Of a DNA stretch of 64,000 bases, positions 1 to 64,000 are shown piece by piece. Each line of letters begins with the position of its first letter. Positions within the stretch are counted from its first letter, which is position 1. Source of the DNA: Salinispora pacifica CNR114 (GTDB taxonomy: Bacteria > Actinomycetota > Actinomycetes > Mycobacteriales > Micromonosporaceae); contig NZ_AZWO01000017.1 of assembly GCF_000514775.1 (NCBI RefSeq), positions 1 through 64,000 on the forward strand, read 5' to 3'. The notes under the pieces were generated by a model. That model saw only the letters and a program-made list of their open reading frames with translations. It was not told the DNA's origin and did not search any database. A program made the position numbers and the translations under genes.

Positions 1-1
1 C

Positions 2-976
2 CGCCGTCGTCCCGTGTGGGCCGCGCTGCTGGCCGGTGTGGCCGTGCTCAGTATCGCCGCCGGCGGCACCGCCATCGCCACCAACAGCGCCAGCGAGGCC
101 CAAGCCGACCCCGCCGCCGCCGGAAAACGATCAGACCGCAACGAGGGCTTCGTCACCACCCGCGACGGCGTCGACATCTTCTACAAAGACTGGGGCCCCC
201 GCGACGGACGACCCGTCATCTTCAGCCACGGCTGGCCCCTGAACTCCGACAGCTGGGAATCCCAGATGATGCACCTGGCCGACAACGGCTACCGCGTCAT
301 CGCCCACGACCGCCGAGGCCACGGCCGCTCCTCCCAAACCTGGGAGGGCAACGACATGAACCACTACGCCGACGACCTCGCCACCGTCATCAAAAAGCTC
401 AAGCTCAAAGACGCCACCCTCGTCGGATTCTCCACCGGCGGCGGAGAAGTCGCCCGCTACGTCGGCCGACACGGCACCGACCGCATCGCCCAGGTCGCCC
501 TCGTCGGCGCCGTCACCCCACTGATGCTCAAAACCCCCGACAACCCCAACGGCGTACCCATCGACGTCTTCGACGGCCTCCGCGAAGGCTCCCTCGCCGA
601 CCGCTCCCAGCTCTACCGCGACCTCGCCAACGGACCCTTCTTCGGCGCCAACCGCCCCGACGCCCAGGTATCGCAGGGCATGAAGGACACCTTCTGGCTC
701 CAGAGCATGCAGGCCGGCCACAAGGCCGCCTACGACTCGATCAAAGCCTTCTCCGAAACCGACCTCACCGAAGACCTCACACGCTTCGACGTACCCACCC
801 TCATCATCCACGGCGGCGACGACCAGGTCGTACCGATCGAGAACTCCGCCAAGGAAGCCCACGAAATCGTCACCGACTCCACCCTCAAGATCTACCCCGA
901 CGGCCCCCACGGCATCACCGACACCCACAAGCAGCAGCTCAACAACGACCTACTCACCTTCGTCAACAGCCTCTGA
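2..976 (+). CDS. Secreted alpha/beta hydrolase, non-heme chloroperoxidase type (5' end cut by window)
   Basis: The frame is open to the left edge. The first visible GTG (14) follows codons for RRRP, so it is probably inside the Arg-rich n-region of a signal peptide whose start lies outside the window. Counting from that GTG, residues 2-20 are hydrophobic and an Ala-rich stretch near 28-36 looks like the cleavage zone. The mature part is a classic alpha/beta hydrolase: HGW oxyanion motif near 72, nucleophile Ser140 in GFSTGG, acid near Asp270 in GGDDQVVP, and His299 in PHG. This resembles the non-heme chloroperoxidase/arylesterase branch. Export is unusual for that branch but common in actinomycetes. 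The natural substrate is unknown. A strong hairpin follows the stop. Confidence 0.85.
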
Positions 977-990
977 CCACCCAGACCACC

Positions 991-1040
991 ACAAACCGGG
1001 GGTGGGCCGGCCACAACGGGCCGGCCCACCCCCGGTTTGT
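991..1040 (+). terminator. Strong hairpin terminator after the hydrolase gene
   Basis: Arms of 22 bp (991-1012 and 1019-1040) are perfectly complementary around a 6-nt loop. The hairpin lies 14 bases after the hydrolase stop and ends 25 bases before the ogt start. There is no U-tract, as is usual in high-GC actinobacteria. Being symmetrical, it could act on both strands. Confidence 0.85.
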
Positions 1041-1065
1041 CGTACCGGCGAAGGAGAATGGGCGG

Positions 1066-1554
1066 ATGCGCTGGACCGTGCTCGCCTCGCCGATCGGCGA
1101 GTTCTCCCTGGCCACCGACGGTGAGACCGTGTGCGGAGCGCACTTCGCGCGGGTCACCGAGGCGGCCGACGAACCAGCCGACGACCTCTCGGCCCGCGCC
1201 GTGGCCGAGCTACGGGCCTACTTCGCCGGTGAGCTGACCGCCTTCACCGTGCCGGTGCGGATCCCCCGGGGTTCGGAGTTCGAGCGGGCGGTGTGGCGGG
1301 AGATGACCGCCATCCCCTACGGGGAGACGCTCACCTACGGCGAGGTGGCCCGGCGGCTCGGCGACGCCTCGGCGGCGCGCGCGGTCGGCGTGGCATGCAA
1401 CCGGAACCCGGTGCCGGTGATCGTGCCCTGCCACCGGATCGTCGGTTCCGGCGGGAAGCTGGTCGGCTTCGGTGGCGGGCTCGACCGGAAGGTGAAGCTG
1501 TTGGAGTTGGAGGCCGGCGTGGCCCTTCGGCGAAGCTGGTCGGCGGCGGGCTAG
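1066..1554 (+). CDS. ogt: Methylated-DNA--protein-cysteine S-methyltransferase
   Basis: 162 residues. This enzyme transfers the methyl group from O6-methylguanine in DNA to its own cysteine, a suicide repair reaction. The active-site motif PCHRIVG is present with acceptor Cys122, preceded by the DNA-binding helix-turn-helix region and the conserved NPVPVIVPCHR stretch. The start ATG at 1066 is set by AAGGAG at 1051-1056; the in-frame opening further upstream has no homology. The last ~93 bases are copied again at 1931-2023 as part of a tandem duplication. The stop overlaps the stop of the convergent DUF397 gene. Confidence 0.95.
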   Translation: MRWTVLASPIGEFSLATDGETVCGAHFARVTEAADEPADDLSARAVAELRAYFAGELTAFTVPVRIPRGSEFERAVWREMTAIPYGETLTYGEVARRLGDASAARAVGVACNRNPVPVIVPCHRIVGSGGKLVGFGGGLDRKVKLLELEAGVALRRSWSAAG

Positions 1555-1733
1555 CCGGTCAGGGTGCCGGACCGTAGGCCGGTGAGGAAGTCGGTCCAGC
1601 TGGTGGCGGAGAAGCCGAGGACCGGACCGGAGCGGTCCTTGCTGTCGCGTACGGCGACTCGCCTGCTCCCATCGAGCACCGGCCCCGCCTCCACGCAGTT
1701 GCCGCCACCGTTGCCACTGCGGGTGCTGACTCG
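1462..1733. repeat. Direct repeat copy A (ogt tail plus DUF397 3' part)
   Basis: This segment matches 1931-2202 at a constant offset of 469 bases with about 10 mismatches in 272 (roughly 96% identity by eye). It holds the last third of ogt and the 3' two thirds of a DUF397 gene on the other strand. Weaker similarity continues at the same offset through the DUF397 start and into the 3' end of an XRE regulator gene (1792-1870 against 2256-2335). Confidence 0.9.
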
Positions 1734-1784
1734 CCAATCAACCGGTGCCAGGTTCACCGGTCTGGTCGTGTCTGTCGCCACCAT
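1551..1784 (-). CDS. DUF397 small protein, copy A
   Basis: 77 residues. DUF397 proteins are short actinobacterial partners of XRE/DUF5753 regulators (the WhiJ/AbaA-like modules of Streptomyces) and are thought to modulate the regulator; the biochemical role is unsettled. The core from VSTRSG to the C terminus is nearly identical to copy B at 2020-2259 (two substitutions), while the first ~20 residues differ completely. The ATG at 1784 is chosen by alignment with copy B. Its would-be partner regulator upstream is only a remnant (1792-1930), so this copy may be expressed without a cognate regulator or may be dying. The stop overlaps that of convergent ogt. Confidence 0.75.
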   Translation of the reverse strand: MVATDTTRPVNLAPVDWRVSTRSGNGGGNCVEAGPVLDGSRRVAVRDSKDRSGPVLGFSATSWTDFLTGLRSGTLTG

Positions 1785-1791
1785 TGCCAAC

Positions 1792-1930
1792 TCACTCCAG
1801 ACGCGCCTCGAGATCGAAGAGAAGTCGCTGCACGGCACCGTTGCGCAGTGCCATGGTGCGAAGACGATCGTCGCCGTAGTCAATCGACCTTGTCGAGAAG
1901 TAACCGGCTGATCGTGCGTTATCTGGAGCT
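1792..1930 (-). pseudogene. C-terminal remnant of an XRE/DUF5753 regulator
   Basis: Read on the minus strand in the frame ending TGA at 1792, this encodes DDRLRTMALRNGAVQRLLFD then LEARLE. That aligns closely with the C terminus of the intact regulator at 2256-3110 (YDRLRSAALHNGAVQRFLFD, then LEARLE). The similarity fades toward 1930, exactly where the copied ogt tail begins, so the rest of the gene is missing. It is best explained as the broken end of a tandem duplication. Divergence here is higher than in the flanking DUF397/ogt segment. Confidence 0.75.
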
Positions 1931-2202
1931 GTCGGCTTCGGTGGCGGGCTCGACCGGAGGGTGAAGCTGTTGGAGTTGGAGGCCGGCGTGGCCCTTCGGC
2001 GAAGCTGGTCGGCGGCGGATTAGCCGGTCAGGGTGCCGGACCGTAGGCCGGTGAGGAAGTCGGTCCAGCTGGTGGCGGAGAAGCCGAGGACCGGGCCGGA
2101 GCGGTCCTTGCTGTCGCGTACGGCGACTCGCCTGCTCCCATCGAGCACCGGCCCCGCCTCGACACAGTCACCGCCACCACTGCCACTGCGGGTGCTGACG
2201 TG
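1931..2202. repeat. Direct repeat copy B (ogt tail remnant plus DUF397 3' part)
   Basis: Second copy of 1462-1733. Bases 1931-2023 are a non-functional copy of the 3' end of ogt, without start or active site, ending in a mutated stop context. The remainder is the 3' part of the DUF397 copy B gene. Confidence 0.9.
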
Positions 2203-2259
2203 CCAGGCGACCCTGCTCGGCTCGATCGGGTGGACCCAGGTCTTCGCCGCCATGCTCAC
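2020..2259 (-). CDS. DUF397 small protein, copy B
   Basis: 79 residues from the GTG at 2259, or 77 from the ATG at 2253. The GTG overlaps the TGA of the upstream XRE gene by four bases (GTGA), the arrangement expected for translational coupling in regulator-DUF397 pairs. The protein has the usual DUF397 features: W near the N terminus, VSTRSG, GGDCVEAG, VAVRDSKDRSGPVL, and a W-F pair near the C terminus. This is the intact member of the two copies and is likely the functional partner of the regulator at 2256-3110. Confidence 0.85.
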   Translation of the reverse strand: MSMAAKTWVHPIEPSRVAWHVSTRSGSGGGDCVEAGPVLDGSRRVAVRDSKDRSGPVLGFSATSWTDFLTGLRSGTLTG

Positions 2260-3110
2260 TCCAGACGTGCTTCCAGATCAAAGAGGAACCGCTGCACGGC
2301 CCCATTGTGTAGGGCCGCGCTGCGCAGTCGATCGTAGCGCCGGAAGAGTGAGTGTGCCTTGTCTCCCTCGACCACGATGCTGCCGGCGGCAGTGGCGATG
2401 CAGCCGGCTGGCGGGTACGGCCGGCGCATTCGGAAGGCGTCGAAGGAACCGTTCGGGCTGGCATGTGCGCCCGCCTCGCCCGGTAAGATCATGATTTCAA
2501 CATTCGGCCAGGTGGCCACAGAACGCAGGTGAGCGAGTTGTGCACGCATGACTTCCGTGCTGCCCACCAGCCGGCGAAGGGCGCACTCGTCAATGACGGT
2601 GGAGAGCTGGACGGGCTCGGCGTCAGTCAGTCTGCGTTGGCGGCCCATTCTGACTTCGACAAAGCGGTCAATTTCGGTGTTGGAGGCGCTGTGGTCCCAG
2701 GCGCGGATCACAGCCTCGGCGTACTCGTGGGTCTGTAACAGGCCGGGCAGCACAGCGACCTCGAACGAGTAGATGTGGGTAGCCCTGCTCTCCAGCCAGA
2801 CCCAGTCGATCAGTGCGCCGGCGACGTTCGCAGTGAACCCGTCCCACCAGCCTTTCTGCCAGACGTCTTGCGCCATCGTCTTGAGATCTTCCCTGCGCTT
2901 TGGGTCGTCGATGCCGCATACGTCGAGGTATGCCAGCACCTCGGGTAGGCGGGCAGCGACGAATCCAGACTCCATCCGGCTCAACGTGCCAGGGTTGCGA
3001 TTTACGTAGTCGCCGACCTCTTTCAGGGTCAGCCCCGCCGTCTCCCGCATCACCCGGAGTTGCTGGCCGATCCATTGCGCTCGCAGCGTCGCTGTCTGCC
3101 CGCCCGCCAT
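2256..3110 (-). CDS. XRE-family regulator with DUF5753 ligand/partner domain
   Basis: 284 residues. An N-terminal helix-turn-helix (about residues 14-68, including GLTLKEVGDYV and GTLSRMESG) is followed by the DUF5753 domain (about 95-280) with its typical LPGLLQT and EVRMGRQ motifs. The ATG at 3110 is preceded by GAGAGGAGC at SD distance; upstream in-frame codons look non-coding. Such regulators act with a DUF397 protein encoded directly downstream, as here, in development and antibiotic control in streptomycetes. The target genes in this organism are unknown; the divergent Cys-rich pair at 3527-4089 is a candidate. Confidence 0.9.
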   Translation of the reverse strand: MAGGQTATLRAQWIGQQLRVMRETAGLTLKEVGDYVNRNPGTLSRMESGFVAARLPEVLAYLDVCGIDDPKRREDLKTMAQDVWQKGWWDGFTANVAGALIDWVWLESRATHIYSFEVAVLPGLLQTHEYAEAVIRAWDHSASNTEIDRFVEVRMGRQRRLTDAEPVQLSTVIDECALRRLVGSTEVMRAQLAHLRSVATWPNVEIMILPGEAGAHASPNGSFDAFRMRRPYPPAGCIATAAGSIVVEGDKAHSLFRRYDRLRSAALHNGAVQRFLFDLEARLE

Positions 3111-3226
3111 TGTTGCTCCTCTCGACGTAGCCAGCTTCGTATAAAAGCATGGCCAGCACAATATTGTGGTTTCCGTGATGATGGTCCATGCTGGCTGTGC
3201 TGAACTAACTACCGAAAGTTGAGGAG

Positions 3227-3272
3227 CGGGTCGGGGTGGGCTCTGGTTTGGCGGCCGGCCCACCCCGACCCG
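3227..3272. terminator. 15-bp stem hairpin between divergent genes
   Basis: Arms 3227-3241 and 3258-3272 are perfectly complementary around a 16-nt loop. It lies 117 bases upstream of the minus-strand XRE start, not after a gene, so it is either an orphan terminator or a structured leader element. The rest of 3111-3526 holds no gene I can support, only the presumed XRE promoter around 3125-3165, which is locally AT-richer. Confidence 0.5.
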
Positions 3273-3526
3273 GAAACGAGCCGTGGGAGACATCGCGATA
3301 GATCGCGTCCCGAAGACCGACTCAGAGACTGTCTACCATGCCGTACCCCTGTGCCGGCAGCCCGCCGGTCCCAGGCCGATGCGTGCCTCCCCCGGCTTCC
3401 GACCGTCCGGTGCTTCTCGATGCCGGACCAGGCCGGGCGTGCATTTGGTCCTACGCCGTCGCGATTGGTCGTGGCTGCCAACTCCGTTGCGACCTGTGCG
3501 CGCCCCAACGGAAGGGTGCCAACGGC

Positions 3527-3832
3527 ATGGCTGTCCATCAGAGCAGCGCGCGAGCGGAAACGCTGGCCGCGCACGAGATGCTCGCCGCGCATGTCCTCGA
3601 TCCGGAAAGCCAACTCTGCCGGGTCTGTCTGGCTGTCGCACCATGCTCACCGGCCAACGCGGCGGCAAACCGGCTGGTCGAGCTGGGCCTCCCGGTTCTC
3701 GAACCAGTACTGCCGTCGCAACGCCGCGACGCGCTGCGGCGCTGGTTCGCGCCACATCGGCGAGTTCGACCACGTTCGGCACCGCTGCTCACCTGGGCCT
3801 GGCGTAGGCGGTTCGGGTTGGTGGTGGACTGA
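3527..3832 (+). CDS. Small Cys-containing hypothetical protein
   Basis: 101 residues, function unknown. The N-terminal half carries DPESQLCRVCLAVAPCSPAN, a CxxC pair followed by a third Cys, which may bind a metal; then an Ala-rich helix and an Arg-rich C terminus. ATG 3527 is preceded by GGAAGGG at 3510-3516. The stop runs into the start of the next gene as TGATG, so the two are co-translated. I recall similar small proteins beside XRE-DUF397 modules in Micromonosporaceae. The first ~190 bases of open frame upstream of the ATG look non-coding. Confidence 0.65.
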   Translation: MAVHQSSARAETLAAHEMLAAHVLDPESQLCRVCLAVAPCSPANAAANRLVELGLPVLEPVLPSQRRDALRRWFAPHRRVRPRSAPLLTWAWRRRFGLVVD

Positions 3833-4089
3833 TGCGACTCAGCTTCGATCCGGAGGAGCCACCGGAGGACCCGCCGGCCGAGTGCGTGTCGCCGACCGTT
3901 TGGCGGTTGAGCTATCGGCTGCACCGCAGCCACCAACTCACCGATGCCGGCCGTTGCACCTGTGGCGACCCGTTTCCGTGCTCTTCTCGCCGGCTCGTGG
4001 AGCGCGGCTTTTTGGCAGCGCTCGGCGTGAACACCGAAGTAGGTCGTGCGGGCGATCTGCTGGACCGACTCACCCAGGAGGAGAGGTAG
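3832..4089 (+). CDS. Small Cys-containing hypothetical protein, partner of the preceding gene
   Basis: 85 residues, function unknown. It starts within the previous stop codon (TGATG). An acidic proline-rich N terminus (PEEPPEDPP) leads to an ECVSPTVWRLSYRLHRSH segment and a CTCGDPFPC motif, so both members of the pair have a CxxC-plus-Cys cluster near the sequence PC. This suggests related metal-binding knuckles or a heteromeric pair. The convergent RCC1 gene ends 29 bases downstream. Confidence 0.65.
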   Translation: MRLSFDPEEPPEDPPAECVSPTVWRLSYRLHRSHQLTDAGRCTCGDPFPCSSRRLVERGFLAALGVNTEVGRAGDLLDRLTQEER

Positions 4090-4118
4090 CGCTGAGGTGC
4101 CGACCAACGACGGCTCGC

Positions 4119-5816
4119 TCAGCGCGGGTGGTGGGTTGGTCGGTATCGGCGGGCGAGGTGGATCAGGGCGGTGCCGATGAGGAGGAGCAGGGCGGCGGCG
4201 CCGACGGTGGTGGGCAGGCTTGGGCCGGTGATGGGGAGCCCGGGGTCGTCGGGGGTGTCGGGGCTGGGGCTGGTGGGTGTGTCGATGGTGATGGTGGTGG
4301 CCTCCGACTGACCGCTGGGGCAGGTGTTGGTGCTGGTGTAGTGGGCGGTGAGGGTGTGGCTGCCGGCCGGGAGCCTGGTCGTGTGGGCGGCGGTGTTGGC
4401 GCCATCCAGGGGCACGGTGTGGAGGTCACTGCTGCCGTTTCGGAAGGTGATGGTTCCGGTGGGGGCGTCGGTGGTGCAGGTGACGGCGGCGGTGAGAGTG
4501 ACGTCCTGATCCGGTTCCGGGTTCCGCGGTGCGACCTCCAGCGTGGTGGTGGAACTCGGTCGTTCGATGAGGGCCATGCCGTGGTCGTTGCCGGCGGCGA
4601 TGGTGGCGATGGCGGCGCCGGTCGGCAGGTTGACCTTCACCGGGGTGTTGCTCTGGTTGGTGGTGCCGTCGCCCAGTTGGCCGGCGTAGTTGCCGCCCCA
4701 GGCGAGGGCGGCGCCGGTGGAGGTCATCGCCAGGCTGTGGCCGCCGCCGGCGGCGATGGTGGTGAGCGTGGTGCCGGTCGGTAGGTCTACCTCCACCGGG
4801 GTGTTGCGGTTGGTGGTGGTGCCGTCGCCCAACTGGCCGTAGTAGTTGTAGCCCCAGGCGAGGGCGCTGCCGGTGGAGGTCATCGCCAGGCTGTGGACGC
4901 CGCCGCCGGCGGCGATGGTGGTGACGGTGGTGTTCGGGGGGAGATTGACGGCCACCGGAACAAGACGGTCGGTGTTGGTGCCATCGCCCAGCTCGCCGTA
5001 GTTGTTACTGCCCCAGGCGAAGGCGGTGCCGGTGGAGGTTGCCGCCAGGCTGTGGACGCCGCCGGCGGCGATGGAGGTGACGGTGGTGCCGGTCGGCAGG
5101 TCCACCTCCACCGGGGTGTTTCTGTTGTCGGTGGTGCCGTCGCCCAGTTGGCCGGCGTAGTTGCCGCCCCAGGCGAGGGCGGTGCCGGCCGTGGTTATCG
5201 CCAGGCTGTGGACGGCGCCGGCGGCGATGGAGGTGACGGTGGTGCCGGTCGGTAGGTCCACCTCCACCGGGGTGTTGCGGTTGGTGGTGGTGCCGTCGCC
5301 CAACTGGCTGAAGAAGTTGTAGCCCCAGGCGAGGACGACACCATCGGAGGTCAACGCGAGGCTGTGGTTGTGGCCGGCGGCGATGGCGGTGATCGTGGTG
5401 CTCGGGGGGAGGTTGACCGCCACCGGGGTGTTTCTGTTGTCGGTGGTGCCGTCGCCCAGTTCGCCGGAGATGTTTTCGCCCCAGGCGAGGACGGCACCAT
5501 CGGAGGTCAACGCGAGGCTGTGGCCGTTGCCGGCGGCGATGGCGGTGATCGTGGTGTTGGCCGGTAACTCCGCTTCCACGGGGACGGGGCTGTCGGTGGT
5601 GGTGCCGTTGCCGAGCTCGCCCTCGCCGTTTCCTCCCCAGGCGAGGACGGTCTCCGACATCGCGTTGGACGCGGCAGGCCGCTGCGCGAGGGCTGGCCAC
5701 CCGCCGGTCACCTGTGTCACGGTCACCGCCAGCGCGAGGAAGAACCAGCCGGTCACGGTGCGTCCCGCTCGGCGCGCGTCGGTGTCCCGGACTACCCATC
5801 GGGGAGTTTCCGGCAT
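4119..5816 (-). CDS. Sortase-anchored surface protein: seven RCC1 repeats, Ig-like domain, LPITG anchor
   Basis: 565 residues. A signal peptide (hydrophobic core about 23-36, cleavage near PALA at 41-44) is followed by seven ~52-residue RCC1 repeats (about 57-415; consensus AWG-N--G-LGDGTT--R-TPV-V-LP, then T-IAAG--HSLA). This predicts one complete seven-bladed propeller. An Ig-like domain (about 420-505) with two Cys follows, then a Thr/Pro/Ser linker, the sortase motif LPITG near 527, a hydrophobic segment and an RRYRP-type positive tail. Start: GGAGGT precedes two adjacent ATGs; the second (5816) has the better spacing. The likely role is extracellular binding; the ligand is unknown. No sortase gene lies in the window. 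Confidence 0.85.
   Translation of the reverse strand: MPETPRWVVRDTDARRAGRTVTGWFFLALAVTVTQVTGGWPALAQRPAASNAMSETVLAWGGNGEGELGNGTTTDSPVPVEAELPANTTITAIAAGNGHSLALTSDGAVLAWGENISGELGDGTTDNRNTPVAVNLPPSTTITAIAAGHNHSLALTSDGVVLAWGYNFFSQLGDGTTTNRNTPVEVDLPTGTTVTSIAAGAVHSLAITTAGTALAWGGNYAGQLGDGTTDNRNTPVEVDLPTGTTVTSIAAGGVHSLAATSTGTAFAWGSNNYGELGDGTNTDRLVPVAVNLPPNTTVTTIAAGGGVHSLAMTSTGSALAWGYNYYGQLGDGTTTNRNTPVEVDLPTGTTLTTIAAGGGHSLAMTSTGAALAWGGNYAGQLGDGTTNQSNTPVKVNLPTGAAIATIAAGNDHGMALIERPSSTTTLEVAPRNPEPDQDVTLTAAVTCTTDAPTGTITFRNGSSDLHTVPLDGANTAAHTTRLPAGSHTLTAHYTSTNTCPSGQSEATTITIDTPTSPSPDTPDDPGLPITGPSLPTTVGAAALLLLIGTALIHLARRYRPTHHPR
4572..5648 (-). repeat. Seven tandem ~156-bp repeats encoding RCC1 blades
   Basis: Units of about 156 bp are repeated within the surface protein gene. 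Several 40-60 base stretches are nearly identical between units (for example around 5090-5130 and 5235-5275), so the array should be prone to unit gain or loss by recombination. Confidence 0.8.
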
Positions 5817-6309
5817 CATTTGTACCTCCGAGCGGACAGTGCTGCGCAAACCAAACGTGCGTATCATCGACTACCGATCTCCCGGACCGGCTGAGAAACG
5901 CCCGGCAATGCCCGAATCGGCCAAATCTCCCCTGCCCGAACGCTGGCCGTCGAGGGGTGTGCCGAAAGGCCACCATTGAGGTCGATGCCCTGAGCTCGGG
6001 AGCGGTCTGTCTGATAGATGCCTGTTTGAGGGGTGACCGGGGTCGCGGTGGGGGACGGAATCGTGGCGGGCGCCGGGGCGTTACACCATGCGTACGACCG
6101 AGGAAGTGCCCCGCCGTAAGCGGGGACGGCCGCCGGGAATGGCGGTGGCCGGCCGGTCGTTATCTCCGGACCGGCGCCGTGCGTGTCCCGACGAGACCCG
6201 CGGTCGCCGACCTATCCCTTGGTTCTTTGAGCGCCGGACGGTGCTTGTACCCCGCTCCCGACCCCCTTCGGGTGCGTGTGGGTGTCGACCCCCGAATGGA
6301 GCAACACTC
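5817..6309 (+). other. Gene-free region with GC-rich hairpins, leader of the secreted lysozyme-like gene
   Basis: About 490 bases between divergent genes. It contains a CCCCGC/GCGGGG hairpin (6109-6125), a second stem around 6147-6180 built from GCCGGTC and GACCGGC arms, and a GGTGTCGACCCCC segment close to the start codon. Length and structure suggest a structured 5' leader. I do not recognise a known riboswitch. Confidence 0.4.
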
Positions 6310-6927
6310 ATGAACACGATCATGTTGCGTAGTGCGCTTGGTATTGCTGGTCTGGCCTTCGGTGCCGGTGTGGTCGCTGGTCCCCAGGCCTTCGACACCA
6401 GCACCGATTCCACCCCCACCCCCACCCCGAGCGCGTCGGCGGCCTCGACCACCGCGGCGGCCGCGGTGCCGGCGGAGAAGCCGGACATGGGCACGCTGAT
6501 CCCGCACGGTACGCAGGGTGAGCAGTCGCGGATCGACCTGGGTGGCGAGCAGACCGGCAACGTGAGAGCCATCATCGAGGCCACGAAGGCCGCTGGCATG
6601 GACGAGCGGGCCGCCGTGGTGGCGATCGCCACCAGTCTGCAGGAGTCGAAGCTGGAGAACCTGGGTCACCTGGGTGCGCGTAACGACCACGACTCGCAGG
6701 GCCTGTTCCAGCAGCGTCCGTCGTCTGGTTGGGGCACGGTGGAGCAGATCACCGACCCCGCCTACTCCACCACCGCTTTCCTGGAGGGTCTGCGGCAGGT
6801 CGAGGGCTGGCAGGACATGCCGTTGACCGAGGCCGCGCAGAAGGTGCAGGTGTCGGCGTTCCCGTTCCACTACGCCCAGTGGGAGACCCAGGCCGCTGAC
6901 CTGGTGGCCGAGCACTGGACCAGCTGA
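6310..6927 (+). CDS. Secreted lysozyme/transglycosylase-like protein
   Basis: 205 residues. A signal peptide (hydrophobic 10-24) is followed by a Thr/Pro/Ser/Ala linker (29-56) and a conserved ~110-residue actinobacterial domain. That domain has an SLQESKLENL motif (Glu112 sits where lytic transglycosylases have their catalytic Glu), GLFQQRPSSGWG and a C-terminal ADLVAEHW. Relatives are often mislabelled as metal transporters, but the sequence is soluble and secreted. The probable function is binding or cleaving peptidoglycan. ATG 6310 has GGAG at SD distance. The gene follows a long leader and ends 37 bases before a strong terminator. Confidence 0.7.
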   Translation: MNTIMLRSALGIAGLAFGAGVVAGPQAFDTSTDSTPTPTPSASAASTTAAAAVPAEKPDMGTLIPHGTQGEQSRIDLGGEQTGNVRAIIEATKAAGMDERAAVVAIATSLQESKLENLGHLGARNDHDSQGLFQQRPSSGWGTVEQITDPAYSTTAFLEGLRQVEGWQDMPLTEAAQKVQVSAFPFHYAQWETQAADLVAEHWTS

Positions 6928-6964
6928 CCCAAACCCGTAGACCTAACCCACAAGGAGAAAGACA

Positions 6965-7001
6965 CTGTTGGCCGGCACCCGGTTCGGGTGTCGGCCAACA
7001 G
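6965..7001 (+). terminator. 17-bp stem terminator, twin copy 1
   Basis: Arms 6965-6981 and 6985-7001 pair fully (one G-U) around loop GTT. A 30-base stretch (6970-6999) is identical to 7581-7610, so the same terminator module flanks the acetyltransferase gene on both sides. Confidence 0.85.
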
Positions 7002-7050
7002 CTCTCTCTGGAGCGCGCTGCCGGTTTTAGGAGGAGGTGACCAACGCCCG

Positions 7051-7536
7051 ATGACGATTCGTGAGTTCCAGGAAGCCGACTGGCCGCAGGTCTGGCCGAT
7101 CCTCCGGGAAGTCGTACGGGCTCAGGAGACGTTCACGTACGATCCGAACCTCTCCCCTGACGAGGCGCGTGAGGTGTGGATCGAGCCAGCACCCGGGTTG
7201 ACCGTCGTCGCGGTTAGGAGTGAGCGGGTCCTGGGCAGCGCGAAAATGGGTACGAATCGGGCGGGACCCGGGTCGCATGTCTGCACGGCCAGCTTCATCG
7301 TGGCCGCCGGCGCCCGCGGGCAGGGGGTCGGCACCGCGTTGTGCCGCTTCGCGCTGGACTGGGCTCACCAGCGCGGGTACGCCGGCATGCAGTTCAACGC
7401 CGTTGCCGCGTCGAACCGGACTGCGGTGTCGGTGTACGAGCGGCTCGGCTTCCGTATCGTCGGTACGGTGCCGGGTGCGTTCGCTCACCCGACGTTTGGT
7501 CGGGTCGGTCTGCACGTGATGTACCAGGAGCTCTGA
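7051..7536 (+). CDS. GNAT-family N-acetyltransferase
   Basis: 161 residues, single GNAT domain. The acetyl-CoA binding loop is GARGQGVGTALC (motif A, Q/RxxGxG/A), and motif B is in ASNRTAVSVYERLGF near the C-terminal third. It resembles phosphinothricin/amino-acid N-acetyltransferases of the YncA type, but the substrate cannot be assigned. ATG 7051 follows an AGGAGGAGGTGA tract at 7030-7040 with slightly long spacing. Twin terminators on both sides make it a monocistronic unit. Confidence 0.85.
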   Translation: MTIREFQEADWPQVWPILREVVRAQETFTYDPNLSPDEAREVWIEPAPGLTVVAVRSERVLGSAKMGTNRAGPGSHVCTASFIVAAGARGQGVGTALCRFALDWAHQRGYAGMQFNAVAASNRTAVSVYERLGFRIVGTVPGAFAHPTFGRVGLHVMYQEL

Positions 7537-7580
7537 TACCCGCCACCACATATCTCACCCGCCGGCGGGAACACGGTGTG

Positions 7581-7607
7581 GGCCGGCACCCGGTTCGGGT
7601 GTCGGCC
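7581..7607 (+). terminator. 12-bp stem terminator, twin copy 2
   Basis: Arms 7581-7592 and 7596-7607 around loop GTT, 44 bases after the acetyltransferase stop. It shares an identical 30-mer with the hairpin at 6970-6999. It also lies downstream of the convergent membrane protein gene, so it may serve both. Confidence 0.8.
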
Positions 7608-7643
7608 AACGGCTGCCGCTGGGAAGCGCTGGTTGTCGGGCTG

Positions 7644-8540
7644 TCACCGCGGACTGTTGGTGACGGTCTGCCCGCGGCGTCCGGCGCGAGTCAGGCCGAC
7701 GGCGAGCAGTGCGTACGCGATCAATTCGATGGCGGCGGCCAGCGCGGGAAGCGGTGCCAACCTCAGCGACGGCGGCGCGAGGACGAACGAGCTGACCACG
7801 GCGGGGTTCCACCTGACGGCGAGCAGCAGGTCCATCGTGGCAAGCGCCAGGTCCACCTGCGGCAGGGCGGCGACAGCGAGGAGCGCGGCACCTACGGCGG
7901 CGATCGCCCGACCCCGCCGGAACAGTACGGCGGTGAGGCAGATCGCGACCAGCCCGAGTACGAGTGGCGCCAGCAGCACCGAACCGGCGCTGAGCACGGT
8001 CGTTGAGACCGGATCGGTCGAAGTGGAGTTCGATTGCTCTCGCGCGGACAGGTCGAGGGCCAACTCACTGAGCCGGACGGCTGGATATGCCACGAACAGC
8101 AGAGTGGCGAGTACGGTGCCCACAACGACCGGCCTCCGACGCGCGGCCGGCTGGTGGGCGATCGGCCAGCGACGTCCGGCTCCGAGCAGCAGCAGGGAAG
8201 CAGTCAGGGGCGCCCAGGTCAGGGCGAGACCGTCGGTGAGCAGGACCGGCGACGGAGAGGGGCCTTCGGGCGCGGGGAGCAGCAGCCGCAGGTCGCGGTC
8301 ATGGTTGATGGCGGCCGGAGCGGTGCGGTACGCCTCCACGACGAGCACGAGGAGTGTGGCCGGTACGACCCAGCGGGGCTTCGGCAGCTCACCGAGGAGC
8401 GCGTAGCCCCCAAGCGCCAGCAGAGCCAAGATCTCCGCGTGGCGCAGTGGGGGATCGTCGAACAGGACGCCGAGGACGTGGGTGGTGGCCAGTACGGCCG
8501 CCGTGCCGAGCAGCAGCGGTCGTAGGCGCACCGCCGTCAT
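7644..8540 (-). CDS. Integral membrane protein of unknown function
   Basis: 298 residues from ATG 8540; a GTG at 8573 would add 11 residues and neither start has a clear SD. About seven or eight hydrophobic segments are rich in Leu, Ala and Val, with short Arg-rich cytoplasmic loops (for example AARRRP near the middle). One longer polar loop (around DLRLLLPAPEGPSPSP) may face outside. I recognise no catalytic motif. It lies downstream of ino1 on the same strand but behind a terminator, so it is probably transcribed separately. Confidence 0.6.
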   Translation of the reverse strand: MTAVRLRPLLLGTAAVLATTHVLGVLFDDPPLRHAEILALLALGGYALLGELPKPRWVVPATLLVLVVEAYRTAPAAINHDRDLRLLLPAPEGPSPSPVLLTDGLALTWAPLTASLLLLGAGRRWPIAHQPAARRRPVVVGTVLATLLFVAYPAVRLSELALDLSAREQSNSTSTDPVSTTVLSAGSVLLAPLVLGLVAICLTAVLFRRGRAIAAVGAALLAVAALPQVDLALATMDLLLAVRWNPAVVSSFVLAPPSLRLAPLPALAAAIELIAYALLAVGLTRAGRRGQTVTNSPR

Positions 8541-8608
8541 GCTGCCACGAGTGTTGGTGGTGTGCTGCCCCACGCCGGACGCGGCACGGTGCGCTCGCCC
8601 GCGACGGC

Positions 8609-8644
8609 GGTGCGGGCCGGAGCCACCCGGGCCCGGCCCGCACC
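8609..8644 (-). terminator. Terminator of the padR-ino1 operon
   Basis: Perfect 12-bp arms (8609-8620 and 8633-8644) around a 12-nt loop, 10 bases beyond the ino1 stop. Confidence 0.8.
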
Positions 8645-8654
8645 TGTCAGAACG

Positions 8655-9734
8655 TCAGCGTGCGATCTCGCCGGCGATGAACTCCTCGACGGCGGCGTGC
8701 GCGTCGGAGTCGGCGTACTGCACCGGCGGGGACTTCATGAAGTACGACGACGCCGACAGGATCGGGCCGCCGATCTTCCGGTCCAGGGCGATCTTCGCGG
8801 CCCGGACCGCGTCGATGATGACGCCGGCCGAGTTCGGCGAGTCCCACACCTCAAGCTTCAGCTCCGCGTTGAGCGGGGTGTCGCCGAAGGAGCGGCCCTC
8901 CAGGCGGATGTAGGCCCACTTGCGGTCGTCCAGCCACGGCACGTGGTCCGACGGGCCGATGTGCACGTCGCTCTTGGCCATCTCGTGCGGCACCTGGGAG
9001 GTGACCGACTGGGTCTTCGAGATCTTCTTGGAGACCAGGCGGTTGCGCTCCAACATGTTCATGAAGTCCATGTTGCCGCCGAAGTTGAGCTGGTAGGTGC
9101 GCAGCAACTCGACGCCACGGTCCTCGAACAGCTTCGCGAGGGCGCGGTGCACGATGGTGGCGCCGACCTGGCTCTTGATGTCGTCACCGACGATCGGCAG
9201 GCCCGCGTCCTCGAACTTCTTCGCCCAGACCGGGTCGGAGGCGATGAAGACGGGGAGGGCGTTGACGAAGGCGCAGCCGGCCTCGATCGCGGCCTGGGCG
9301 TAGAACTTGCCGGCCTCCTCGGAGCCCACCGGCAGGTAGGCCACGACCACGTCGACCTTGGCCGCGCGCAGCGTCTCGGCCACGTTCACCGGCTGGGTGT
9401 CCGACTCCTCGATGATCTCGCGGTAGTACTGGCCGAGACCGTCGAACGTCGGGCCGCGCTGCACGGTCACCCCGGTCGGGGGCACGTCGCACAGCTTGAT
9501 GGTGTTGTTCTCGCTGGCGACGATCGCCTCGGCGAGGTCCATGCCCACCTTCTTGGCGTCCACATCGAACGCCGCGACGAACTCCACGTCCGAGACGTGG
9601 TAGTCGCCGAAGGTGACGTGCATGAGACCCGGGACGCGGTCGTTCGGGTCGGCGTTCCGGTAGTACTCCACGCCCTGTACGAGGGACGAGGCGCAGTTAC
9701 CCACACCGACGATGGCGACGCGGACGGAGCCCAT
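8655..9734 (-). CDS. ino1: Myo-inositol-1-phosphate synthase
   Basis: 359 residues. The enzyme converts glucose 6-phosphate to 1D-myo-inositol 3-phosphate with catalytic NAD, the first step toward phosphatidylinositol and mycothiol in actinobacteria. The N-terminal Rossmann motif [13 protein letters not shown] (about 5-17), the LNFGGNMDF segment, and the conserved Lys-rich SKKISKT region and [12 protein letters not shown] are all present, matching the short actinobacterial form. AAGGAGG lies 8 bases before ATG 9734. padR ends 23 bases upstream, so the two are an operon, and the palindrome at 10433-10459 probably controls both. Confidence 0.95.
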
Positions 9735-9757
9735 AGCGTCTGCCTCCTTCTCCTTCA

Positions 9758-10393
9758 TCACGGCCGCTCTTCCCTGGACTCTCCAGGCGGAGGCGGGCTG
9801 TTGTCTTCTGGTCGACCGCCGGCCGCCCCGGTGATCGGGGCTGTCGGGGCACGGCCGGAGCGCTCGTTGGCGATGAGCTCCTCCAGCCAGCGAACCTCAC
9901 GCTCACAGGCGTCCAGGCCGTGGCGTTGCAGTTCCAGGGTGTACGCGTCGAGCCGTTCGGCGGCGCGACCGAGCACGTCGCGGAGCCCTTCGCGGCGCTC
10001 CTCGATTTTGCGGCGGCGACCCTCCAGGATGCGAAGTCGGGTTGCCTGGTCGGTGCGGGCGAAGAACGCGAAGTGCACGCCGAAACCGGTGTCGTCATAC
10101 GTCTCGGGCCCGGCTTGGGCGATGAGTTGGGCGAACCGTTCCTTGCCCTCCGCGGTGATTTTGTAAACCACGCGGCCTCGTCGGCTGGTCAGCGCGGGAA
10201 CGTCCGAGACGGTGGGTGTCTCGTTGGCCTCGGTGATCCACCCTGCCGCCTGTAGGCGGCGCAGGGTCGGGTAGAGGCTTCCGTAGCTGATGGCCGCCCG
10301 GATGGCGCCGAGTTTCGCGGTGAGCTCCTTGCGTAGCTCGTAACCGTGCATCGGAGCCTCCTGCAGGAGACCGAGGATGGCGAATTCGAGCAC
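9758..10393 (-). CDS. PadR-family transcriptional regulator, probable ino1 operon repressor
   Basis: 211 residues. An N-terminal winged helix ([19 protein letters not shown], then [18 protein letters not shown]) is followed by a long helical C-terminal dimerisation part (about 105-190) and a disordered Pro-rich tail. The start is decided by the ribosome site: AAGGAGG directly abuts an ATG at 10399 but is ideally placed 6 bases before the GTG at 10393, which also matches the start of mycobacterial relatives. The same padR-ino1 pair occurs in Mycobacterium (Rv0047c-Rv0046c). Autoregulation through the upstream palindrome is likely; the ligand is unknown. Confidence 0.9.
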
Positions 10394-10432
10394 TGCCATC
10401 CTCCTTACCCTGCTCACCCGAGCACTAACCGC

Positions 10433-10459
10433 GACGATGTATCGGGCCGATACATCGTC
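10433..10459. promoter_or_regulatory. 27-bp palindrome, probable PadR operator
   Basis: Two 13-base arms (10433-10445 and 10447-10459) are exact inverted repeats around one central G. The core contains ATGTATC and GATACAT, the ATGT/ACAT pattern typical of PadR operators. It sits about 40 bases upstream of the padR start, where it would overlap the promoter of padR-ino1, and about 105 bases upstream of the divergent DUF5318 gene. Confidence 0.8.
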
Positions 10460-10564
10460 ACGCTAGCGGATTGCCGCGGGTGGGGCAAACCTCGCACCGC
10501 CGTGTCTCGATTACAGATAGTCACTCGGTCGCCGGGTGGGGCGGCACCGCGTACTCTCGTGCTC

Positions 10565-11020
10565 ATGCGTACGCAGCGCCAGGTGGTCGACTACTCGCTC
10601 CGGAAGCGGGCGGCGCTGCGGGATCTCCTGACCAACCGGGTCGGCCCGGATGACCTCTGCGATGCCTCGCCCTACCTGAAGAACGCGGCCCGGTTCCACG
10701 GCGAGCCGACCGACGAGCGGTGCCCGATCTGTCGGAGTGAGAACCTGACGCGCGTGCACTACATTTACGGCGACGAACTCCGGCAGTCCGCCGGTCAGGC
10801 CCGGAGACTGGCGGAGCTGCCCGCGTTGGCGATGACACTGCGTGAGTTTCAGGTCTTCGTGGTAGAAGTGTGCCTCGGCTGCGCCTGGAACCACCTCATC
10901 GAGCAGTATCTGCTCGGCCGGGACGGGCTGGCGGAGAACAGGCCGGAGCAGGTCGTGGTGGGCGGGGCGCCCTCAACGGACGCCCCAGGCAGGCGACGGA
11001 GGCGAGAGGCGCAACGGTGA
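10565..11020 (+). CDS. DUF5318 family protein
   Basis: 151 residues, conserved in actinobacteria directly upstream of the penicillin-binding protein gene, as here (Rv0049 is the mycobacterial counterpart). It has two CxxC pairs: CPICRSENLTRVHYIYGDEL near 58-77, and EVCLGCAWNHL near 102-112. These probably form a zinc ribbon. Function unknown; the context suggests a link to cell-wall synthesis or division. The basic tail RRRRRE closes the protein. A GTG six bases upstream of ATG 10565 is an alternative start. Confidence 0.85.
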   Translation: MRTQRQVVDYSLRKRAALRDLLTNRVGPDDLCDASPYLKNAARFHGEPTDERCPICRSENLTRVHYIYGDELRQSAGQARRLAELPALAMTLREFQVFVVEVCLGCAWNHLIEQYLLGRDGLAENRPEQVVVGGAPSTDAPGRRRRREAQR

Positions 11021-11217
11021 CGTCAGCACGATCGGTCGCTTCGGCCCGACGGGCCACCGCCCAGCTCGATCGACGTTCTGATAGTCCGATTAGCCCGCTT
11101 GATTGGCAGATAGGCACCTTTGCGCGGCTTGGTCGCGTTGTATCACTGGGTGCCGCAACTCACGGCAAACCGGTGGTGGCGCGGCAGCGCTCCACCGCGA
11201 CCGGCAGGGTGTGAAGA

Positions 11218-14200
11218 ATGAACTCGTACGGCGACCCCAGCTCCTCGCGTGGGCGGGCCCAGATACCGGGCCAGCACGGCGTCCCCGGGCGGGCCGACGA
11301 CGCGTACCGTGCCCCCGATGGTGCGGCACGTTCCCAGTCGGCCGGACCGGAGGGAACAGCGGGCCGCGCCTCGGTGACACCCCGGGGCGGCGCTTCCAGC
11401 GGCCGGGCTTCGGTTGGCGGCTCGGCCTCCGTCCCCATCCAGGGTGCCGCCGGCTCGGCCTCGGTTGGCCGGTCAGGCCGCGCTTCGGTGCCGACCCCGG
11501 CCGGATCGGGCCGTGCTTCGGTGCCGGCGCCGGCCGGGCCGGGCCGTGCTTCGGTGCCGGCGCCGGCCGGGCCGGGCCGTGCCTCGGTGCCGGCGCCATC
11601 CGCGCCCGGACGCGCCTCCGTGCCGGTATCCCCCGCGCCGGGTGGCTCCGCCGGGCGCGCGAGCGTCGGTGCCGCGAGCGGTTCGGCCTCCGTTGGGTCG
11701 GCCTCCGTTGGGTCGGCCTCCGTTGGGTCGGCCTCCGTTGGGTCGGCGTCCGTTGGGTCGGCGTCCGTGGGGCGGGCCCGAGCCGGTGCCGCAGCGGCCG
11801 GAGGCCGGGCCTCGGTGGCGCGGGCCAGCGTCGCCTCGGCCGCCGGTGGTCCCGGCGGCCCGGGTGGCCCCGGCGGATCGGGCCGATCCCGTAATAGTGG
11901 CCGTGACCCGAACGCCGCGCGGGCGAAGAAGCGGAAGCGGGCGAACATGTTGATCGCCTCGTTCGCGGTCTTCATCATGCTCGCCGGCCTGGGCGTCGTC
12001 GGCTTCACCTACTTGAACACCAACGTCGTCCTGCCCGACCAGATTCCACTTCCGCAGTCGACGACGGTCTACACGAGTGACGGCAAGGGTCTGGTCGCGA
12101 AGCTCGGTAACGAGAACCGGACGCTGATCACCAAAAGCCAGATGCCGCAGCACGTGCGGGACGCGGTCGCCGCGGCCGAGGACCGGAACTTCTACCGGCA
12201 CTCGGGCGTCGACTACAAGGGCATCGCCCGGGCCGCCTGGAACAACTTCACCGGTGGTGACCGGCAGGGCGCGTCCACGATTACGCAGCAGTACGCGCGT
12301 AACGCTTACGAGAGCCTTGAGGACGATACCTACGCCCGAAAGGTGCGGGAGGCGATCTTCGCCTCCAAGCTGAACGACAGGTTCAGCAAGGACAAGATCA
12401 TGGAGAACTATCTCAACGTGATCTACTTCGGCCGCGGCGCCTACGGGGTCGAGGCCGCGGCGCAGACCTTCTTTGGCAAGCCCACCAGCAAGTTGACCGT
12501 CGGTGAGGGCGCGGTGCTGGCCGGGCTCATCAAGCAGCCGGAGAAGACCGCCACCCACAACGGGTACGACCCGGCGGTCAGCCCGGAGGACGCGAAGTCG
12601 CGCTGGGACTACGTCCTTGACGGGATGGTGGCCGAGGGCTGGCTCGACGCGGCGGAGCGGCCGACCGAATTTCCGGAGGTGAAGCCGCTGGCCGAGGAGG
12701 GCAGCGGCTTCGGTGTGGGCACCCCCCGCGGCAACGTCATCAACTACGTGCGGGCGGAGATGGAGCAGTGGGGGCTCTGCACCAACACGGGGGCGGGGGA
12801 CGAGAGCACGCCCTCCTGTACGAACGCGCTGCGCAACGGCGGTTACAAGATCACCACGACGATCGACGACAAGATGCAGACCGCGATGGAGAACGCGGCC
12901 CGAGCGGAGGCGAAGGGCTCGCCTCTCAAGGGCCAGCCGGATAACCTGCAGGCCGCCGGAGTCGCCGTGGACCCCAAGACCGGTCGGGTGCTCGCCTACT
13001 ACGGTGGGGAGAGTGGCGCCGGCACCGACTGGGCCGGTATGAACACCGATAAGGGCGGCAACCTCTACGGCGGCCATCCGCCCGCCTCGTCCTTCAAGGT
13101 CTACACCCTGGCGGCCGCCATCGAGGCCGGCATCTCCGTCAACTCGCGGTGGGACGCCACGCCCTTCACGCCGGAGGGCGCCGGGTACCGCGTCTATAAC
13201 GCGGGCCGAGACGTCAGTAAGACTTGCGGCAAGTCCTGCACTCTCGACTATTCGGCGGTGAAGTCATACAACGTTCCGTTCTTCCACGTGGCGGATCAGA
13301 TCGGACCAGACAAGGTGGTCAGCATGGCCCGGCAGGCGGGTATCACCACCATGTGGGACGACAGTCTCAAGCCGTTCAACCTGTTGGCGGAAAAGCCGGA
13401 GGACCTGGCGCCGGAGTATTTCGACCGGGTGGTGGGCTATGGCCAGTATCCGATCACCGTCCTCGACCACGCCAACGGTCTCGCGACGCTGGCGAACGAC
13501 GGCGTCTTCCACCAGGCCCACTTTGTGCTCAAGGTAGAGCAGAAGGACGAGGACACCGGCGAGTGGAAGGTCGTCCGTGGGACCGGGGAGAAGCTGGACG
13601 GGCAGCAACGGATCCGCAAGCAGGTCACCGATGAGGTGACCGCGGTGCTGAAGCAAATCCCGGTGGAGAACAAGGACGCCCTCTCCGGGGGGCGGGAGGC
13701 GGCCGGGAAGACCGGCACCTGGGAGTTGGACGGGACCCCTAACAACTCGAACGCCTGGATGGTTGGCTACGACGACAACCTGGCGACCGCGATCTGGATC
13801 GGTAGCCACGACCCCAATGAGAACCCGGCGATCAAAAACAAGAACGGTGCCGACATCGGCGGCAGCACCATGCCGGCGGATGTGTGGAAAAAGTTCATGA
13901 ACGAGGCGCTGAAGGACGCGCCCAGGTCTGAGCTGCCGAATATCACCGGAGTCGGGGACGACAAGGCCGGTAACGGCGCGTTGCCGCCCCCGCCGGAGCC
14001 GGACTGTGGGCTGCTCGACCTGTTCTGCCCCGATAGGGGCAACAACGGCGGCGACAACAACAACGGCGGCGGCAACAACGGCGGCGGTGACAACGGCGGC
14101 GGTGACAACGGCGGCGGTGACAATAACGGCGGCGGCGGTAACAACGGCGGCGGGGGCAACAACGGCGGTGGCGACAACGGTGGGGATACCGGATTCCCAC

Positions 14201-14241
14201 CGCCGCCGAACGGAGGCCCCCAACGACCTGGGCGGGACTAG
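11218..14241 (+). CDS. ponA: Bifunctional class A penicillin-binding protein (transglycosylase/transpeptidase)
   Basis: 1007 residues. It polymerises lipid II glycan strands and cross-links peptides outside the membrane. A low-complexity cytoplasmic tail (1-243, with GRASVPAPAGP and SASVG repeats) precedes one membrane helix (about 244-266). The GT51 domain follows (catalytic Glu321 in AAAEDRNFY, QGASTITQQ near 350), then the transpeptidase domain with SSFK (Ser624), SYN and KTGT (Lys831). The C terminus is an Asn/Gly-rich tail (about 940-990). The tails are much longer than in mycobacterial PonA1 relatives. Position after DUF5318 and before a GT87 gene matches Rv0050. SD before ATG 11218 is weak. 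Confidence 0.95.
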   Translation: MNSYGDPSSSRGRAQIPGQHGVPGRADDAYRAPDGAARSQSAGPEGTAGRASVTPRGGASSGRASVGGSASVPIQGAAGSASVGRSGRASVPTPAGSGRASVPAPAGPGRASVPAPAGPGRASVPAPSAPGRASVPVSPAPGGSAGRASVGAASGSASVGSASVGSASVGSASVGSASVGSASVGRARAGAAAAGGRASVARASVASAAGGPGGPGGPGGSGRSRNSGRDPNAARAKKRKRANMLIASFAVFIMLAGLGVVGFTYLNTNVVLPDQIPLPQSTTVYTSDGKGLVAKLGNENRTLITKSQMPQHVRDAVAAAEDRNFYRHSGVDYKGIARAAWNNFTGGDRQGASTITQQYARNAYESLEDDTYARKVREAIFASKLNDRFSKDKIMENYLNVIYFGRGAYGVEAAAQTFFGKPTSKLTVGEGAVLAGLIKQPEKTATHNGYDPAVSPEDAKSRWDYVLDGMVAEGWLDAAERPTEFPEVKPLAEEGSGFGVGTPRGNVINYVRAEMEQWGLCTNTGAGDESTPSCTNALRNGGYKITTTIDDKMQTAMENAARAEAKGSPLKGQPDNLQAAGVAVDPKTGRVLAYYGGESGAGTDWAGMNTDKGGNLYGGHPPASSFKVYTLAAAIEAGISVNSRWDATPFTPEGAGYRVYNAGRDVSKTCGKSCTLDYSAVKSYNVPFFHVADQIGPDKVVSMARQAGITTMWDDSLKPFNLLAEKPEDLAPEYFDRVVGYGQYPITVLDHANGLATLANDGVFHQAHFVLKVEQKDEDTGEWKVVRGTGEKLDGQQRIRKQVTDEVTAVLKQIPVENKDALSGGREAAGKTGTWELDGTPNNSNAWMVGYDDNLATAIWIGSHDPNENPAIKNKNGADIGGSTMPADVWKKFMNEALKDAPRSELPNITGVGDDKAGNGALPPPPEPDCGLLDLFCPDRGNNGGDNNNGGGNNGGGDNGGGDNGGGDNNGGGGNNGGGGNNGGGDNGGDTGFPPPPNGGPQRPGRD
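11476..11772 (+). repeat. In-frame microsatellite-like repeats in the PBP cytoplasmic tail
   Basis: Four 33-base units (11476-11607) encode GRASVPAPAGP-like units. Six 15-base units (11683-11772) encode SASVG. Units within each set differ by few bases, so copy number probably varies between strains. The Ser/Arg-rich composition would suit phosphorylation or protein binding. Confidence 0.85.
14038..14190 (+). repeat. Asn/Gly-coding repeat in the PBP extracellular tail
   Basis: AACAACGGCGGCGGT-type repeats encode NNGGGDNGGG runs at the C terminus of the penicillin-binding protein, probably a flexible wall-spanning linker. Confidence 0.75.
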
Positions 14242-14262
14242 CCGGGCTGGGCCAGCGCCGTG

Positions 14263-14310
14263 CCGCACCGTCACGCGTCCCACCTCTTGGGGTGGGGCGC
14301 GGCGGTGCGG
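14263..14310 (+). terminator. Terminator after the PBP gene
   Basis: An interrupted stem: 14263-14269 pairs with 14304-14310, and about nine bases up to 14284 pair with bases from 14291, around loop TCTTGG, 22 bases after the stop. Confidence 0.6.
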
Positions 14311-14398
14311 TAGCGGCGATGCCCAGACCTGCGGTGCGGTAGCGCCAACGCCATCCAGGTGCACGACGGCGACGCCGATCTAGTGCAGGATGCACGTC

Positions 14399-15874
14399 AT
14401 GAGCACGCAGACGACGGGCGGCGCCGACAACTCCGCCGCACCGGACCACCCGTCCCGTTCCGACGGCTTCGTTCGTGGCGTCTCCGGCCTGATCGGTGGC
14501 CCGTTGGGTGACCACGCCACCGCCTTGGACCGGCCGGTCGGCGGGGAGCGTCGGTTCTGGACCGCGGTGCGGATCGTTCTGGCCCTGGTCTGCCTGACGA
14601 TGGCCCTGCACTGGGTGCAGAAGTCGCCCTGCCAGGATGGCGCCTGGACGAACAACGTCCAGTACACCCGCTTCTGCTACACCGACGTGCTCGCGCTCTA
14701 CTACGCCGAAGGGCTCAACGAGGGGAAGGTTCCCTACCTGGACCACCCGGTGGAGTATCCGGTGCTCACCGGCTACTTCATGGGTGCCCTCGGCCTGCCG
14801 GTGCACGCGCTCGGCAGCGCGGACCCCGGCCTGAACCAGGCCATGTGGTTCTACAACCTGAACGTACTGGTGCTCGGGGCGCTGGCGGTGGCCACCGTCG
14901 CGGTGATCCTGGCGCTGCGGCGCCGACGACCCTGGGACGCGGCACTCTTCGCACTCGCCCCCGCGCTGCTGCTCACCGCCACCGTCAACTGGGACTTTCT
15001 CGCCATCGGACTGGCCGCCTTCGGCCTGTTCGCCTGGGCGCGCCGCAAACCCGCGCTGGCCGGCCTGCTACTCGGCCTGGGCGGGGCGGCGAAGCTCTGG
15101 CCGCTCTTCCTCTTCTGGCCGATCCTGCTGCTGGCCATTCGGAGTAGCCGGCTGCGGGCCGCGCTCACCGCGATCGGCACGGGCGCGGTGGCGCTGGTCC
15201 TGGTGAACCTCCCCGCCGCGCTGGCCAACCCCACCAACTGGGGACGCTTCCTGGAGCTCAACACGGAGCGGGCGATCGACTGGGGCACCCTCTGGTACAT
15301 CGGCCGCTACCTCGACGGCAGGATCGGCGAGCCCGGCGCCGGCCCGTTCGAGTGGCTGAGCAACAACATTCCGGTGCTGAACAACCTGGCGTACGCGCTG
15401 TTCTTCCTGGCCTGCGTCGGCATCGCCGTGCTGGCCCTGCGGGCCCCGCGCCGCCCGCGCCTCGCCCAGCTCGCCTTCCTCGTGGTCGCCGCCTTCCTGA
15501 TCTTCAGCAAGGTCTGGTCGCAGCAGTTCGTGCTCTGGCTGCTGCCCCTCGCCGTACTCGCCCGCCCCAAGTGGGGTGCCTTCCTGGCCTGGCAGCTCGC
15601 CGAGGTCGGCTACTTCCTGGCCTTCTACGGCGAGCTGCTGGGCACCTCCACCGGCACGCCGGTCTTTCCCGAGGGCGTCTTCGTGCTGGCCGCCGCGTTC
15701 CGGCTGACCACCGTCGTCGTGCTCTGCGTGCTGGTCATCCAGGAGATCCTCCGGCCGGAGCAGGACGCGGTACGGGCCAGCTACCCCGACGACCCGGACG
15801 GCGGGGTCATCGACGGCGCACCGGACGCTCCCTGGGTGGCCAGACAGCGAGCGTCCGTGCCGGTGGCGACCTGA
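14399..15874 (+). CDS. GT87-type (DUF2029) polyprenol-linked membrane glycosyltransferase
   Basis: 491 residues. A polar N-terminal tail (about 60 residues) is followed by around ten hydrophobic segments. The first external loop carries an acidic/aromatic stretch, LDHPVEYPVLTGYFM near 118-132, typical of GT-C mannosyltransferases that use polyprenyl-phosphate-mannose. It corresponds in position to mycobacterial Rv0051, next to ponA1. The probable role is adding mannose to a phosphoinositide or wall glycan outside the membrane. ATG 14399 is preferred over the ATG at 14390 because GCAGGA at 14385-14390 fits it. It is convergent with the next gene, with only 16 bases between stops. Confidence 0.8.
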   Translation: MSTQTTGGADNSAAPDHPSRSDGFVRGVSGLIGGPLGDHATALDRPVGGERRFWTAVRIVLALVCLTMALHWVQKSPCQDGAWTNNVQYTRFCYTDVLALYYAEGLNEGKVPYLDHPVEYPVLTGYFMGALGLPVHALGSADPGLNQAMWFYNLNVLVLGALAVATVAVILALRRRRPWDAALFALAPALLLTATVNWDFLAIGLAAFGLFAWARRKPALAGLLLGLGGAAKLWPLFLFWPILLLAIRSSRLRAALTAIGTGAVALVLVNLPAALANPTNWGRFLELNTERAIDWGTLWYIGRYLDGRIGEPGAGPFEWLSNNIPVLNNLAYALFFLACVGIAVLALRAPRRPRLAQLAFLVVAAFLIFSKVWSQQFVLWLLPLAVLARPKWGAFLAWQLAEVGYFLAFYGELLGTSTGTPVFPEGVFVLAAAFRLTTVVVLCVLVIQEILRPEQDAVRASYPDDPDGGVIDGAPDAPWVARQRASVPVAT

Positions 15875-15890
15875 CCGACTCGGGATCCGG

Positions 15891-18032
15891 TCACAGGCGG
15901 TAGACGACCACGTCGCCGATCTCCTCCCGGGTGATGCCGAGCGCGTCAACCGGTGCGTCGATGGTGAACTCCCAGGGCGTGCCGGCCACCTGATCCCGAG
16001 GGATCAGGACGTTGCGAACGCCCAGGGTGCGCAGGTAGTCGACGCTGGCCTGGTCGGGGAATGTGATCGTCGCCTGACGCACCTCCTCGACCAGGGCCGG
16101 GGTGAAGCCACTCCCCCCGTTGACGAGGTCCTGGAAGTGGGTGGTTGACCAGAGCATGACCGGCTGGTCACGATTCGGGTCGCTCGGCAGCACCAGCAGC
16201 GGGCCGTCCACCGTGCGCATCGCCGCGGGCTGCACCGGGACGACCGGGTGCGGGGTGCGGTTCAGCCCCTCGGCGGTCACCAACAGCAGTGGCAGCAGCG
16301 TGGCCAACCGCAGCCACGGGTTCGGCCAGGACGGGATCCGGGCGGCGGAGATCTTCCGGACCCGGCCGGCGAAGGCGCTTACCGCGCCGGCCGCGAGGAG
16401 TCCGAGCAGCAGGGTCGTCCAGAGCATCAGCCGACCCGGCGTACGCAGGCCGTTCCACCCGGGCAGGTAATCGAAGAGCGGCACGTAGGTGTACCGCCCG
16501 TCGAATAGTTCGGTGCCCATCGCCAGCACCATGCTGACCACGACCCCCGCCAGCAGCAGGAGCCGGTGCCGGACCCGCCACACCGAGAAGAAGAGGCCGC
16601 CCAGGGCGAGCGCGTAGAGCACGTACCCGGGCAGCAAGGTCATCTCCGGTTGCCAGGGCAGTGTCGACCGAGCCCCCTCGTGCAGGTCACCCCAGATTCG
16701 CGACTCGGCCGGCGCGGTGAGGAAGCCCGTCGCGGGTGGAGAGAACCAGGCGAGGTCGGCGACGGTCCGCTCCGCCTGCGGATGCAGCTCGACGACGGTG
16801 AAGTAGGGGAGTGCGAGCAACGCGCCAACCGCAGCGAAGATCAGCCCGCCGACCACGTTGGCGGCGAACAGCCGCCGACCGAAGGGGCGTCGCACCGGGC
16901 GGACGACCCAGCGTCGCAGGAACCAGGTCACCGTGGCGACCAGCCCGGTCCCGGCGAGGACGTACGCGAACGGCAGCCCGATGCCGAAGCCGAGGCTGAG
17001 CTGCCAGGCGGCGACCAGCCAGCCGGCGTACACCCAACCGACCCGTCGCTTCTCCGGTCGGTAGCCGTGCCGCAGCGACCAGCCATGCCCCCGAGCGAGC
17101 ATCGCCAGCGCCAGCGGGATGCCACCGTTGGAGATGACGTTCAGGTGCCCGGCCTGGGCCAGCAACCAGGGTGCGTACGTGTAGGTAACTCCGGCGACCG
17201 CGGCGCCGATCCGGCCCGACCCCAACTGCCGGGCCAGCACGTACGCCCCGAACGTGGCGAGGGCGTGGGCCAGCACGAACATGATGTTGTATCGGAGCAG
17301 GGCGGCTTCGGGGCCGGTGCCGATCATCCCCGCTGGGGCGTACCCCAGCAGGGTGTCGGAGAAGACGAAGCTCCACCGTTCCGGGAAGAACGCGTTGGCG
17401 TGCAACAGCCGGCCCGGGTCGGTCAACAGTGCGTGCCCGGACCAGGCCATCTGCCATGCCTGCAGGCTCGGATCCCAGTAGTCCTGGGGCAGGGTGTAGC
17501 GCGGGTAGCGCAGTGTCGGCCAGGTCATCGCGACGGCCAGGGCCAGCGAGCCGAGCGCTGCGAGCATCCACTCGTGGGTCAGGAACCGGCCAACGGAGCG
17601 GGTTGCCCGGCCGATCCGGGTCGGTACCGGGGTCGGAGCGGGGCCGAAGGACGCGAACGGGTCCTGTTTCTCCTTGTCGCCGTTAGCACCCTTCGCATCC
17701 TTTTCTGCGGTGCCCTCGGCGGTGCTGTCAGCAGAAGTAGCGGTGCCGTCCGAAGAGGAGGCGTCGCCGCGCCCGGCGGCGCTGCCGCCAGCAGTGGTGT
17801 CCGCGGTGGTGCTCTTGGTGGCGGTGTCCGCGCTGCCCGCGGTGGTGCTCTCCGCGGTGGCGGTGCTGGTGGGTTTGGCGGTGTCGGCGGCCGTGGCGTC
17901 GTCCTTGGGTGATCCGGCGTTACCCGGGCCAGCTTCGAGCTTGTCCATGATGGTCTTGGGCTTTCGGTCACCGGCGGTGCTGGCCGCCTTGGGATTCGGT
18001 GGCGGTGGGCCGCCAGGGCGTCCGATGGTCAT
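15891..18032 (-). CDS. Predicted GT-C-like multispanning membrane glycosyltransferase
   Basis: 713 residues. The first ~130 residues are a disordered Ala/Thr/Ser/Asp/Lys tail with Pro-rich stretches. A membrane domain of about ten helices follows. The first external loop (DYWDPSLQAWQMAW) carries Asp residues typical of GT-C enzymes, and the soluble C terminus ends in GDVVVYRL. The donor and acceptor cannot be assigned. It starts with ATGA overlapping the stop of the endonuclease IV gene, so the two are translationally coupled despite having no obvious functional link. Confidence 0.7.
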   Translation of the reverse strand: MTIGRPGGPPPPNPKAASTAGDRKPKTIMDKLEAGPGNAGSPKDDATAADTAKPTSTATAESTTAGSADTATKSTTADTTAGGSAAGRGDASSSDGTATSADSTAEGTAEKDAKGANGDKEKQDPFASFGPAPTPVPTRIGRATRSVGRFLTHEWMLAALGSLALAVAMTWPTLRYPRYTLPQDYWDPSLQAWQMAWSGHALLTDPGRLLHANAFFPERWSFVFSDTLLGYAPAGMIGTGPEAALLRYNIMFVLAHALATFGAYVLARQLGSGRIGAAVAGVTYTYAPWLLAQAGHLNVISNGGIPLALAMLARGHGWSLRHGYRPEKRRVGWVYAGWLVAAWQLSLGFGIGLPFAYVLAGTGLVATVTWFLRRWVVRPVRRPFGRRLFAANVVGGLIFAAVGALLALPYFTVVELHPQAERTVADLAWFSPPATGFLTAPAESRIWGDLHEGARSTLPWQPEMTLLPGYVLYALALGGLFFSVWRVRHRLLLLAGVVVSMVLAMGTELFDGRYTYVPLFDYLPGWNGLRTPGRLMLWTTLLLGLLAAGAVSAFAGRVRKISAARIPSWPNPWLRLATLLPLLLVTAEGLNRTPHPVVPVQPAAMRTVDGPLLVLPSDPNRDQPVMLWSTTHFQDLVNGGSGFTPALVEEVRQATITFPDQASVDYLRTLGVRNVLIPRDQVAGTPWEFTIDAPVDALGITREEIGDVVVYRL

Positions 18033-18820
18033 CCGGTCGTACCCGGCACGCCGAGCTGCTCCCGGAGGAAGGTGATGTCGGCTGCTTGGCCGTCCGCCCC
18101 GCCGGGTGTCTCGACCACCACCGGGGCGCCCGCCGCGCGGATCACCGCCACCAGCTGCTCCGGGTCGATCGTGCCGCCGGTCAGGTTGTCGTGTCGGTCC
18201 TGGCCCGAGTTGAAGGCGCCCTTGGAGTTGTTGGCGTGGATCAGGTCGATCCGCCCGGTGATCGCCTTGACCCGGTCGACCAGCCCGAGCAACTCCTCAC
18301 CGCCCGCGTACGCGTGGCAGGTGTCCAGGCAGAAGCCCACCTCGTGATCGCCGATCGTGTCCCAGAGCCGGGCGAGCGCGTCCAGTCGGCGGGCGCAGGC
18401 GTTCGTCCCGCCGGCGGTGTTCTCGATCAGCACCGGTACGCCGAAGCCGCCGGATTCCGCCGCGTACGCGAAGGCTTTGCGCCAGTTGTCGAACCCGGTG
18501 GCGAGGTCGTCGCCGGCGTTGACGTGGCCCCCGTGCACGATCAGGCCACGGGCTCCGACAGCGGCGGCGGCTCGGGCGTGCGCGAGCAGGAGCTTGCGGC
18601 TGGGGATCCGGATGCGATTGTTCAACGTGGCCAGGTTGATCACATACGGTGCGTGCACGTAGAGGTCCACCTCGGCGCTGCGCAGCCGGTCGGCGTCCGC
18701 CCGCGGCTTCGGCGTCTTCCAACCCTGCGGGTCGGAGAGGAAGAACTGCGCGGTGTCGGCGGCTCTGGCGGTCGCCTCCGCCAGTGGGTCGGACGAATCG
18801 ACGTGGGCTCCGATACGCAT
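18029..18820 (-). CDS. nfo: Endonuclease IV (AP endonuclease family 2)
   Basis: 263 residues. It cleaves DNA 5' of abasic sites in base-excision repair, using three zinc ions. Ligand motifs are in order: GAH near the N terminus, VHAPYVIN, VHGGH, ENTAGG, CLDTCHAYAGG, HANNSKGAF with RHDN, and VVVETPG. The length is slightly short for the family (Escherichia coli Nfo is 285). ATG 18820 is the only sensible start. It is head gene of a two-gene unit with the membrane glycosyltransferase and is divergent from the rpsF operon across a 536-base region. Confidence 0.9.
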   Translation of the reverse strand: MRIGAHVDSSDPLAEATARAADTAQFFLSDPQGWKTPKPRADADRLRSAEVDLYVHAPYVINLATLNNRIRIPSRKLLLAHARAAAAVGARGLIVHGGHVNAGDDLATGFDNWRKAFAYAAESGGFGVPVLIENTAGGTNACARRLDALARLWDTIGDHEVGFCLDTCHAYAGGEELLGLVDRVKAITGRIDLIHANNSKGAFNSGQDRHDNLTGGTIDPEQLVAVIRAAGAPVVVETPGGADGQAADITFLREQLGVPGTTG

Positions 18821-19356
18821 GCTGGGGAGCCTACGTCGAGTTCACCGACCGACGGCGACCGCAGTGCGGCGACGCGCGTAACCGGCGTGGTCAGAGGTGC
18901 GTCACCGCAGTGATCAGTCGTCGTTGAACGAGGTGGGATGGACGGTTCTGTGAGCTTGGACTAGTAGATTGTCTGAGATTTACCGAATTCTCCGACAAGT
19001 CCTGCACATTAAGGATATGGTCGGGAAACAACATGATGAAGCCCCGCGGGGTGTCGCCGGTCCAACCTCATCGGTGTGGTCGTTCCTCCCCAGGTCCCAC
19101 CCAAGGAATGCGGACACGACACCCCGCGGTCTCTGGTTCACGGGGGGCTCGCCTCGACATCGACGTCTTGGCCGGGCCCCCCGTGAACCATGTTCGGGGG
19201 CACTTCCACCACCCCGGGCATGATCGTTCGGGCCGGGTATCCTGGTTCGGTTGTCCACGTCCGGCCGGGTCCCCCCGGTTCCGGGTGGGCCACGACGCAC
19301 GACCTCCTGCCACGGAAGGACCGTGGCCGTCCTAGCCCATAGGAGGTGAGCACGTC
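18821..19356 (+). promoter_or_regulatory. Long leader/promoter region of the rpsF operon with two inverted repeats
   Basis: There is no gene here. An AT-richer stretch at about 18955-19025 probably holds promoter elements. A 13-bp inverted repeat (19044-19056 with 19117-19129) and a 15-bp one (19134-19148 with 19176-19190) follow. Both lie inside the likely transcript, so this may be a ribosomal-protein leader where S6:S18 binds its own mRNA. A strong SD (AGGAGGTGA, 19341-19349) closes the region. Confidence 0.5.
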
Positions 19357-19647
19357 TTGCGTCATTACGAGATCATGGTGATCCTCGACTCCAGCCTTGA
19401 GGAGCGCACCGTCGCTCCGTCGCTCGACACGTACCTGAACGTGATTCGGACCGCGGGTGGCTCGGTCGAGAAGACCGATGTGTGGGGCCGCCGGCGCCTC
19501 GCGTACGAGATCAACAAGAAGACCGAGGGGATCTACGCCGTCATCGACCTGCAGGCAACGCCAGCAGCGGTGGCCGAGCTGGACCGTCAGCTGCGGCTCA
19601 ACGAGTCGGTGCTGCGTACCAAGGTTATTCGGCCGGAAGTGCGCTGA
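19357..19647 (+). CDS. rpsF: 30S ribosomal protein S6
   Basis: 96 residues. It binds the platform of the small subunit together with S18, which is encoded two genes downstream. Typical S6 features: [13 protein letters not shown] at the N terminus and [20 protein letters not shown] in the middle. The start is TTG at 19357: it is the only codon at the right distance (7 bases) from the strong SD AGGAGGTGA, and it matches the family N terminus exactly. First gene of the rpsF-ssb-rpsR-rplI operon. Confidence 0.95.
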
Positions 19648-19755
19648 GGCGCACCCCGACCCCCAACCCCGACACCCCCGGATCAGCCTCGTCGGCATTG
19701 TCGGACGGCTCTGTCAGCCTGTACGGCGAGACGATGAGTGCGCGAGGAGATGGTC

Positions 19756-20271
19756 ATGGCAGGAGAAACCATCATCACGGTCATCGGCAATCTGACCGAT
19801 GACCCCGAGTTGCGATTCACCCCCTCCGGGGCGGCGGTCGCCAAGTTCCGGGTCGCCTCGACGCCCCGGTTCTTCGACAAGTCGTCCAGCGAGTGGAAGG
19901 ACGGCGAGCCGTTGTTCCTCTCGTGCACCGTGTGGCGGCAGGCCGCCGAGCACGTCGCGGAGTCGCTGCAGCGCGGCACCCGCGTGATCGTGTCCGGTCG
20001 GCTGCGGCAGCGGTCGTACGAGACCCGCGAGGGTGAGAAGCGCACGGTAATCGAGCTGGAGGTCGACGAGATCGGCCCGTCGCTGCGCTACGCCACGGCG
20101 AAGGTGCAGAAGATGTCCCGCTCGGGCGGTGGTGGTTTTGGCGGCGGTGGTGGCCAGGGCGGCGGAGGCAACTTCGACGACCCGTGGGCCTCGGCCGCTC
20201 CTGCTCCTGCTCCCGCGCCCTCGCGCGGCGGGTCCGGTGGTGGCAACTTCGACGAGGAGCCTCCGTTCTGA
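19756..20271 (+). CDS. ssb: Single-stranded DNA-binding protein
   Basis: 171 residues. The OB-fold domain covers about 1-115 ([32 protein letters not shown], then [21 protein letters not shown]). A Gly-rich disordered linker follows, and the acidic tip DEEPPF recruits replication and repair partners. ATG 19756 is preferred because the protein then begins MAGETI as in relatives, and GAGGAGA (19743-19749) is its SD; an upstream in-frame GTG at 19738 would add six residues. It lies between rpsF and rpsR, as in other actinobacteria. Confidence 0.95.
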
Positions 20272-20312
20272 TGGCGCCGAGCGCCCGCAATCGCAAACCA
20301 GGAGCAAGGTCA

Positions 20313-20552
20313 ATGGCCAAGGCTGCGGCACTTCGCAAGCCGAAGAAGAAGGTGAACCCGCTAGACAAGGACGGGATCACCTATATCGATTACAAGGACA
20401 CTGCGCTGCTGCGCAAGTTCATCTCCGACCGGGGCAAGATCCGTGCCCGGCGAGTGACTGGCGTGACCTCGCAGCAGCAGCGGCAGATCGCCCGTGCGGT
20501 CAAGAACGCCCGCGAGATGGCGCTCTTGCCGTACACGGCGACGGCTCGCTGA
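20313..20552 (+). CDS. rpsR: 30S ribosomal protein S18
   Basis: 79 residues. Conserved S18 core: [18 protein letters not shown] followed by [22 protein letters not shown]. No zinc-binding Cys residues are present, so this is a C-minus type S18. SD AGGAG at 20300-20304 sets ATG 20313. It partners S6 in the ribosome and possibly in leader-mediated autoregulation. Confidence 0.95.
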
Positions 20553-20566
20553 GGGGAGGCGCCGAC

Positions 20567-21013
20567 ATGAAGATCATCCTGACTCAGGAGGTATCCGGCC
20601 TCGGTGCCCCAGGGGACATCGTGGAGGTCAAGAACGGCTACGGCCGTAACTACCTGCTGCCCCAGGGCTTCGCGATCGCCTGGACCAAGGGCGCGGAGAA
20701 GCAGGTCACGCTGATCAAGCGGGCCCGGTCGGCCCGCGAGATTCGTGACCTCGGCCACGCCAACGAGGTCAAGGGCCAGCTCGAAGGGCTGAAGGTAGCC
20801 CTGAAGGCCCGCGCCGGCGAGGGAGGTCGGCTCTTCGGTTCGGTCACCGCGGCCGAGATCGTCGCGGCCGTCAAGGCCGCTGGCGGCCCGACGCTGGACC
20901 GTCGTCGGCTTGAGCTGCCCAGGCACATCAAGTCGCTCGGCTCCTACCCGGTGCGGATCAAGCTGCACCCCGAGGTGACCGCCGCGTTCGACCTGAACGT
21001 CGTTCAGAGCTGA
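20567..21013 (+). CDS. rplI: 50S ribosomal protein L9
   Basis: 148 residues. The N-terminal domain (MKIILTQEVSGLGAPGDIVEVKNGYGRNYLLPQGFA) and the C-terminal domain are linked by the usual long helix (about 45-80). GGGGAGG at 20553-20559 is the SD, 14 bases after the rpsR stop. Last gene of the operon, followed by a strong terminator. Confidence 0.95.
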   Translation: MKIILTQEVSGLGAPGDIVEVKNGYGRNYLLPQGFAIAWTKGAEKQVTLIKRARSAREIRDLGHANEVKGQLEGLKVALKARAGEGGRLFGSVTAAEIVAAVKAAGGPTLDRRRLELPRHIKSLGSYPVRIKLHPEVTAAFDLNVVQS

Positions 21014-21030
21014 CACCCACCCGCACCACC

Positions 21031-21066
21031 GATCGGGCCCGCGCCGTACTCGGCGCGGGCCCGATC
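21031..21066 (+). terminator. Terminator of the rpsF-ssb-rpsR-rplI operon
   Basis: Perfect 15-bp arms (21031-21045 and 21052-21066) around loop GTACTC, 17 bases after rplI. Confidence 0.9.
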
Positions 21067-21150
21067 CGTATCCCGTCCCGGCTCGATCGGTATCGTGCCT
21101 CGGGCCGAACTGGCGCCGGTATCCCAGCCCGGCGGCTGACTGATTTTCTT

Positions 21151-21268
21151 TTATCCACAGGGTGTGGATGCTGTTTTTCCAGCTCAGAGTGGTGTTGAGG
21201 GAGACTCTTCCACAGTTATCCACAGGCTGTGCACAAGCTGCACACATGCCTTCCCCCTGCTATCCACA
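21151..21268. promoter_or_regulatory. Cluster of DnaA-box-like 9-mers upstream of dnaB
   Basis: TTATCCACA occurs exactly at 21151-21159 and 21216-21224. The reverse of TTGTGCACA is at 21228-21236, CTATCCACA at 21260-21268, and a weaker inverted site near 21163-21171. Just before the first box is an unusually AT-rich run (TGATTTTCTTTTATC). The remaining parts of 21067-21435 hold no gene. It may control dnaB or titrate DnaA; it is not next to dnaA/dnaN. Confidence 0.65.
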
Positions 21269-21435
21269 GGTTGTCCCGAGACTCGTCCACCGCTGCTGTT
21301 GAGGCGTCCTGCTCGTCTTCCGTATGGTTGCCAACCGACCCGCCGCACGATGGCCCCCGATCGCCCTGCGGGTCGAGAAGGCCGTGACTCCGCGGTGGAG
21401 CCAGGCCGATGAGCTGACGGTGTGAAGGGGGAGCC

Positions 21436-22842
21436 GTGTCGGTCGCCGACGAGATGGCAGCCGAACCGCGTGCTGGTGGGCCGACATCGGTGCCGGTGCA
21501 GCGGGACGGCCAGTTCGAGAAGACCCCACCGCAGGACATCGCCGCCGAGCAGTGTGTGCTGGGCGGGATGCTCCTGTCCAAGGACGCGATCGCCGACGTG
21601 GTCGAGATTCTCAAGAGCAACGACTTCTACCGACCCGTCCACGCCACCGTCTTCGACACGATTCTCGAGATTTACGGCCGGGGCGAGCCCGCTGATTCGA
21701 TCACGGTCGCGGCGGCCCTGGCCGACTCCGGCGACCTGGTCCGGATCGGGGGCGCACCGTACCTGCACACCCTGATCGCCAGTGTGCCCACCGCGGCCAA
21801 CGCCGCCTACTACGCCCGGATTGTCAGCGAACGGGCCGTGCTCCGGCGGCTGGTCGAGGCCGGCACCCGGATCGTGCAACTCGGGTTCGGTACCGCCGCC
21901 AGCGGCAGCCGGGACGTGGATGACGTCGTTGACCTCGCCCAGCAGGCCGTCTACGACGTCACGGAGCGGCGGGTCAGCGAGGACTTCGCCATCCTCGCCG
22001 ACATGCTCCAGCCCACGCTCGACGAGATCGAGGCGGTCGGCGCCCAGCACGGCATGATGACCGGCGTTCCCACCGGCTTCACCGACCTCGACCGACTCCT
22101 CAACGGTCTGCAGGCCGGCCAGCTCATCATCGTCGCCGGGCGGCCCGGCCTGGGGAAGTCCACGGCGAGCATGGACTTCGCGCGGAATGCAGCGATTCGC
22201 GCCAACCAGGCCGCGGCGATCTTCTCGCTGGAGATGAGCAAGGTCGAGATCGTCATGCGACTTCTCTCGGCCGAGGCCCGGGTGCCCCTGCACGTGCTGC
22301 GCAGCGGTCAGCTCTCCGACGACGACTGGACGAAGCTCGCCCGCTGCATGGGTGAGATCAGTGAGGCGCCGCTCTTCGTGGACGACACGCCGAGCATGAA
22401 CCTGATGGAGATCCGGGCCAAGGCGCGACGTCTCAAACAGCGACACGATCTGAAGCTCATCGTCGTCGACTACCTCCAGCTGATGACCTCGCCGAAGCGT
22501 ACGGAGAGCCGGCAGCAGGAGGTCGCCGACCTGTCCCGTGGCCTCAAGCTCCTCGCGAAGGAGGTCGAGTGCCCGGTTATCGCGGTCAGCCAGCTGAACC
22601 GTGGCCCCGAACAGCGGACCGACAAACGGCCCCAGCTCTCCGACCTGCGGGAGTCCGGCTCCATCGAGCAGGACGCCGACGTCGTCATCCTGCTGCACCG
22701 TGACGACTACTACGACAAGGAGTCGCCGCGGGCCGGGGAGGCGGACTTCGTGGTGGCCAAGCACCGGAACGGGCCGACCGACACGGTGACGGTGGCAGCG
22801 CAGCTCCACCTGTCGCGCTTCGTGGACATGGCGATCGTGTGA
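21436..22842 (+). CDS. dnaB: Replicative DNA helicase
   Basis: 468 residues. Hexameric helicase that unwinds the chromosome at forks with 5'-3' polarity. The N-terminal domain (about 30-135) begins PPQDIAAEQCVLGGMLLSKD; the RecA-like motor has Walker A AGRPGLGKST (Lys241), the motif FSLEMSK, Walker B LIVVDYLQLM, and RESGSIEQDADVV near the end. It is uninterrupted: there is no intein, unlike some mycobacterial dnaB genes. GTG 21436 follows GAAGGGGGAG. It lies downstream of the rpsF operon, as in mycobacteria, but behind its own promoter region with DnaA-box-like sites. Confidence 0.95.
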   Translation: MSVADEMAAEPRAGGPTSVPVQRDGQFEKTPPQDIAAEQCVLGGMLLSKDAIADVVEILKSNDFYRPVHATVFDTILEIYGRGEPADSITVAAALADSGDLVRIGGAPYLHTLIASVPTAANAAYYARIVSERAVLRRLVEAGTRIVQLGFGTAASGSRDVDDVVDLAQQAVYDVTERRVSEDFAILADMLQPTLDEIEAVGAQHGMMTGVPTGFTDLDRLLNGLQAGQLIIVAGRPGLGKSTASMDFARNAAIRANQAAAIFSLEMSKVEIVMRLLSAEARVPLHVLRSGQLSDDDWTKLARCMGEISEAPLFVDDTPSMNLMEIRAKARRLKQRHDLKLIVVDYLQLMTSPKRTESRQQEVADLSRGLKLLAKEVECPVIAVSQLNRGPEQRTDKRPQLSDLRESGSIEQDADVVILLHRDDYYDKESPRAGEADFVVAKHRNGPTDTVTVAAQLHLSRFVDMAIV

Positions 22843-22923
22843 GTGGACCCAGCGATCAGGTGCGCGAAGTCAGCTGACCGCGCAGCGTCCGAATCACCGC
22901 GCAGCCTGCGGAAGGAACGGGCA

Positions 22924-22975
22924 GCGTCCGGAAGGATCCCGGCCCGCGCTGCCGCGGCGGGGTCCCTCCGGACGC
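22924..22975. terminator. Bidirectional terminator between convergent dnaB and zinc-ribbon gene
   Basis: Arms 22924-22940 and 22960-22975 pair with one bulge and one mismatch around a 19-nt loop, between two convergent stops. Confidence 0.65.
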
Positions 22976-22986
22976 GCCGTACGGTG

Positions 22987-23361
22987 TCAGCCGAGCAGGT
23001 CGCCCAGGAAGCCCTTGTGCCGCTTCCGCCGGTAGTGCCCGTGGTAACCGTAGTGCTGACCGTGGCTCCCGTAGGCCGGGGCCGGAGCCGGGGGGTAGCC
23101 GTGCGCGGGCGGCGGGGGCGGCACGGTGCCGTAGCCGGGCTGCTGCGGCGGTGGCGGCGGGTACCCGCCGGGCTGGCTGGGCTGGGCGGGTGCCGGAGCG
23201 GCCTGCTGCCGGTTCCAGTTAGCCTCCGCCTCGAACAGCTTCTCCAACTCGCCGCGGTCGAGGAAGATCCCCCGGCACTCGCTGCACTGATCGATGACGA
23301 CGCCACTGCGCTCGTACTGGCGCATCTCGCCGTGACACTTGGGACAGGTGAGGCTCATCAT
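22987..23361 (-). CDS. zf-TFIIB type zinc-ribbon protein
   Basis: 124 residues. The N-terminal zinc ribbon CPKCHGEM ... CSECRGIFLDRGELEKL (about 5-43) is the zf-TFIIB domain common in small bacterial proteins of unknown function. A long Pro/Gly/Tyr/Gln-rich linker (about 50-105) leads to a His/Lys/Arg tail ending KGFLGDLLG, which could be a short amphipathic anchor. Two adjacent ATGs (23361, 23358) are possible starts. Together with the phosphoribosyltransferase gene 19 bases upstream it may be one unit. Confidence 0.8.
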   Translation of the reverse strand: MMSLTCPKCHGEMRQYERSGVVIDQCSECRGIFLDRGELEKLFEAEANWNRQQAAPAPAQPSQPGGYPPPPPQQPGYGTVPPPPPAHGYPPAPAPAYGSHGQHYGYHGHYRRKRHKGFLGDLLG

Positions 23362-23380
23362 CTGACCGTACCTGGTTGAC

Positions 23381-24013
23381 CTAAGCGGTCGCGGTCAACG
23401 TGGCGGTGACTTCGTCGTCGGAGACCTCGTGGAAGTCGTCGTAGTAGGCGCTGACCGCGGTGAACTCGGCCGGGTGCTGCGGACAGACAACCTGGTCGGC
23501 CTCGGCGGAGAGCAACTCGTACGCCTCCTGCGAGCCGACCGGGGCAGCCGCCACCACCCGTCGGGCACCGAGGTGGCGGGCGACCTGGACCGCGGCGCGG
23601 GCGGTGGCGCCGGTGGCGAGGCCGTCATCGACGATCAGGGCGGTGCGGTCGGTGAGATCCAGCGGCGGACGGTCGGCCCGGTAGAGCCGCTCCCGGCGAT
23701 CCAACTCGGCCCGCTCCTGGCGATCGACCTCGGCGATCTCCGCCGGGCTGAGCCGGCTGGCGATCCGCTCGTTGAGCACCTGGGCCCCGCCGGGACCGAT
23801 CGCGCCGAACGCGACCTCGGGCGCACCGGGAAGGCCGAGCTTACGGACGGTGATCACATCGAGTGGGGCCTCGAGTCGACGGGCGATCACCTCGGCCACC
23901 GGCACTCCGCCGCGAACCAGGGCAAGCACGATGACATCGGGTTCGCCGACGAGCGCGGTGAGCCGATCGGCGAGTGCCCGACCCGCGTCGCCGCGGTCAC
24001 GAAAGGTGGTCAC
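23381..24013 (-). CDS. Phosphoribosyltransferase-family protein
   Basis: 210 residues. Type I PRTase fold with the PRPP loop TALIVDDGLATGATARAA near 123-140. The N-terminal LALVRGGVPVAEVIARRL and the hood region (DVITVRKLGLPGAPEVAFGAIG) fit the actinobacterial group resembling the PRTase part of erythromycin-esterase/dienelactone-hydrolase fusions. Whether it acts on a nucleobase is unknown. GTG 24013 overlaps a GAG-rich SD. It follows the GT87 gene by 19 bases. Confidence 0.85.
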   Translation of the reverse strand: MTTFRDRGDAGRALADRLTALVGEPDVIVLALVRGGVPVAEVIARRLEAPLDVITVRKLGLPGAPEVAFGAIGPGGAQVLNERIASRLSPAEIAEVDRQERAELDRRERLYRADRPPLDLTDRTALIVDDGLATGATARAAVQVARHLGARRVVAAAPVGSQEAYELLSAEADQVVCPQHPAEFTAVSAYYDDFHEVSDDEVTATLTATA

Positions 24014-24032
24014 CTCTCAGGTGTACGCCGGG

Positions 24033-25322
24033 TTAGTCGGTTTCGTGGCGGGTTGCTGGATTCCGACAGGCGAGTGCGGGGGTCCAGATCAGAAAGGCCA
24101 GCGGGTAGAGCAGGTAGCCGAACCGGCTGGCAGGCATGAGTAGGAGCGCGACGAGGAGCCCGTACCCGCAGATGAGCGACGCGGCGGCGGCCGTACGCGG
24201 CGGGCGGCGGGTGAGCCGCAGGGCGAAGGCCAGCCCCACGGCAAGCAGCAGCCCGCCGGTGAGTAGCCGCCCGGCGGGCAGCGCGGTGGAGATCAGGTGG
24301 CCCGGGAGCGGGGACTGGGCCGGGCTGGTGACCAGGCCTTGGCCGAGCGGGAAGCGGAGCACGTTCTCGACCAACGCGTCGGGGTCGATCAGCAGGACGG
24401 GCAGCAGGGCGAGGGCCGGCAGCCCCAGGGCGCCGGCGAGGACCCGCCGGCCGGACCGTCGGGTGGCACCCCAGACGGCCAAGACCACCGCGACCGGCCA
24501 GGCGAAGAGTTTCAGGGCAGCGGCCAACCCCACGGCAGCCCCGGCCCGGCCCGGTTTACCGGCGGCGGCGAGGGTGAGCGCGAACAGGCAGAGCGCGAGA
24601 ACGGGTAGGTCGTCGCCGCCGGTGGCGAGGGTGAGCGCGCTGACCGGCAGGATCGCGGCGGCCTGTACGCCGCGCAGAATGCCGCTGCCGGGCCGGTGTG
24701 CCTCGCGGGCGCCGGACCGCCAGAGCGTGCGCCCGGCGAGTGCGAGGATGGCGACGGTGGCGAGCGCGAACCACACCCGGGCGTCGGTCAACGCGGTGTC
24801 GACGAGGGCGCGGGGCAGCCCGAACAGGGCCATTGCCGGTTGGTACGGGGTGTAGCCGAAGAGCTGCTCGCTGGTGGGGAGCGCGGCGATCGCCTCGCGG
24901 CTGAGATAGGGCGTACCGGTCTCGATCAGCCGCCGCCCGGAGTCCTCAATGACGATGACCTCCTCCTGCGCCCGGTCGGGACGCCCGAAGGCCCGTTCGG
25001 TGCTCTGCCAGAGCACCGGCAGCAGCACGGTGGTGCTGGCGGCGAGCCCGGCGACCGCCCAGCGGGTGGCGAGCCCGGTCAGCGGGGAGCCGCGGCGGCG
25101 CCGCCAGCTCAGCAGCTGGGCGGTGGCGACGACGGCGGCGACGAGGTAGCCGGCGGTGGCGACACTGCCCCACGCGCGGTGCGGGGCGAGGGCGGAGGTC
25201 AGGGTGGTGACTGCGGCGAATCCGGCTGAGGCGGCGTAGAGGGCCAGGTCGACGGCGAGGCCACCGGCGGCGTTGTCAACGGCGGACCACCCGCGGCGTA
25301 CGCCCGGAACGGCGCTGGTCAC
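24033..25322 (-). CDS. GT87-like membrane glycosyltransferase
   Basis: 429 residues from GTG 25322, with about ten to eleven hydrophobic helices. The first large external loop, containing VIVIEDSGRRLIETGTPYLS and FGYTPYQPAMALFG, has the acidic residue plus YxP-type motif of GT87 enzymes; the KLFAWPV segment resembles the KLWP/KLTP motif of the family. Probably a polyprenyl-phosphate-sugar-dependent transferase; specificity unknown. The start lies 124 bases from the divergent moaC, with no visible SD. The longer open frame upstream, opposite moaC and mog, is non-coding. Confidence 0.75.
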   Translation of the reverse strand: MTSAVPGVRRGWSAVDNAAGGLAVDLALYAASAGFAAVTTLTSALAPHRAWGSVATAGYLVAAVVATAQLLSWRRRRGSPLTGLATRWAVAGLAASTTVLLPVLWQSTERAFGRPDRAQEEVIVIEDSGRRLIETGTPYLSREAIAALPTSEQLFGYTPYQPAMALFGLPRALVDTALTDARVWFALATVAILALAGRTLWRSGAREAHRPGSGILRGVQAAAILPVSALTLATGGDDLPVLALCLFALTLAAAGKPGRAGAAVGLAAALKLFAWPVAVVLAVWGATRRSGRRVLAGALGLPALALLPVLLIDPDALVENVLRFPLGQGLVTSPAQSPLPGHLISTALPAGRLLTGGLLLAVGLAFALRLTRRPPRTAAAASLICGYGLLVALLLMPASRFGYLLYPLAFLIWTPALACRNPATRHETD

Positions 25323-25446
25323 GCGGTCAGTTTTGCAGATCGGCGGCGCCGGGTCAGGCGAGCTGGGAAGGACCGCGGTGGTAGCCGGCCGGTGGCCGTT
25401 CCAACCGGCGGCCGAGCCCGGCAGAGCGGTGACTAGACTCGCCGTC

Positions 25447-25938
25447 GTGACGGACTCCGCGCAGCTCACCCACGTTGACGCGGCAGGCGCAGCCCGCATG
25501 GTTGACGTCTCCGCCAAGGCGGTGACCGGGCGGCTGGCCGTCGCCGCCGGCCGGCTCCGCACCACCCGTGCGGTCGTTGACCTCCTGCGCCGCGATGGGC
25601 TACCCAAGGGAGATGCGCTCGCCGTCGGCCGGCTCGCCGGGATCATGGGCGCGAAACGGACCCCGGACCTGATTCCGCTCTGCCACCCGATCGCCCTACA
25701 CGGCGTCGCCGTTGACCTGACCCTCACCGACGACACCGTTGAGATCACCGCGACCGCCCGGACGGCCGACCGCACCGGCGTCGAGATGGAGGCGCTCACC
25801 GCCGTCGCGGTCGCCGGCCTGGCCCTCGTCGACATGGTCAAGGCCGTCGACCCGGCGGCCACGGTGGACGCGGTCCGTGTCCTGCGCAAGGAGGGCGGAG
25901 CGACCGGTGAGTGGGTCCGCCCCGAGGACCGCCCGTGA
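25447..25938 (+). CDS. moaC: Cyclic pyranopterin monophosphate synthase
   Basis: 163 residues. Acting with MoaA, it forms cyclic pyranopterin monophosphate from the GTP-derived 3',8-cyclo intermediate, the first molybdenum-cofactor steps. Conserved motifs: MVDVSAKAVTGR, GLPKGDALAVGRLAGIMGAKRT, DLIPLCHPIAL and GVEMEALTAVAVAGLALVDM, containing the active-site Lys and Asp residues. GTG 25447 has no SD and may give a near-leaderless message. The next gene overlaps by four bases (GTGA). moaA itself lies 12 kb away at 37884-38897. Confidence 0.95.
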   Translation: MTDSAQLTHVDAAGAARMVDVSAKAVTGRLAVAAGRLRTTRAVVDLLRRDGLPKGDALAVGRLAGIMGAKRTPDLIPLCHPIALHGVAVDLTLTDDTVEITATARTADRTGVEMEALTAVAVAGLALVDMVKAVDPAATVDAVRVLRKEGGATGEWVRPEDRP

Positions 25939-26408
25939 TCCGGGCGCGGGTGGTTGTCGCCTCCAACCGGGCCTTCGCCGGTGTCTACCCGGACACCAGC
26001 GGCCCGCTGCTCGCCGCCGGCCTGCGGGAGCTGGGCTGTGTGGTGGACGAGCCGGTCATCGTGGTCCCGGACGGTGACCCGGTCGGTGCGGCGCTGGGCG
26101 CCGCCGCCGCCGAGGGGGTGGATGTCGTGGTGACCAGTGGTGGCACCGGCATCAACCCGACGGACCGTACCCCGGAGGTGACCCGGGCGCTGCTCGACCA
26201 CGAGATCCCGGGCATCGCGGAGGCCATCCGCGCGTACAGCCGGGACCGCGTGCCCACCGCAGTGTTGTCCCGGGGAGTCGCCGGTGTGCTGGGGCGGACG
26301 CTGGTGGTGAACCTCCCCGGCTCGACCGGTGGCGCCCGCGACGGGCTGGCCGTGCTCGGGCCGATCCTCGCCCACGCTGTTGACCAGCTTCGTGGCGGGG
26401 ACCACTGA
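25935..26408 (+). CDS. mog: Molybdopterin adenylyltransferase (MogA/MoaB family)
   Basis: 157 residues. It adenylylates molybdopterin to prepare it for metal insertion by MoeA. The family signature VVVTSGGTGINPTDRTPE (about 69-86) is followed by IPGIAEAIRAYS and NLPGSTGGARDGL. It overlaps moaC by GTGA, so start GTG 25935 is well supported. The closest remembered relative is mycobacterial Mog (Rv0865). Confidence 0.9.
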   Translation: MIRARVVVASNRAFAGVYPDTSGPLLAAGLRELGCVVDEPVIVVPDGDPVGAALGAAAAEGVDVVVTSGGTGINPTDRTPEVTRALLDHEIPGIAEAIRAYSRDRVPTAVLSRGVAGVLGRTLVVNLPGSTGGARDGLAVLGPILAHAVDQLRGGDH

Positions 26409-26456
26409 TCGGTTCGCGGACCAACGGGCACGTGCACGCCCCGATACTCTCGTCGG

Positions 26457-27713
26457 GTGAGCATGGAAGCCGCAGCCGCCGCCCCCGTCGCTCCGCCCCC
26501 ACCCGCGGGCTGGGAGGAGGCGCGTTCCCGGGCGTACGCGGTGGGTCGAGCTGCCGCGCTGCCGGTGGTGGGTCGGCCGCTCGTTGACCTCGACGGGCAT
26601 ACCCTGGCCGAGCCGTTGGCCACCCGGACCCCCCTACCGGCGTTCCGCACGACCAGCGTGGATGGCTGGGCGGTGCGTGGCGCCGGTCCGTGGCGGATCG
26701 TGGGTCGGGTCCTGGCCGGCGGGGTTCCGGCGCCGCTGACCGAGGACGGCACCACCGTCGAGATCGCCACCGGTGCGATGGTTCCCGACGGCGCCGCCGC
26801 CGTGCTGCGGGTGGAGGAGTCGAGCCGTACCCCGGACGGGTTGGTGGCCGGCACTCCCCGGCCGTCGCCCGAGTGGCGGCTGCCGGGTGAGGAGGCCGCC
26901 GCCGGAGAGGAGCTGTGCCCGGTCGGCACGCCCGTGGACCCGGCGGTGATCGGGTTGGCCGCCTCCTGCGGACACGACACCCTGCGCGTACGGCGGCAGC
27001 CGCGCGCGGCGTTGCTGGTCTTCGGGGACGAACTGTTGACGGCCGGGCCGCCCGGGGCGGGGCGGGTCCGGGACGCACTCGGTCCCGCCGTGCCGGCGTG
27101 GCTGCGCCGGTACGGGTGTGCGGTGCGCCCCTCCGACGTGGTCGGGCCGGTGGCGGACACCCTCTCGGCGCACGTGGCGGCGCTCAGGGATGCGCTCACC
27201 CAGGCCGACCTGGTCTGCACGACCGGCGGCACCATGCACGGACCGGTGGACCACCTGCATCCCGCACTTGCGGCGTTGGGGGCGGAGTACGTGGTCAACA
27301 CCGTCGCCGTTCGGCCCGGCTTCCCGATGCTGCTGGCCCGGGTGGTCGGCACCGACGGCCGGGTACGCTTCGTGGCCGGGCTGCCCGGTAACCCGCAGTC
27401 CGCGATTATCGCCCTGGCGTCGCTGGTCGCACCGCTGCTGGCCGGTCTCGCCGGCCGGCTGATGCCGGAGTTGCCGCAGGCGGTGCTCGCCGAGCCGATT
27501 CCCGGGCGGGGCGCCTTCACCCACCTCGCGTTGGTCCGGTTGGATCGAGTCACCGGCACCGCCCATCCGCTCCGGCACGTCGGCTCGGCGATGCTGCGCG
27601 GCCTGGCCGAAGCCGACGGGTTCGCGGTGATCCGCCCCGGCGCGTCCGGCGAGCCGGGTGACCGGGTGTCGGTCGTGCCGCTGCCGTTGCTGCCCGGGGA
27701 GCGCGGGTCGTGA
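26457..27713 (+). CDS. moeA: Molybdopterin molybdenumtransferase
   Basis: 418 residues. It inserts molybdate into adenylylated molybdopterin. Motifs: the SVDGWAV-type segment near 65 (usually S-x-DGxA), IATGAMVPDGAAAVLRVE, a shortened middle domain, CTTGGTMHGPVDH (TTGG signature), and FVAGLPGNPQSAI near the C-terminal domain. The middle MPT-binding region diverges somewhat from E. coli MoeA (for example VFGDELL instead of STGDEL). Start is GTG 26457; ATG 26463 is an alternative. The stop overlaps moaE by GTGA. Confidence 0.9.
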   Translation: MSMEAAAAAPVAPPPPAGWEEARSRAYAVGRAAALPVVGRPLVDLDGHTLAEPLATRTPLPAFRTTSVDGWAVRGAGPWRIVGRVLAGGVPAPLTEDGTTVEIATGAMVPDGAAAVLRVEESSRTPDGLVAGTPRPSPEWRLPGEEAAAGEELCPVGTPVDPAVIGLAASCGHDTLRVRRQPRAALLVFGDELLTAGPPGAGRVRDALGPAVPAWLRRYGCAVRPSDVVGPVADTLSAHVAALRDALTQADLVCTTGGTMHGPVDHLHPALAALGAEYVVNTVAVRPGFPMLLARVVGTDGRVRFVAGLPGNPQSAIIALASLVAPLLAGLAGRLMPELPQAVLAEPIPGRGAFTHLALVRLDRVTGTAHPLRHVGSAMLRGLAEADGFAVIRPGASGEPGDRVSVVPLPLLPGERGS

Positions 27714-28138
27714 CCGCCCCGACCGTGGCGTTCGGCGAGGTTACCGAGCGACCGTTGGATCTCGCCGCACACGAGGGTGCGGTGGCGGACCGGGCCGCTG
27801 GCGCGGTCGTGTCGTTCCAGGGCGTCGTCCGGGATCACGACCATGGCCGAGCGGTGGTCGCGCTGACCTACGAGGGGCACCCGAGCGCCGAGCGGGTGCT
27901 GCGCGAGGTCGCTGCCGAGATCGCCGCCGACCCCGAGGTGTACGCGGTGGCCGTCTCGCATCGGGTCGGGCCACTGGAGATCGGCGACGCGGCACTGGTG
28001 GCGGCGGTCAGCACCGCCCACCGAGCCGCCGCGTTCGCCGCCTGTGCCCGATTGGTTGACGAGGTGAAGGCGCGGCTGCCGATCTGGAAGCGGCAGGTGT
28101 TCGCGGACGGCACCGAGGAGTGGGTGAACTGTCCCTGA
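27710..28138 (+). CDS. moaE: Molybdopterin synthase catalytic subunit
   Basis: 142 residues. With the thiocarboxylated MoaD it adds the dithiolene sulfurs to precursor Z. Conserved VVSFQGVVRDHDHGR, LTYEGHPSAE, VSHRVGPLEIGDAALV and the C-terminal catalytic Lys/Arg region VKARLPIWKRQVFADGTEEW are present. It is translationally coupled to moeA. Its partner MoaD is not here but at 37586-37882. Confidence 0.95.
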   Translation: MTAPTVAFGEVTERPLDLAAHEGAVADRAAGAVVSFQGVVRDHDHGRAVVALTYEGHPSAERVLREVAAEIAADPEVYAVAVSHRVGPLEIGDAALVAAVSTAHRAAAFAACARLVDEVKARLPIWKRQVFADGTEEWVNCP

Positions 28139-28157
28139 CGCCGTCCGTGGTCAACGG

Positions 28158-29591
28158 TCAGCGGCGGCTGGCCAGCGGGACCGGCCGGCTTGGACGCTCG
28201 CCGTAGAAGGCCGGCTCGGCCCCGGGGCGCCAGGGCAGCGCGGCGACCAGCACGATCAGCGCCAGGGCCAGCGAATTCTCCATCAGGGCACCGAAGAGAC
28301 CGTCCTGATAGTGCGACACCTCGGGCAGCTGGTGCTCGTACGGCCAGATCGGTGAGACGAGGAAGAGGAGATAGAGGACCACGGCAGCGGCTCCATGCCG
28401 GAGCCCGGTCAGCGTCGGGTACCAGATCGGGGGGCGTAGACCGTTCACTCCGGGTAGTGCCTCCGAGCCGGCCCGGGCGGCGAGCGCCCGGCTGGCGTCC
28501 CGGCGGCGGACGGCGGCGTCGGCGAGCACGATGATCGCGGGGATCACCCAGACCAGGTGGTGCGTCCAGGAGATCGGGCTGATCACACTGGTGGTGAGCC
28601 CGACCAGGGTGAATGCCGTCAGCTCGTCGCCGTCTGCCCGGGCGTTGGCGGCCCGGGACAGACCGAGCGCGAGCAGCAGGATCGCGAACGTGAACCAGAG
28701 CAGCCCCGGGGTCTCGATCGAGTCGTGGAGGCGGGCGAGCAGGCCGGCGAGCGACTGGTTGGGGGTCATGTCGGCGGCACCGACCCGCTCGGTCTGCCAG
28801 AGCACCCCACCGAAGTAGGCCCGGGACTCGGGGCCGACAACGGCGAACGACCCGATCGTCACGGTCAGTACCGTGCCGACGGCGGTGGTAGCCACCCGCC
28901 ACTGGCGGGTGATCATGAGGTAGGCGATGAAGAGAGCGGGGGTCAGCTTCACCGCGGTGGCGAGGCCGATCCCGACGCCCGCCCAGGCGCCGCTGTAGAC
29001 GAAGCGCAGCAGCGGCCCGTCGGTGGGGGCGCCGTGGGCGCCTCGACGGGATCGCCAGCGCAGACCGACCAGGTCGGCCATGACCAGTGCGAACAGCAGC
29101 AGATTGACCTGCCCGTAGCCGAGGGTCTCCCGGGACGGCTCAAGGGCGGTGGCGAGCACCGTCGCGAGCGCCACCGCGTACCACAGGGGATAGTTGAGCC
29201 GGTCGGCGATCGGGCGGAGCAGCGCGGTGAGAACCACGGCCAGCGCGGCGACACTCGCCACCGCGTTTACCAGCCCGGCCAGCCCGACCGGTAGATGCGC
29301 CATTGGGAGCATGGCGAGCCCGGCGAAGGGCGGGTAGGTGAACCCGAGGGTCGTGTCGGGCGCGATGAACTCGTACAGCTCGTGGCCGTTCGCCCACCAC
29401 ACCGCCGCACCGTGGTAGATCTTCATGTCGAAGAAGTTGTACGGCCGCCCGAACGCGCCGACCGCGAGCCAGGCGGCGTACGCGACGACGGCCACGACTC
29501 CGATCCGGATGACGGTCCTACGATCGAGCCCCTGCAGGACACGGCGAACCGGGGTGAGGCGGCGTCCCCGCCGACGGAGAGTCGTCGGCAT
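28158..29591 (-). CDS. GT87 membrane mannosyltransferase-like protein
   Basis: 477 residues, the most typical GT87 (alpha-1,2-mannosyltransferase/DUF2029) member in the window. External loop motifs are FFDMKIYHGAAVWW and LGFTYPPFAGLAM, with KLTPAL near the middle and SPISWTHHLVWVIPA near the C-terminal third. About ten helices. These enzymes elongate phosphatidylinositol mannosides or arabinomannans using polyprenyl-phosphate donors. ATG 29591 is chosen after the basic stretch; in-frame codons up to 29705 look non-coding. Convergent with moaE. Confidence 0.85.
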   Translation of the reverse strand: MPTTLRRRGRRLTPVRRVLQGLDRRTVIRIGVVAVVAYAAWLAVGAFGRPYNFFDMKIYHGAAVWWANGHELYEFIAPDTTLGFTYPPFAGLAMLPMAHLPVGLAGLVNAVASVAALAVVLTALLRPIADRLNYPLWYAVALATVLATALEPSRETLGYGQVNLLLFALVMADLVGLRWRSRRGAHGAPTDGPLLRFVYSGAWAGVGIGLATAVKLTPALFIAYLMITRQWRVATTAVGTVLTVTIGSFAVVGPESRAYFGGVLWQTERVGAADMTPNQSLAGLLARLHDSIETPGLLWFTFAILLLALGLSRAANARADGDELTAFTLVGLTTSVISPISWTHHLVWVIPAIIVLADAAVRRRDASRALAARAGSEALPGVNGLRPPIWYPTLTGLRHGAAAVVLYLLFLVSPIWPYEHQLPEVSHYQDGLFGALMENSLALALIVLVAALPWRPGAEPAFYGERPSRPVPLASRR

Positions 29592-29803
29592 TGAGTGCCC
29601 ACCCCCGTACCAATATCGTCCTCGCCGTCCTGGTCCGGTACGGAGCCTAGAACGGTCCCTCACGTGTTTGCCTCCCGCGTTATATGACCGTGTCCGATCC
29701 CACACTGGTTTTTGACATTTCTACCGGGTTAACACCGGGCGGTCGGTACGTCGGATTCACTGTTTGGTCCGACGGAGTGCGACGGGAGGAGGATCGACGC
29801 TGG
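29592..29803 (-). promoter_or_regulatory. Gene-free AT-richer region upstream of the mannosyltransferase gene
   Basis: 212 bases containing a GTTAAC-centred segment (about 29720-29745) and an ATATAAC-like element on the minus strand near 29680-29690 that could be a -10 box. No gene is seen. The element assignments are weak. Confidence 0.3.
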
Positions 29804-30349
29804 TCAGCCAGGGAAGCGTCGAGCCGTCGCTGCCGATCGTACGGCGGTCCGAGCCTGTCGGCGGGCGGTACGAACAGCTCGCGTCGCCCAACGCTGGGAG
29901 TGGCCGAGCCGCTGACCGGCCCGCCAGCGCAGCCCCGGCTTCCCGGCGGTGTCCGCGGCGGCCAGCAGGAGCCCACCGAATAGGCCAAGGTTTTTCAGGA
30001 AATGGAGTTGGTTGTTGACCCGCTGTCCCGGATCCACGTCAGTCCAGAAGGGATGTCCGGCGATAGTACCCGGCACCAGAGTGCCGGCCAGAACCAAGGC
30101 CGCCGGTCGGGTGAGTCGTCCGGTGGCGAGCAGTAGGCCGGCCCCGAACTGTACGGCTCCATTGGCGCGGATCAGGGTCTCGGTATCGGTGGGGACGCCG
30201 GGAACGGCTCGTCGCAGCAGGGGCGCGACCCGGTCTGCCATCGGCGTGGCGGCCGGGGCCAGCCGAGCCGGGGCGGCGAGGCTGCGGGCCCCCTCGACCA
30301 CGAGGATGCCACTGAGCATTACTCGGGCGAGGGAGCGCACGGGTGTCAT
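29804..30349 (-). CDS. DoxX-family membrane protein
   Basis: 181 residues. Four predicted helices with the DoxX-like sequence LARVMLSGILVVEGARSL at the N terminus, GAVQFGAGLLLATGRLTRPAAL in the middle and FLKNLGLFGGLLLAAADT near 120. A basic C-terminal tail (about 140-181) is rich in Arg. Family members are linked to redox stress complexes in mycobacteria (DoxX-SodA-SseA), but none of those partners is here. It is divergent from the acetyltransferase at 30482. Confidence 0.85.
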   Translation of the reverse strand: MTPVRSLARVMLSGILVVEGARSLAAPARLAPAATPMADRVAPLLRRAVPGVPTDTETLIRANGAVQFGAGLLLATGRLTRPAALVLAGTLVPGTIAGHPFWTDVDPGQRVNNQLHFLKNLGLFGGLLLAAADTAGKPGLRWRAGQRLGHSQRWATRAVRTARRQARTAVRSAATARRFPG

Positions 30350-30481
30350 GGGTCAGTCATACCCTGTCGGATCCGCCGCCACCCCGGCAACCGACCGATC
30401 TGGATCGGTCGACCCGGCCTGCCACGCCGAATCGCGGTACTGTCCCGGACGGGCCGGCGCCGGAGGGGTAACGTCCCCGGC

Positions 30482-31027
30482 GTGACCACCATGCGACTAC
30501 GGCCCGAGGATCCGGCAGATACCGGTGCGGTTCGGCGGGTCCTCGCTGGCGCGTTCGCCCGTCCCGATGTCACCACCCCGCCGGAGGTCGGCCTCGTCGA
30601 CGAGCTGCGCGGCAGCGCGGAGTGGCTGCCGGCGCTGGCCATGGTGGCCGAGTACGGGGGTGAGGTCGTCGGCTACGCGCTGCTCACCCGGGTGCGGGTT
30701 CGCTCCGACCGCGACGACGTGCCCGCGCTCGCCCTCGGGCCGGTGGCGGTCGCCCCGCACCGGCAGCGCATCGGGCTGGGCAGCGCGGTGGTGCAGGCAG
30801 CCCTGGACGCCGCCGCCGAGCTGGGTGAGCGCCTCGTGGTGGTGTTGGGTGATCCGGCCTTCTACCGGCGGTTCGGGTTCGGTCGGGCCGACCGGCTCGG
30901 CCTCACCAGCCCCTGGTCCGGGCTCGGTGAGCCCTGGCAGGCCCGGGTGTTGCCCTCGGTCGGCGGTGGCACCGGGCCGCCCGCTCCCGGCGAGGTGATC
31001 TTTCCGCCGCCGTGGTCGAAGGTGTGA
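30482..31027 (+). CDS. GNAT-family N-acetyltransferase (YhbS-like)
   Basis: 181 residues. GNAT fold with acetyl-CoA loop LGPVAVAPHRQRIGLGSAVV (the usual Q/RxxGxG/A motif) and the YhbS-type signature VVVLGDPAFYRRFGFGRA, a stretch shared by predicted acyltransferases of unknown substrate. The C-terminal region PGEVIFPPPW is also typical. The start is GTG 30482; a GGAGGGG run about 15 bases upstream may act as SD. Confidence 0.85.
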   Translation: MTTMRLRPEDPADTGAVRRVLAGAFARPDVTTPPEVGLVDELRGSAEWLPALAMVAEYGGEVVGYALLTRVRVRSDRDDVPALALGPVAVAPHRQRIGLGSAVVQAALDAAAELGERLVVVLGDPAFYRRFGFGRADRLGLTSPWSGLGEPWQARVLPSVGGGTGPPAPGEVIFPPPWSKV

Positions 31028-31057
31028 GTCACCGAGCCGTCGGCTGGCTCGACCCAG

Positions 31058-32296
31058 CTATGCCGGCTGGGTGCGGAGGTAACGGCCGAAGTGGGGCACC
31101 GTGAACGCCACCGTACCGCGTTCACCGGAGTAGATGAGACCCTTTTTGATCAGTGCGTCCCGAGCCGGGGAGAGGCTTGCGGGCTTGCGCCCCAGCGCGC
31201 GGGCGATCTCGGCGGTCGGCACGGCCGCGTCCATGTCATCCGGGGTGCCCACGTCCGTACCGTCAACCAGGGAGAGGGTCGCCATCGCCCGCATGTACTC
31301 GCGTTCGGCCGGAGTGGCTCGCTCGAACCGGGAGCCGAAGAAGCCCACCGCCAGTTCGGCCTCGGCGTCCGGCGCCGCCACCCGGACGTCGGCGGCGGTG
31401 ATCGGTGAGCGGGGAGCGTGGTCCCAGGTCGTCTTTCCGTACGCCTGGACGAAGTAGGGATAGCCGCCGGACTTCTCGTAGAGCAGGTCGAGCGCCTTCT
31501 GCTCGTACTCGATCTCCTCGCGCGCAGCAGGCGCGCAGAGCGCCTGGTCGGCGGCGACCCGGTCGAGTCGATCGATGCGCTGGTAGCGGAAGAGCCGTTC
31601 GGAGTACGATTTCGCCGCGCTGAGCACAGCCGGAAGGTGCGGCAGCCCGGCACCGACCACGATCAGTGGCGCGCCGAGTTGGGACAGCTCGTGGCAGGCG
31701 GCACAGAGCGCGGAGACCTCCTCCGGGGCGAGGTCCTGCATCTCGTCGATGAAGACGGCGACGCCGGTACCGACGTCGGCGGCCACCGCGGCGGCGTCGG
31801 TCAGCAGCTCCACCAGGTCGATCTCGATGTCGCCGGAGTCGGCCCGCCCGCTCGCGGCGGGGACATCGATGCCGGGTTGCCACCGGTCCCGTAGCCGGGG
31901 GGAGGTCCCGCCCCGCCCGCTCGGGGCGGATCGTTGTGCGAAGGCCTTCAGGACACCGAGGAAGGCGTCGATCCGGTCTGGAGCGCGGTGCCGGGGGGCC
32001 AGCTCGCGCACGGCCATGTGGAGGGCGGCCGAGATCGGTCGGCGCAGCGACTGATCTGGCCGGATTTCGATCTTGCCGCTGCCCCAGAGTCGGTTGATGG
32101 CCTGCGACCGGAGCGTGTTGAGCAGCACCGTCTTGCCCACGCCGCGTAGCCCGGTGAGCATCAGGCTGCGCTCTGGTCGGCCGCGCGCGATCCGCTCCAG
32201 CACGATGTCGAAGACGTCCAGCTCCCGCCCGCGCCCGGCCAGCTCGGGCGGGCGTTGCCCGGCGCCCGGAGCGTAGGGATTGCGGATCGGATCCAC
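31058..32296 (-). CDS. Orphan AAA ATPase of the Orc1/Cdc6-like (AAA_16) type
   Basis: 412 residues. Walker A GLRGVGKTVL (about 49-58), Walker B VAVFIDEMQDLAPEE, a sensor-like VVGAGLPHLP, a GGYPYFVQAYG segment, and a C-terminal winged-helix part (EIARALGRKPASLSPARDALIKKGLI) that could bind DNA. This resembles archaeal Orc-like and STAND-related ATPases used in regulation or defence; no partner gene is adjacent. GTG 32296 is used. Upstream lie two matched palindromes (32315-32338 and 32394-32417), suggesting tight control. Why a single ATPase has such an elaborate promoter is unclear. Confidence 0.8.
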   Translation of the reverse strand: MDPIRNPYAPGAGQRPPELAGRGRELDVFDIVLERIARGRPERSLMLTGLRGVGKTVLLNTLRSQAINRLWGSGKIEIRPDQSLRRPISAALHMAVRELAPRHRAPDRIDAFLGVLKAFAQRSAPSGRGGTSPRLRDRWQPGIDVPAASGRADSGDIEIDLVELLTDAAAVAADVGTGVAVFIDEMQDLAPEEVSALCAACHELSQLGAPLIVVGAGLPHLPAVLSAAKSYSERLFRYQRIDRLDRVAADQALCAPAAREEIEYEQKALDLLYEKSGGYPYFVQAYGKTTWDHAPRSPITAADVRVAAPDAEAELAVGFFGSRFERATPAEREYMRAMATLSLVDGTDVGTPDDMDAAVPTAEIARALGRKPASLSPARDALIKKGLIYSGERGTVAFTVPHFGRYLRTQPA

Positions 32297-32314
32297 GCAT
32301 CGGAGAGTATCGGG

Positions 32315-32338
32315 CTGTCTAGCAGTGGGGCTAGACCT
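32315..32338. promoter_or_regulatory. Palindromic operator O1 upstream of the AAA ATPase gene
   Basis: Half-sites CTGTCTAGC (32315-32323) and GCTAGACCT (32330-32338) flank a 6-base spacer. The same 9-6-9 layout occurs at O2. It lies 19 bases upstream of the GTG start. Confidence 0.65.
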
Positions 32339-32393
32339 CGGTAGATGGAGCTACCGGCGTGTCGGGAAGTCCGGTGTCGAGTCAATTCTAGTG

Positions 32394-32417
32394 CTGTATA
32401 GCCTCCACGCTAGACAG
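32394..32417. promoter_or_regulatory. Palindromic operator O2 upstream of the AAA ATPase gene
   Basis: Half-sites CTGTATAGC (32394-32402) and GCTAGACAG (32409-32417) flank a 6-base spacer. The centre lies 79 bases from the O1 centre. Together O1 and O2 also form a longer inverted repeat (32312-32323 with 32409-32420). Confidence 0.65.
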
Positions 32418-32482
32418 CCCTAGGTGTGGAGATAAGCGCGTGGTCCGGTGCCTCGTTGGTGGTCGCCCCCGAGCGGCGGTGC

Positions 32483-32983
32483 TCAGCGCTGTTTCAGGCA
32501 GAGCACGAAGTCGAGAGTGTCCAGGTCACTGTCGAAGAAGAACCAGTTGGTGTAGCCGCCGACGGAGGCGCATTTCGCCGCGGCGTCCTTCTTGCCCGTG
32601 GTCGGGCCGTCAACACGGAGCAGCACCTCGTACGTCTGTGGGCCGCACTCGGTGATCAGCAGCTCGGGTTTACCGCCGGCTGGCCCGTTGTTGCGGACGC
32701 ACTGGCCGACCTCGACGAAGCGGGGGTTGGCCGAAGGGTCTGGGGCCGCGAGACCGGGCCCCGCCGACGTGGCTGGCCCGGCGGAGGAGACCGAGGCCGT
32801 GACGTTGGGGGTCGGGTCGGACGCCGCCGGCGTCTCGTCGCCCCCGGCGCGGAACCAGAGGCCACCCGCCCCGACCCCGAGGGTCAGGAACACGACGATG
32901 CCGAGTACCGCGACCAGCGGTCCGCGGCGCCGAGGGGGAATCGGCTCGGCACCGTGGCCGGCCGGTGGTTCGTAGTCCGGCAT
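32483..32983 (-). CDS. Single-pass membrane protein of the LppU/SCO3897-like family
   Basis: 166 residues. A short cytoplasmic Pro/Arg-rich head, one membrane helix (about 25-45), a Ser/Thr/Pro/Ala linker, then a folded extracellular domain with four Cys (VGQCVRNNG, LLITECGPQTYEVL, AAKCASVGG, DFVLCLKQR) that likely form two disulfides. This Cys pattern is that of LppU-like actinobacterial proteins of unknown function. GGAGG six bases before ATG 32983 fixes the start. Confidence 0.75.
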   Translation of the reverse strand: MPDYEPPAGHGAEPIPPRRRGPLVAVLGIVVFLTLGVGAGGLWFRAGGDETPAASDPTPNVTASVSSAGPATSAGPGLAAPDPSANPRFVEVGQCVRNNGPAGGKPELLITECGPQTYEVLLRVDGPTTGKKDAAAKCASVGGYTNWFFFDSDLDTLDFVLCLKQR

Positions 32984-33065
32984 GCGCGTCCTCCAGCGGG
33001 AGTGTGAGCGGCTGGACACTCGGGGTATCGCCGCCTTCGCCACCGTAGTGTGTGGCGGCCGCGAT

Positions 33066-36000
33066 TCAGACCAGGCGGAGCTGACGATCCTTGGGGCGGC
33101 GGGACTCCGGTTCCCCGAGGCGTTCGAAGAGCCCCGGATCTATTGCGGACAAGAATGGCGAGGGTCGACAGTCGTACTCGGCGCCGTGCCGAAATCGCCG
33201 GGCGGCGTGGCTGAGGTAGAGCCGATCCTGCGCCCGGGTCACCCCCACGAAGAAGAGCCGTCGCTCTTCGGCGACCGCGTCGTCGTCCGGCTCGCTACCG
33301 GGCCAGCGCAGCGGCAACAGCCCGTCCTCGGCGCCGACCAGGAAGACCACCGGGAACTCCAGCCCCTTGGCGGCATGCAGAGTGAGCAGGGTGACCGCCT
33401 GCGCGCGTGGATCGAGCGCGTCCACCTCCGCCCCCGTCGCCAGCTGGGACAGGAACAGGTCCAGGTCATCGCCGCAGCGCCGGGCCAGCGGGGTGAGCAG
33501 GTCGACCGCCACCCGTACGTCGGTCGGCCCGGCGGTGCCCGAACCGTCGAGGGTGGGGGTGGCGAACCGTTGCGCGACCACCTGGCCGGCGAGCCGAACC
33601 CGAGCCGGCAGGCCACCGTCGACGCCGCCGGTGTGCCGCAACTCCCGGGCGATCTCGGCGACGCCGGGGCGGTCACGGAGCCGGTCATGAGAGCGCTTCT
33701 GTACCGGGATGTTCGCCCGGGACAGCGCGTCCACGATCGGTGCGGCCTGCGCGTCGGTGCGGTAGAGCACCGCGATGTCGGAGAACGAGAGCGTGCTCGC
33801 GGCGCCGTCGATCCGCCCCGAATCCAGCGAGCGGTGCGACAGCCCACCGACCAACTCGTCCACCGTACGGGCGACGAAGGTGGCCTCGTCGGCGACGGAG
33901 ATGGCCGCGTACCGCCCGAGCAGCGGGGCCTCCGGGTCGAGTCGGGCCGGGTCCAGCCGGCGGCCCCGGACCAACGACGTCGGGGCGATCGCCTGCACCG
34001 CGGCGGCCAGGATCGGTGCCGACGAACGGTAGTTGCGGTTCAGCCGGACCAGCCGGGCATCGGTGAAGTCCTGCGAGAAGCGCAGGAAGTAGCGGACATC
34101 GGCGCCCCGGAAGGAGTAGATCGCCTGGTCCGGGTCGCCGATCGCGCAGAGGTTCCCGTCGGCGGGGCTGAGCAACCGGAGGAGCTCGTACTGCACCTCG
34201 TCAACGTCCTGGTACTCGTCAACGAAGATCCACTGCCATCGTTCGCGATAGGAGTCGGCCAACCGCCGATCGGCTCGCAGCAGGGTCAGCGGCAGGGTGA
34301 GCAGCTCGTCCAGGTCGACCAGGTCCTGCTTGCGGAGCAGCGCCAGATAGGTGCCGTCGTCGTCGCCGGCCTCGGCCCGGGCGGCGGCACGGTCCGCGTC
34401 GTCGGCGATCCGGAAGTTCGCCGGCAGGCCAGCGGCCGCATGGTTCTCCCGCAGGAGCTGTAGGCCGACGGAGTGGAACGTGCCGACGGTGACGTCCTCG
34501 GCGACCGGCCCGAGTAGCCCGTCGAGTCGGTGCCGCAGCTCCTCGGCGGCGCGTCGGGTGAAGGTGATCGCCAGGCAGCGCTCCGGGAAGACGTTCAGCT
34601 CCGCGCAGAGGTACGCGATCCGGTGCGTCAGCGTACGGGTCTTGCCGGTGCCCGGACCGGCCACGATCAGCAGCGGCCCGCCGGGCGCGGCCGCGGCCAC
34701 TCGCTGCATCGCGTCCAACCGGTCGAGCAGGCCGGTGCCGACCTCCTCCATCCCGGACAGCATCGGCTCGAAGGGCTCGTGCGGCGAGGGGGGTGGTGCG
34801 ATCGGCGGCGAGGGTGGGCTGACCCGCCTCGGCTCCGGCTTCGTCGCCGGGCGGCGGGCCTTCGGCTTCGGGGTCGGGGTCGGTTCCGCGGGACGGCGCG
34901 GCGCCGGCACGGCGGGTACGTCGAAGAGGGTCTCCTGCGCTGCCGAGCCCCCGCCGGGGCGGATTTCGGTCGGGTCGAAGAGGGTGATCACGCCGTACTC
35001 GCCATCGAAGCCCGAGACCCGGCGGACCTCCCCCCGACGAAGCCGGCGGATGCCCTCGGCGAGGAGTTCGCCGCCGACCCGGTCGATCTCCGCGAGCGGC
35101 GTCCGAGTGAGGATCTCCAGCTCCGGGCCGAGCGCGGCGATCAGGTCGTTGAGCTTGCCCGCGACCTTCTTGGAACGCGCCCCCACCGTGTTGATCTCAC
35201 CGAGGAGTTCGGCCAGTGGCACCAGGTGGGTGACGTCCCGGGCGTGCGCCGGCCGGTGCCCCACGGGTCGGTCGGCCAACTCCTCCACCCGGTTGAGGAC
35301 CCCGACGGTCAGCGGCTTGCCGCACTCCGGGCAGCGGCCGCCCGCCGCCCGGGTCTGCTCCGGCGCCCAGTTGACCCCGCAGAGTCGGTGGCCGTCCGCG
35401 TGGTACTTCCCCTCTTCCGGGAAGAACTCGATCGTCCCGGCCAGGCCGTCGCCGGTCCGCAGCGCCTCCCGGATGGCGAAGTAGTCGCGGGCGGAGCTGA
35501 AGACCGTCGCCTCTCGGGCCAGCGCGGGCGGCGAGTGGGCGTCGGAGTTCGACACCAGCTGGTAGCGGTCGAGGCTGCCGACCCGCCAGTTCATCTCCGG
35601 ATCGGAGGAGAGGCCGGTCTCCACCGCGAAGATGTGCTCGGCCAGGTCGGCGTAGCAGTCGGCGATCGCGTCGAAGCCGGACTTGGAGCCGAGGGCGGAG
35701 AACCACGGCGTCCAGATGTGCGCCGGTACGAGGTAGCCGTCCGGGCTCGCCGCGAGGGTGATCTCCAGCAGGTCGCGGGAGTCCAGGCCGAGGATCGGCC
35801 GTCCGTCCGAGCCGAGGTTGCCGATCCGCCCGAGCGCCGTGTTGAACCGGGCCACCGCCGCCAGGTCCGGTAGGTAGACCAGGTGGTGCACCTTGCGCGT
35901 CCGGTCGCCGCGTTTGTAGATCGTGGAGATCTCGACGCTGAGCATGAACCGTACCGGGGTGTGCTCCGCCTCGTCGGCGAGGCGCGGCGGTAGCTGGCGA

Positions 36001-36260
36001 GCGATCTCCCGTTCGGCCTCCGGAGCGAGTCGGTACAGGCCCGGCTCCGCCGGCTGCAGGGTCTCCCGCAGGTGGTCATACCAGGCGGGGTGGGTGAAGT
36101 CGCCGGTGCCGAGGACGGCGACGCCCTTGCGCCGAGCCCACCAGGCGAGGTTCGGCAGGGTGAGATCACGGCTGCACGCCCGCGAGTACTTCGAGTGGAT
36201 GTGCAGGTCCGCGACGAAGGACGGGAGGCCACCGGGGGGTGCGGCGTTGATCGGAGGCAC
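33066..36260 (-). CDS. Fusion of an endonuclease Q-like PHP nuclease and a UvrD/Rep-type DNA helicase
   Basis: 1064 residues from GTG 36260 (SD-like GCAGGA at 36266-36271; a GTG at 36284 would add eight). Residues 15-430 resemble endonuclease Q (TIGR00375). PHP metal motifs are VADLHIHSKYSRA (17-29), GTGDFTHPAW (51-60), SVEIS (108-112), PAHIWTPW (179-186) and SNSDAHSP (237-244). A zinc-finger region has C294, C310 and C313, followed by LTVGVLNRVEELADRP. A Pro/Lys linker (about 450-500) leads to a full superfamily 1 helicase: AGPGTGKT (Walker A, about 534-541), AITFTRRAAEELR, IFVDEYQDVDEVQ, GDPDQAIYSFRGA, LTLHAAKGLEFPVVFLVG and FFVGVTRAQDRLYLSHA. EndoQ cuts 5' of deaminated bases; the helicase could then unwind the flap. 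Part of a minus-strand run with moaA-moaD. Confidence 0.9.
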   Translation of the reverse strand: MPPINAAPPGGLPSFVADLHIHSKYSRACSRDLTLPNLAWWARRKGVAVLGTGDFTHPAWYDHLRETLQPAEPGLYRLAPEAEREIARQLPPRLADEAEHTPVRFMLSVEISTIYKRGDRTRKVHHLVYLPDLAAVARFNTALGRIGNLGSDGRPILGLDSRDLLEITLAASPDGYLVPAHIWTPWFSALGSKSGFDAIADCYADLAEHIFAVETGLSSDPEMNWRVGSLDRYQLVSNSDAHSPPALAREATVFSSARDYFAIREALRTGDGLAGTIEFFPEEGKYHADGHRLCGVNWAPEQTRAAGGRCPECGKPLTVGVLNRVEELADRPVGHRPAHARDVTHLVPLAELLGEINTVGARSKKVAGKLNDLIAALGPELEILTRTPLAEIDRVGGELLAEGIRRLRRGEVRRVSGFDGEYGVITLFDPTEIRPGGGSAAQETLFDVPAVPAPRRPAEPTPTPKPKARRPATKPEPRRVSPPSPPIAPPPSPHEPFEPMLSGMEEVGTGLLDRLDAMQRVAAAAPGGPLLIVAGPGTGKTRTLTHRIAYLCAELNVFPERCLAITFTRRAAEELRHRLDGLLGPVAEDVTVGTFHSVGLQLLRENHAAAGLPANFRIADDADRAAARAEAGDDDGTYLALLRKQDLVDLDELLTLPLTLLRADRRLADSYRERWQWIFVDEYQDVDEVQYELLRLLSPADGNLCAIGDPDQAIYSFRGADVRYFLRFSQDFTDARLVRLNRNYRSSAPILAAAVQAIAPTSLVRGRRLDPARLDPEAPLLGRYAAISVADEATFVARTVDELVGGLSHRSLDSGRIDGAASTLSFSDIAVLYRTDAQAAPIVDALSRANIPVQKRSHDRLRDRPGVAEIARELRHTGGVDGGLPARVRLAGQVVAQRFATPTLDGSGTAGPTDVRVAVDLLTPLARRCGDDLDLFLSQLATGAEVDALDPRAQAVTLLTLHAAKGLEFPVVFLVGAEDGLLPLRWPGSEPDDDAVAEERRLFFVGVTRAQDRLYLSHAARRFRHGAEYDCRPSPFLSAIDPGLFERLGEPESRRPKDRQLRLV

Positions 36261-36321
36261 GAGGCATCCTGCCACAAAGCCCACGTCCTACGCTCGCCGC
36301 CACGCGCTCACGTGAGCTGCA

Positions 36322-37593
36322 CTATGCCGAACGCAGCTCGACGAGGGTGACCTGTGGCTCGGCGCCGACCCGGACCGGAGGTCCCCAGAAGCCGGCGCCG
36401 TTGGTCACGTACACCTGGGTGCCGTTGACCTTGCCGAGGCCGGAGACCACCGGCTGCTCGAGCTGCACCAGATAGTTGAAGGGCGCCATCTGCCCACCGT
36501 GGGTGTGCCCGGAGAGCTGCAGGTCAACACCGTGTTTGGCGGCCTCGAAGGCCGCGACCGGCTGATGGGCGAGGAGTACCACCGGCCGGCTCGGGTCCCG
36601 ATCGCCGAGGGCGGCGGCGTAGTCCGGCGGGCCGGCCACCCCGGTGCCGGCGGCATCGGCGTCGTTGACCCCGGCCAGGTCGAGTGCCCCGCCCCGGGCC
36701 TGGATCTCCACCCGGTGGTTCTGCAGGACCCGCAGGCCCAGACGGTCCACCTCCTGCACCCACTCCTCCACGCCGGAGTAGTACTCGTGGTTGCCGGTGA
36801 CGAAGAAGCTGCCGTGTCGGGATCGCAGGTCGCGTAGTGGCGCCGCCGCCTCGCCCAGCTCGGCGACGGAGCCGTCCACCAGATCGCCGACGACCGCGAC
36901 GAGGTCGGCGTCCAGCCGGTTGATGGTGGCCACGATCCGTTCGGTGTGGGCCCGCCCGAGCAGCGGGCCGATGTGGATGTCGGAGACGGTGGCGATGCGG
37001 AGGCCGTCCATGCTCCGGGGCAACCGGGCCAGGGGGACCTGTACCCGGTCCAGCTGGGGTGGGCCGAGGGCGGTGCGCACGCCGTAGCCGGTCAGGCCGG
37101 TGGCGGTGAGCCCGGCGAAGATCGCCGCCCCGCGCGCGAGGAGTAACCGGCGGGACGGATCGTGGTCCGGCTGCCCGTCGGCAGGCGGGGTGGTGGCCGG
37201 CGGCTCGGCCGACCCGCCGGCCACCACCAGGGCGGGTTCTGGTGCCGGGGCGGTGGGCGTGGCGGCGGCCCTCCGGCGGCGCAGCACCAGCCGGGCGACC
37301 GCCATCGGTAGCTCCAGGGCCACCAGCAGGACCAGCAGGTAGAACAGGATCGCGAGCCAGAGGTAGCCCGGCCAGGCGAGCCAGTGCATCCCGGCTCGGG
37401 TGCCGACCAGCGTGGCCGGGGCGAGCGCCGCGAGCACCAGCATGGTGACACTGCCGATGCGTCGCGGCAGCCCCGGCCGGGTGGTGTCGCGTACCAGCCG
37501 CTTCCAGAGGTAGAGGTGGACCAAGCCGGTGAAGAGGGCCAGAGCGGCGACGAACCCCAGTACCGCGAACAAGGCTGTGCCTCCCTCAGCCAC
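36322..37593 (-). CDS. Membrane-anchored metallophosphoesterase
   Basis: 423 residues. Four N-terminal membrane helices (within 1-110), a Pro/Ala-rich loop, another hydrophobic stretch near 150-170, then a calcineurin-like phosphatase domain facing outside: SDIHIG, VVGDLVDG, VTGNHEYY, LAHQP and SGHTHGGQ, supplying the two-metal ligands. Related YkuE/YaeI-type enzymes act on lipids such as UDP-diacylglucosamine analogues; the substrate here is unknown. GTG 37593 overlaps the moaD stop by eight bases, so it is probably coupled to moaA-moaD. Confidence 0.85.
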   Translation of the reverse strand: MAEGGTALFAVLGFVAALALFTGLVHLYLWKRLVRDTTRPGLPRRIGSVTMLVLAALAPATLVGTRAGMHWLAWPGYLWLAILFYLLVLLVALELPMAVARLVLRRRRAAATPTAPAPEPALVVAGGSAEPPATTPPADGQPDHDPSRRLLLARGAAIFAGLTATGLTGYGVRTALGPPQLDRVQVPLARLPRSMDGLRIATVSDIHIGPLLGRAHTERIVATINRLDADLVAVVGDLVDGSVAELGEAAAPLRDLRSRHGSFFVTGNHEYYSGVEEWVQEVDRLGLRVLQNHRVEIQARGGALDLAGVNDADAAGTGVAGPPDYAAALGDRDPSRPVVLLAHQPVAAFEAAKHGVDLQLSGHTHGGQMAPFNYLVQLEQPVVSGLGKVNGTQVYVTNGAGFWGPPVRVGAEPQVTLVELRSA

Positions 37594-37882
37594 CCGCGAA
37601 GGGGGGCAGAACGTCGATCGTGGCGCCCGCGGGCAGCGGTGCCCGCCGATCGTGCCAGTTCACCCCGTCAACCAGGAAACTGGCGACGCCCAGTACCGCG
37701 CCGAGCCGTTCGCCGTGTCGGTCGGCGATGTCGGTCAGGACCGCGTCCAGCGACCGGCCGGCGGGCAGGTGCTCCTCGGCGCATCCGGCCGCGGCCCGGG
37801 CCCCGGCGAAGTAGCGGATCGTGAGGGTCGCGGTCCTCCGGTCGGGTCCGGCGTCGTTCGCTGGTCCCCGCAGGTCGGACAT
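37586..37882 (-). CDS. moaD: Molybdopterin synthase sulfur-carrier subunit
   Basis: 98 residues, ubiquitin-like fold. It ends in PPFAGG; the terminal Gly-Gly is adenylylated and thiocarboxylated to carry sulfur to MoaE. A ~15-residue N-terminal extension precedes the TLTIRYFAGARAAAG strand. AGGAGG inside the end of moaA sets ATG 37882, one base after the moaA stop. Its partner moaE lies 9.4 kb away at 27710-28138. Confidence 0.9.
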   Translation of the reverse strand: MSDLRGPANDAGPDRRTATLTIRYFAGARAAAGCAEEHLPAGRSLDAVLTDIADRHGERLGAVLGVASFLVDGVNWHDRRAPLPAGATIDVLPPFAGG

Positions 37883-37883
37883 G

Positions 37884-38897
37884 TCAGCCTCCTATCGCGG
37901 ACATCGAGCGGTCGGGTTGCAGGAACCCCGGGTCGTCGATGCCGTGGCCAGCCCGTTTGCCCCACATCGCGGCCTGCCAGCGGCGGGCGAGCTCGTCGTC
38001 GTCGGCCCCGGCCCGGAGCGCTCCGCGCAGGTCGGACTCGGTGGTGGCGAAGAGGCAGTCACGGACCTGACCGTCGGTGGTGAGCCGGGTACGGTCGCAC
38101 TCTCCGCAGAAGGGGCGGGTGACGCTGGCGATCACGCCGACGCGCGCCGGGCCACCGTTGACCAGCCAGGTCTCGGCCGGTGCCGCGCCCCGGTGGGCTG
38201 GGTCCGGCACCAGGGTGTGCTCGGCCCGGAGCAGGGCGAGGATCTCGTCGGCGGTCACCATGGTCGACCGGTCCCAGCCGTGCTGGGCATCCAGCGGCAT
38301 CTGCTCGATGAAGCGCAGTTCGTAGTGGTTGTCGAGGGCGAAGCGCAGCAGCGCGGGCGCCTCGTCCTGGTTGATGCCGCGAATCAGGACAGTATTGATC
38401 TTGACTGGGGTCAGTCCGGCCTTGGCCGCGCCGGTCAACCCGGCCAACACGGCATCCAGTCGGTCCCGTCGGGTCAGCCGGACAAACCGCTCCCGGTCGA
38501 GGGTGTCCAGCGAGACGTTCACCCGGTCCAGGCCGGCGGTGCGCAGGGCCGGTGCCAGCCGGTCCAGCCCGATGCCGTTGGTGGTCAGCGAGATGCGCGG
38601 CCGGGGGGCCAGCGCCGCGACCGCCGCGACGATGCCGACCAGGCCGGGCCGGATCAGCGGCTCACCACCGGTGAACCGCACCTCGGTCACCCCGAGCCGC
38701 TGCACCGCGATCCGGATCAGCCGGACCACCTCGTCGTCGTCGAGGAGCTGCGGCCCGGCGAGCCAGGGCAGCCCCTCGGCCGGCATGCAGTAGGTGCAAC
38801 GCAGGTTGCACTTGTCGGTCAGGGAGACGCGCAGGCTTCGGGCGACGCGGCCATGCCGGTCCACGAGGATCCCAGCGGTCGGTCGGGCGGCGCTCAC
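37884..38897 (-). CDS. moaA: GTP 3',8-cyclase (radical SAM)
   Basis: 337 residues. It converts GTP to 3',8-cyclo-dihydro-GTP with two 4Fe-4S clusters. The radical SAM motif CNLRCTYC (Cys30, 34, 37), GGEPLIRP, the C-terminal cluster motif FCGECDRTRLTTDGQVRDCLF-like triad (C-x2-C-x13-C), and the terminal Gly-Gly needed for catalysis (SAIGG) are all present. GTG 38897 begins one base after the fructosamine kinase stop, and the upstream open frame lies inside that gene on the same strand, so this start is firm. It is coupled downstream to moaD. Confidence 0.95.
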   Translation of the reverse strand: MSAARPTAGILVDRHGRVARSLRVSLTDKCNLRCTYCMPAEGLPWLAGPQLLDDDEVVRLIRIAVQRLGVTEVRFTGGEPLIRPGLVGIVAAVAALAPRPRISLTTNGIGLDRLAPALRTAGLDRVNVSLDTLDRERFVRLTRRDRLDAVLAGLTGAAKAGLTPVKINTVLIRGINQDEAPALLRFALDNHYELRFIEQMPLDAQHGWDRSTMVTADEILALLRAEHTLVPDPAHRGAAPAETWLVNGGPARVGVIASVTRPFCGECDRTRLTTDGQVRDCLFATTESDLRGALRAGADDDELARRWQAAMWGKRAGHGIDDPGFLQPDRSMSAIGG

Positions 38898-38898
38898 C

Positions 38899-39807
38899 TC
38901 ACGACGGTAGCGCGCCCGAGCCGAGCAGGGCGCTTCGGGCGGTGTGGGCAACCGCTTCGCGGTAGGTCGCACCGAAGAGCGCGGTGTGCACCAGCAGCAG
39001 GTGCAGCTGGTGTAGTGGGATCCGCTCCGGCCAGCCATCGGCCAGCGGCCACGCCTCGTCGTAGGCGGCGCGGATCCGCTCCAGGTGCGGTGCGCCACCG
39101 AAGAGCGCGAGCTGCGCGAGGTCGGTCTCCCGGTGGCCACCGTGTGCTGCCGGATCCACCAGCCAGGCCCGGTCGTCGCGGCCCCAGAGCAGGTTGCCCG
39201 GCCAGAGGTCGCCGTGCAGCCGGGCCGGCGGTTCGTCGCCGCCGAGGGTGGCGGCCCGGGCGGCGACCTGCTCGACCAGCTTCCGCTCCGCCGGGCCGAG
39301 CGCGCCGTTGTCGACCGACATCCGCAGGTATGGCAGGAGCCGGCGCTCGACGAACCACCGCGACCACGGGCCGTCGTCCCGGGTGTTGTCCGCCGGTAGT
39401 GTGCCGATGAAGCCCGGCCAGTCGGCGCCGAAGGCCGGGGCACCGGCCCGGTGCAGGGCCGCCAGTTCCCGGCCGAACCGCTCGGCCGCCCCCGGGTCGG
39501 GCTCGCCGGGCTCGACCCACGCCAGCGCCAGCAGGTCGGGCAGTGCCACGATCACCTCCGGTACGGCGACCGCGTCCGCCTCCCGTAGCCAGCGCAGCCC
39601 GGCCGCCTCGCTGGCGAAGAAGCGCCCCGGCTGGTCTCCGGTGGCCGTCTCGGGCCAGGTCTTCGCGAAGATCGAATGCCCGTCGTCGAGGGTGAGCCGG
39701 GTGGCGGTGCAGCTACTGCCGCCGGCGACCGGCGTCTCCCGGATCCGCTGGTGGGTCCGGAAGGTCGGCAGGTGCTCCGGGTGGGCCCGCAGGTACGCCA
39801 GATCCAT
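38899..39807 (-). CDS. Fructosamine kinase-family protein
   Basis: 302 residues with the APH/ChoK-like kinase fold. Motifs: GSSCTATRL (ATP loop), IFAKTW with the conserved Lys, catalytic loop LHGDLWPGNLLW, and metal-binding DPAAHGGHRETDLAQL, the exact signature of bacterial fructosamine/ribulosamine-3-kinases that repair glycated lysines. It lies directly upstream of moaA (one base apart). ATG 39807 fits the usual family N terminus. Confidence 0.9.
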   Translation of the reverse strand: MDLAYLRAHPEHLPTFRTHQRIRETPVAGGSSCTATRLTLDDGHSIFAKTWPETATGDQPGRFFASEAAGLRWLREADAVAVPEVIVALPDLLALAWVEPGEPDPGAAERFGRELAALHRAGAPAFGADWPGFIGTLPADNTRDDGPWSRWFVERRLLPYLRMSVDNGALGPAERKLVEQVAARAATLGGDEPPARLHGDLWPGNLLWGRDDRAWLVDPAAHGGHRETDLAQLALFGGAPHLERIRAAYDEAWPLADGWPERIPLHQLHLLLVHTALFGATYREAVAHTARSALLGSGALPS

Positions 39808-39957
39808 GGGTCGGACGGTAGTGGGTAGGGGCGGGCTGAGGGCGGCGGCGGCCGAGAAGTCGCCGTTACCAGCGTAATTACCGAACGTAGCTGTGGATAG
39901 ACCGCGTGTCGTCCACAGGGGCGGACGGCGGTCGGGGGCGGCGTACAGGCTGCCGGA

Positions 39958-41028
39958 ATGGCCTCGACTGACCTCCCCCGGTTCTCCGTTCGCTCCGGCG
40001 CGGACCTGATCGCCGCCGTGCCCTACCTGCTCGGGTTTCATCCGGCGGACAGCGTGGTCGTGGTGGGGATGCGTGGTCCACGGGTCACCTTCGCCGCTCG
40101 GGCGGACCTTGCGGGCTTGGCCGACTCCGCCGCTGCGGCCCGACATCTGGCGGCAGTGGTCGCACAGCAGCCCACCGACCGCGCGACGGTGCTCGGCTAC
40201 GGGCCCGCGTCCAAGGTCACCCCCGCGGTTGACGCCATCCGGCAGGCCCTGGCCGAGGTCGGGATCGCGGTGCTCGACGCGCTCCGAGTCACCGATGGCC
40301 GCTACTGGTCGTACCTGTGCCCGGAGCCGGAGTGCTGTCCGCCCGACGGCACTGCGTACGACTCGAGCACGAGTCAGGTGGCCGCCGCCGCGGTCCTCGC
40401 CGGTCAGGTCGCTCTGCCCGACCGGGCGGCGCTCGTCGCCCAGGTGGCGCCGGTCGAGGACGACGAGCGAGCTCGGCTGCGGCGGGCCGCGCAGCGGGCG
40501 GAGCGGCGCTTCGCCGACCTGGTGGCCCGGGCAGCCGGGGCCGACCGGTCCGGCGGGCGGTCGGTCGACCGGTCGGGTGGACGGTCGGTGCGGGCGGCGG
40601 GGCGCATCGCGATCCGGGCCGCTCAGCGTCGGCACCGACGGGGCGAACGACTCGACGACGACGAGGTGGCCTGGCTCAGTTGGCTGCTGACCGACCAGAC
40701 GGTGCGAGACCTGGCCTGGGAGCGAACCGACGGGCGGGAGACCGACATCGCGCTCTGGGCCGACCTGCTCCGCCGCGCCGAGCCGGAGCTGATCGCCGCC
40801 CCCGGTTCGCTGCTGGCCTTCGCGGCCTGGCGGGCCGGGGAGGGGGCGCTGGCGGCGGTGGCGTTGGAACGGGTGCTCGCCCCACATCCCGACTATTCGT
40901 TCGCGCTGCTGGTGGACGACCTGCTTCGGCATGGGGTGCCCCCGACCCAGCTGGCCGGGTGGCCAGCCATCGCGCTGACCGGCGTGGTTCGTCCCCGCCC
41001 CCGGCGGGGCCGGCGGGGTACCCGTTGA
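39958..41028 (+). CDS. DUF4192 domain protein
   Basis: 356 residues; an actinobacterial family of unknown function. Conserved start: DLIAAVPYLLGFHPADSVVVVGM; middle: WSYLCPEPECCPPDGTAYD with three Cys that may bind metal; then an Arg-rich section containing a short DRSGGRSV repeat and a helical C terminus with LLAFAAWRAGEGALA. ATG 39958 is the family start. The 150-base gap to the divergent kinase gene has two DnaA-box-like 9-mers. It precedes mobA by 86 bases. Confidence 0.85.
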   Translation: MASTDLPRFSVRSGADLIAAVPYLLGFHPADSVVVVGMRGPRVTFAARADLAGLADSAAAARHLAAVVAQQPTDRATVLGYGPASKVTPAVDAIRQALAEVGIAVLDALRVTDGRYWSYLCPEPECCPPDGTAYDSSTSQVAAAAVLAGQVALPDRAALVAQVAPVEDDERARLRRAAQRAERRFADLVARAAGADRSGGRSVDRSGGRSVRAAGRIAIRAAQRRHRRGERLDDDEVAWLSWLLTDQTVRDLAWERTDGRETDIALWADLLRRAEPELIAAPGSLLAFAAWRAGEGALAAVALERVLAPHPDYSFALLVDDLLRHGVPPTQLAGWPAIALTGVVRPRPRRGRRGTR

Positions 41029-41114
41029 CCAACCGGCAGGTCTCGGCCCGCGGCGGGCCGCTCTTCGTGCAGGTGGGCGCGGGGCCAACCGGGCTCGGCC
41101 GGTACCGTAGCCGG

Positions 41115-41741
41115 GTGCGCAGGTACGCGGCGGTGGTGCTGGCCGGGGGTGCGGCCCGACGGATGGACGGTGTGGACAAGCCAGCCCAGCCGGTCGGTGG
41201 GCGTCCGATGCGGGACCGGGTGCTGGCCGCGGTCGCCGACGCCGCACCGCGAATCCTGGTGGGCCCCGCGGCCGGCGTGCCGGCCGACGTGGTGATCACC
41301 CGAGAGTCGCCGCCGGGCGGGGGGCCGGTCGCCGCTGCCGCGGCCGGGCTGGCCCGGCTACCCGCCGATGTGGACCTCCTTGCCCTCCTCGCCGCCGACC
41401 TGCCGCTGCTCACGGGGGATGCGGTTCGGGAGTTGCTGGGCCAGCTCGAAGACGAGCAGGACGGGGGCCAACCGGCGGCCGGTCCCAGTGGGATTGCCGG
41501 GGTGTGTTTCGTGGACGACGCCGGGCGGCGGCAGCCGCTCTGCGGGGTGTGGCGGGTCGCCCCGCTGCGGGCCGCGTTCACCCGGCTGGTCACCCAGCGC
41601 CCCCTGGCCGGGGCGTCCCTGCGGGCCCTGCTGCATGGGCTGGCCGTACGCGAGGTGCCGTGGCGTGGGGGCGGCCCCCCACCGTGGTTCGACTGTGACA
41701 CCGACGAGGATCTACGCCGGGCAGAGGAGTGGGTGCGATGA
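41115..41741 (+). CDS. mobA: Molybdenum cofactor guanylyltransferase-like protein
   Basis: 208 residues. It transfers GMP from GTP to Mo-molybdopterin. The nucleotide motif VVLAGGAARRMDGVDKPAQP matches MobA LAGG-xx-RMGG-DK with Asp replacing one Gly. LLALLAADLPLL supplies the metal-binding Asp, and the C-terminal FDCDTDEDLRRAE is typical. Actinobacterial relatives are often annotated as NTP transferases, so the reaction is probable rather than certain. GTG 41115 is the sensible start; the longer open frame upstream lies inside DUF4192. ATGA overlap with the next gene. Confidence 0.8.
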   Translation: MRRYAAVVLAGGAARRMDGVDKPAQPVGGRPMRDRVLAAVADAAPRILVGPAAGVPADVVITRESPPGGGPVAAAAAGLARLPADVDLLALLAADLPLLTGDAVRELLGQLEDEQDGGQPAAGPSGIAGVCFVDDAGRRQPLCGVWRVAPLRAAFTRLVTQRPLAGASLRALLHGLAVREVPWRGGGPPPWFDCDTDEDLRRAEEWVR

Positions 41742-42007
41742 CAACGATGGACGAATGGGTGACGGCGGTCTGCGCCGAGCTCGGCCTCGACCCGGCTCGG
41801 GTGCCGGTGCCAGCGGTGCTTGACCTGACGCGGGAGGTGGCGCATCAGGTGTTGCGACCCGGCGCGCCGGTCGCCGCCTACCTGGTGGGGGTCGCGGTGG
41901 GCGGGGGCGCGGAACCGGCCGCCGCCGCGGCCCGGATCAATCAGTTGGCCGCCAACTGGCCCGTCGAGCTGGGCTCCGAGGGCTCCGACGACACTCCGAG
42001 CCGGTGA
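41738..42007 (+). CDS. DUF6457 family small protein
   Basis: 89 residues. An all-helical small protein (WVTAVCAELGLDP at the N terminus, VLDLTREVAHQVLRPGAPVAAYLVGVAVG in the middle) of the family regularly found fused or adjacent to MobA in actinobacteria. It is coupled to mobA by an ATGA overlap, so it probably assists the molybdopterin nucleotide step. The function has not been shown to my knowledge. Confidence 0.85.
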   Translation: MTTMDEWVTAVCAELGLDPARVPVPAVLDLTREVAHQVLRPGAPVAAYLVGVAVGGGAEPAAAAARINQLAANWPVELGSEGSDDTPSR

Positions 42008-42008
42008 C

Positions 42009-42049
42009 GGTGGTGGGCCCGGAAATCCGAGGGGCCGGGGCCCACCACC
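42009..42049 (+). terminator. Terminator after mobA and DUF6457
   Basis: 12-bp arms (42009-42020 and 42038-42049), extendable by two pairs with a bulge, immediately after the DUF6457 stop and 37 bases from the convergent gene. Confidence 0.8.
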
Positions 42050-42086
42050 AGAGCGGGGCTGATCAGCTGCAGGGAAGCCAGGCCCG

Positions 42087-44033
42087 TCAGCTATTGGGAA
42101 GCCAGGCCACACTCTCAACGGTCGTCGGGTCGGAGGCCCGCAGGCCCGCGTCCGACACCGTCCAGAGGGTGCCATCGACGAGCAGCGAACGGGTGATGTG
42201 CCCACCAGCCGGGTGGGTCACCTCGCCCTGGTCGGTGAGGGTGTCCCCGGCGACCCGCAACAGACGCAGACCGGCGTTGACCGGGACAGCGAGTAACCCG
42301 GTGCTCGGGTCATACCGGAAGGCATGCGGGTCGTGCTCGGCGGCGGACCAGGTGTACGGGCGGTGCCAGCGGTCCAACCGGAGCGGTTGGGCCGGGTCCC
42401 GGACATCGAAGAGCGAGACCTGGACCCCCTGGGTGCGTCCGTCGAGGTCGGCCTCCTGCCCGATACCGAGCAGCCGGCCGTCCGAGACCGGGTGTAGGTA
42501 CGCCGAGTAGCCGGTGATCTTCAGCTCCCCGGTGACCCGGGGGGCGGCGTGGTCGCTCAGGTCGAGCGCGTAGAGCGGGTCGGTCTGCTGGAACGTCACC
42601 ACGTACGCGGTGTCACCGAGGTAGCGCACCGAATAGATTTGCTCCCCGGGGCCCAGGCCGGTGACCGCACCGGTTCGGGTCAGTACCCCGCCCTGTCGAC
42701 GCAGCACGTGAACGCCGGACTCCGAGCTGCGTTCGTCCTGGCTCATGATGGCGTTCTGGTCCGTGATGGCGTCCTGGCCCGTGGTGGCGAGCTGGACCAT
42801 GGTGGTGGCGACGCGTAGGTGGCCCTGCCACTGCGACAGGGCGTACTGGTTGATCAGCCGGCCGGGCACCGTGCCGGCGGCGACGTACCGGGGACGGCCG
42901 GCGGCGGCGGTGTCGAACTGGTAGATGTCGGTGACCGAGGTACCGATCTGGCCGGGCCACCGCCCCGGAGTGGACGAAGCCGTCAGATATCGCTGGCCCG
43001 CCAGGTAGAGGCTGTCGCCGGTGCTGTAGACGGTGTCCGCGGCGGCGGCCACGCTGACCGGGTCGCCGTCGGTGAGCCGATCAGCGTTGAGGTCGAAGCT
43101 GAGTACGGTCAACACGGTGGAGCCGGTGCCGGTCTGCGGGCGGCTGAGTCGGTCGCAGCCAACCCGGCCGCTCCCGCGCTCCGCTCCGGCTGTCCACTCG
43201 TAGGCCGGTAGCCACGCGTCGATACCCGCGGCGATCACCGTTGCCCGGTAGGCCGCCTTTCGGGCCGCCTCGTCGGCGCTGGCGGGCAACTCCGGGAAGG
43301 TCAGTTGGGGGTGGGACTGGACCACCACCCGGACCGTGCTACCGGTCTGGCGGGCGTCAAGGGTGCGACCGTGGATCTCGTACGTGCTGAGCACCCGGGG
43401 TGGGCCGCTCAGGTCGACCAGGTGGAGCCGGGTCGCGGCGGGCGGGCTCGATTCGGGTGACGGCGCGGCAATGTCCTCGCGACCGAGCCTGGCCGCGGGG
43501 AAGACCATCAGTGCCGCGTTGGTGAGGACCACCGCGTGATCGCCGAACAGGAGCAGGTCTTGCTGGCCCCAGGGGCGCAGGTCGGGGCCATCGTTGAGGT
43601 CCAGCCGCCCGGTGAACCGGTTGGTGGTGGCGTCGACGACCCGGAGCACGCCCTGGCTGATGGTGACGATCCGCTGCCCGTCGGTCTTGACCAGGTCCGG
43701 CTCGTCAACGCCGGGCTCGTACCCGTTGGTGAGCGAGTGTTCCCCGGCCGGCTTCAACGCGGCGCTGTCGCTGAGTGCGGACTCCGATGCCGATACGGAC
43801 CGTTGCTGGGGCACGCCGTTGGCGAGGCCCCACGGGCCGACCTCGGCTGCCGTCGCGGCGCGCAGTTCGGCCAGCGCATCGGCGCAGGAGTCGAAGGAGA
43901 CCAGCTGTAGAGGTGACTCGGGTCCGGCCGGTGGCGTCTTCGGCGCCGGTGACCGGGCCGCGGCGACGCTACCCGCGAGCAGGAGGAGCGCGAGTAGCGT
44001 ACCCGCGACAAGGGTGGGACGGCGCGATGTCAT
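42087..44033 (-). CDS. Secreted beta-propeller domain protein (Beta_propel family)
   Basis: 648 residues. A signal peptide (TSRRPTLVAGTLLALLLLAGSVAAA) is followed by the C-terminal-type beta-propeller fold of family PF09826. The family hallmark GYEPGVDEPDLVKTDGQRIVT occurs near 105-125, and later come DQDLLLFGDHAVVL-like blades, YSVRYLGDTAYVVTF and DPLYALDLSD. Two conserved Cys (CADALAEL, GRVGCDRL) probably pair. Members occur in actinobacteria and archaea, with no known enzymatic role. A short in-frame repeat coding TGQDAITDQNAIMSQDE sits near 400. ATG 44033 begins the signal peptide directly. Confidence 0.9.
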   Translation of the reverse strand: MTSRRPTLVAGTLLALLLLAGSVAAARSPAPKTPPAGPESPLQLVSFDSCADALAELRAATAAEVGPWGLANGVPQQRSVSASESALSDSAALKPAGEHSLTNGYEPGVDEPDLVKTDGQRIVTISQGVLRVVDATTNRFTGRLDLNDGPDLRPWGQQDLLLFGDHAVVLTNAALMVFPAARLGREDIAAPSPESSPPAATRLHLVDLSGPPRVLSTYEIHGRTLDARQTGSTVRVVVQSHPQLTFPELPASADEAARKAAYRATVIAAGIDAWLPAYEWTAGAERGSGRVGCDRLSRPQTGTGSTVLTVLSFDLNADRLTDGDPVSVAAAADTVYSTGDSLYLAGQRYLTASSTPGRWPGQIGTSVTDIYQFDTAAAGRPRYVAAGTVPGRLINQYALSQWQGHLRVATTMVQLATTGQDAITDQNAIMSQDERSSESGVHVLRRQGGVLTRTGAVTGLGPGEQIYSVRYLGDTAYVVTFQQTDPLYALDLSDHAAPRVTGELKITGYSAYLHPVSDGRLLGIGQEADLDGRTQGVQVSLFDVRDPAQPLRLDRWHRPYTWSAAEHDPHAFRYDPSTGLLAVPVNAGLRLLRVAGDTLTDQGEVTHPAGGHITRSLLVDGTLWTVSDAGLRASDPTTVESVAWLPNS

Positions 44034-44163
44034 GTTCGCTCTGACGCCGCCGGCCGACCCGCGGTTCCCGTGCGGCTCGTTGCCGTACGGCGCGGCGGAG
44101 CCCGCGCCAGCGACGCGGCGGGGTGGTGGTCCCGGGACGGCTGGGAGCAGCGGCGATCGGTGA

Positions 44164-44619
44164 TTAGTCGGATGGGCCGACGCCGGGGGACTCGACGAGC
44201 CGGGAGAGCACGATGGTGCTGCGGGTGGAGGTCACAAAGGACTCCGCTCGCAGGCGTTCCAGTGCGACCTCGAGGTGGGCGATGTCGGCGGCGCGTAGGT
44301 GGACGAGGGCGTCCGCCTCACCCGAGACGGTGTAGGCCCCGACGACCTCGGGGTGTCGGCGGGCGGCGACACCGATCTGCGGTGGCGTGGTTCGACCGGC
44401 GCAGAACAGCTCGACGAAGGCCTCGGTGGTCCAGCCGACCGCGGCCGGGTCAACGACAGCGGTAAATCCGCGGATGACTCCGGTCGCGCGAAGCCGATCG
44501 ACGCGCCGTTTCACGGCCGGGGCGGAGAGGGAAACTCGCTGTCCGATGTCGGCGTACGACGCACGGGCGTCGGCGACCAGCAACGCAATGATTCGCTGAT
44601 CTACTGCGTCGATCTGCAA
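44164..44619 (-). CDS. Lrp/AsnC-family transcriptional regulator
   Basis: 151 residues. N-terminal HTH (VDQRIIALLVADARASYADIGQRVSLSAPAVKRRVDRL) then a ligand-binding RAM/ACT-like domain (VVGAYTVSGEADALVHLRA). The start is TTG 44619: AGGAGG lies seven bases upstream, whereas the further TTG at 44640 would place that SD inside the gene. It is divergent from the DDAH-family gene with 67 bases between them, so it very likely controls it in response to arginine or ornithine. The same divergent pair exists in mycobacteria (Rv2324/Rv2323c). Confidence 0.9.
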   Translation of the reverse strand: MQIDAVDQRIIALLVADARASYADIGQRVSLSAPAVKRRVDRLRATGVIRGFTAVVDPAAVGWTTEAFVELFCAGRTTPPQIGVAARRHPEVVGAYTVSGEADALVHLRAADIAHLEVALERLRAESFVTSTRSTIVLSRLVESPGVGPSD

Positions 44620-44686
44620 TGTTCTGCCTCCTGGAAGCAATATTTGTGGCTGTTACCGTTGTTCGACGATACCTACCTTGGTAATC
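44620..44686. promoter_or_regulatory. Shared control region of the Lrp regulator and DDAH-family genes
   Basis: 67 bases, clearly AT-richer than the flanks, with a perfect dyad TACCTTGGTA at 44674-44683 abutting the DDAH start and several TTGT/GTTACC half-site-like repeats. A likely Lrp binding region. The short distance suggests a near-leaderless DDAH message. Confidence 0.45.
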
Positions 44687-45511
44687 GTGAACCAGCAGCG
44701 AGTGCCGCGAAGGCGGACATATCTCATGTGCTCGCCGAAACACTTCGCGGTTGAGTACGCGATCAACCCGTGGATGGACGTCACCGCCGCGGTTGACGTG
44801 GAGTTGGCGGTCAAGCAGTGGGACCGGCTGCGCGAGACGCTGGTCGAGCTCGGCCACGACGTGCACCTGCTCACCCCCGAGCCGGGGCTACCCGACATGG
44901 TCTACGCGGCCAACGGCGCCCTCGTCGTCGATGGCACCGTCTACGGCGCGCGGTTCAAGCATGCCCAGCGCAGCGCCGAGGCCGCGGCCCACCGCGCCTT
45001 CTACCAGTCACACGGTTGGCACTTCATCGCCCCGACCGCCACCAACGAGGGCGAGGGTGACTTCGCGTACCTGCCGGCGGCGCACGGTGGCCTCGTCCTG
45101 GCTGGCTACGGCTTTCGGACCGAGCCCGCCGCCCACGCCGAGGCCCAGGAGGCGCTGGGCCGACCGGTGGTCTCGGTGCGGTTGGTCGACCCTCGCTTCT
45201 ACCACCTGGACGTGGCGCTGACGTCGATCGATGACAGTAACATCGCCTACTATCCGGGTGCCTTCTCCACCACCAGCCAGAAGGTGCTGGCGCAGCTCTT
45301 TCCCGCGGCCGTGGTCGCCGATGACGCCGATGCCCTCGCGTTCGGACTGAACCTGGTCAGCGATGGACGCAACGTCGTCCTGAACAGCGAGGCGACCGGC
45401 CTCGCCGACAAGCTGGCAGCCGCCGGCTACCAGCCGGTGCCGGTGGCGCTGGCCGAGTTACGCAAGGGCGGCGGCAGCGTGAAGTGTTGCATCGCTGAAC
45501 TGCGCCCCTAG
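44687..45511 (+). CDS. DDAH-family amidinohydrolase (dimethylargininase/arginine dihydrolase type)
   Basis: 274 residues from GTG 44687 (TTG 44678 and GTG 44702 are alternatives). Family motifs: YLMCSPKHFAVEYAINPWM, LPDMVYAANGALV, FKHAQRSAEAAAH, ATNEGEGDFAYLP (substrate Glu/Asp), FYHLDVALTSID (active-site His) and GGGSVKCCIAELRP with the nucleophilic Cys near the C terminus. It hydrolyses a guanidino group of arginine or methylarginine; relatives include arginine dihydrolases producing ornithine, so the annotation dimethylargininase is not certain. Control by the divergent Lrp gene supports a role in arginine/ornithine catabolism. Confidence 0.85.
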   Translation: MNQQRVPRRRTYLMCSPKHFAVEYAINPWMDVTAAVDVELAVKQWDRLRETLVELGHDVHLLTPEPGLPDMVYAANGALVVDGTVYGARFKHAQRSAEAAAHRAFYQSHGWHFIAPTATNEGEGDFAYLPAAHGGLVLAGYGFRTEPAAHAEAQEALGRPVVSVRLVDPRFYHLDVALTSIDDSNIAYYPGAFSTTSQKVLAQLFPAAVVADDADALAFGLNLVSDGRNVVLNSEATGLADKLAAAGYQPVPVALAELRKGGGSVKCCIAELRP

Positions 45512-45548
45512 CGCTCGCTGCCGGGCGGCGCAGCGCCGGCAGGCGGCC

Positions 45549-45571
45549 GGGGGCGGATCCGCGCCGCCCCC
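45549..45571. terminator. Hairpin between convergent DDAH and substrate-binding protein genes
   Basis: Arms GGGGGCGG (45549-45556) and CCGCCCCC (45564-45571), loop of seven bases, between two convergent stops; probably bidirectional. Confidence 0.65.
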
Positions 45572-45573
45572 GC

Positions 45574-46767
45574 TCAGCCGAGCGTGGCCAGCTCGGTCAA
45601 GAGCACGTTGGAGAGGAGCTGGCCGTCGAACTGGACCTCCCGGAGGTACCACCGCTGCTGTGGGGTGCGCGACTGGTTGAACTGCCACACGCCACGGGGG
45701 CTGTCAATACGGCCGATCTTGCCGAGCGCGAGGTTCACCTCCGCCGGGGTGGGTGACTCGCCAGCACGCCGGATCGCCTGGTTGAGGACGTGCGCCGCAT
45801 CGTACGACGCCGTCGCGTAGGCCGTCGGCGAGGTGCCGTGCTTCTTGCGGTACGCGGAGGCGAAGAGTCGGTTGGCCGCGTTGTAGACATCGGGCGAGTA
45901 GTTCAGGGTGGTCTGGATGCCGAGAACATCCGTCTTGTCCTTGAAGCTCGCCAGGACGTTGCCCTCGGTCAGGAAGCCCGGGGCGTAGACGGGGCCGGTG
46001 TATCCCTCCGCGCGGAGTTGCTTGAGGAACTCCACGGCAGCGGCGCCGGCAAAGAAGCAGAAGACGCCGTCCGGAGCGCGGGTCAGCGCCGTGGCGATAT
46101 CCCGCTGGTAGGCATTCTTGCCCGGGACGCCGGAGATATCCTCCGTCCAGGTGACGGGAGCCGCGATCCGGGGGTCGGACTGCCCGAATTCCTCCTGGAA
46201 GCCCCGGAGTACGTCCTCGCCGGCTGGCGAGTCCGGCATGATGATCGCCAGCCGTGCCGACGGGTCGAGCGCATCCTTCAGGTGGCGGCCGAGGGCCCGA
46301 CCGGCCTCGTCCAGCACGTACGACGTGCGCCAGATGTAGACGACGCTCTGCAGACTGCTGGGGGAGGCGTTGGAGCCGACCAGCGGCACCTGGGCCTGCT
46401 CCACGGTGTCTCGGATGCCGAGCATGACGGCCGAGCTGACCACGCCGGTGAGGGCCAGCACTCCCTGCTTGAGCAACTTCTCCACCGCGGCCTGGCCGGA
46501 TTTCGCGTCGTTGCCCTCATCGGCGGTGACCAGCTCGGTCGGGTGCCCGCCGAGCTGCTCCTCGTTGAGATCCAGGAAGAGTTGGAAGCCGTTGGCCACT
46601 TCGGTTCCGACGTCGGTGAGGTCACCGGTCTGCGGAATGAGCATGCCGATCTTGATGGGGCTCAGCGGAGCGTCGGACGTACCACGGCCGGCGCATCCTG
46701 CCCCGAGTCCGACCGTGCCCAGCGCTGCCAACAGCTGTAGGGCACGCCTGCGGTTCACCTGTGTCAC
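45574..46767 (-). CDS. Branched-chain-amino-acid-type ABC substrate-binding lipoprotein (orphan)
   Basis: 397 residues. The N terminus NRRRALQLLAALGTVGLGAGC combines a twin-arginine-like start with a lipobox ending at Cys; the lipoprotein signal is strong. The rest is the type I periplasmic binding fold (LivJ/Peripla_BP_6): IKIGMLIPQTGDLTDVG, VGSNASPSS and YATASYDAAHVLNQAI. GTG 46767 is preceded by GGAGAGGGA. No permease or ATPase genes are nearby, so it either serves a distant transporter or acts as a sensor. It follows a hydrolase gene on the same strand. Confidence 0.85.
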   Translation of the reverse strand: MTQVNRRRALQLLAALGTVGLGAGCAGRGTSDAPLSPIKIGMLIPQTGDLTDVGTEVANGFQLFLDLNEEQLGGHPTELVTADEGNDAKSGQAAVEKLLKQGVLALTGVVSSAVMLGIRDTVEQAQVPLVGSNASPSSLQSVVYIWRTSYVLDEAGRALGRHLKDALDPSARLAIIMPDSPAGEDVLRGFQEEFGQSDPRIAAPVTWTEDISGVPGKNAYQRDIATALTRAPDGVFCFFAGAAAVEFLKQLRAEGYTGPVYAPGFLTEGNVLASFKDKTDVLGIQTTLNYSPDVYNAANRLFASAYRKKHGTSPTAYATASYDAAHVLNQAIRRAGESPTPAEVNLALGKIGRIDSPRGVWQFNQSRTPQQRWYLREVQFDGQLLSNVLLTELATLG

Positions 46768-46849
46768 CGGTCCCTCTCCAGAGTCTTTGCCGGGCGTATC
46801 CGGCCCATCCGGCGTTTTACCCGCTTGGCCACGCTGCGTCAACCAGCTC

Positions 46850-47644
46850 CTAGATTTTGGTGAGGGAACGTAATGCGAGGACGACCTCCGGCCAGGCCGC
46901 TGACTCTGGGTCGATGAGGCCGAAATGTTCGCACTCGGGCAGCTCTATAAGCTGGACGTTGCCGCCAGCGGCGTGCCCGGCGGCAACGAATTCTCGGCTC
47001 ATCGGGACCGGCACCTGCTCGTCGAGGGTGCCATGTATGACTACTGTCCGTGATTTAGGGGGCGGCAGTGAACGCGGATCACAGGCCGCGTAGCGGCCCG
47101 GTACCTCGGTCGGACCGCCGCCGAGCAGTGCGGCCACCGCACCCGTGTCCAGGTCCAGCCGGTAGGCCTCGGCCAGGTTCGCCACCGGGGCCAGGGCGAG
47201 GGTCCCGCCGACCACGGCGGGCCGGGTGGCGGCGGCGTAGAGTGCCAGCTGCCCACCGGCCGAGTGACCGATGAGGATCGGCGGGCCGGTCGCCACCGCA
47301 CCGGGGAAGGCCTCGGCTGTCAGTCGGGGTAGCTCGGACACCCCGGTCAGGACGTCGACCATGGTTCCTGGCCAGCCACCGCCGGGCTGCCCGGTCCGGC
47401 GGTACTCGACCTGCGCCACCGGAAAGCCGAGCCCGGCCAGCGCGGTCGCCAGCGGCGCGGTGTGCCGGCGGTCGTACTCAGCTCGCCAGAAGCCGCCGTG
47501 CACAACGATCACGAGCCGCTCGGCCGGCCCGGCACCGGTTGGCCGGCGCAGATCCGCGACCTGGTCCGGATGGGGGCCGTAGGCGACGGTGACCTCCGGG
47601 GCCGGCGCGGGACGGGTGAGCACGGCACGCGGGTCGCTGGACAT
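46850..47644 (-). CDS. Alpha/beta hydrolase (esterase/kynurenine-formamidase-like)
   Basis: 264 residues. Oxyanion-type motif VHGGFWRAEY (about 47-56), nucleophile in IGHSAGGQLAL (Ser near 131), acid in HGTLDEQVP and His in CEHFGLID. This arrangement is that of the BD-FAE/kynurenine formamidase-like esterases. The substrate is unknown and no tryptophan-degradation gene is near. ATG 47644 gives a typical N terminus; longer frames upstream run antisense through the bpa gene and are not real. Confidence 0.85.
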   Translation of the reverse strand: MSSDPRAVLTRPAPAPEVTVAYGPHPDQVADLRRPTGAGPAERLVIVVHGGFWRAEYDRRHTAPLATALAGLGFPVAQVEYRRTGQPGGGWPGTMVDVLTGVSELPRLTAEAFPGAVATGPPILIGHSAGGQLALYAAATRPAVVGGTLALAPVANLAEAYRLDLDTGAVAALLGGGPTEVPGRYAACDPRSLPPPKSRTVVIHGTLDEQVPVPMSREFVAAGHAAGGNVQLIELPECEHFGLIDPESAAWPEVVLALRSLTKI

Positions 47645-47732
47645 ACCGGTGACGGTAGCGGGTTGCCCCGATCGGCGCTGATCGTTGCTCCCGGAGGGCA
47701 CCGCCGCCGGCGGCTGGGGAAAGATGGGTGCC

Positions 47733-48341
47733 ATGACCGAAGCGCAGTCCGCAGGACAGAACGACGTGCAGGACCAGGCTGACGAGCAGGGCCAGGACGA
47801 TGCTGCCCGGTCCGGCACCGTGGTGGTGGTGGGACCGGACGGCCGTCCGGTGGGCACGGTGCAGACCGACGATAGCCAGGAGGACCCGGCCCGACTGGTC
47901 GAGCAGCCGGCCAAGGTGATGCGGATTGGCAGCATGATCAAGCAGCTGCTGGAGGAGGTCAAGGCCGCCCCGCTCGACGACGCCAGCCGGCACCGGATGC
48001 GGGAGATCCACGAACGGTCCATCGTCGAGCTCAAGGAGGGGCTCGCCGTCGAGCTGCGGGAGGAACTGGAGCGTCTCGCCCTGCCCTTCACCGAGGAGAA
48101 GGCGCCCAGCGAGAGCGAGTTGCGGATCGCCCACGCGCAGCTCGTCGGCTGGCTGGAAGGGCTTTTCCACGGCATCCAGGCGGCCTTGGTCGCCCAACAG
48201 ATGGCGGCCCGGGTGCAGCTGGAGCAGATGCGCTCCGGCCGGCAGGCCCTCCCCAGCGGGCCGGGCGGAATCGCGCCCGGCATGCCCGGGATGGGGCAGC
48301 CGGCGGGCGGTGAGGGGCACAGCACCGGCCAGTACCTCTGA
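47733..48341 (+). CDS. bpa: Bacterial proteasome activator
   Basis: 202 residues. Very close to mycobacterial Bpa/PafE (Rv3780): the conserved body VEQPAKVMRIGSMIKQLLEE ... LPFTEE-APSESELRIAHAQLVGWLEGLFHGIQAAL, and the C-terminal GQYL tail that docks into the 20S proteasome. It forms a dodecameric ring that opens the gate without ATP and feeds unfolded proteins. An acidic Gln/Asp-rich N terminus (1-40) and a Pro/Gly/Met linker before the tail are species-specific. ATG 47733 is preferred over an upstream in-frame start. No proteasome genes lie in the window. Confidence 0.95.
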   Translation: MTEAQSAGQNDVQDQADEQGQDDAARSGTVVVVGPDGRPVGTVQTDDSQEDPARLVEQPAKVMRIGSMIKQLLEEVKAAPLDDASRHRMREIHERSIVELKEGLAVELREELERLALPFTEEKAPSESELRIAHAQLVGWLEGLFHGIQAALVAQQMAARVQLEQMRSGRQALPSGPGGIAPGMPGMGQPAGGEGHSTGQYL

Positions 48342-48361
48342 TCGGTGCGGCCCGGGGGCTG

Positions 48362-49183
48362 TCAGCGGGTCAGGAGCCGGTCAAGGTAGACGGCGACTCC
48401 GTCGTCGTCGTTTCGGAGGGTGGCTTCGTCGGCGGCCGCGTGCACGGCCGGGTGCGCGTTCGCCACCGCCACCCGGGCCCACCCCGCCCAGGAGAACATC
48501 GGCAGGTCGTTCGGCTGGTCGCCGAAGACCAGCACCTCCGCTGGGTCCACGCCGAGCCGTTCGGCGACCACCTGGAGCCCGGTCGCCTTGTCCACACCGG
48601 GCGGGCAGATTTCGATGAAGCCCAGGCCCGCCTGGGTGAGCGAGGCAGCGTGCGGTGGGATGATTCGCCGGGCCATCGCTAGGAGCTCATCGGTGTGGTG
48701 GTCGGCGGTCCGGGCGAAAGCCTTGATCACGTTGCCGGCGAGGCACTCGGCGCGGCTGCGCGCCTCGAACAGCTCTGGGTACGGCCAACTCGCGTGGTAG
48801 TCCCCCCAGAGCGGTGCGTTGGACTCGCCGGACGACTCCACCATGACGGTCAGCGGGCCGACCGCTGCCTCCAACTCGGTCAGCAACTCCGCCAGCACCG
48901 CACCGGAGAACCACTCGTCGCGGAGCACCAACGGCCCGTCCGGGTCGCTCTGGTCCACCACCCAGCCGCCGTTCGCCATCACCAGGAAGTCGGCGGCGCG
49001 GATGTCGTTACGGGTCAGCTCGGTCAGCCGTGGTCCGCGACCGGTCGCGCCGACCATCGGGATGCCGGCGGCGCGCATCCGGTCGAGCACCTCGTGCGTG
49101 TACGCGGAGACGGTGTTGTTGCTGCGGACCAGCGTCCCGTCCAGATCGGTGGCGATCAACTTCGGTAATCCCGGGCGGACCAT
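48362..49183 (-). CDS. HAD-superfamily Cof-type hydrolase
   Basis: 273 residues. Motif I DLDGTLVRSN (nucleophile Asp near 14), motif II GATGRG, a large IIB cap domain, GVDKATGLQVVAERLG (motif III Lys) and motif IV VFGDQPNDLPMF. This family dephosphorylates sugar phosphates and flavin precursors. GAAGGAGGAG just upstream fixes ATG 49183. Convergent with bpa, 20 bases between stops. Confidence 0.9.
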   Translation of the reverse strand: MVRPGLPKLIATDLDGTLVRSNNTVSAYTHEVLDRMRAAGIPMVGATGRGPRLTELTRNDIRAADFLVMANGGWVVDQSDPDGPLVLRDEWFSGAVLAELLTELEAAVGPLTVMVESSGESNAPLWGDYHASWPYPELFEARSRAECLAGNVIKAFARTADHHTDELLAMARRIIPPHAASLTQAGLGFIEICPPGVDKATGLQVVAERLGVDPAEVLVFGDQPNDLPMFSWAGWARVAVANAHPAVHAAADEATLRNDDDGVAVYLDRLLTR

Positions 49184-49387
49184 GGCTCCTCCTTCGCCCG
49201 CCACCGCTACGGCCAGTCGTCACGGTTGTGTGACCCGGCGTTACGGCGGGCAGCAACCGTACCTCGCGGAGGCGGCGCCAACCATGGCCAATCGGCGAAT
49301 CCGGCGCCAACGGGTGGCGGGGCGGCAGGGCCGAACCGGTGGTCGGGTAGGCCCGTGGCGCGGGTGGTGCCCGGTGGCGTGGCTCGA

Positions 49388-50128
49388 TCAATCCGGGCGG
49401 ATGAACGGGGCGGTCGGGCGGACGGTGAGGTCGGCGGGGGGCGGCAGGTCGTCCGCTGCGGCGCGGCGGGGAGCACGCGGTCGTCGGGCCGGCGCTGTCG
49501 CCCCGGCCTCCGGTGTTGTCGCCCCGGCCTCCGGTGTTGCCGCACCGGCCTCCGGCTCGGACCTGCCGGCGGCCGGGGCGAGCAGCACGGCAGCCCCGAG
49601 TAGTGCGCAGGTCAGTAAGGCGGCGACCATCCCCCGCCCGTATTCGGTGTCGACACCCACCTGGCCGGGGAAGTAGCCGGCGTTTTCGTCTCGGTCGCCG
49701 ATCGTGGTCATCCCAGCGACCAGCACCGCGAGCAGAGCAGCCGCCAGGGCCAGGCCGGCGATGCGGGCGTTCGGCCGGGTGGCTCCGGTGCCGTACAGGG
49801 CGAGGGCGACCGCCACCGCCAGACCGAGGATGCCGACCAGGTAGGCGAGGCCGAGACCACCCGTCCGGTCAACCGTCTCCCGAATCTGGAACGCATCCCC
49901 GCCGGGAGTGATACCGGGCAGGTGCTGCACCACCCACGTTTGCGTCAGCGAGGCCAGCCCGGCGACGGCCCCGAGCCCGGCGAGAACGAGTGGCAGGCCT
50001 CGGTTACGGAGGAGCTGGGTGATCGAGCGCCGGTGGCCCGATAGTCGAGGAGCGTCCCCGCCCCACTGCCCACCGGCGATCTCATCGGAGCGGTCTTCCT
50101 GCCGGGGGATGGGTTGCTTCGGATCCAT
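49388..50128 (-). CDS. Four-helix membrane protein of unknown function
   Basis: 246 residues. A polar head of about 40 residues, then hydrophobic segments near 44-62, 97-115, 122-142 and 168-188, and a Pro/Ala/Arg-rich cytoplasmic tail containing three near-copies of PEAGATTPEAGA. The loop between helices 1 and 2 (VVQHLPGITPGGDAFQI) is probably external. No family recognised. The start ATG 50128 has only a weak AGAAGGG upstream. Confidence 0.6.
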   Translation of the reverse strand: MDPKQPIPRQEDRSDEIAGGQWGGDAPRLSGHRRSITQLLRNRGLPLVLAGLGAVAGLASLTQTWVVQHLPGITPGGDAFQIRETVDRTGGLGLAYLVGILGLAVAVALALYGTGATRPNARIAGLALAAALLAVLVAGMTTIGDRDENAGYFPGQVGVDTEYGRGMVAALLTCALLGAAVLLAPAAGRSEPEAGAATPEAGATTPEAGATAPARRPRAPRRAAADDLPPPADLTVRPTAPFIRPD

Positions 50129-50318
50129 CGGAGGCCCTTCTCATCGATGAGATTGATCCGCATCATGGCACAACCAGCCAGCGCCGGTTCGGACCGAATC
50201 GCCTCCCCCGGCGGCTGTCCGCCTCCCCGCCGCCTGTCCGCCTCCCTCGCCGCCTGTCTGCCTTCCCCGCCGGGGCGGGGCTTCCCGGCAGAAGCTCGGG
50301 TACCGGCAGAATGGGGCG

Positions 50319-50669
50319 GTGGCCATGGAGATGAACCGGGAGCGGTTCGAGGAGTTGGTCGGCGACGCGCTCGACGAGGTACCCGAGGAGTTGCTCAGTC
50401 TGATGAGCAACGTGGTCATCCTGGTCGAGGACGCCCCACCCCCCGGCGAGGAGCTACTCGGCCTGTACGAGGGGCACGCCCTGACCGACCGCGGCTGGGA
50501 CTACTCGGGCGTGCTGCCCGACCGCATCCTGATCTACCGCAACCCGATTCTGCGCATCTGCGACACCGAGGAGGACGTGGTGGAGGAGGTGGCGGTCACG
50601 GTTGTGCACGAGATCGCCCACCACTTCGGCATCGACGACGAGCGCCTGCACGAGTTGGGCTGGGGTTGA
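50319..50669 (+). CDS. Zincin-like metallopeptidase (MMP-like domain, PF06262)
   Basis: 116 residues. A compact minimal zincin with VVHEIAHHFGIDDERLHELGWG at the C terminus, giving the HExxHxxG zinc motif (His near 98 and 102) and an additional acidic residue. The front MNRERFEELVGDALDEVPEELL matches the family start. Members are small cytosolic proteins of unclear substrate. GTG 50319 is used; ATG 50325 is equally likely. Confidence 0.85.
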   Translation: MAMEMNRERFEELVGDALDEVPEELLSLMSNVVILVEDAPPPGEELLGLYEGHALTDRGWDYSGVLPDRILIYRNPILRICDTEEDVVEEVAVTVVHEIAHHFGIDDERLHELGWG

Positions 50670-50694
50670 GCCGTCGGGTCGCCCGGAACAGGTC

Positions 50695-50725
50695 GGCCAC
50701 GGCCCGGCGCCGGGCGGGGGTGGCC
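50695..50725. terminator. Hairpin between convergent metallopeptidase and pheA genes
   Basis: A 14-base perfect palindrome (50702-50715) inside outer arms GGCCAC (50695-50700) and GTGGCC (50720-50725). Confidence 0.5.
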
Positions 50726-50744
50726 AGAAACTGTGCGACCGGTC

Positions 50745-51695
50745 TCAGCTGAGATCCCCGCTACGCAGCCGGGCCAGCCAGGCGGCGGCGTCGACATAGT
50801 CGGCGTCAACGGGCCCCGCCGGGGCTGGCCGTTCACCTCCGCCGCCGGTCCAGCGGTGCCGGGGGTACGACCCGAGGAAGCGCACCTGGGCGCAGACCCG
50901 ACGTAATCCCTGTAGCGCCTCGCCGAGCCGGGCATCGGCCAGATGACCGGTGCAGTCGAGGAAGAACACGTACCGGCCGAGTGCCTCGCCGGTTGGCCGG
51001 GACTCGATCCGGGTCAGGTTGACTCCGCGCACGGCCAACTCCATCAGCACGGAGAGCAGCGCGCCCACCCGGTCGTGGGCGATGTACACCGCCAGCGACG
51101 TCACGTCGTCCCCCGTGGGCGGCGGGGGCGGCCCCGGCCGCGAGAAGAGCGCGAACCGGGTCACCGCGTCCGGGTGGTCGGCGATCTTTTCGGCCAGTAC
51201 CGCGAGCCGGTGTCGGGCTGCGCCGATCGGAGCGCAGATCGCCGCGTCGAAGTCGCCAGCGGCGGCCCCGACCGCCGCCGCACCGTTGGAGAGCACGTCA
51301 ACCACCGCCGCGTCGGGCAGATGGGCGTGCAGCCATGCCCGGCACTGCGTTGACGCCTGGGGATGGGCGGCCACGCTGCGCACCGCACCGAGGTGCCCGC
51401 CGGTGCGGGTGGCGAGCACGAACTCCACCGGCAGGATCACCTCCCGCGTGATCACCAACGGCTCGCCCTCGGCCAACTCGTCCAGCGTCACCCCGACCGC
51501 GCCACCGATGGAGTTCTCCAGCGGTACCAGCGCCGCATCCGCGGCACCGACCCGTACGCTCTCCAGCGCCTCGCCGACGCTGCGGGCGGGCGTTCGGTTG
51601 GCCCGCTCGGCGGCGGGGATGGTCCGCAGCGCCTGCTCGGCGAAGGTGCCCTCGGGCCCGAGGTAGACAAAGCGGGTCGGCGGTGTTCCCGGCAT
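50745..51695 (-). CDS. pheA: Prephenate dehydratase
   Basis: 316 residues. It converts prephenate to phenylpyruvate in phenylalanine synthesis. N-terminal catalytic domain: YLGPEGTFAEQAL, PLENSIGGAV, and the diagnostic TRF motif in VTRFALFSRP (near 180). C-terminal ACT domain: GALLSVLMELAVRGVNLTRIESRPTG, where ESRP marks feedback control by phenylalanine. It is monofunctional (no chorismate mutase part). It overlaps nothing and lies 9 bases downstream of a lipoprotein gene on the same strand. Confidence 0.95.
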   Translation of the reverse strand: MPGTPPTRFVYLGPEGTFAEQALRTIPAAERANRTPARSVGEALESVRVGAADAALVPLENSIGGAVGVTLDELAEGEPLVITREVILPVEFVLATRTGGHLGAVRSVAAHPQASTQCRAWLHAHLPDAAVVDVLSNGAAAVGAAAGDFDAAICAPIGAARHRLAVLAEKIADHPDAVTRFALFSRPGPPPPPTGDDVTSLAVYIAHDRVGALLSVLMELAVRGVNLTRIESRPTGEALGRYVFFLDCTGHLADARLGEALQGLRRVCAQVRFLGSYPRHRWTGGGGERPAPAGPVDADYVDAAAWLARLRSGDLS

Positions 51696-51704
51696 GGCGA
51701 CAGC

Positions 51705-52292
51705 CTACGTACCCGAGCTGGCGTCGCAGGCCAGGGTCCGGATGCCGGTTGGGGAGGTTACCCGTACCTCCGCTGTGCAGACGTCGGTGCCGGCGGTGAC
51801 CAGGCGTGGTGCGGTGCCGGAACCGCGGCTGACGACCTGGAGCGGTTCGTAGCCGGTGACGGCGAGGACGGTGTAGTGCCAGTCGTCGGCGCAGAGCGGC
51901 CCGGTCAGCAACCGTACCCGGGCGTCGGCGGGGAGCAGGTCCTGCCCGCGCACCAGGTCGGTCACCTGCTGGCTGGACGGTCCGGCGGGGCACCGGACGG
52001 CGACCGGCGTGCTGCTGGCCGTCGGGGTGGACGCCCCCGTCGGCGACGGTGCCGCAGTGGTGGTCGCGGCGTCGGTCGGGCTGGGTGAGGTGGACCGGGC
52101 TGACTGGCTCGGCTGGGGGTCGCGCAGCTCGGGCGGGGTGCCGCAGCCCGAGGTGAGCAGTACCGCCAGGAGCGCCACCAGCCCACCCACGGTCGCGGCC
52201 GGGATCTGCGACCGGCCACGCCGGGTCGGTGGTCCGGTCCGGGGCCGGTCGGTGGGCGGAGCGGGAGCAGCGGGGCGGAGTCCGGACGGCAC
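51705..52292 (-). CDS. Small lipoprotein-like secreted protein
   Basis: 195 residues. An unusually long positively charged head (about 35 residues, Pro/Arg-rich) precedes a hydrophobic segment and lipobox VLLTSGC (Cys near 50). A Ser/Thr/Pro/Ala linker follows, then a ~100-residue domain with three Cys (VRCPAGPSS, GPLCADDWHYTV, RTLACDASS). No family recognised. GTG 52292 may be too far upstream; a later start would give a normal signal peptide but none with a good SD is visible. Confidence 0.65.
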   Translation of the reverse strand: MPSGLRPAAPAPPTDRPRTGPPTRRGRSQIPAATVGGLVALLAVLLTSGCGTPPELRDPQPSQSARSTSPSPTDAATTTAAPSPTGASTPTASSTPVAVRCPAGPSSQQVTDLVRGQDLLPADARVRLLTGPLCADDWHYTVLAVTGYEPLQVVSRGSGTAPRLVTAGTDVCTAEVRVTSPTGIRTLACDASSGT

Positions 52293-52393
52293 GGACGATC
52301 CTCAAATCGACATGAATAAGTGCAGCGGATGGGAGACCCATCGTAGGAGGGTCCGCTGGTCCGGTGAAGCCTCAACCGGGCCTCTTCTCGACC

Positions 52394-52473
52394 GAGGCCA
52401 ACGCGACCAGCCCCTGGCTAGGTGCGGACCCGCGAGGCCAACGCGACCCAGCCCTGGCTAGGTGCGGACCCGG
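52394..52473. repeat. Two tandem copies of a 40-bp unit at the end of the ACT gene
   Basis: 52394-52433 and 52434-52473 are near-identical (differing by a shifted C and the last base). The second copy contains the stop codon and last codons of the ACT-domain gene on the minus strand; the first copy is the duplicated, untranslated version. Confidence 0.85.
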
Positions 52474-52841
52474 TGCCCGGCTCGCTCGAGCGCGGTGACG
52501 GCCTGATCGAGGCGGACCGCCGGGACCAGCAGGTAGTCGGTGTCGTGGGTGGAGAAGGCAACCACGGAGACGCGGGCGTCGGCCAGCGGGTCGATGAGAG
52601 CGGCCAAGCCGGTGGAGAGTGCGAGGTCGGAGGGGCCGACCAGGCGTAGGCAGCGCCAGGTGGTCTCGGTCTGTGCCGGTGCGCGCGTCGCGGGACAGAT
52701 CACCGACACGCCATCGGTGGTCCAGCTCACCGTGACCACGTCATCGTCGCTCAGCCCGCCCGACAGGCCGGGCGGCAGGGCAGAGCCGGCCGCCAGACGG
52801 CAGACGGCGTAATCACCCGGCAGCAGAGCGAGATCCAGCAT
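52458..52841 (-). CDS. ACT-domain protein
   Basis: 127 residues. Two tandem ACT-like halves: LDLALLPGDYAVCRLAAG ... GVSVICPATRAP and WRCLRLVGPSDLALSTGLAALIDPLADARVSVVAFSTHDTDYLLVP, the pattern of small stand-alone ACT (CASTOR-like) proteins that sense amino acids. No enzyme domain. ATG 52841. It ends in a 40-bp tandem duplication, so the C-terminal residues RVRT are encoded at a recombination point. Confidence 0.8.
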   Translation of the reverse strand: MLDLALLPGDYAVCRLAAGSALPPGLSGGLSDDDVVTVSWTTDGVSVICPATRAPAQTETTWRCLRLVGPSDLALSTGLAALIDPLADARVSVVAFSTHDTDYLLVPAVRLDQAVTALERAGHRVRT

Positions 52842-52916
52842 GAGGGCACCTTACGGCCTCGGGCGGTTCCTACCCAGCACACCGCGTGCGGCGCACGCCA
52901 CATGCAGTGCTCCGGG

Positions 52917-53375
52917 TTAGACCTCGGAGAAGAATGTGAGGGAGCCGACGGCTACACCGGCGTGGTGCACCGGGGTGGAGATGGCGTCAACGGTGGCGTC
53001 CGGCGCCCCCGCCGACACCCCTTTGATCCGGAGCAGCCCGCGGGCCAGGCGGCCGGAGGTGATGGCGAGGAGCGGTGGGATCTTGTCGAGTTCCGGCTCG
53101 GTCAGCTCGCCCCGGTTGGCGGTGAAATCGAGTAACCGCAGGCTACCGTCGAGTAGTGGTTGCCCGATCACGTCCCGACAGTCACCGAGAAAGAGGAGTT
53201 GAGACCCGGCGGCGGATACGGCGACCACACGAGTGTCGGCAGCGATGAGCAGGCAGGGCTCGTCTGCCTGGGAGACGGCTACCGACCAGGAGGTGACGTT
53301 GTCGTACTCCTGCTCTGTCGGTGCCACCACCGTCGGCACGCGGACTTCTGAGAGCGAGAGTTCGACGTGGGCCAC
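52917..53375 (-). CDS. PAS-fold-like hypothetical protein
   Basis: 152 residues, no domain outside a probable PAS-like core: PCLLIAADTRVVAVSAAGSQLLFLGDCRDVIGQPLLDG ... LRLLDF, resembling the N-terminal strands and FG-loop of PAS sensors. The C-terminal part has ISTPVHHAGVAVGSLTFF. A single-domain sensor or partner protein is likely. AGGAGGTGCG gives ideal spacing to GTG 53375, so the start is firm despite the non-ATG codon. Confidence 0.65.
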   Translation of the reverse strand: MAHVELSLSEVRVPTVVAPTEQEYDNVTSWSVAVSQADEPCLLIAADTRVVAVSAAGSQLLFLGDCRDVIGQPLLDGSLRLLDFTANRGELTEPELDKIPPLLAITSGRLARGLLRIKGVSAGAPDATVDAISTPVHHAGVAVGSLTFFSEV

Positions 53376-53516
53376 CGCACCTCCTACCTAAACCCAGACG
53401 GTCTGCCCACGCTAGCGTGACCCGACGCATTTTCGCTGACCGTGCCGGCAACCGTCAGCTCACTGGTGGTGATTTGGACCGTGACCCACCGACGGTACCG
53501 CCGGTGCCCCGGCTTG

Positions 53517-54227
53517 TCAGCTGCCGTCGCCATACCACCGGTAGTCGGCCGCCGGACGGTAGCTGCCGTTGCGCCAGGTGCCCGGGTGCTGCGCGACCCG
53601 GGACAGCTTGGCCGCGGTTTCCGGGCTGATTCGGTTCCCCGCGGCGACGAGGAGCCGGTCCAGTTCCCGGTGGGTGGCCATCAGACAGTCCTCCGGGAGG
53701 CCGTACACGCTGATGACGCCGGAGCCGACGAACGTCAGCACCGGCGTCACCGGGATGGGTAGCCCAACCGCGTTGCTGAGGGCCTTGCTCGCCCGCTTGG
53801 CATCCTTGCGGGCCTCGGCCACGTAGGCCGGGCGCTTGCCGTTGATCTGTACGACCTCCCCGGCCACCAACACCCGGGCCCGACCGTGATCAACGATGGT
53901 GACCGCGTGGAGCCCGCTCGGGCCGATCACGAGAAAGCCGGCGCGTTCGTCCTCGGCGGCGTCGTGGAGCAGATCGAGCGAGTCGGTACGCGGCCATTCG
54001 ATCACGTGCCAGGCCGGACCGAGTTGGTCGAGTCGACCCAGAGCCCGTGCTCCGGCTGCCTCCAGCCGCCGTGCGCCCCGCTCGGCCCGTCGGCGGCGGG
54101 CCCACTCGAGGGGGGAGGAGCGGGGTGGGGCGAGAGCGCCCGGGCTATCCACCCGAGGATGCGGCACCGCCATGGGCGGCAACGCCTGGGCGGAGGGTGC
54201 GGCTCGGCGAGCAGGGTAGACAGTCAT
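53517..54227 (-). CDS. NERD-like protein with apparently degenerate active site
   Basis: 236 residues. After a Pro-rich, basic N terminus, the region about 65-200 has the layout of a NERD nuclease-related domain: GARALGRLDQLGPAWHVIEW, DERAGFLVIGPSGLHAVTIVDHGRARV, then VLTFVGSGVISVYGLPEDCLMA. The family VxxGPxGxFxxExK motif is replaced: TIVDHG stands where the catalytic Glu-x-Lys should be, so nuclease activity is doubtful. GGAGGT sets ATG 54227. Confidence 0.6.
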   Translation of the reverse strand: MTVYPARRAAPSAQALPPMAVPHPRVDSPGALAPPRSSPLEWARRRRAERGARRLEAAGARALGRLDQLGPAWHVIEWPRTDSLDLLHDAAEDERAGFLVIGPSGLHAVTIVDHGRARVLVAGEVVQINGKRPAYVAEARKDAKRASKALSNAVGLPIPVTPVLTFVGSGVISVYGLPEDCLMATHRELDRLLVAAGNRISPETAAKLSRVAQHPGTWRNGSYRPAADYRWYGDGS

Positions 54228-54387
54228 CGCGACCTCCGGCAAAAGGTCCCTCGAAGTTATGTCCCCGCTACCCTACGTCGCTACTCCCCTGAGAGGGCAA
54301 GTTGGAGCGCCGGAGTGAGTGCGGATGAATGCCGTGTTCATCCATCGTTGTTTCGCCGGATACCAAGAACTCAGGCTCTAGGCTGCG

Positions 54388-55608
54388 ATGGTGAGCCACT
54401 ACGTGGACAGTGAGGTGGGCCGCCTGGGTACGGTCCTGCTGCACCGCCCCGGTCCCGAGCTCGCCCGGCTCACCCCCCGCAACAGTGGTTCGCTGCTCTT
54501 CGACGCGATCCCCTGGGTCAGCCGGGCGCAGGAGGAGCACGACGCGTTCGCCGCCGTGCTGCGCGAGCGCGACGTGGAGGTGCTGCACCTGGCGGAGCTG
54601 CTCACCGAGACCCTCGCCGGCGACGACGCGCGGGCCGAGCTGACCGAGCAGGTGCTGCGCTCGCCCCGGCTCGGCGACCAGCTACGCGCCCGGGTCGCCG
54701 CCCACCTCGCCTACCTCGACCCGGCCACGTTGGCCGGTGTCCTCATCGCCGGTCTGGCCCACGAGGAACTGCGGATCACCCGGGAGCGCCCCGGCGGCCT
54801 GGTCTACCAGCTGATGGACCGGCACGACTTCGTCATCGACCCGTTGCCAAACCTGCTCTTCACCCGCGACTCCTCGGTCTGGATCGGCGGTCGGGCCGCC
54901 GTCACCAGCCTGGCCATGCCCGCCCGCCGGCGGGAGAGCACGCTGACTGACATCATCTACCGCCACCATCCACGTTTCGCCGGCACCGAGTTCGCGTACC
55001 ACCCGGGGATGGAACATCTGGAGGGTGGGGACGTGCTGCTGCTCGCCCCCGGAGTGCTGGCGGTCGGGGTGGGCGAGCGGACCACGCCAGCGGGTGCCGA
55101 GCGGCTTTCCCGCCAGGTCTTCGCCGCGGAGCTGGCGCACACCATCCTGGTCGTACCGATCGCCCAGGAGCGGGCCACCATGCATCTCGACACCGTCTGC
55201 ACGATGGTGGACACCGATGCGGTGCTGATGTACCCGAACATCGCCAGCACGCTCGTCGCGTACACGGTGATCGCCGGGACGGGCGGCGACGATCCGCGGG
55301 TGCAAGGACCAGCGCCGTTCCTGCGGGCCGCAGCGGACGCGATGAAACTGGACCAGCTTCGGGTGATCGACACTGGCCTGGATCCGGTGACCGCCGAGCG
55401 GGAACAGTGGGACGACGGCAACAACACCCTCGCCCTGGCGCCCCGGCTCTGCGTCAGCTACGAGCGGAACACAGAGACCAACGCGCAGCTTGAGCGAGCC
55501 GGTATCGAGGTCGTCCCGATCGCCGGCTCGGAGCTGGGCTCCGGGCGGGGCGGCCCCCGGTGCATGTCCTGCCCGCTACTCCGCGCCCCCCTCGGCCGGG
55601 GAGACTGA
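54388..55608 (+). CDS. arcA: Arginine deiminase
   Basis: 406 residues. It hydrolyses arginine to citrulline and ammonia. Full set of motifs: [36 protein letters not shown] (substrate Asp/His), [11 protein letters not shown] (catalytic His), and [12 protein letters not shown] near the C terminus with nucleophile Cys392. There is no arcB (ornithine carbamoyltransferase), arcC or arcD beside it, so this is not the fermentative ADI operon. ATG 54388 begins [11 protein letters not shown]; no strong SD is visible upstream. Confidence 0.95.
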
Positions 55609-55640
55609 GCCGGCCGCGCGCCTCCGCCGGCCGCGCGGAC

Positions 55641-56525
55641 TCAGCGGAGGGCGAGCTGGCGGCCGAGGAGCCCGTGCCGCGCCCGCCGGGCCGCCGCATC
55701 CAGGGGGGTGGCGGCTGCCAAGGCCGCAGCGTAGCGTTCGGCGAACTCGGCCACCGGCTGCTCCCAGTGGCCGGCCGGGGTCTCCTCCGGAAGGTCCCAG
55801 ACCGGCACGAGGCGTCCGTGCGCGCGGAACATTCCGGCGAACTTCGTCTCCTCGCCCAGGGTCAGGGTGCCGGCCACGCTGAGGCGGGCCAGCGCATCCA
55901 GGGCGGCGTCCTCGTCGTCGGGGAGCACCCACCGGACGTGTGCCTTCTCCGAGACCTGGCACCAGTAGGCGGCGCGGGCCGCGGTGAGCCGCACAGTCGG
56001 GTAGATCGCGGCGTCGGCCCGCTCCAGCGACGCCTGCACGGTCGGATCGGCGGCCGAGTCCGGGTCGAGCCAGAACTGGAAGCTCTTGTGCAGGGTGATC
56101 TCCAGGGGAGCATCAACCAGCACGTCCGGCAGTCGGGGCCCCGGGCCGGGCAGCGGCGGCACGCCGACCTGGCGGCCCGGCTCGGTACGCAGCGCGCAGA
56201 GCAACGCCTCGGCCAGGTCCCGGGAGACGTCACCGGACTGTTGATGCCGCTGGAGGCCGAGCAGGACCCGGCCGGTTGGCTGCACCATCGCCGGTGCCGC
56301 CACCGGCAGGACGGTGGCCAGCAGGACCTCCCGCTCGCCGAACTCGGTCACCAGGTCGGGGGCGAGGCGCAGTGGTGCGGTGGCGGCCGGCACGAGCTCG
56401 CGTAGGGCGATCCACTCCGGCTCGTCGGTCAGGCCCTCGAAGGGGCGGGGCACGAAGATGTCCCGCACCTTCTCCCGTTTCCCGGTGGTGTCCGCGGCCC
56501 GCTGGCTCTTTCGACGCTTGCTCAC
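55641..56525 (-). CDS. DUF5926 family protein
   Basis: 294 residues. A family conserved in actinobacteria, of unknown function. Basic N terminus SKRRKSQRAADTTGKREKVRDIFVPRPFEGL (which could bind nucleic acid), then a mostly beta/alpha body with EPEWIALRELVPAATAPL, ITLHKSFQFWLDP and KFAGMFRAHGRLVPVWDLP. GTG 56525 is used, giving the usual MSKRRK-like start. It is convergent with arcA. Confidence 0.85.
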   Translation of the reverse strand: MSKRRKSQRAADTTGKREKVRDIFVPRPFEGLTDEPEWIALRELVPAATAPLRLAPDLVTEFGEREVLLATVLPVAAPAMVQPTGRVLLGLQRHQQSGDVSRDLAEALLCALRTEPGRQVGVPPLPGPGPRLPDVLVDAPLEITLHKSFQFWLDPDSAADPTVQASLERADAAIYPTVRLTAARAAYWCQVSEKAHVRWVLPDDEDAALDALARLSVAGTLTLGEETKFAGMFRAHGRLVPVWDLPEETPAGHWEQPVAEFAERYAAALAAATPLDAAARRARHGLLGRQLALR

Positions 56526-56586
56526 GGTCGGACAGCCTAGAGGGCCGCGTGGGCGGACGGGGGTCGGACCCACCCGGCCTCGCCGG

Positions 56587-57084
56587 TCAGGCGATCACCA
56601 GATCCGGTCCGTCGAAAGCGTTGCCGCCGACCGGCTCGGCCTGCGGTCCGACCGGCTCGGTCGGACTTCCGGCCGGCTCGAACTCAGCCCAGACGCTCTG
56701 CCCGAGGCCATCCTGGTCAACACCCCAGCGGCTGGACAAACCGGCGACGATGTGCAGGCCACGGCCGTCGGGTGCGTCGGGATCGATAGCCCGGATCCGC
56801 GGCTCGACAGGGGCACCACCGTCAGTCACCCGCAAGAAGATCCGCGGGCCGATCGGGGTGGGGCGCAGCCGCCAACCCACCCGGATCACCCCGCCCGGAA
56901 GTGGGTCGGCGTGCCGTACGGCGTTGCCCACCAGCTCCGCGAGGACCGCCACGAGATCCGCGAGCAGCGCTGGCGGTACGGCGGTGCCCAGCTCGCCGGC
57001 GAGCCAGTGCCGCGCCTGCCGGGCTCCCACCCCGTCGTGGGGAACCACCACGCACCACGTCCGTTCGGGACTCTCCGTCAACAC
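56587..57084 (-). CDS. RsbW-like ATP-binding protein (HATPase_c_2)
   Basis: 165 residues. GHKL ATPase fold of the anti-sigma/serine kinase type: VVPHDGVGARQARHWLAGEL, N box LAELVGNAVRHADP, then RVTDGGAP and DGRGLHIVAGLSSRWGV (G boxes). In this family the protein binds and phosphorylates anti-anti-sigma factors, or acts alone in streptomycetes. It lies 28 bases after the histidine kinase gene on the same strand. No sigma factor or anti-anti-sigma gene is adjacent. Confidence 0.85.
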   Translation of the reverse strand: MLTESPERTWCVVVPHDGVGARQARHWLAGELGTAVPPALLADLVAVLAELVGNAVRHADPLPGGVIRVGWRLRPTPIGPRIFLRVTDGGAPVEPRIRAIDPDAPDGRGLHIVAGLSSRWGVDQDGLGQSVWAEFEPAGSPTEPVGPQAEPVGGNAFDGPDLVIA

Positions 57085-57112
57085 CGTCGCCCTTCACCCC
57101 CACCGCTTTTGG

Positions 57113-58570
57113 TCACCCATGGGGTAGTCGTACCTCTGCGACCGTACCGCCACCGGCCTTCGGCCGGAGACATACCCGTCCATTCTGTTGCTCCACGATG
57201 CGACGGACGAGAAAGAGGCCGAGCCCGGCTCCGGGAAGGCGCTGGCCGTCGCCGGAATCGCCCTGCCAGTACTGGTCGAACGCGCGCTCCACGTGCTCTG
57301 GACGGATGCCGATGCCCTGGTCGGCGACGCGGACGGAGATGGTCTCTCCGTCGGTACCGGCGGTGACCGTGATCGGACTGGTGGGGGGTGAGTACTTGCC
57401 GGCGTTCGTACACAGTTCGGTGAGGACCGTCGCCAGACTGGCCCGGTGACCGAGCGCCCAGGGCAGGCCGACCGGTGCGGTGAGGGTGATCCGGCGCCGT
57501 AGCTCGGCGGGGAGTTCGGTCACCGCCGCCCGCAGGGCGTCGCCCAGGTCGTACGGGGCGGGCGGCGTTCCGCCGGCGCCCGCCTCGGCGGTGGAGGAGA
57601 GGAGCCGGTCGACGAGGCGGGCCAGTTCGTTGGCGCGCTGCCCGATCTTCTGGGCGGCCAGCTGCCGGTCGGCGTCACTGAGTGCCTCCCAGTGATCGGT
57701 GAGGGTGTCCGCGTACCCCTTGATGACAGTCACGGGTGTACGCAGCTCGTGGCTGGTCACCGCGACGAAGAGGTCGTGGTCGGCGATGCTCTGCTGCTCG
57801 TCGGTGATGTCGCGGAAGGTGACCACGCGGAGCGTTCCGGGCCCCGGCAGCTCTTCCGAGGCGATCCGCAGCCAGCGACCGTCCGGCAGCCGATGGTCGA
57901 GTGCCTGCCCCGGTGGGGGAAGGGGGAACGGCGCGGGCCGACTGAGTACGTCGGTGACCGCGTGGCCGGTGATCTGGACGGCGGCGGGATTCCAGAGCTG
58001 GACGCGGGCCTCGCGGTCGACCACCGCCAGGCCATCGGCGAGCGCGGCCACGATCGGTCCGTCAACGTGCACCGGCAGACCGCGCTGGTCGCCGTAGAGA
58101 TGGGCGATGCAGGAGGCGACGTAGGCGATTACGCACTGGTGGTCCGGGCCCGGTTGATCCTCAGCGGCGGGGTAGAGGGCGTGCAGGCTGCCCACGGTGT
58201 GCCCGCTGATCTCGGCGCGGGACACCACCATCTGGGACCTGGCCGGGCCGGTGAAGTTCGTCCCGAGCCGGCCGCATAGGCGGTCCGTGTCGAGCTGGTG
58301 GACTCGGGGTCCGGAGAGCAGACAGATGACGTTCGGGTCGTCTGCCGGCAGGGGTTGGCCGAGGGTCCGTTCGGCGGTGCCGGTGGCGGCGATCACCCGT
58401 CCACCGGTGGAGGTGAACTCGACGAAGGCCATCCCGGCGGCCCCCAGTGCCTGCTGGGTCACCCGGAGGAGTTGGCGGAGTGCCGGTGCGCCGGCCTCGC
58501 CGGAGTTGATCAGTTCGATCACCGCGGCGTGGCCGTTGATCAGAGCAGAGAAGTCCGTGCGTCTCGGCAT
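57113..58570 (-). CDS. Cytosolic sensor histidine kinase (GAF/PAS/HisKA/HATPase)
   Basis: 485 residues, no membrane segment. The N-terminal ~160 residues are GAF-like; 165-255 is a PAS domain (GPIVAALADGLAVVDREARVQLWNPAA). The H box is FVAVTSHELRTPVTVIKGY with His274, the N box LATVLTELCTNAGKYS, and the G boxes VADQGIGIRPEHVERAF and GAGLGLFLVRRIV. No response regulator is encoded nearby. The gene is followed by an RsbW-like ATPase, which may be its output partner. ATG 58570. Confidence 0.9.
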   Translation of the reverse strand: MPRRTDFSALINGHAAVIELINSGEAGAPALRQLLRVTQQALGAAGMAFVEFTSTGGRVIAATGTAERTLGQPLPADDPNVICLLSGPRVHQLDTDRLCGRLGTNFTGPARSQMVVSRAEISGHTVGSLHALYPAAEDQPGPDHQCVIAYVASCIAHLYGDQRGLPVHVDGPIVAALADGLAVVDREARVQLWNPAAVQITGHAVTDVLSRPAPFPLPPPGQALDHRLPDGRWLRIASEELPGPGTLRVVTFRDITDEQQSIADHDLFVAVTSHELRTPVTVIKGYADTLTDHWEALSDADRQLAAQKIGQRANELARLVDRLLSSTAEAGAGGTPPAPYDLGDALRAAVTELPAELRRRITLTAPVGLPWALGHRASLATVLTELCTNAGKYSPPTSPITVTAGTDGETISVRVADQGIGIRPEHVERAFDQYWQGDSGDGQRLPGAGLGLFLVRRIVEQQNGRVCLRPKAGGGTVAEVRLPHG

Positions 58571-58624
58571 GCCCCCGAGTGTGCACCGCCGGCCGGATCC
58601 GGGACAGGTCCGTTGGTCCCACGC

Positions 58625-59416
58625 TCAGCCATGGAGTCGGGTGAGCGTGGGAGCCGGCCGATCGGTGATGATGCCGTCCACCCCGGCGTCCAGCACCAGC
58701 TCCAGGTCGCGGGGTTTGTTGACGGTCCAGACGTACACCTGGTTGCCGGCTGCCTGCAGCGCGGGGACCAGGGTGGGGTGGGCACGCATCAGCGCGAGGC
58801 CGGGACCGGCGATCTGGATGCCGAACGGCAACCGATTCAGCCGAAACCCGCGCGGCAGCCTGTCCAACAGCAGCACGGCGGGTAGCGCGGGGGCCAGCGC
58901 ACGGAGCCGCCGCACCGCCAGCAGCGAGAACGACATGACGGTGACCTGGAGCGGGTGGTCGGGTCTTGGCACGGTCAGTCCGTGCCGTTCGAGCAGCGCG
59001 ACCAGCCGGCGCTCGACGTGTCGCCCGTACCGGGACGGGTGTTTGGTCTCGATCAGCAGCCGGACCGGCCGGCCGGCGGCGCGAGTCGCTTCCAGGAGTC
59101 GATCCAGGGTGAGCAGCCGTAGGTACGACTCGTCCAGCACCTCGTCGCCGTTGGCTCGTGCGGGTCCCGGGTGCCAGGACCCGAAGTCGAGCCCTTCCAA
59201 CTCGGCGAGCGTGCGGGTGCTGACCGGGCCGTGCCCGTTGCTGGTGCGGTCCAGGCGACGGTCGTGTACGCAGACGAGGTGCCCGTCGCGGGTCAGCCGA
59301 ACATCGCACTCCAACCCGTCGGCGCCCTCGTCGAGGGCGCGCAGGTACGCGGCCAGCGTGTGTTCCGGTAGGTCGTATGACGAGCCGCGGTGGGCGAAGA
59401 CCAGGGGGTGGGCCAT
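58625..59416 (-). CDS. Glycerophosphodiester phosphodiesterase
   Basis: 263 residues. GDPD domain: FAHRGSSYDLPEHTLAAY (metal/catalytic His9, Arg10, Glu18), GADGLECDVRLTRDGHLVCVHD (Glu44, Asp46, His59), LLIETKHPSRYG, and the C-terminal QVYVWTVNKPRDLELVLDAGVDGIITDRP. It hydrolyses lipid-derived glycerophosphodiesters to glycerol 3-phosphate and an alcohol. Cytosolic form without a signal. ATG 59416. It sits 9 bases downstream of the rhodanese gene. Confidence 0.95.
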   Translation of the reverse strand: MAHPLVFAHRGSSYDLPEHTLAAYLRALDEGADGLECDVRLTRDGHLVCVHDRRLDRTSNGHGPVSTRTLAELEGLDFGSWHPGPARANGDEVLDESYLRLLTLDRLLEATRAAGRPVRLLIETKHPSRYGRHVERRLVALLERHGLTVPRPDHPLQVTVMSFSLLAVRRLRALAPALPAVLLLDRLPRGFRLNRLPFGIQIAGPGLALMRAHPTLVPALQAAGNQVYVWTVNKPRDLELVLDAGVDGIITDRPAPTLTRLHG

Positions 59417-59425
59417 GAGGCGCGG

Positions 59426-59761
59426 CTACAGGACTCGGCCGGGCTGTCCGTCGCCGCCGACCACCGGCCGGCCGGTGGCGGCCCATTCGCCCATCCCGCC
59501 CTCGACGTTGCTTACCTGCTCCCAGCCGTTGCGCAGAAGGTAGGTGACGACCTGTGCGGAGCGCCCGCCGGATCGACAGATGACGGCCACCTCGCGGTTG
59601 TCGGGCACTTCGGACAACCGGGTGGCGAGCTGGGTCATCGGCAGGTGATGGGCGCCGGGTGCGTGGCCGGCGAGCCACTCGTCGTCCTCGCGGACATCGA
59701 GCAGGTACGCATCGTCGTTGATTTCGGTCACGGTCACGGTGGGTACGCGGGGTCCGAACAC
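59426..59761 (-). CDS. Rhodanese-like single-domain protein
   Basis: 111 residues. Sulfurtransferase domain with YLLDVREDDEWLAGHAPGAHHLP, active-site loop VICRSGGRS (Cys near 62) and the closing WEQVSNVEGGMGEWAATGRP. Likely transfers sulfane sulfur; a donor to molybdopterin (MoaD) or other pathways is possible but not shown. GTG 59761. Confidence 0.9.
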   Translation of the reverse strand: MFGPRVPTVTVTEINDDAYLLDVREDDEWLAGHAPGAHHLPMTQLATRLSEVPDNREVAVICRSGGRSAQVVTYLLRNGWEQVSNVEGGMGEWAATGRPVVGGDGQPGRVL

Positions 59762-59809
59762 GGCCTCCAGCTTAGGGGCCGGGCGCTTCGGGTGGGTGTT
59801 GCCGGTTGG

Positions 59810-60751
59810 TCAGAGCTGGGTGACCCACCGGGGGTTGGCCCGGGCCCACTGCGGCACCCGCTGGTTCTGGATCGCGGTGAAAATCCCGGCGCCGCCCTCC
59901 TCCAGGACGACGTAGGAGACCTCGTCGATGGTCTGCGGGTAGGACGGCAGCCGGATCCCCCGTAGGGCGTCCGCCGGCAGGTCCCGCAGCGCGAGAAGCA
60001 GATCCGCCAGGAGTACGCCGTTGGTGTCCACCGTCAGCGAGTTGCCGACCGCTCGGATCACCTGGTCCAGGCGGACCGGGTTGGTTCGGATCGAGGTCTC
60101 GGAGGTGCGCTGCAGTATCGCCCGGAGGAGCTGTTGCTGGTGGGTCTGCCGGTCGTAGTCGCCGTTGGGCAGGTCGTAGCGCTGGCGAGCGAAGTCCAGC
60201 GCGGTGCCGCCGTCCATCTCCTGGCACCCGGGGGTGAACACCCGGTCGGTGTGGATGGAGCGGAACTCGGTGTCGACGCAGATGCGTACGCCGCCGAGAT
60301 GGTCGATGACGTCGCGGAAGCCGGAGAAGTCGACCTTGACTGCGCCGTCGAAGCGGATGCCGGTGAGCTGGGCGAGAGTCGCGGAGAGGAGTTGGGTGCC
60401 GGATGCTCCGCCACCGCCGTGTTGGTACGCGGCGTTGATCTTGTCTACCCCGCCGCTGAAGCCGGGGGCCGGGGGGATGATGACCCGAAGGTCCCGGGGC
60501 ACCGACATCAGGAACGCCTCCCGCCCGCCGGCCGGCACGTGCACGATGAGGATGGTGTCCGACCTTCGGTCGGCGGTGGCGCTGCTGCTTCGCCACCGGT
60601 CGGTCCCGATGAGCAGGAAGTTCAGCGGACCGTCCAGGTCGGTCCGGCTCCGCCGGGCGTCCGGGTCGAGCAGCTCCTCCCGGGTCACCGTCTGGTCGTA
60701 CCGATGGGCGAGCCGGTAGAGGCCGACCGCGGCGACGCTGGCCAGGATCAC
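59810..60751 (-). CDS. LytR-CpsA-Psr family protein (start unclear)
   Basis: 313 residues from GTG 60751. LCP domain: FLLIGTDRW, SDTILIVHVPAG, FLMSVPRDLRV, DKINAAYQHGG, HLGGVRICVD and TALDFARQRYDLPNGDYDRQTHQQ, with the phosphate-binding Arg/Asp cluster. LCP proteins attach lipid-linked polymers such as teichoic acids to peptidoglycan. The GTG start cuts the membrane helix short: the frame continues upstream through RRGRPRWPRLLLGVGLAL, a proper N-terminal anchor, to a stop at 60893-60895. No ATG, GTG or TTG occurs there, which points to a non-canonical (ATT 60880) start or a sequence or frameshift error. Confidence 0.8.
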   Translation of the reverse strand: MILASVAAVGLYRLAHRYDQTVTREELLDPDARRSRTDLDGPLNFLLIGTDRWRSSSATADRRSDTILIVHVPAGGREAFLMSVPRDLRVIIPPAPGFSGGVDKINAAYQHGGGGASGTQLLSATLAQLTGIRFDGAVKVDFSGFRDVIDHLGGVRICVDTEFRSIHTDRVFTPGCQEMDGGTALDFARQRYDLPNGDYDRQTHQQQLLRAILQRTSETSIRTNPVRLDQVIRAVGNSLTVDTNGVLLADLLLALRDLPADALRGIRLPSYPQTIDEVSYVVLEEGGAGIFTAIQNQRVPQWARANPRWVTQL

Positions 60752-60980
60752 CAGCGCGAGGCCGACGCCGAGTAGGAGGCGGGGCCAACGTGGCCGTCCG
60801 CGCCGGACGCCCGCGTCGGCCCGCTCCCGTCCGCCCCTCGACCTGGACGTGGTTCCTCCCCGCCACCGTCTGTGAGTAATCCTCGCATCAGGCTACGGTT
60901 CGGCACGCCACCGGCGGGTCCGTTCGCTGGATCCCAACCCGGTCGGGTCGACGCTGGCGGCGCTGCCCCGGCGTGCGGGG

Positions 60981-62237
60981 TCAGCTGTCGGCGTCGCTCT
61001 CGTTCGTCGCGACCCAGTCGGCCATGCTGTCCGCGGAGATGGCCTGGTACATCGCGAGCGCCTGCTCCCGGTCGGAGATCACGACTGATTCGCCGTTGAT
61101 GGTCTGGCTGCCGTTGTGCGGGCTGGTCACGAAGGTCAGATTCTCCCCCCGCAGGCTGCGGAACTGGAGGGCTATGTCGATCAGGGAGAAGTCTTCGTCA
61201 ACGGTGACCGCGGCGGTTACGGCCTTGAGGAAGTCGTTCATCTTGACTGGGTTGGTGAGCGTTCCGGTGCTGGCCGCCTTGCCCATCAGCGCGCGCAGGA
61301 ACTCCTGCTGGTGCCGCATTCGGTCGAAGTCGCCCCGGGGGAACTGCTTGCGCTGCCGGACCCAGTCCAGCGCCTCGGCGCCGTCCATGTGGTTGACACC
61401 CTCGGTGAAGGTTCGGTAGGGCTTGTGGATTGAGGTGATCGTCTTCTCCACGGTGAGATCAACGCCGCCGAGCGCATCCGTGACCTCTTCGAACCCGCCG
61501 AAGTCGATCGCCATGACATGGTCGAGGCGGACATCGGTGAAACACTCTACGGTGCGGACCGCCAAGGGGAGGCCGCCGAACGCGAAAGCGGCGTTGATCT
61601 TCCTCCGCTGCCCCGAGTCGCAGTCGGCGCTCGCGCTCTCCGGGACCGGCACGTACAGGTCACGGGGGATCGACACCAGGTATGCCTCCTGGTGGTCGCT
61701 GGGAATGTGCAGCACGATGATCGTGTCGGCGCGCCACTCGCCGCGTTGGTCCATCGGCGCGTCCGGATCCCGGGAGTCCGTGCCGACGAGGAGGATGTTC
61801 AGCGCACCATCAACCGTCTTGACCGGTCGGTCCTCGGTTTCCCCGGGCGGGAACGGATTGGTCCGGTCGAGGTCGTTGTCGAGGCCGCGAGCGTAGAACC
61901 AGGCCCCGGTGCCGGCGAGCAGCGCGCACACCAGCACCGCGACTCCGGCCACCAGCGCGATCCGGCCCCAGCGAGGACGCGGGCCACGCCGCCCCGGCCT
62001 GGGGCGACCACCCGGCCGCCCCGGGCCACCCGGGCCACCCGGGCCGCCGGGGCCACCGGGACCGCCAGGGCCGAGGGGCCCGCCACCGGTCGGTCCGGTC
62101 GGTCCGGTCGGCGCGGGGTGCCAACCGGTCGGCGCGGGGCGGGCACGTCCGGTGGCGCTGGGGCCGGCCACCCGCGCCCGCCCGGAGCTGCGGCTCAGGT
62201 GCGGGAGCGGGTAAGCGGCGGCGGTGGTCGCTGACAT
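60981..62237 (-). CDS. LytR-CpsA-Psr family protein
   Basis: 418 residues. A Pro/Gly/Thr-rich cytoplasmic tail (1-90, with GGPGGPGGPGG repeats), one membrane helix (about 93-115), then the LCP domain: ILLVGTDSRDPDAP, ADTIIVLHIPSDH, SIPRDLYVPVP, RKINAAFAFGG and ALDWVRQRKQFPRGDFDRMRHQQ. It probably ligates wall glycopolymers outside the cell. It is the paralogue of the protein at 59810-60751, with which it shares about the same domain but not the tail. ATG 62237. Confidence 0.95.
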   Translation of the reverse strand: MSATTAAAYPLPHLSRSSGRARVAGPSATGRARPAPTGWHPAPTGPTGPTGGGPLGPGGPGGPGGPGGPGGPGRPGGRPRPGRRGPRPRWGRIALVAGVAVLVCALLAGTGAWFYARGLDNDLDRTNPFPPGETEDRPVKTVDGALNILLVGTDSRDPDAPMDQRGEWRADTIIVLHIPSDHQEAYLVSIPRDLYVPVPESASADCDSGQRRKINAAFAFGGLPLAVRTVECFTDVRLDHVMAIDFGGFEEVTDALGGVDLTVEKTITSIHKPYRTFTEGVNHMDGAEALDWVRQRKQFPRGDFDRMRHQQEFLRALMGKAASTGTLTNPVKMNDFLKAVTAAVTVDEDFSLIDIALQFRSLRGENLTFVTSPHNGSQTINGESVVISDREQALAMYQAISADSMADWVATNESDADS

Positions 62238-62306
62238 GCGAGTCAGGGTACGTCGGGATGCTGTAAGCCGGTGGCACCCGAATTGGCGATGGGCCGCCGT
62301 GGGCGG

Positions 62307-63284
62307 CTACCCGAGCCGGTCGCGAAAGTATGCAATCGTGCGGCGCAGGCCCTCCTCGGGCGTAACCTCCGGCTCGAAGTCGAGGAGTTCCCGGGCCAGG
62401 GTGAGATCCGGTCGACGCATCTTCGGATCATCCGCGGCCCGGGTGACGTAGGTCACCTCGGAGTTGCTCCCGCAGAGTGACACGATCGACTCTGCCAGTC
62501 GACGCATGCTCAGCTCGTGCTCGGTCCCGCAGTTGACCGGCCCGGTCTCGGTCGAGTTCAGCAGTAACAGGATGCCCCGCACCAGATCATCGACGTAGCA
62601 GATGGAGCGGGTCTGGTCCCCGGTGCCGTGCACGGTGATCGGCTCGCCGCGCAGGGACTGGGCGATGAACGTCGGGATCGCCCGGCCGTCGTCTGGCCGC
62701 ATCCGTGGACCATAGGTGTTGAAGATCCGGACAATGGCGACATCGGCTCCCCGGCTCCGGTGGTACGCCATCGTCGCCGCCTCGCCGAACCGCTTCGACT
62801 CGTCGTAGACGCTCCGGATCCCGATCGGGTTGACGTTGCCCCAGTACGTCTCCCGCTGGGGGTGCTCCAACGGGTCCCCGTACGCCTCGGAGGTGGAGGC
62901 CAGCAGGAACCGGGCACCGTCGGCGACCGCCCGGTCCAGCAGGTGCAGGGTGGCGACCGAGCCGACCCGGAGGATCTCCACCGGCAGCTTTTCGAAGTCG
63001 GTGGGGCTGGCCGGCGACGCCATGTGCAGGATGGCGTCGAACCGTTCGGCGAGGGCGGGGTGGTGCTCGGGAAGCCCGTCGGAGATATCCGCCTCGACGA
63101 GCGTGAAGGTCGACGTCTCCGCCAGATGGGCGACGTTCTCCTTGGACCCGGTCACGAAGTTGTCCACCGCCACGACCGTGCAGCCACGGGCGAGGAGGGC
63201 GTCCACCAGGTGGGAGGGGACGAAACCCGCCCCGCCGGTGACGAGGATGCGATGACCGGGGCCGAAGCGTTGCACAACCTTCAT
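62307..63284 (-). CDS. NAD-dependent epimerase/dehydratase (UDP-glucuronate decarboxylase-like)
   Basis: 325 residues, extended SDR. The nucleotide loop is TGGAGFVPSHL: the third Gly of GxxGxxG is replaced by Pro (P23), seen directly in the codon CCC. SVYDESKRFGEAA holds the catalytic Tyr-x3-Lys, and STSEAYGDPLEHPQRETYWG, RIFNTYGPRMRPDDGRAIPTF and YVDDLVRGI match UDP-xylose synthases and dTDP-sugar dehydratases. Product and substrate are uncertain. The neighbouring LCP genes suggest a cell-wall sugar. ATG 63284. Confidence 0.85.
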   Translation of the reverse strand: MKVVQRFGPGHRILVTGGAGFVPSHLVDALLARGCTVVAVDNFVTGSKENVAHLAETSTFTLVEADISDGLPEHHPALAERFDAILHMASPASPTDFEKLPVEILRVGSVATLHLLDRAVADGARFLLASTSEAYGDPLEHPQRETYWGNVNPIGIRSVYDESKRFGEAATMAYHRSRGADVAIVRIFNTYGPRMRPDDGRAIPTFIAQSLRGEPITVHGTGDQTRSICYVDDLVRGILLLLNSTETGPVNCGTEHELSMRRLAESIVSLCGSNSEVTYVTRAADDPKMRRPDLTLARELLDFEPEVTPEEGLRRTIAYFRDRLG

Positions 63285-63430
63285 GGCGGCCACCCTACCG
63301 AGCAGTCGGTTCCCGCCCGGCGCGGAAGGGCCGGGCCGGGGCATCGTCGCCCCGCCCGGCCCGCCCGGGTGTCGCCGGCTCGGCCCAGGGGTGTCGCCGC
63401 CCGGACCGCGATGTCGCCGCCCCGGGACGG

Positions 63431-64000
63431 TCAGTGCGCGCCCGCGCCGGTGAGCGAGCGAACCTCCAACTCGGCGTAGCGCTGATCGTCGCGTTCCTTG
63501 GAGATCACCGTCCCGAACCAGCCGCAGAGGAAACCGAACGGGATGGAGAGCAGGCCCGGGTTGGACAGGGGGAACCACTGCCAGTCCTGGTCGGGGAACA
63601 TCGCGGTCGGTGAACCGGAGACGACCGGGGAGAAGAAGACCAGGAAGACCGCGGCGAAGAGGCCACCGTAGATGGCCCAGACCGCGCCGTTGGTGTTGAA
63701 CCGCCGCCAGAAGAGGCTGTAGAGGATCGCCGGCAGGTTGCCCGACGCAGCCACCGCGAAGGCGAGGGCGACCAGGAAGGCGACGTTCAGGTTCTGCGCG
63801 AAGATGGAGAGAACGATCGAGATCGCGCCGATTACCAGGGCGGAGATCCGCGCCACGGCCACCTCCTGCCGCTCGGAGGCGGTGCCGTTCTTGACCACGT
63901 TGGCGTAGAAGTCGTGCGCCAGGCTGGACGAGGAGGCCAGGGTCAGGCCGGCGACGACCGCCAGGATCGTCGCGAAGGCGACCGCCGCGATGACCGCCAG
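63431..64000 (-). CDS. Solute:sodium symporter (ActP-like), C-terminal part
   Basis: The frame is open to the right edge. About 190 residues are visible, beginning with AVAFATILAVVAGLTLASS and AHDFYANVVKNGTASERQE, followed by four or five membrane helices and a soluble tail. The sequence around NVVKNGTASERQEVAVARIS and NLPAILYSLFWRRFNTNGA is typical of the acetate/monocarboxylate symporter ActP. The N terminus and start lie outside the window. Confidence 0.85.
   Translation of the reverse strand: MAVIAAVAFATILAVVAGLTLASSSSLAHDFYANVVKNGTASERQEVAVARISALVIGAISIVLSIFAQNLNVAFLVALAFAVAASGNLPAILYSLFWRRFNTNGAVWAIYGGLFAAVFLVFFSPVVSGSPTAMFPDQDWQWFPLSNPGLLSIPFGFLCGWFGTVISKERDDQRYAELEVRSLTGAGAH

Follow-up and report, generated by a model that had tools for sequence, protein, structure and literature searches.

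Can a single bacterial protein nick DNA beside a damaged base and also unwind the strand from its own nick? This question is raised by a gene on the minus strand of the window, a 64,000-nucleotide stretch of the Salinispora pacifica CNR114 genome, the product of which appears in a preliminary description as an endonuclease Q (EndoQ)-like PHP nuclease and a UvrD/Rep helicase in one polypeptide. Profile matches and structure superposition bear out this architecture, and the reading frame is unbroken as claimed, with a single ORF encoding the nuclease, a linker and the helicase. EndoQ is described from archaea and ‘some limited groups in Bacteria’ (PMC6202378), and a literature search found no paper on an EndoQ-helicase fusion.

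33066..36284, minus strand: EndoQ-helicase fusion gene, 1072 amino acids from GTG 36284, start uncertain

Three GTG codons, all in frame (36284, 36275 and 36260), are start candidates; the first gives the longest product, of 1072 amino acids, and the last gives a protein of 1064 amino acids, denoted P0001, the residue numbering of which is used below. Plus-strand frames of up to 493 amino acids lie opposite the gene, and the three longest of these match no Pfam family.

The EndoQ half

34962..36218, minus strand: PHP nuclease of the EndoQ type, including the zinc finger; P0001 residues 15-433 (TIGR00375 and 5zb8 matches, superposition on 5zb8_B)
36192..36203, minus strand: PHP motif HIHS with H20 and H22 (alignment to Pyrococcus furiosus EndoQ, PfuEndoQ)
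35880..35936, minus strand: zinc-ligand stretch with E110 (Pfu E76) and H125 (Pfu H84) (alignments; mutational data in PMC8307549)
35712..35726, minus strand: PAHIW with H181 (Pfu H139, zinc ligand and steric gate) (alignment, PMC8307549)
35607..35621, minus strand: ETGLS with G216 and S218 (Pfu G169 and S171, steric gate of the base pocket) (alignment, PMC8307549)
35535..35546, minus strand: SDAH with D240 (Pfu D193) and H242 (alignment to PfuEndoQ)
35319..35390, minus strand: zinc finger H291-x2-C294 ... C310-x2-C313 (alignment to PfuEndoQ)

The N-terminal half of P0001 matches both PfuEndoQ (5zb8, E 2e-42) and TIGR00375, the NCBIfam hypothetical equivalog named in the preliminary description, but the TIGR00375 score, 146.4 bits, falls below the cut-off of 326.6. 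None of the 198 genomes in a Desulfobacterota-type sample reaches the same cut-off either, even for stand-alone forms, so that, judged by these scores, this half is EndoQ-like but outside the equivalog. The structure prediction suggested at the outset agrees with the profile match: the AlphaFold2 model of P0001 superposes on 5zb8_B with a Z-score of 38.8 and an rmsd of 2.8 over 378 residues, and the predicted EndoQ fold extends across the PHP, zinc-finger and C-terminal domains.

Loss of the PHP metal ligands was looked for, and all the ligands compared are kept. In the alignment, H8, H10, D42, H84 and H139 of PfuEndoQ are identical to H20, H22, D54, H125 and H181 of P0001, and G169, S171, D193 and H195 to G216, S218, D240 and H242, respectively; a profile alignment places E110 opposite E76. 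All ten residues, E110 included, are the same in each of 17 full-length fusions. The catalytic and metal-binding set (E76, H84, H139 and D193, corresponding to E110, H125, H181 and D240) includes the three positions at which alanine mutants of PfuEndoQ are reported dead, namely, E76, H84 and H139 (PMC8307549). The same source assigns the steric gate, said to exclude T and A, to H139, G169 and S171, and D192, the counterpart of PfuEndoQ D193, is called essential in PMC6202378.

The finger, previously noted as Cys-rich, lies at the expected position but has three cysteines and a histidine rather than the four cysteines of the CPxCG type: its ligands are H291, C294, C310 and C313, with H291 in the place of the first cysteine (Pfu C249). 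A stand-alone bacterial EndoQ (L001) also has a His-Cys3 finger.

The linker and the helicase half

34740..34961, minus strand: Pro-rich linker, residues 434-507 (composition; mostly very low pLDDT)
33105..34739, minus strand: superfamily 1A (UvrD/PcrA-like) helicase, residues 508-1052, with shortened 1B and 2B (Pfam, PcrA 1pjr, 4c30_D)
34638..34661, minus strand: helicase motif I, AGPGTGKT
34206..34223, minus strand: helicase motif II, VDEYQD
33813..33851, minus strand: VGGLSHRSLDSGR insertion, with GG in 37 of the 37 fused helicases compared; no GG in the aligned PcrA
33354..33383, minus strand: helicase motif V, TLHAAKGLEF
33228..33248, minus strand: helicase motif VI, VGVTRAQ

A linker does join the two halves, but it is Pro-rich (22 of the 74 residues) rather than Pro/Lys as initially put. 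The C-terminal half belongs with UvrD, PcrA and Rep (PF00580, E 5e-64; PF13361, E 3e-30; also PcrA 1pjr), and its AlphaFold2 model superposes on the UvrD structure 4c30_D with a Z-score of 44.5 and an rmsd of 2.4 over 508 residues. Motifs I, Ia, II, III, IV, V and VI are all present in a superfamily 1A fold, and their core residues (motifs I to VI) do not vary among 17 full-length fusions. The notion of a complete helicase holds for the motifs but not for regions 1B and 2B, which are shorter than those of PcrA, as indicated by gaps in the alignment. The NCBIfam equivalog cut-offs for this group are missed (368.6 versus 911.2 bits for pcrA, 306.3 versus 1144.45 for uvrD). The host genome also encodes a separate PcrA-like helicase and a second UvrD-like helicase.

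Clamp-binding-like motifs

34923..34937, minus strand: QETLF directly after the EndoQ domain, a weak clamp-binding-like motif that fits a loose pattern only
33069..33083, minus strand: QLRLV, clamp-binding-like motif at the C-terminal end (motif comparison)

The pentamer is present in two of the 18 actinobacterial relatives, in which the internal QxxLF motif is weak. The terminal motif is far more regular. The pattern Q[LMI]x[LM][FLV] occurs among the 30 C-terminal residues in 15 of 16 fusions from outside the actinobacteria and in 12 of 18 from within them, compared with one of 269 unrelated ORFs; the actinobacterial version is QLRLL-like rather than QLxLF. In relatives, the clamp-type motif is clear. 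This second putative clamp-binding motif, of the QLxLF type and closing the helicase half, appears to be a new finding. Archaeal EndoQ is reported to be stimulated by PCNA via a C-terminal PIP motif (PMC4858679).

Distribution and origin of the coupling

In the host's family, a TIGR00375 search detects the fusion in 52 of 61 genomes, and in 49 of these 52 the matched frame is a long fused one of at least 900 amino acids. The moaA gene, a phosphoesterase gene or an AAA gene is found near the fusion in 15 of 17 loci; together with the breadth of the distribution, this argues against an island-like or mobile position in the family. Beyond the family, the occurrence is patchy, with nine of 296 genomes of the phylum and, for EndoQ, two of 101 in a Chloroflexota-type sample, one of the latter long enough for a fusion. 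A Desulfobacterota-type sample yielded 73 frames of stand-alone length versus 51 long ones.

In a genome-wide scan for EndoQ, the best 80 loci were classified: in 20, EndoQ is joined to a related helicase in a fusion (L062, L077 and L081 cut by a contig end and L092 with a frame break), three have the helicase as the next gene, two are apparent broken fusions and 55 are stand-alone. The two broken forms, L072, in which the frame changes within a poly-A run, and L084, which has an in-frame TAG, are labelled ‘adjacent’ in the trees but are better read as broken fusions. Separation of the halves in most relatives, named beforehand as a finding that would count against the proposal, thus does not apply within the host's family but does apply over all bacteria. 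Nor is the fusion an actinobacterial peculiarity: the coupling appears as a fusion across nine phylum-level groups, and in three loci the partners are encoded by a pair of genes, which in one case overlap at TAATG. Most of the 80 loci come from metagenome bins, and the phylum given for any one of them may therefore be wrong; L088 is from the complete genome of an isolate, Desulfonema magnum.

Stand-alone EndoQ falls almost wholly in a clade apart from the coupled forms. The EndoQ tree splits 40 coupled and two uncoupled sequences (L041 and L046) from 54 uncoupled ones with 100/100 support; it omits L004 (the window itself), L010 (the same gene as L007) and L017 (cut at the start). L008 and L009, other PHP proteins, were excluded on their scores. 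With the coupled forms gathered on a single side of this branch, the coupling looks ancient and probably had one origin. The main subgroups of the EndoQ tree recur in the helicase tree, from which cut-off sequences (including L091 and L029) were omitted, along with seven that were duplicates or partial copies. The base of this tree is weak, with L056 and a Bacillota pair outside the main fused set, so that the helicase partner likely, but not provenly, arose once.

Eight genomes of the host's family that lack EndoQ were searched, and each retains a reduced remnant of the helicase, about 400 amino acids long. The two remnants that were aligned retain the Walker A region and the C-terminal end, with DEYQD changed to DDLHD. 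Hence, part of the helicase half may have a use of its own, or linger, without EndoQ.

The repair context

Uracil-DNA glycosylase (UDG) is encoded in 61 of 61 genomes of the host's family, the host included. EndoV at any score is found in 53 of the 61, the host not among them; above 100 bits, it is present in 27 of 52 genomes with the fusion versus seven of nine without (Fisher p 0.28). Within the family, the survey of the fusion against ung and nfi that had been called for shows no clear association, and replacement of either gene was rejected as an explanation. Since the genome keeps UDG, the fusion would be an extra route for repair beside it. The proposed link to a GC-rich, deamination-prone genome is weakened: the GC content of fused loci ranges from 34 to 70%, and 8 of 20 are below 50%. 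A lean of the fusion to GC-rich hosts is nevertheless present (38 of 55 stand-alone loci are below 50%), mixed with kinship.

Proposed function and alternatives

The retention of the key PfuEndoQ residues, the invariant helicase core, the superpositions and the wide coupling make it reasonably probable that the fusion is a nick-and-unwind repair enzyme for deaminated bases and abasic sites; tethering to the sliding clamp, part of the same reading, is suggested by the frequency of the terminal motif in fusions over unrelated ORFs and by the PCNA-stimulated archaeal EndoQ. The EndoQ half would flip out uracil, hypoxanthine, xanthine or an abasic site and cut the strand 5' of the lesion, leaving a 3'-OH. 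The flexible linker and the clamp would hold the helicase half at the nick, where, travelling 3'-5', most simply along the intact strand, it would peel the lesion-bearing strand from its 5' end; a polymerase would then resynthesise the strand, and a flap nuclease or a second cut, with ligase, would complete the repair. The earlier notion of a self-contained pathway is therefore overstated, as the enzyme would still depend on a polymerase, a ligase and either flap removal or a second cut. Counted against the repair reading are the missed TIGR00375 cut-off, the His-Cys3 finger, the weak internal motif in actinobacteria, the presence of UDG, the lack of a helicase in most EndoQ relatives over all bacteria and the helicase remnants in EndoQ-less genomes.

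Several of these observations would also fit a coupled-clade EndoQ with a different main substrate, which the helicase would serve; abasic sites alone, oxidised pyrimidines and a replication structure are examples. The 100/100 branch apart from stand-alone bacterial EndoQ, the low TIGR00375 scores of the coupled clade and the UDG in the same genome all point this way, as does the reported cleavage of abasic sites and oxidised pyrimidines by PfuEndoQ (PMC8307549). Nevertheless, the steric-gate residues are unchanged, the Bacillus pumilus and Methanosarcina acetivorans enzymes reportedly act on both U and hypoxanthine (PMC6202378), and the His-Cys3 finger, shared by stand-alone L001, is no hallmark of the coupled clade, which leaves a different substrate rather unlikely. 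It is quite improbable that the helicase half mainly removes obstacles (RNA polymerase or nucleoprotein) or regulates the nuclease instead of acting as a processive motor: the shortened 1B and 2B and the remnants in EndoQ-less relatives, with the altered motif II, would suit such a role, but the motif cores are invariant in the full-length fusions.

Defence against phages or mobile DNA, by cutting and unwinding foreign DNA bearing uracil or hypoxanthine, has been suggested as a role for Bacillus EndoQ (PMC8307549), and the patchiness outside the host's family is compatible with it. Among 17 neighbours scanned in other phyla, a Uma2 protein (L099), a Vsr endonuclease and a sub-threshold AbiEii match (the latter two at L088) are of types known from defence or mobile DNA, but the remaining 14 share no common defence theme. 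The helicase half matches PADLOC GajB models, as would any UvrD-like helicase; with such UvrD-type models among the best 25 of 52 families, these matches were rejected as defence evidence. Three PHROGs families match, all on the helicase half. Although 788 of 72,556 plasmid records match, in the helicase half only among the 20 matches listed, no place in any of them covers 80% of the query, and among viral contigs, 48 stretches matched a pattern but no relative of the fusion was found. Given also the presence in most genomes of the family, next to shared neighbours, a defence function seems very improbable.

For the repair reading, the chances appear about even that its broadest form is correct, namely, that this is an ancient bacterial enzyme of single origin, found in nine or more phylum-level groups, that carries out glycosylase-free excision repair from one clamp-bound chain by recognising and nicking deaminated DNA and unwinding from that nick. 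The published model for the steps after EndoQ incision has two branches: in one, the strand is displaced and the flap cut; the other has a second cut with ‘removal by helicase activity’, the helicase being unnamed (PMC4357722). The fusion supplies a candidate helicase for this step, testable with one purified protein, and gene fusion is itself evidence that incision and unwinding belong together.

Comparison with known systems

With EndoQ (PF1551 of P. furiosus, TK0887 of Thermococcus kodakarensis, and the B. pumilus and M. acetivorans homologues), P0001 shares the predicted fold, the PHP metal ligands, the catalytic and steric-gate residues, the position of the zinc finger and, putatively, a clamp-type motif following the domain. 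In the Thermococcales, EndoQ is a stand-alone protein of 421-424 amino acids, whereas in P0001 the helicase follows; in addition, the E110-H125 loop is seven residues longer than in PfuEndoQ and one finger cysteine is a histidine. The distribution described here widens the EndoQ range to many bacterial phyla. If the proposal is correct, EndoQ, usually presented as an archaeal enzyme, would form a large family in bacteria, one branch of which is coupled to a helicase. The fusion might also explain the label of UvrD helicase that has been given to stand-alone EndoQ proteins.

The superfamily 1A helicases UvrD, PcrA and Rep share the motifs and the fold of the C-terminal half, which differs in its shorter 1B and 2B, the GG-containing insertion and the QLxLF-type end; the chain stops about where the PcrA match stops, at residue 650 of PcrA's 724. 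In mismatch repair, MutH or MutL makes a nick, and UvrD then unwinds in the 3'-5' direction. The same logic is proposed here, and the fusion would be the damaged-base counterpart of this step, but with recognition, nick and motor in one polypeptide and with a damaged base as the signal.

Gene and domain organization

The EndoQ-helicase fusion protein P0001 is encoded, in line with the preliminary description, in one unbroken reading frame:

33066-36284, minus strand, fusion ORF, a single open frame of 1072 codons

Translation could start at any of three in-frame GTG codons (36284, 36275 and 36260); counted from 36260, as the residues are here, the protein consists of 1064 amino acids. A Pfam search with the three longest plus-strand frames overlapping the fusion (493, 447 and 377 amino acids) matched no family.

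The identification of the N-terminal part (about residues 15-430) as EndoQ and of a UvrD/Rep helicase in the same chain holds: residues 15-433 match Pyrococcus furiosus EndoQ (PfuEndoQ, structure 5zb8; phmmer E 2e-42), a profile of seven relatives matches chain residues 6-383 of the same structure (E 7e-65), and residues 508-1052 match UvrD, PcrA and Rep. The AlphaFold2 model, for which 17 full-length fusions were the input (mean pLDDT 77, pTM 0.51, very low in the linker), gives no mutual placing of the halves. In the structural check proposed in the preliminary description, the predicted EndoQ half superposes on PfuEndoQ with Z 38.8 and rmsd 2.8 over 378 residues. The predicted helicase half superposes on Deinococcus radiodurans UvrD with Z 44.5 and rmsd 2.4 over 508 residues.

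The PHP metal ligands, on whose retention the EndoQ assignment had been made to depend, are kept. Residues H8, H10, D42, H84, H139, G169, S171, D193 and H195 of PfuEndoQ are identical in P0001, E76 corresponds to E110 in the profile alignment, and all ten positions are invariant across the 17 fusions. According to a review (PMC8307549), PfuEndoQ loses its activity when E76, H84 or H139 is changed to Ala, and T and A are kept out of its pocket by H139, G169 and S171. The expected Cys-rich zinc finger is present but its first Cys is replaced by His. Likewise, the superfamily 1A helicase contains all the motifs (GPGTGKT, DEYQD, GDPDQAIYSFRGA, LNRNYRS, TLHAAKGLEF and VGVTRA), with the core residues invariant in the 17 fusions, but its 1B and 2B are shorter than in PcrA by about 45 and 70 residues, respectively, as read from alignment gaps. 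All 37 fused helicases compared share an insertion that contains GG (in the window, VGG...DSGR, of which DSGR itself is variable), a comparison to which the two-gene locus L056 and three canonical helicases contributed no comparable stretch.

Distribution and genomic context

The TIGR00375 profile finds the fusion gene in 52 of the 61 Micromonosporaceae genomes. The halves are not separated in most of these relatives, as the preliminary description allowed they might be: the ORF is at least 900 amino acids long in 49 of the 52, and the remaining three (464, 503 and 750 amino acids) come from assemblies of about 800 contigs. Among 17 family loci, moaA is near the fusion in 14, a metallophosphoesterase gene in 12 and an AAA gene in 11, with at least one of the three in 15; this recurrence suggests that the gene has been inherited in one fixed position within the family. 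The AAA gene of the window is better conserved than the fusion, with 81-92% identity (best piece) in the 11 loci that have it:

31058-32296, minus strand, AAA_16 ATPase, two genes downstream of the fusion

Across the phylum-wide sample, nine of 296 genomes match TIGR00375: six carry fused or cut fusions (the window's genome included), one has a stand-alone gene (L001), and in two (G125 and G201) the profile picks up other PHP proteins with weak scores.

Scanned with a mixed EndoQ alignment, contigs of GTDB species yielded at least 583 confirmed stretches. In the best 80, which were scored against a stand-alone row so that the fractions are not frequencies, the helicase is fused in 20, directly adjoining in 5 and not joined in 55. 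Of the five adjoining cases, L056, with a short gap, L091, with a TAATG overlap, and L098, with a hairpin-like stretch between the genes, are two-gene pairs; the other two, L072 and L084, resemble broken fusions. The fusion in L084, from a Ruminococcaceae MAG, has one in-frame TAG (about 6907-6909, within an LNPEQ-AAV stretch), which may reflect a broken gene, an assembly error or read-through.

By record names, fused forms occur in Deltaproteobacteria or Desulfobacterales (among them L088, from the complete Desulfonema magnum genome), Chloroflexi or Anaerolineae, KSB1, Fibrobacteres, Elusimicrobia, Prolixibacteraceae, Pirellulaceae and Lachnospiraceae, that is, in nine phylum-level groups counting that of the window. 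In the Desulfobacterota-type sample, 133 of 198 genomes match; the 132 with a listed ORF comprise 51 frames of at least 850 amino acids (taken as fused by length only), 73 of 380-520, 4 in between and 4 shorter. The Chloroflexota-type sample gives 2 matches in 101 genomes. Stand-alone bacterial EndoQ abounds among the Patescibacteria and Omnitrophota records of the best 80 loci, well past the 'limited groups' of the published accounts in their available text.

Origin and loss

The EndoQ tree, which has 96 rows, contains a 100/100 branch (bootstrap not fully settled) that parts 54 stand-alone rows from 42 others, of which 35 are fused, 5 are adjacent and 2 stand alone. These 42 again form a clade in a quick tree that includes PfuEndoQ as a long outgroup (SH-aLRT 99). 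The helicase tree repeats the main EndoQ subgroups (actinobacteria with Pirellulaceae; KSB1 with Fibrobacteres and L098; Elusimicrobia with Prolixibacteraceae; Desulfobacterales) and places the fused helicases apart from PcrA/UvrD, barring the weakly placed L056 and the Bacillota pair. Judging from these sequence trees, the simplest reading would be one coupling event, then splits and losses, with some lateral spread.

All eight genomes searched, out of the nine EndoQ-less ones in the family, contain a frame of 397-425 amino acids matching P0001 at about 440-600 and 672-810; no such frame was found in the window's own genome.

L124, about 5978-7195, helicase remnant
L125, helicase remnant
L126, helicase remnant
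L127, helicase remnant
G298, G340, G307 and G308, helicase remnant in each genome

The two remnants aligned, of four loci, lack EndoQ, 1B and 2B, show strong conservation of the linker end and the Walker A region, have DDLHD in place of DEYQD, and end in QPRLL; moaA adjoins the remnant in two of the four loci. Reduction in situ, rather than division into two working halves, thus seems to be the course taken by the fused gene. The window and both aligned remnants are identical over LSGMEEVGTGLLDRLD (window 34713-34760, minus strand), where the linker ends and the helicase starts, but differ in the rest of the linker.

Predicted function

Shiraishi and colleagues have already noted beta-clamp motifs at the ends of bacterial EndoQ (available text of PMC4858679). 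The loose pattern Qxx[LMI][FLMVI] is found in 48 of 58 uncut stand-alone or adjacent EndoQ tails (shuffle mean 4.5) and directly after the EndoQ domain in 15 of 20 fused proteins (shuffle mean 1.6). Within its last 30 residues, the helicase half has the strict pattern Q[LMI]x[LM][FLV] in 15 of 16 fusions from outside the actinobacteria and in 12 of 18 from actinobacteria, and the loose pattern in 15 of 16 and in 18 of 18, respectively, compared with 1 (strict) and 6 (loose) of 269 unrelated ORFs of the same loci, none of which has the strict motif at the very end. The window fusion ends in QLRLV. The strict C-terminal motif is absent from the PcrA and second UvrD-like helicase of the same genome and from Escherichia coli UvrD; two other outgroup helicases are cut at this position.

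Alongside the fold match, residues, coupling and motifs established for the fusion, its likeliest role would be that of an enzyme tethered by the sliding clamp, which would nick DNA at deaminated bases and abasic sites with its EndoQ half and unwind it with its helicase half. Which lesions it chooses, with what polarity it acts at the nick, whether it binds the clamp and which pathway it serves are inferred. A defence gene is less likely: the 17 neighbors scanned at ten loci in other phyla do include Uma2, Vsr and a sub-threshold AbiEii match, but are mixed and mostly housekeeping, which speaks against this reading. In Desulfonema magnum (L088), a Vsr mismatch endonuclease gene (4037-4702) lies upstream and the weak AbiEii match (9801-10550) downstream of the fusion.

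The proposed repair enzyme is not the only means at hand. UDG matches two places in the window's genome, where a search for EndoV gave no match, and is present in all 61 family genomes; EndoV (>100 bits) is found in 27 of 52 fusion-bearing versus 7 of 9 fusion-less genomes (P = 0.28), so that the suggested survey against ung and nfi brought out no clear relation. The fusion would thus add a route alongside UDG rather than being the sole one. The genome also encodes PcrA-like, second UvrD-like and two AdnAB-like proteins (named from length and identity), its PcrA pairing in the helicase tree with that of the actinomycete Tsukamurella.

Relation to known systems

In keeping with the preliminary description, which knew of no characterized fusion, a search of open-access papers for EndoQ or PHP with UvrD turned up no description of one in the available text of PMC8307549, PMC7776575 and PMC3820547. 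Both component domains are already known; the second, helicase-end clamp-binding-like site, as predicted from the motif, is new over the published EndoQ clamp motifs.
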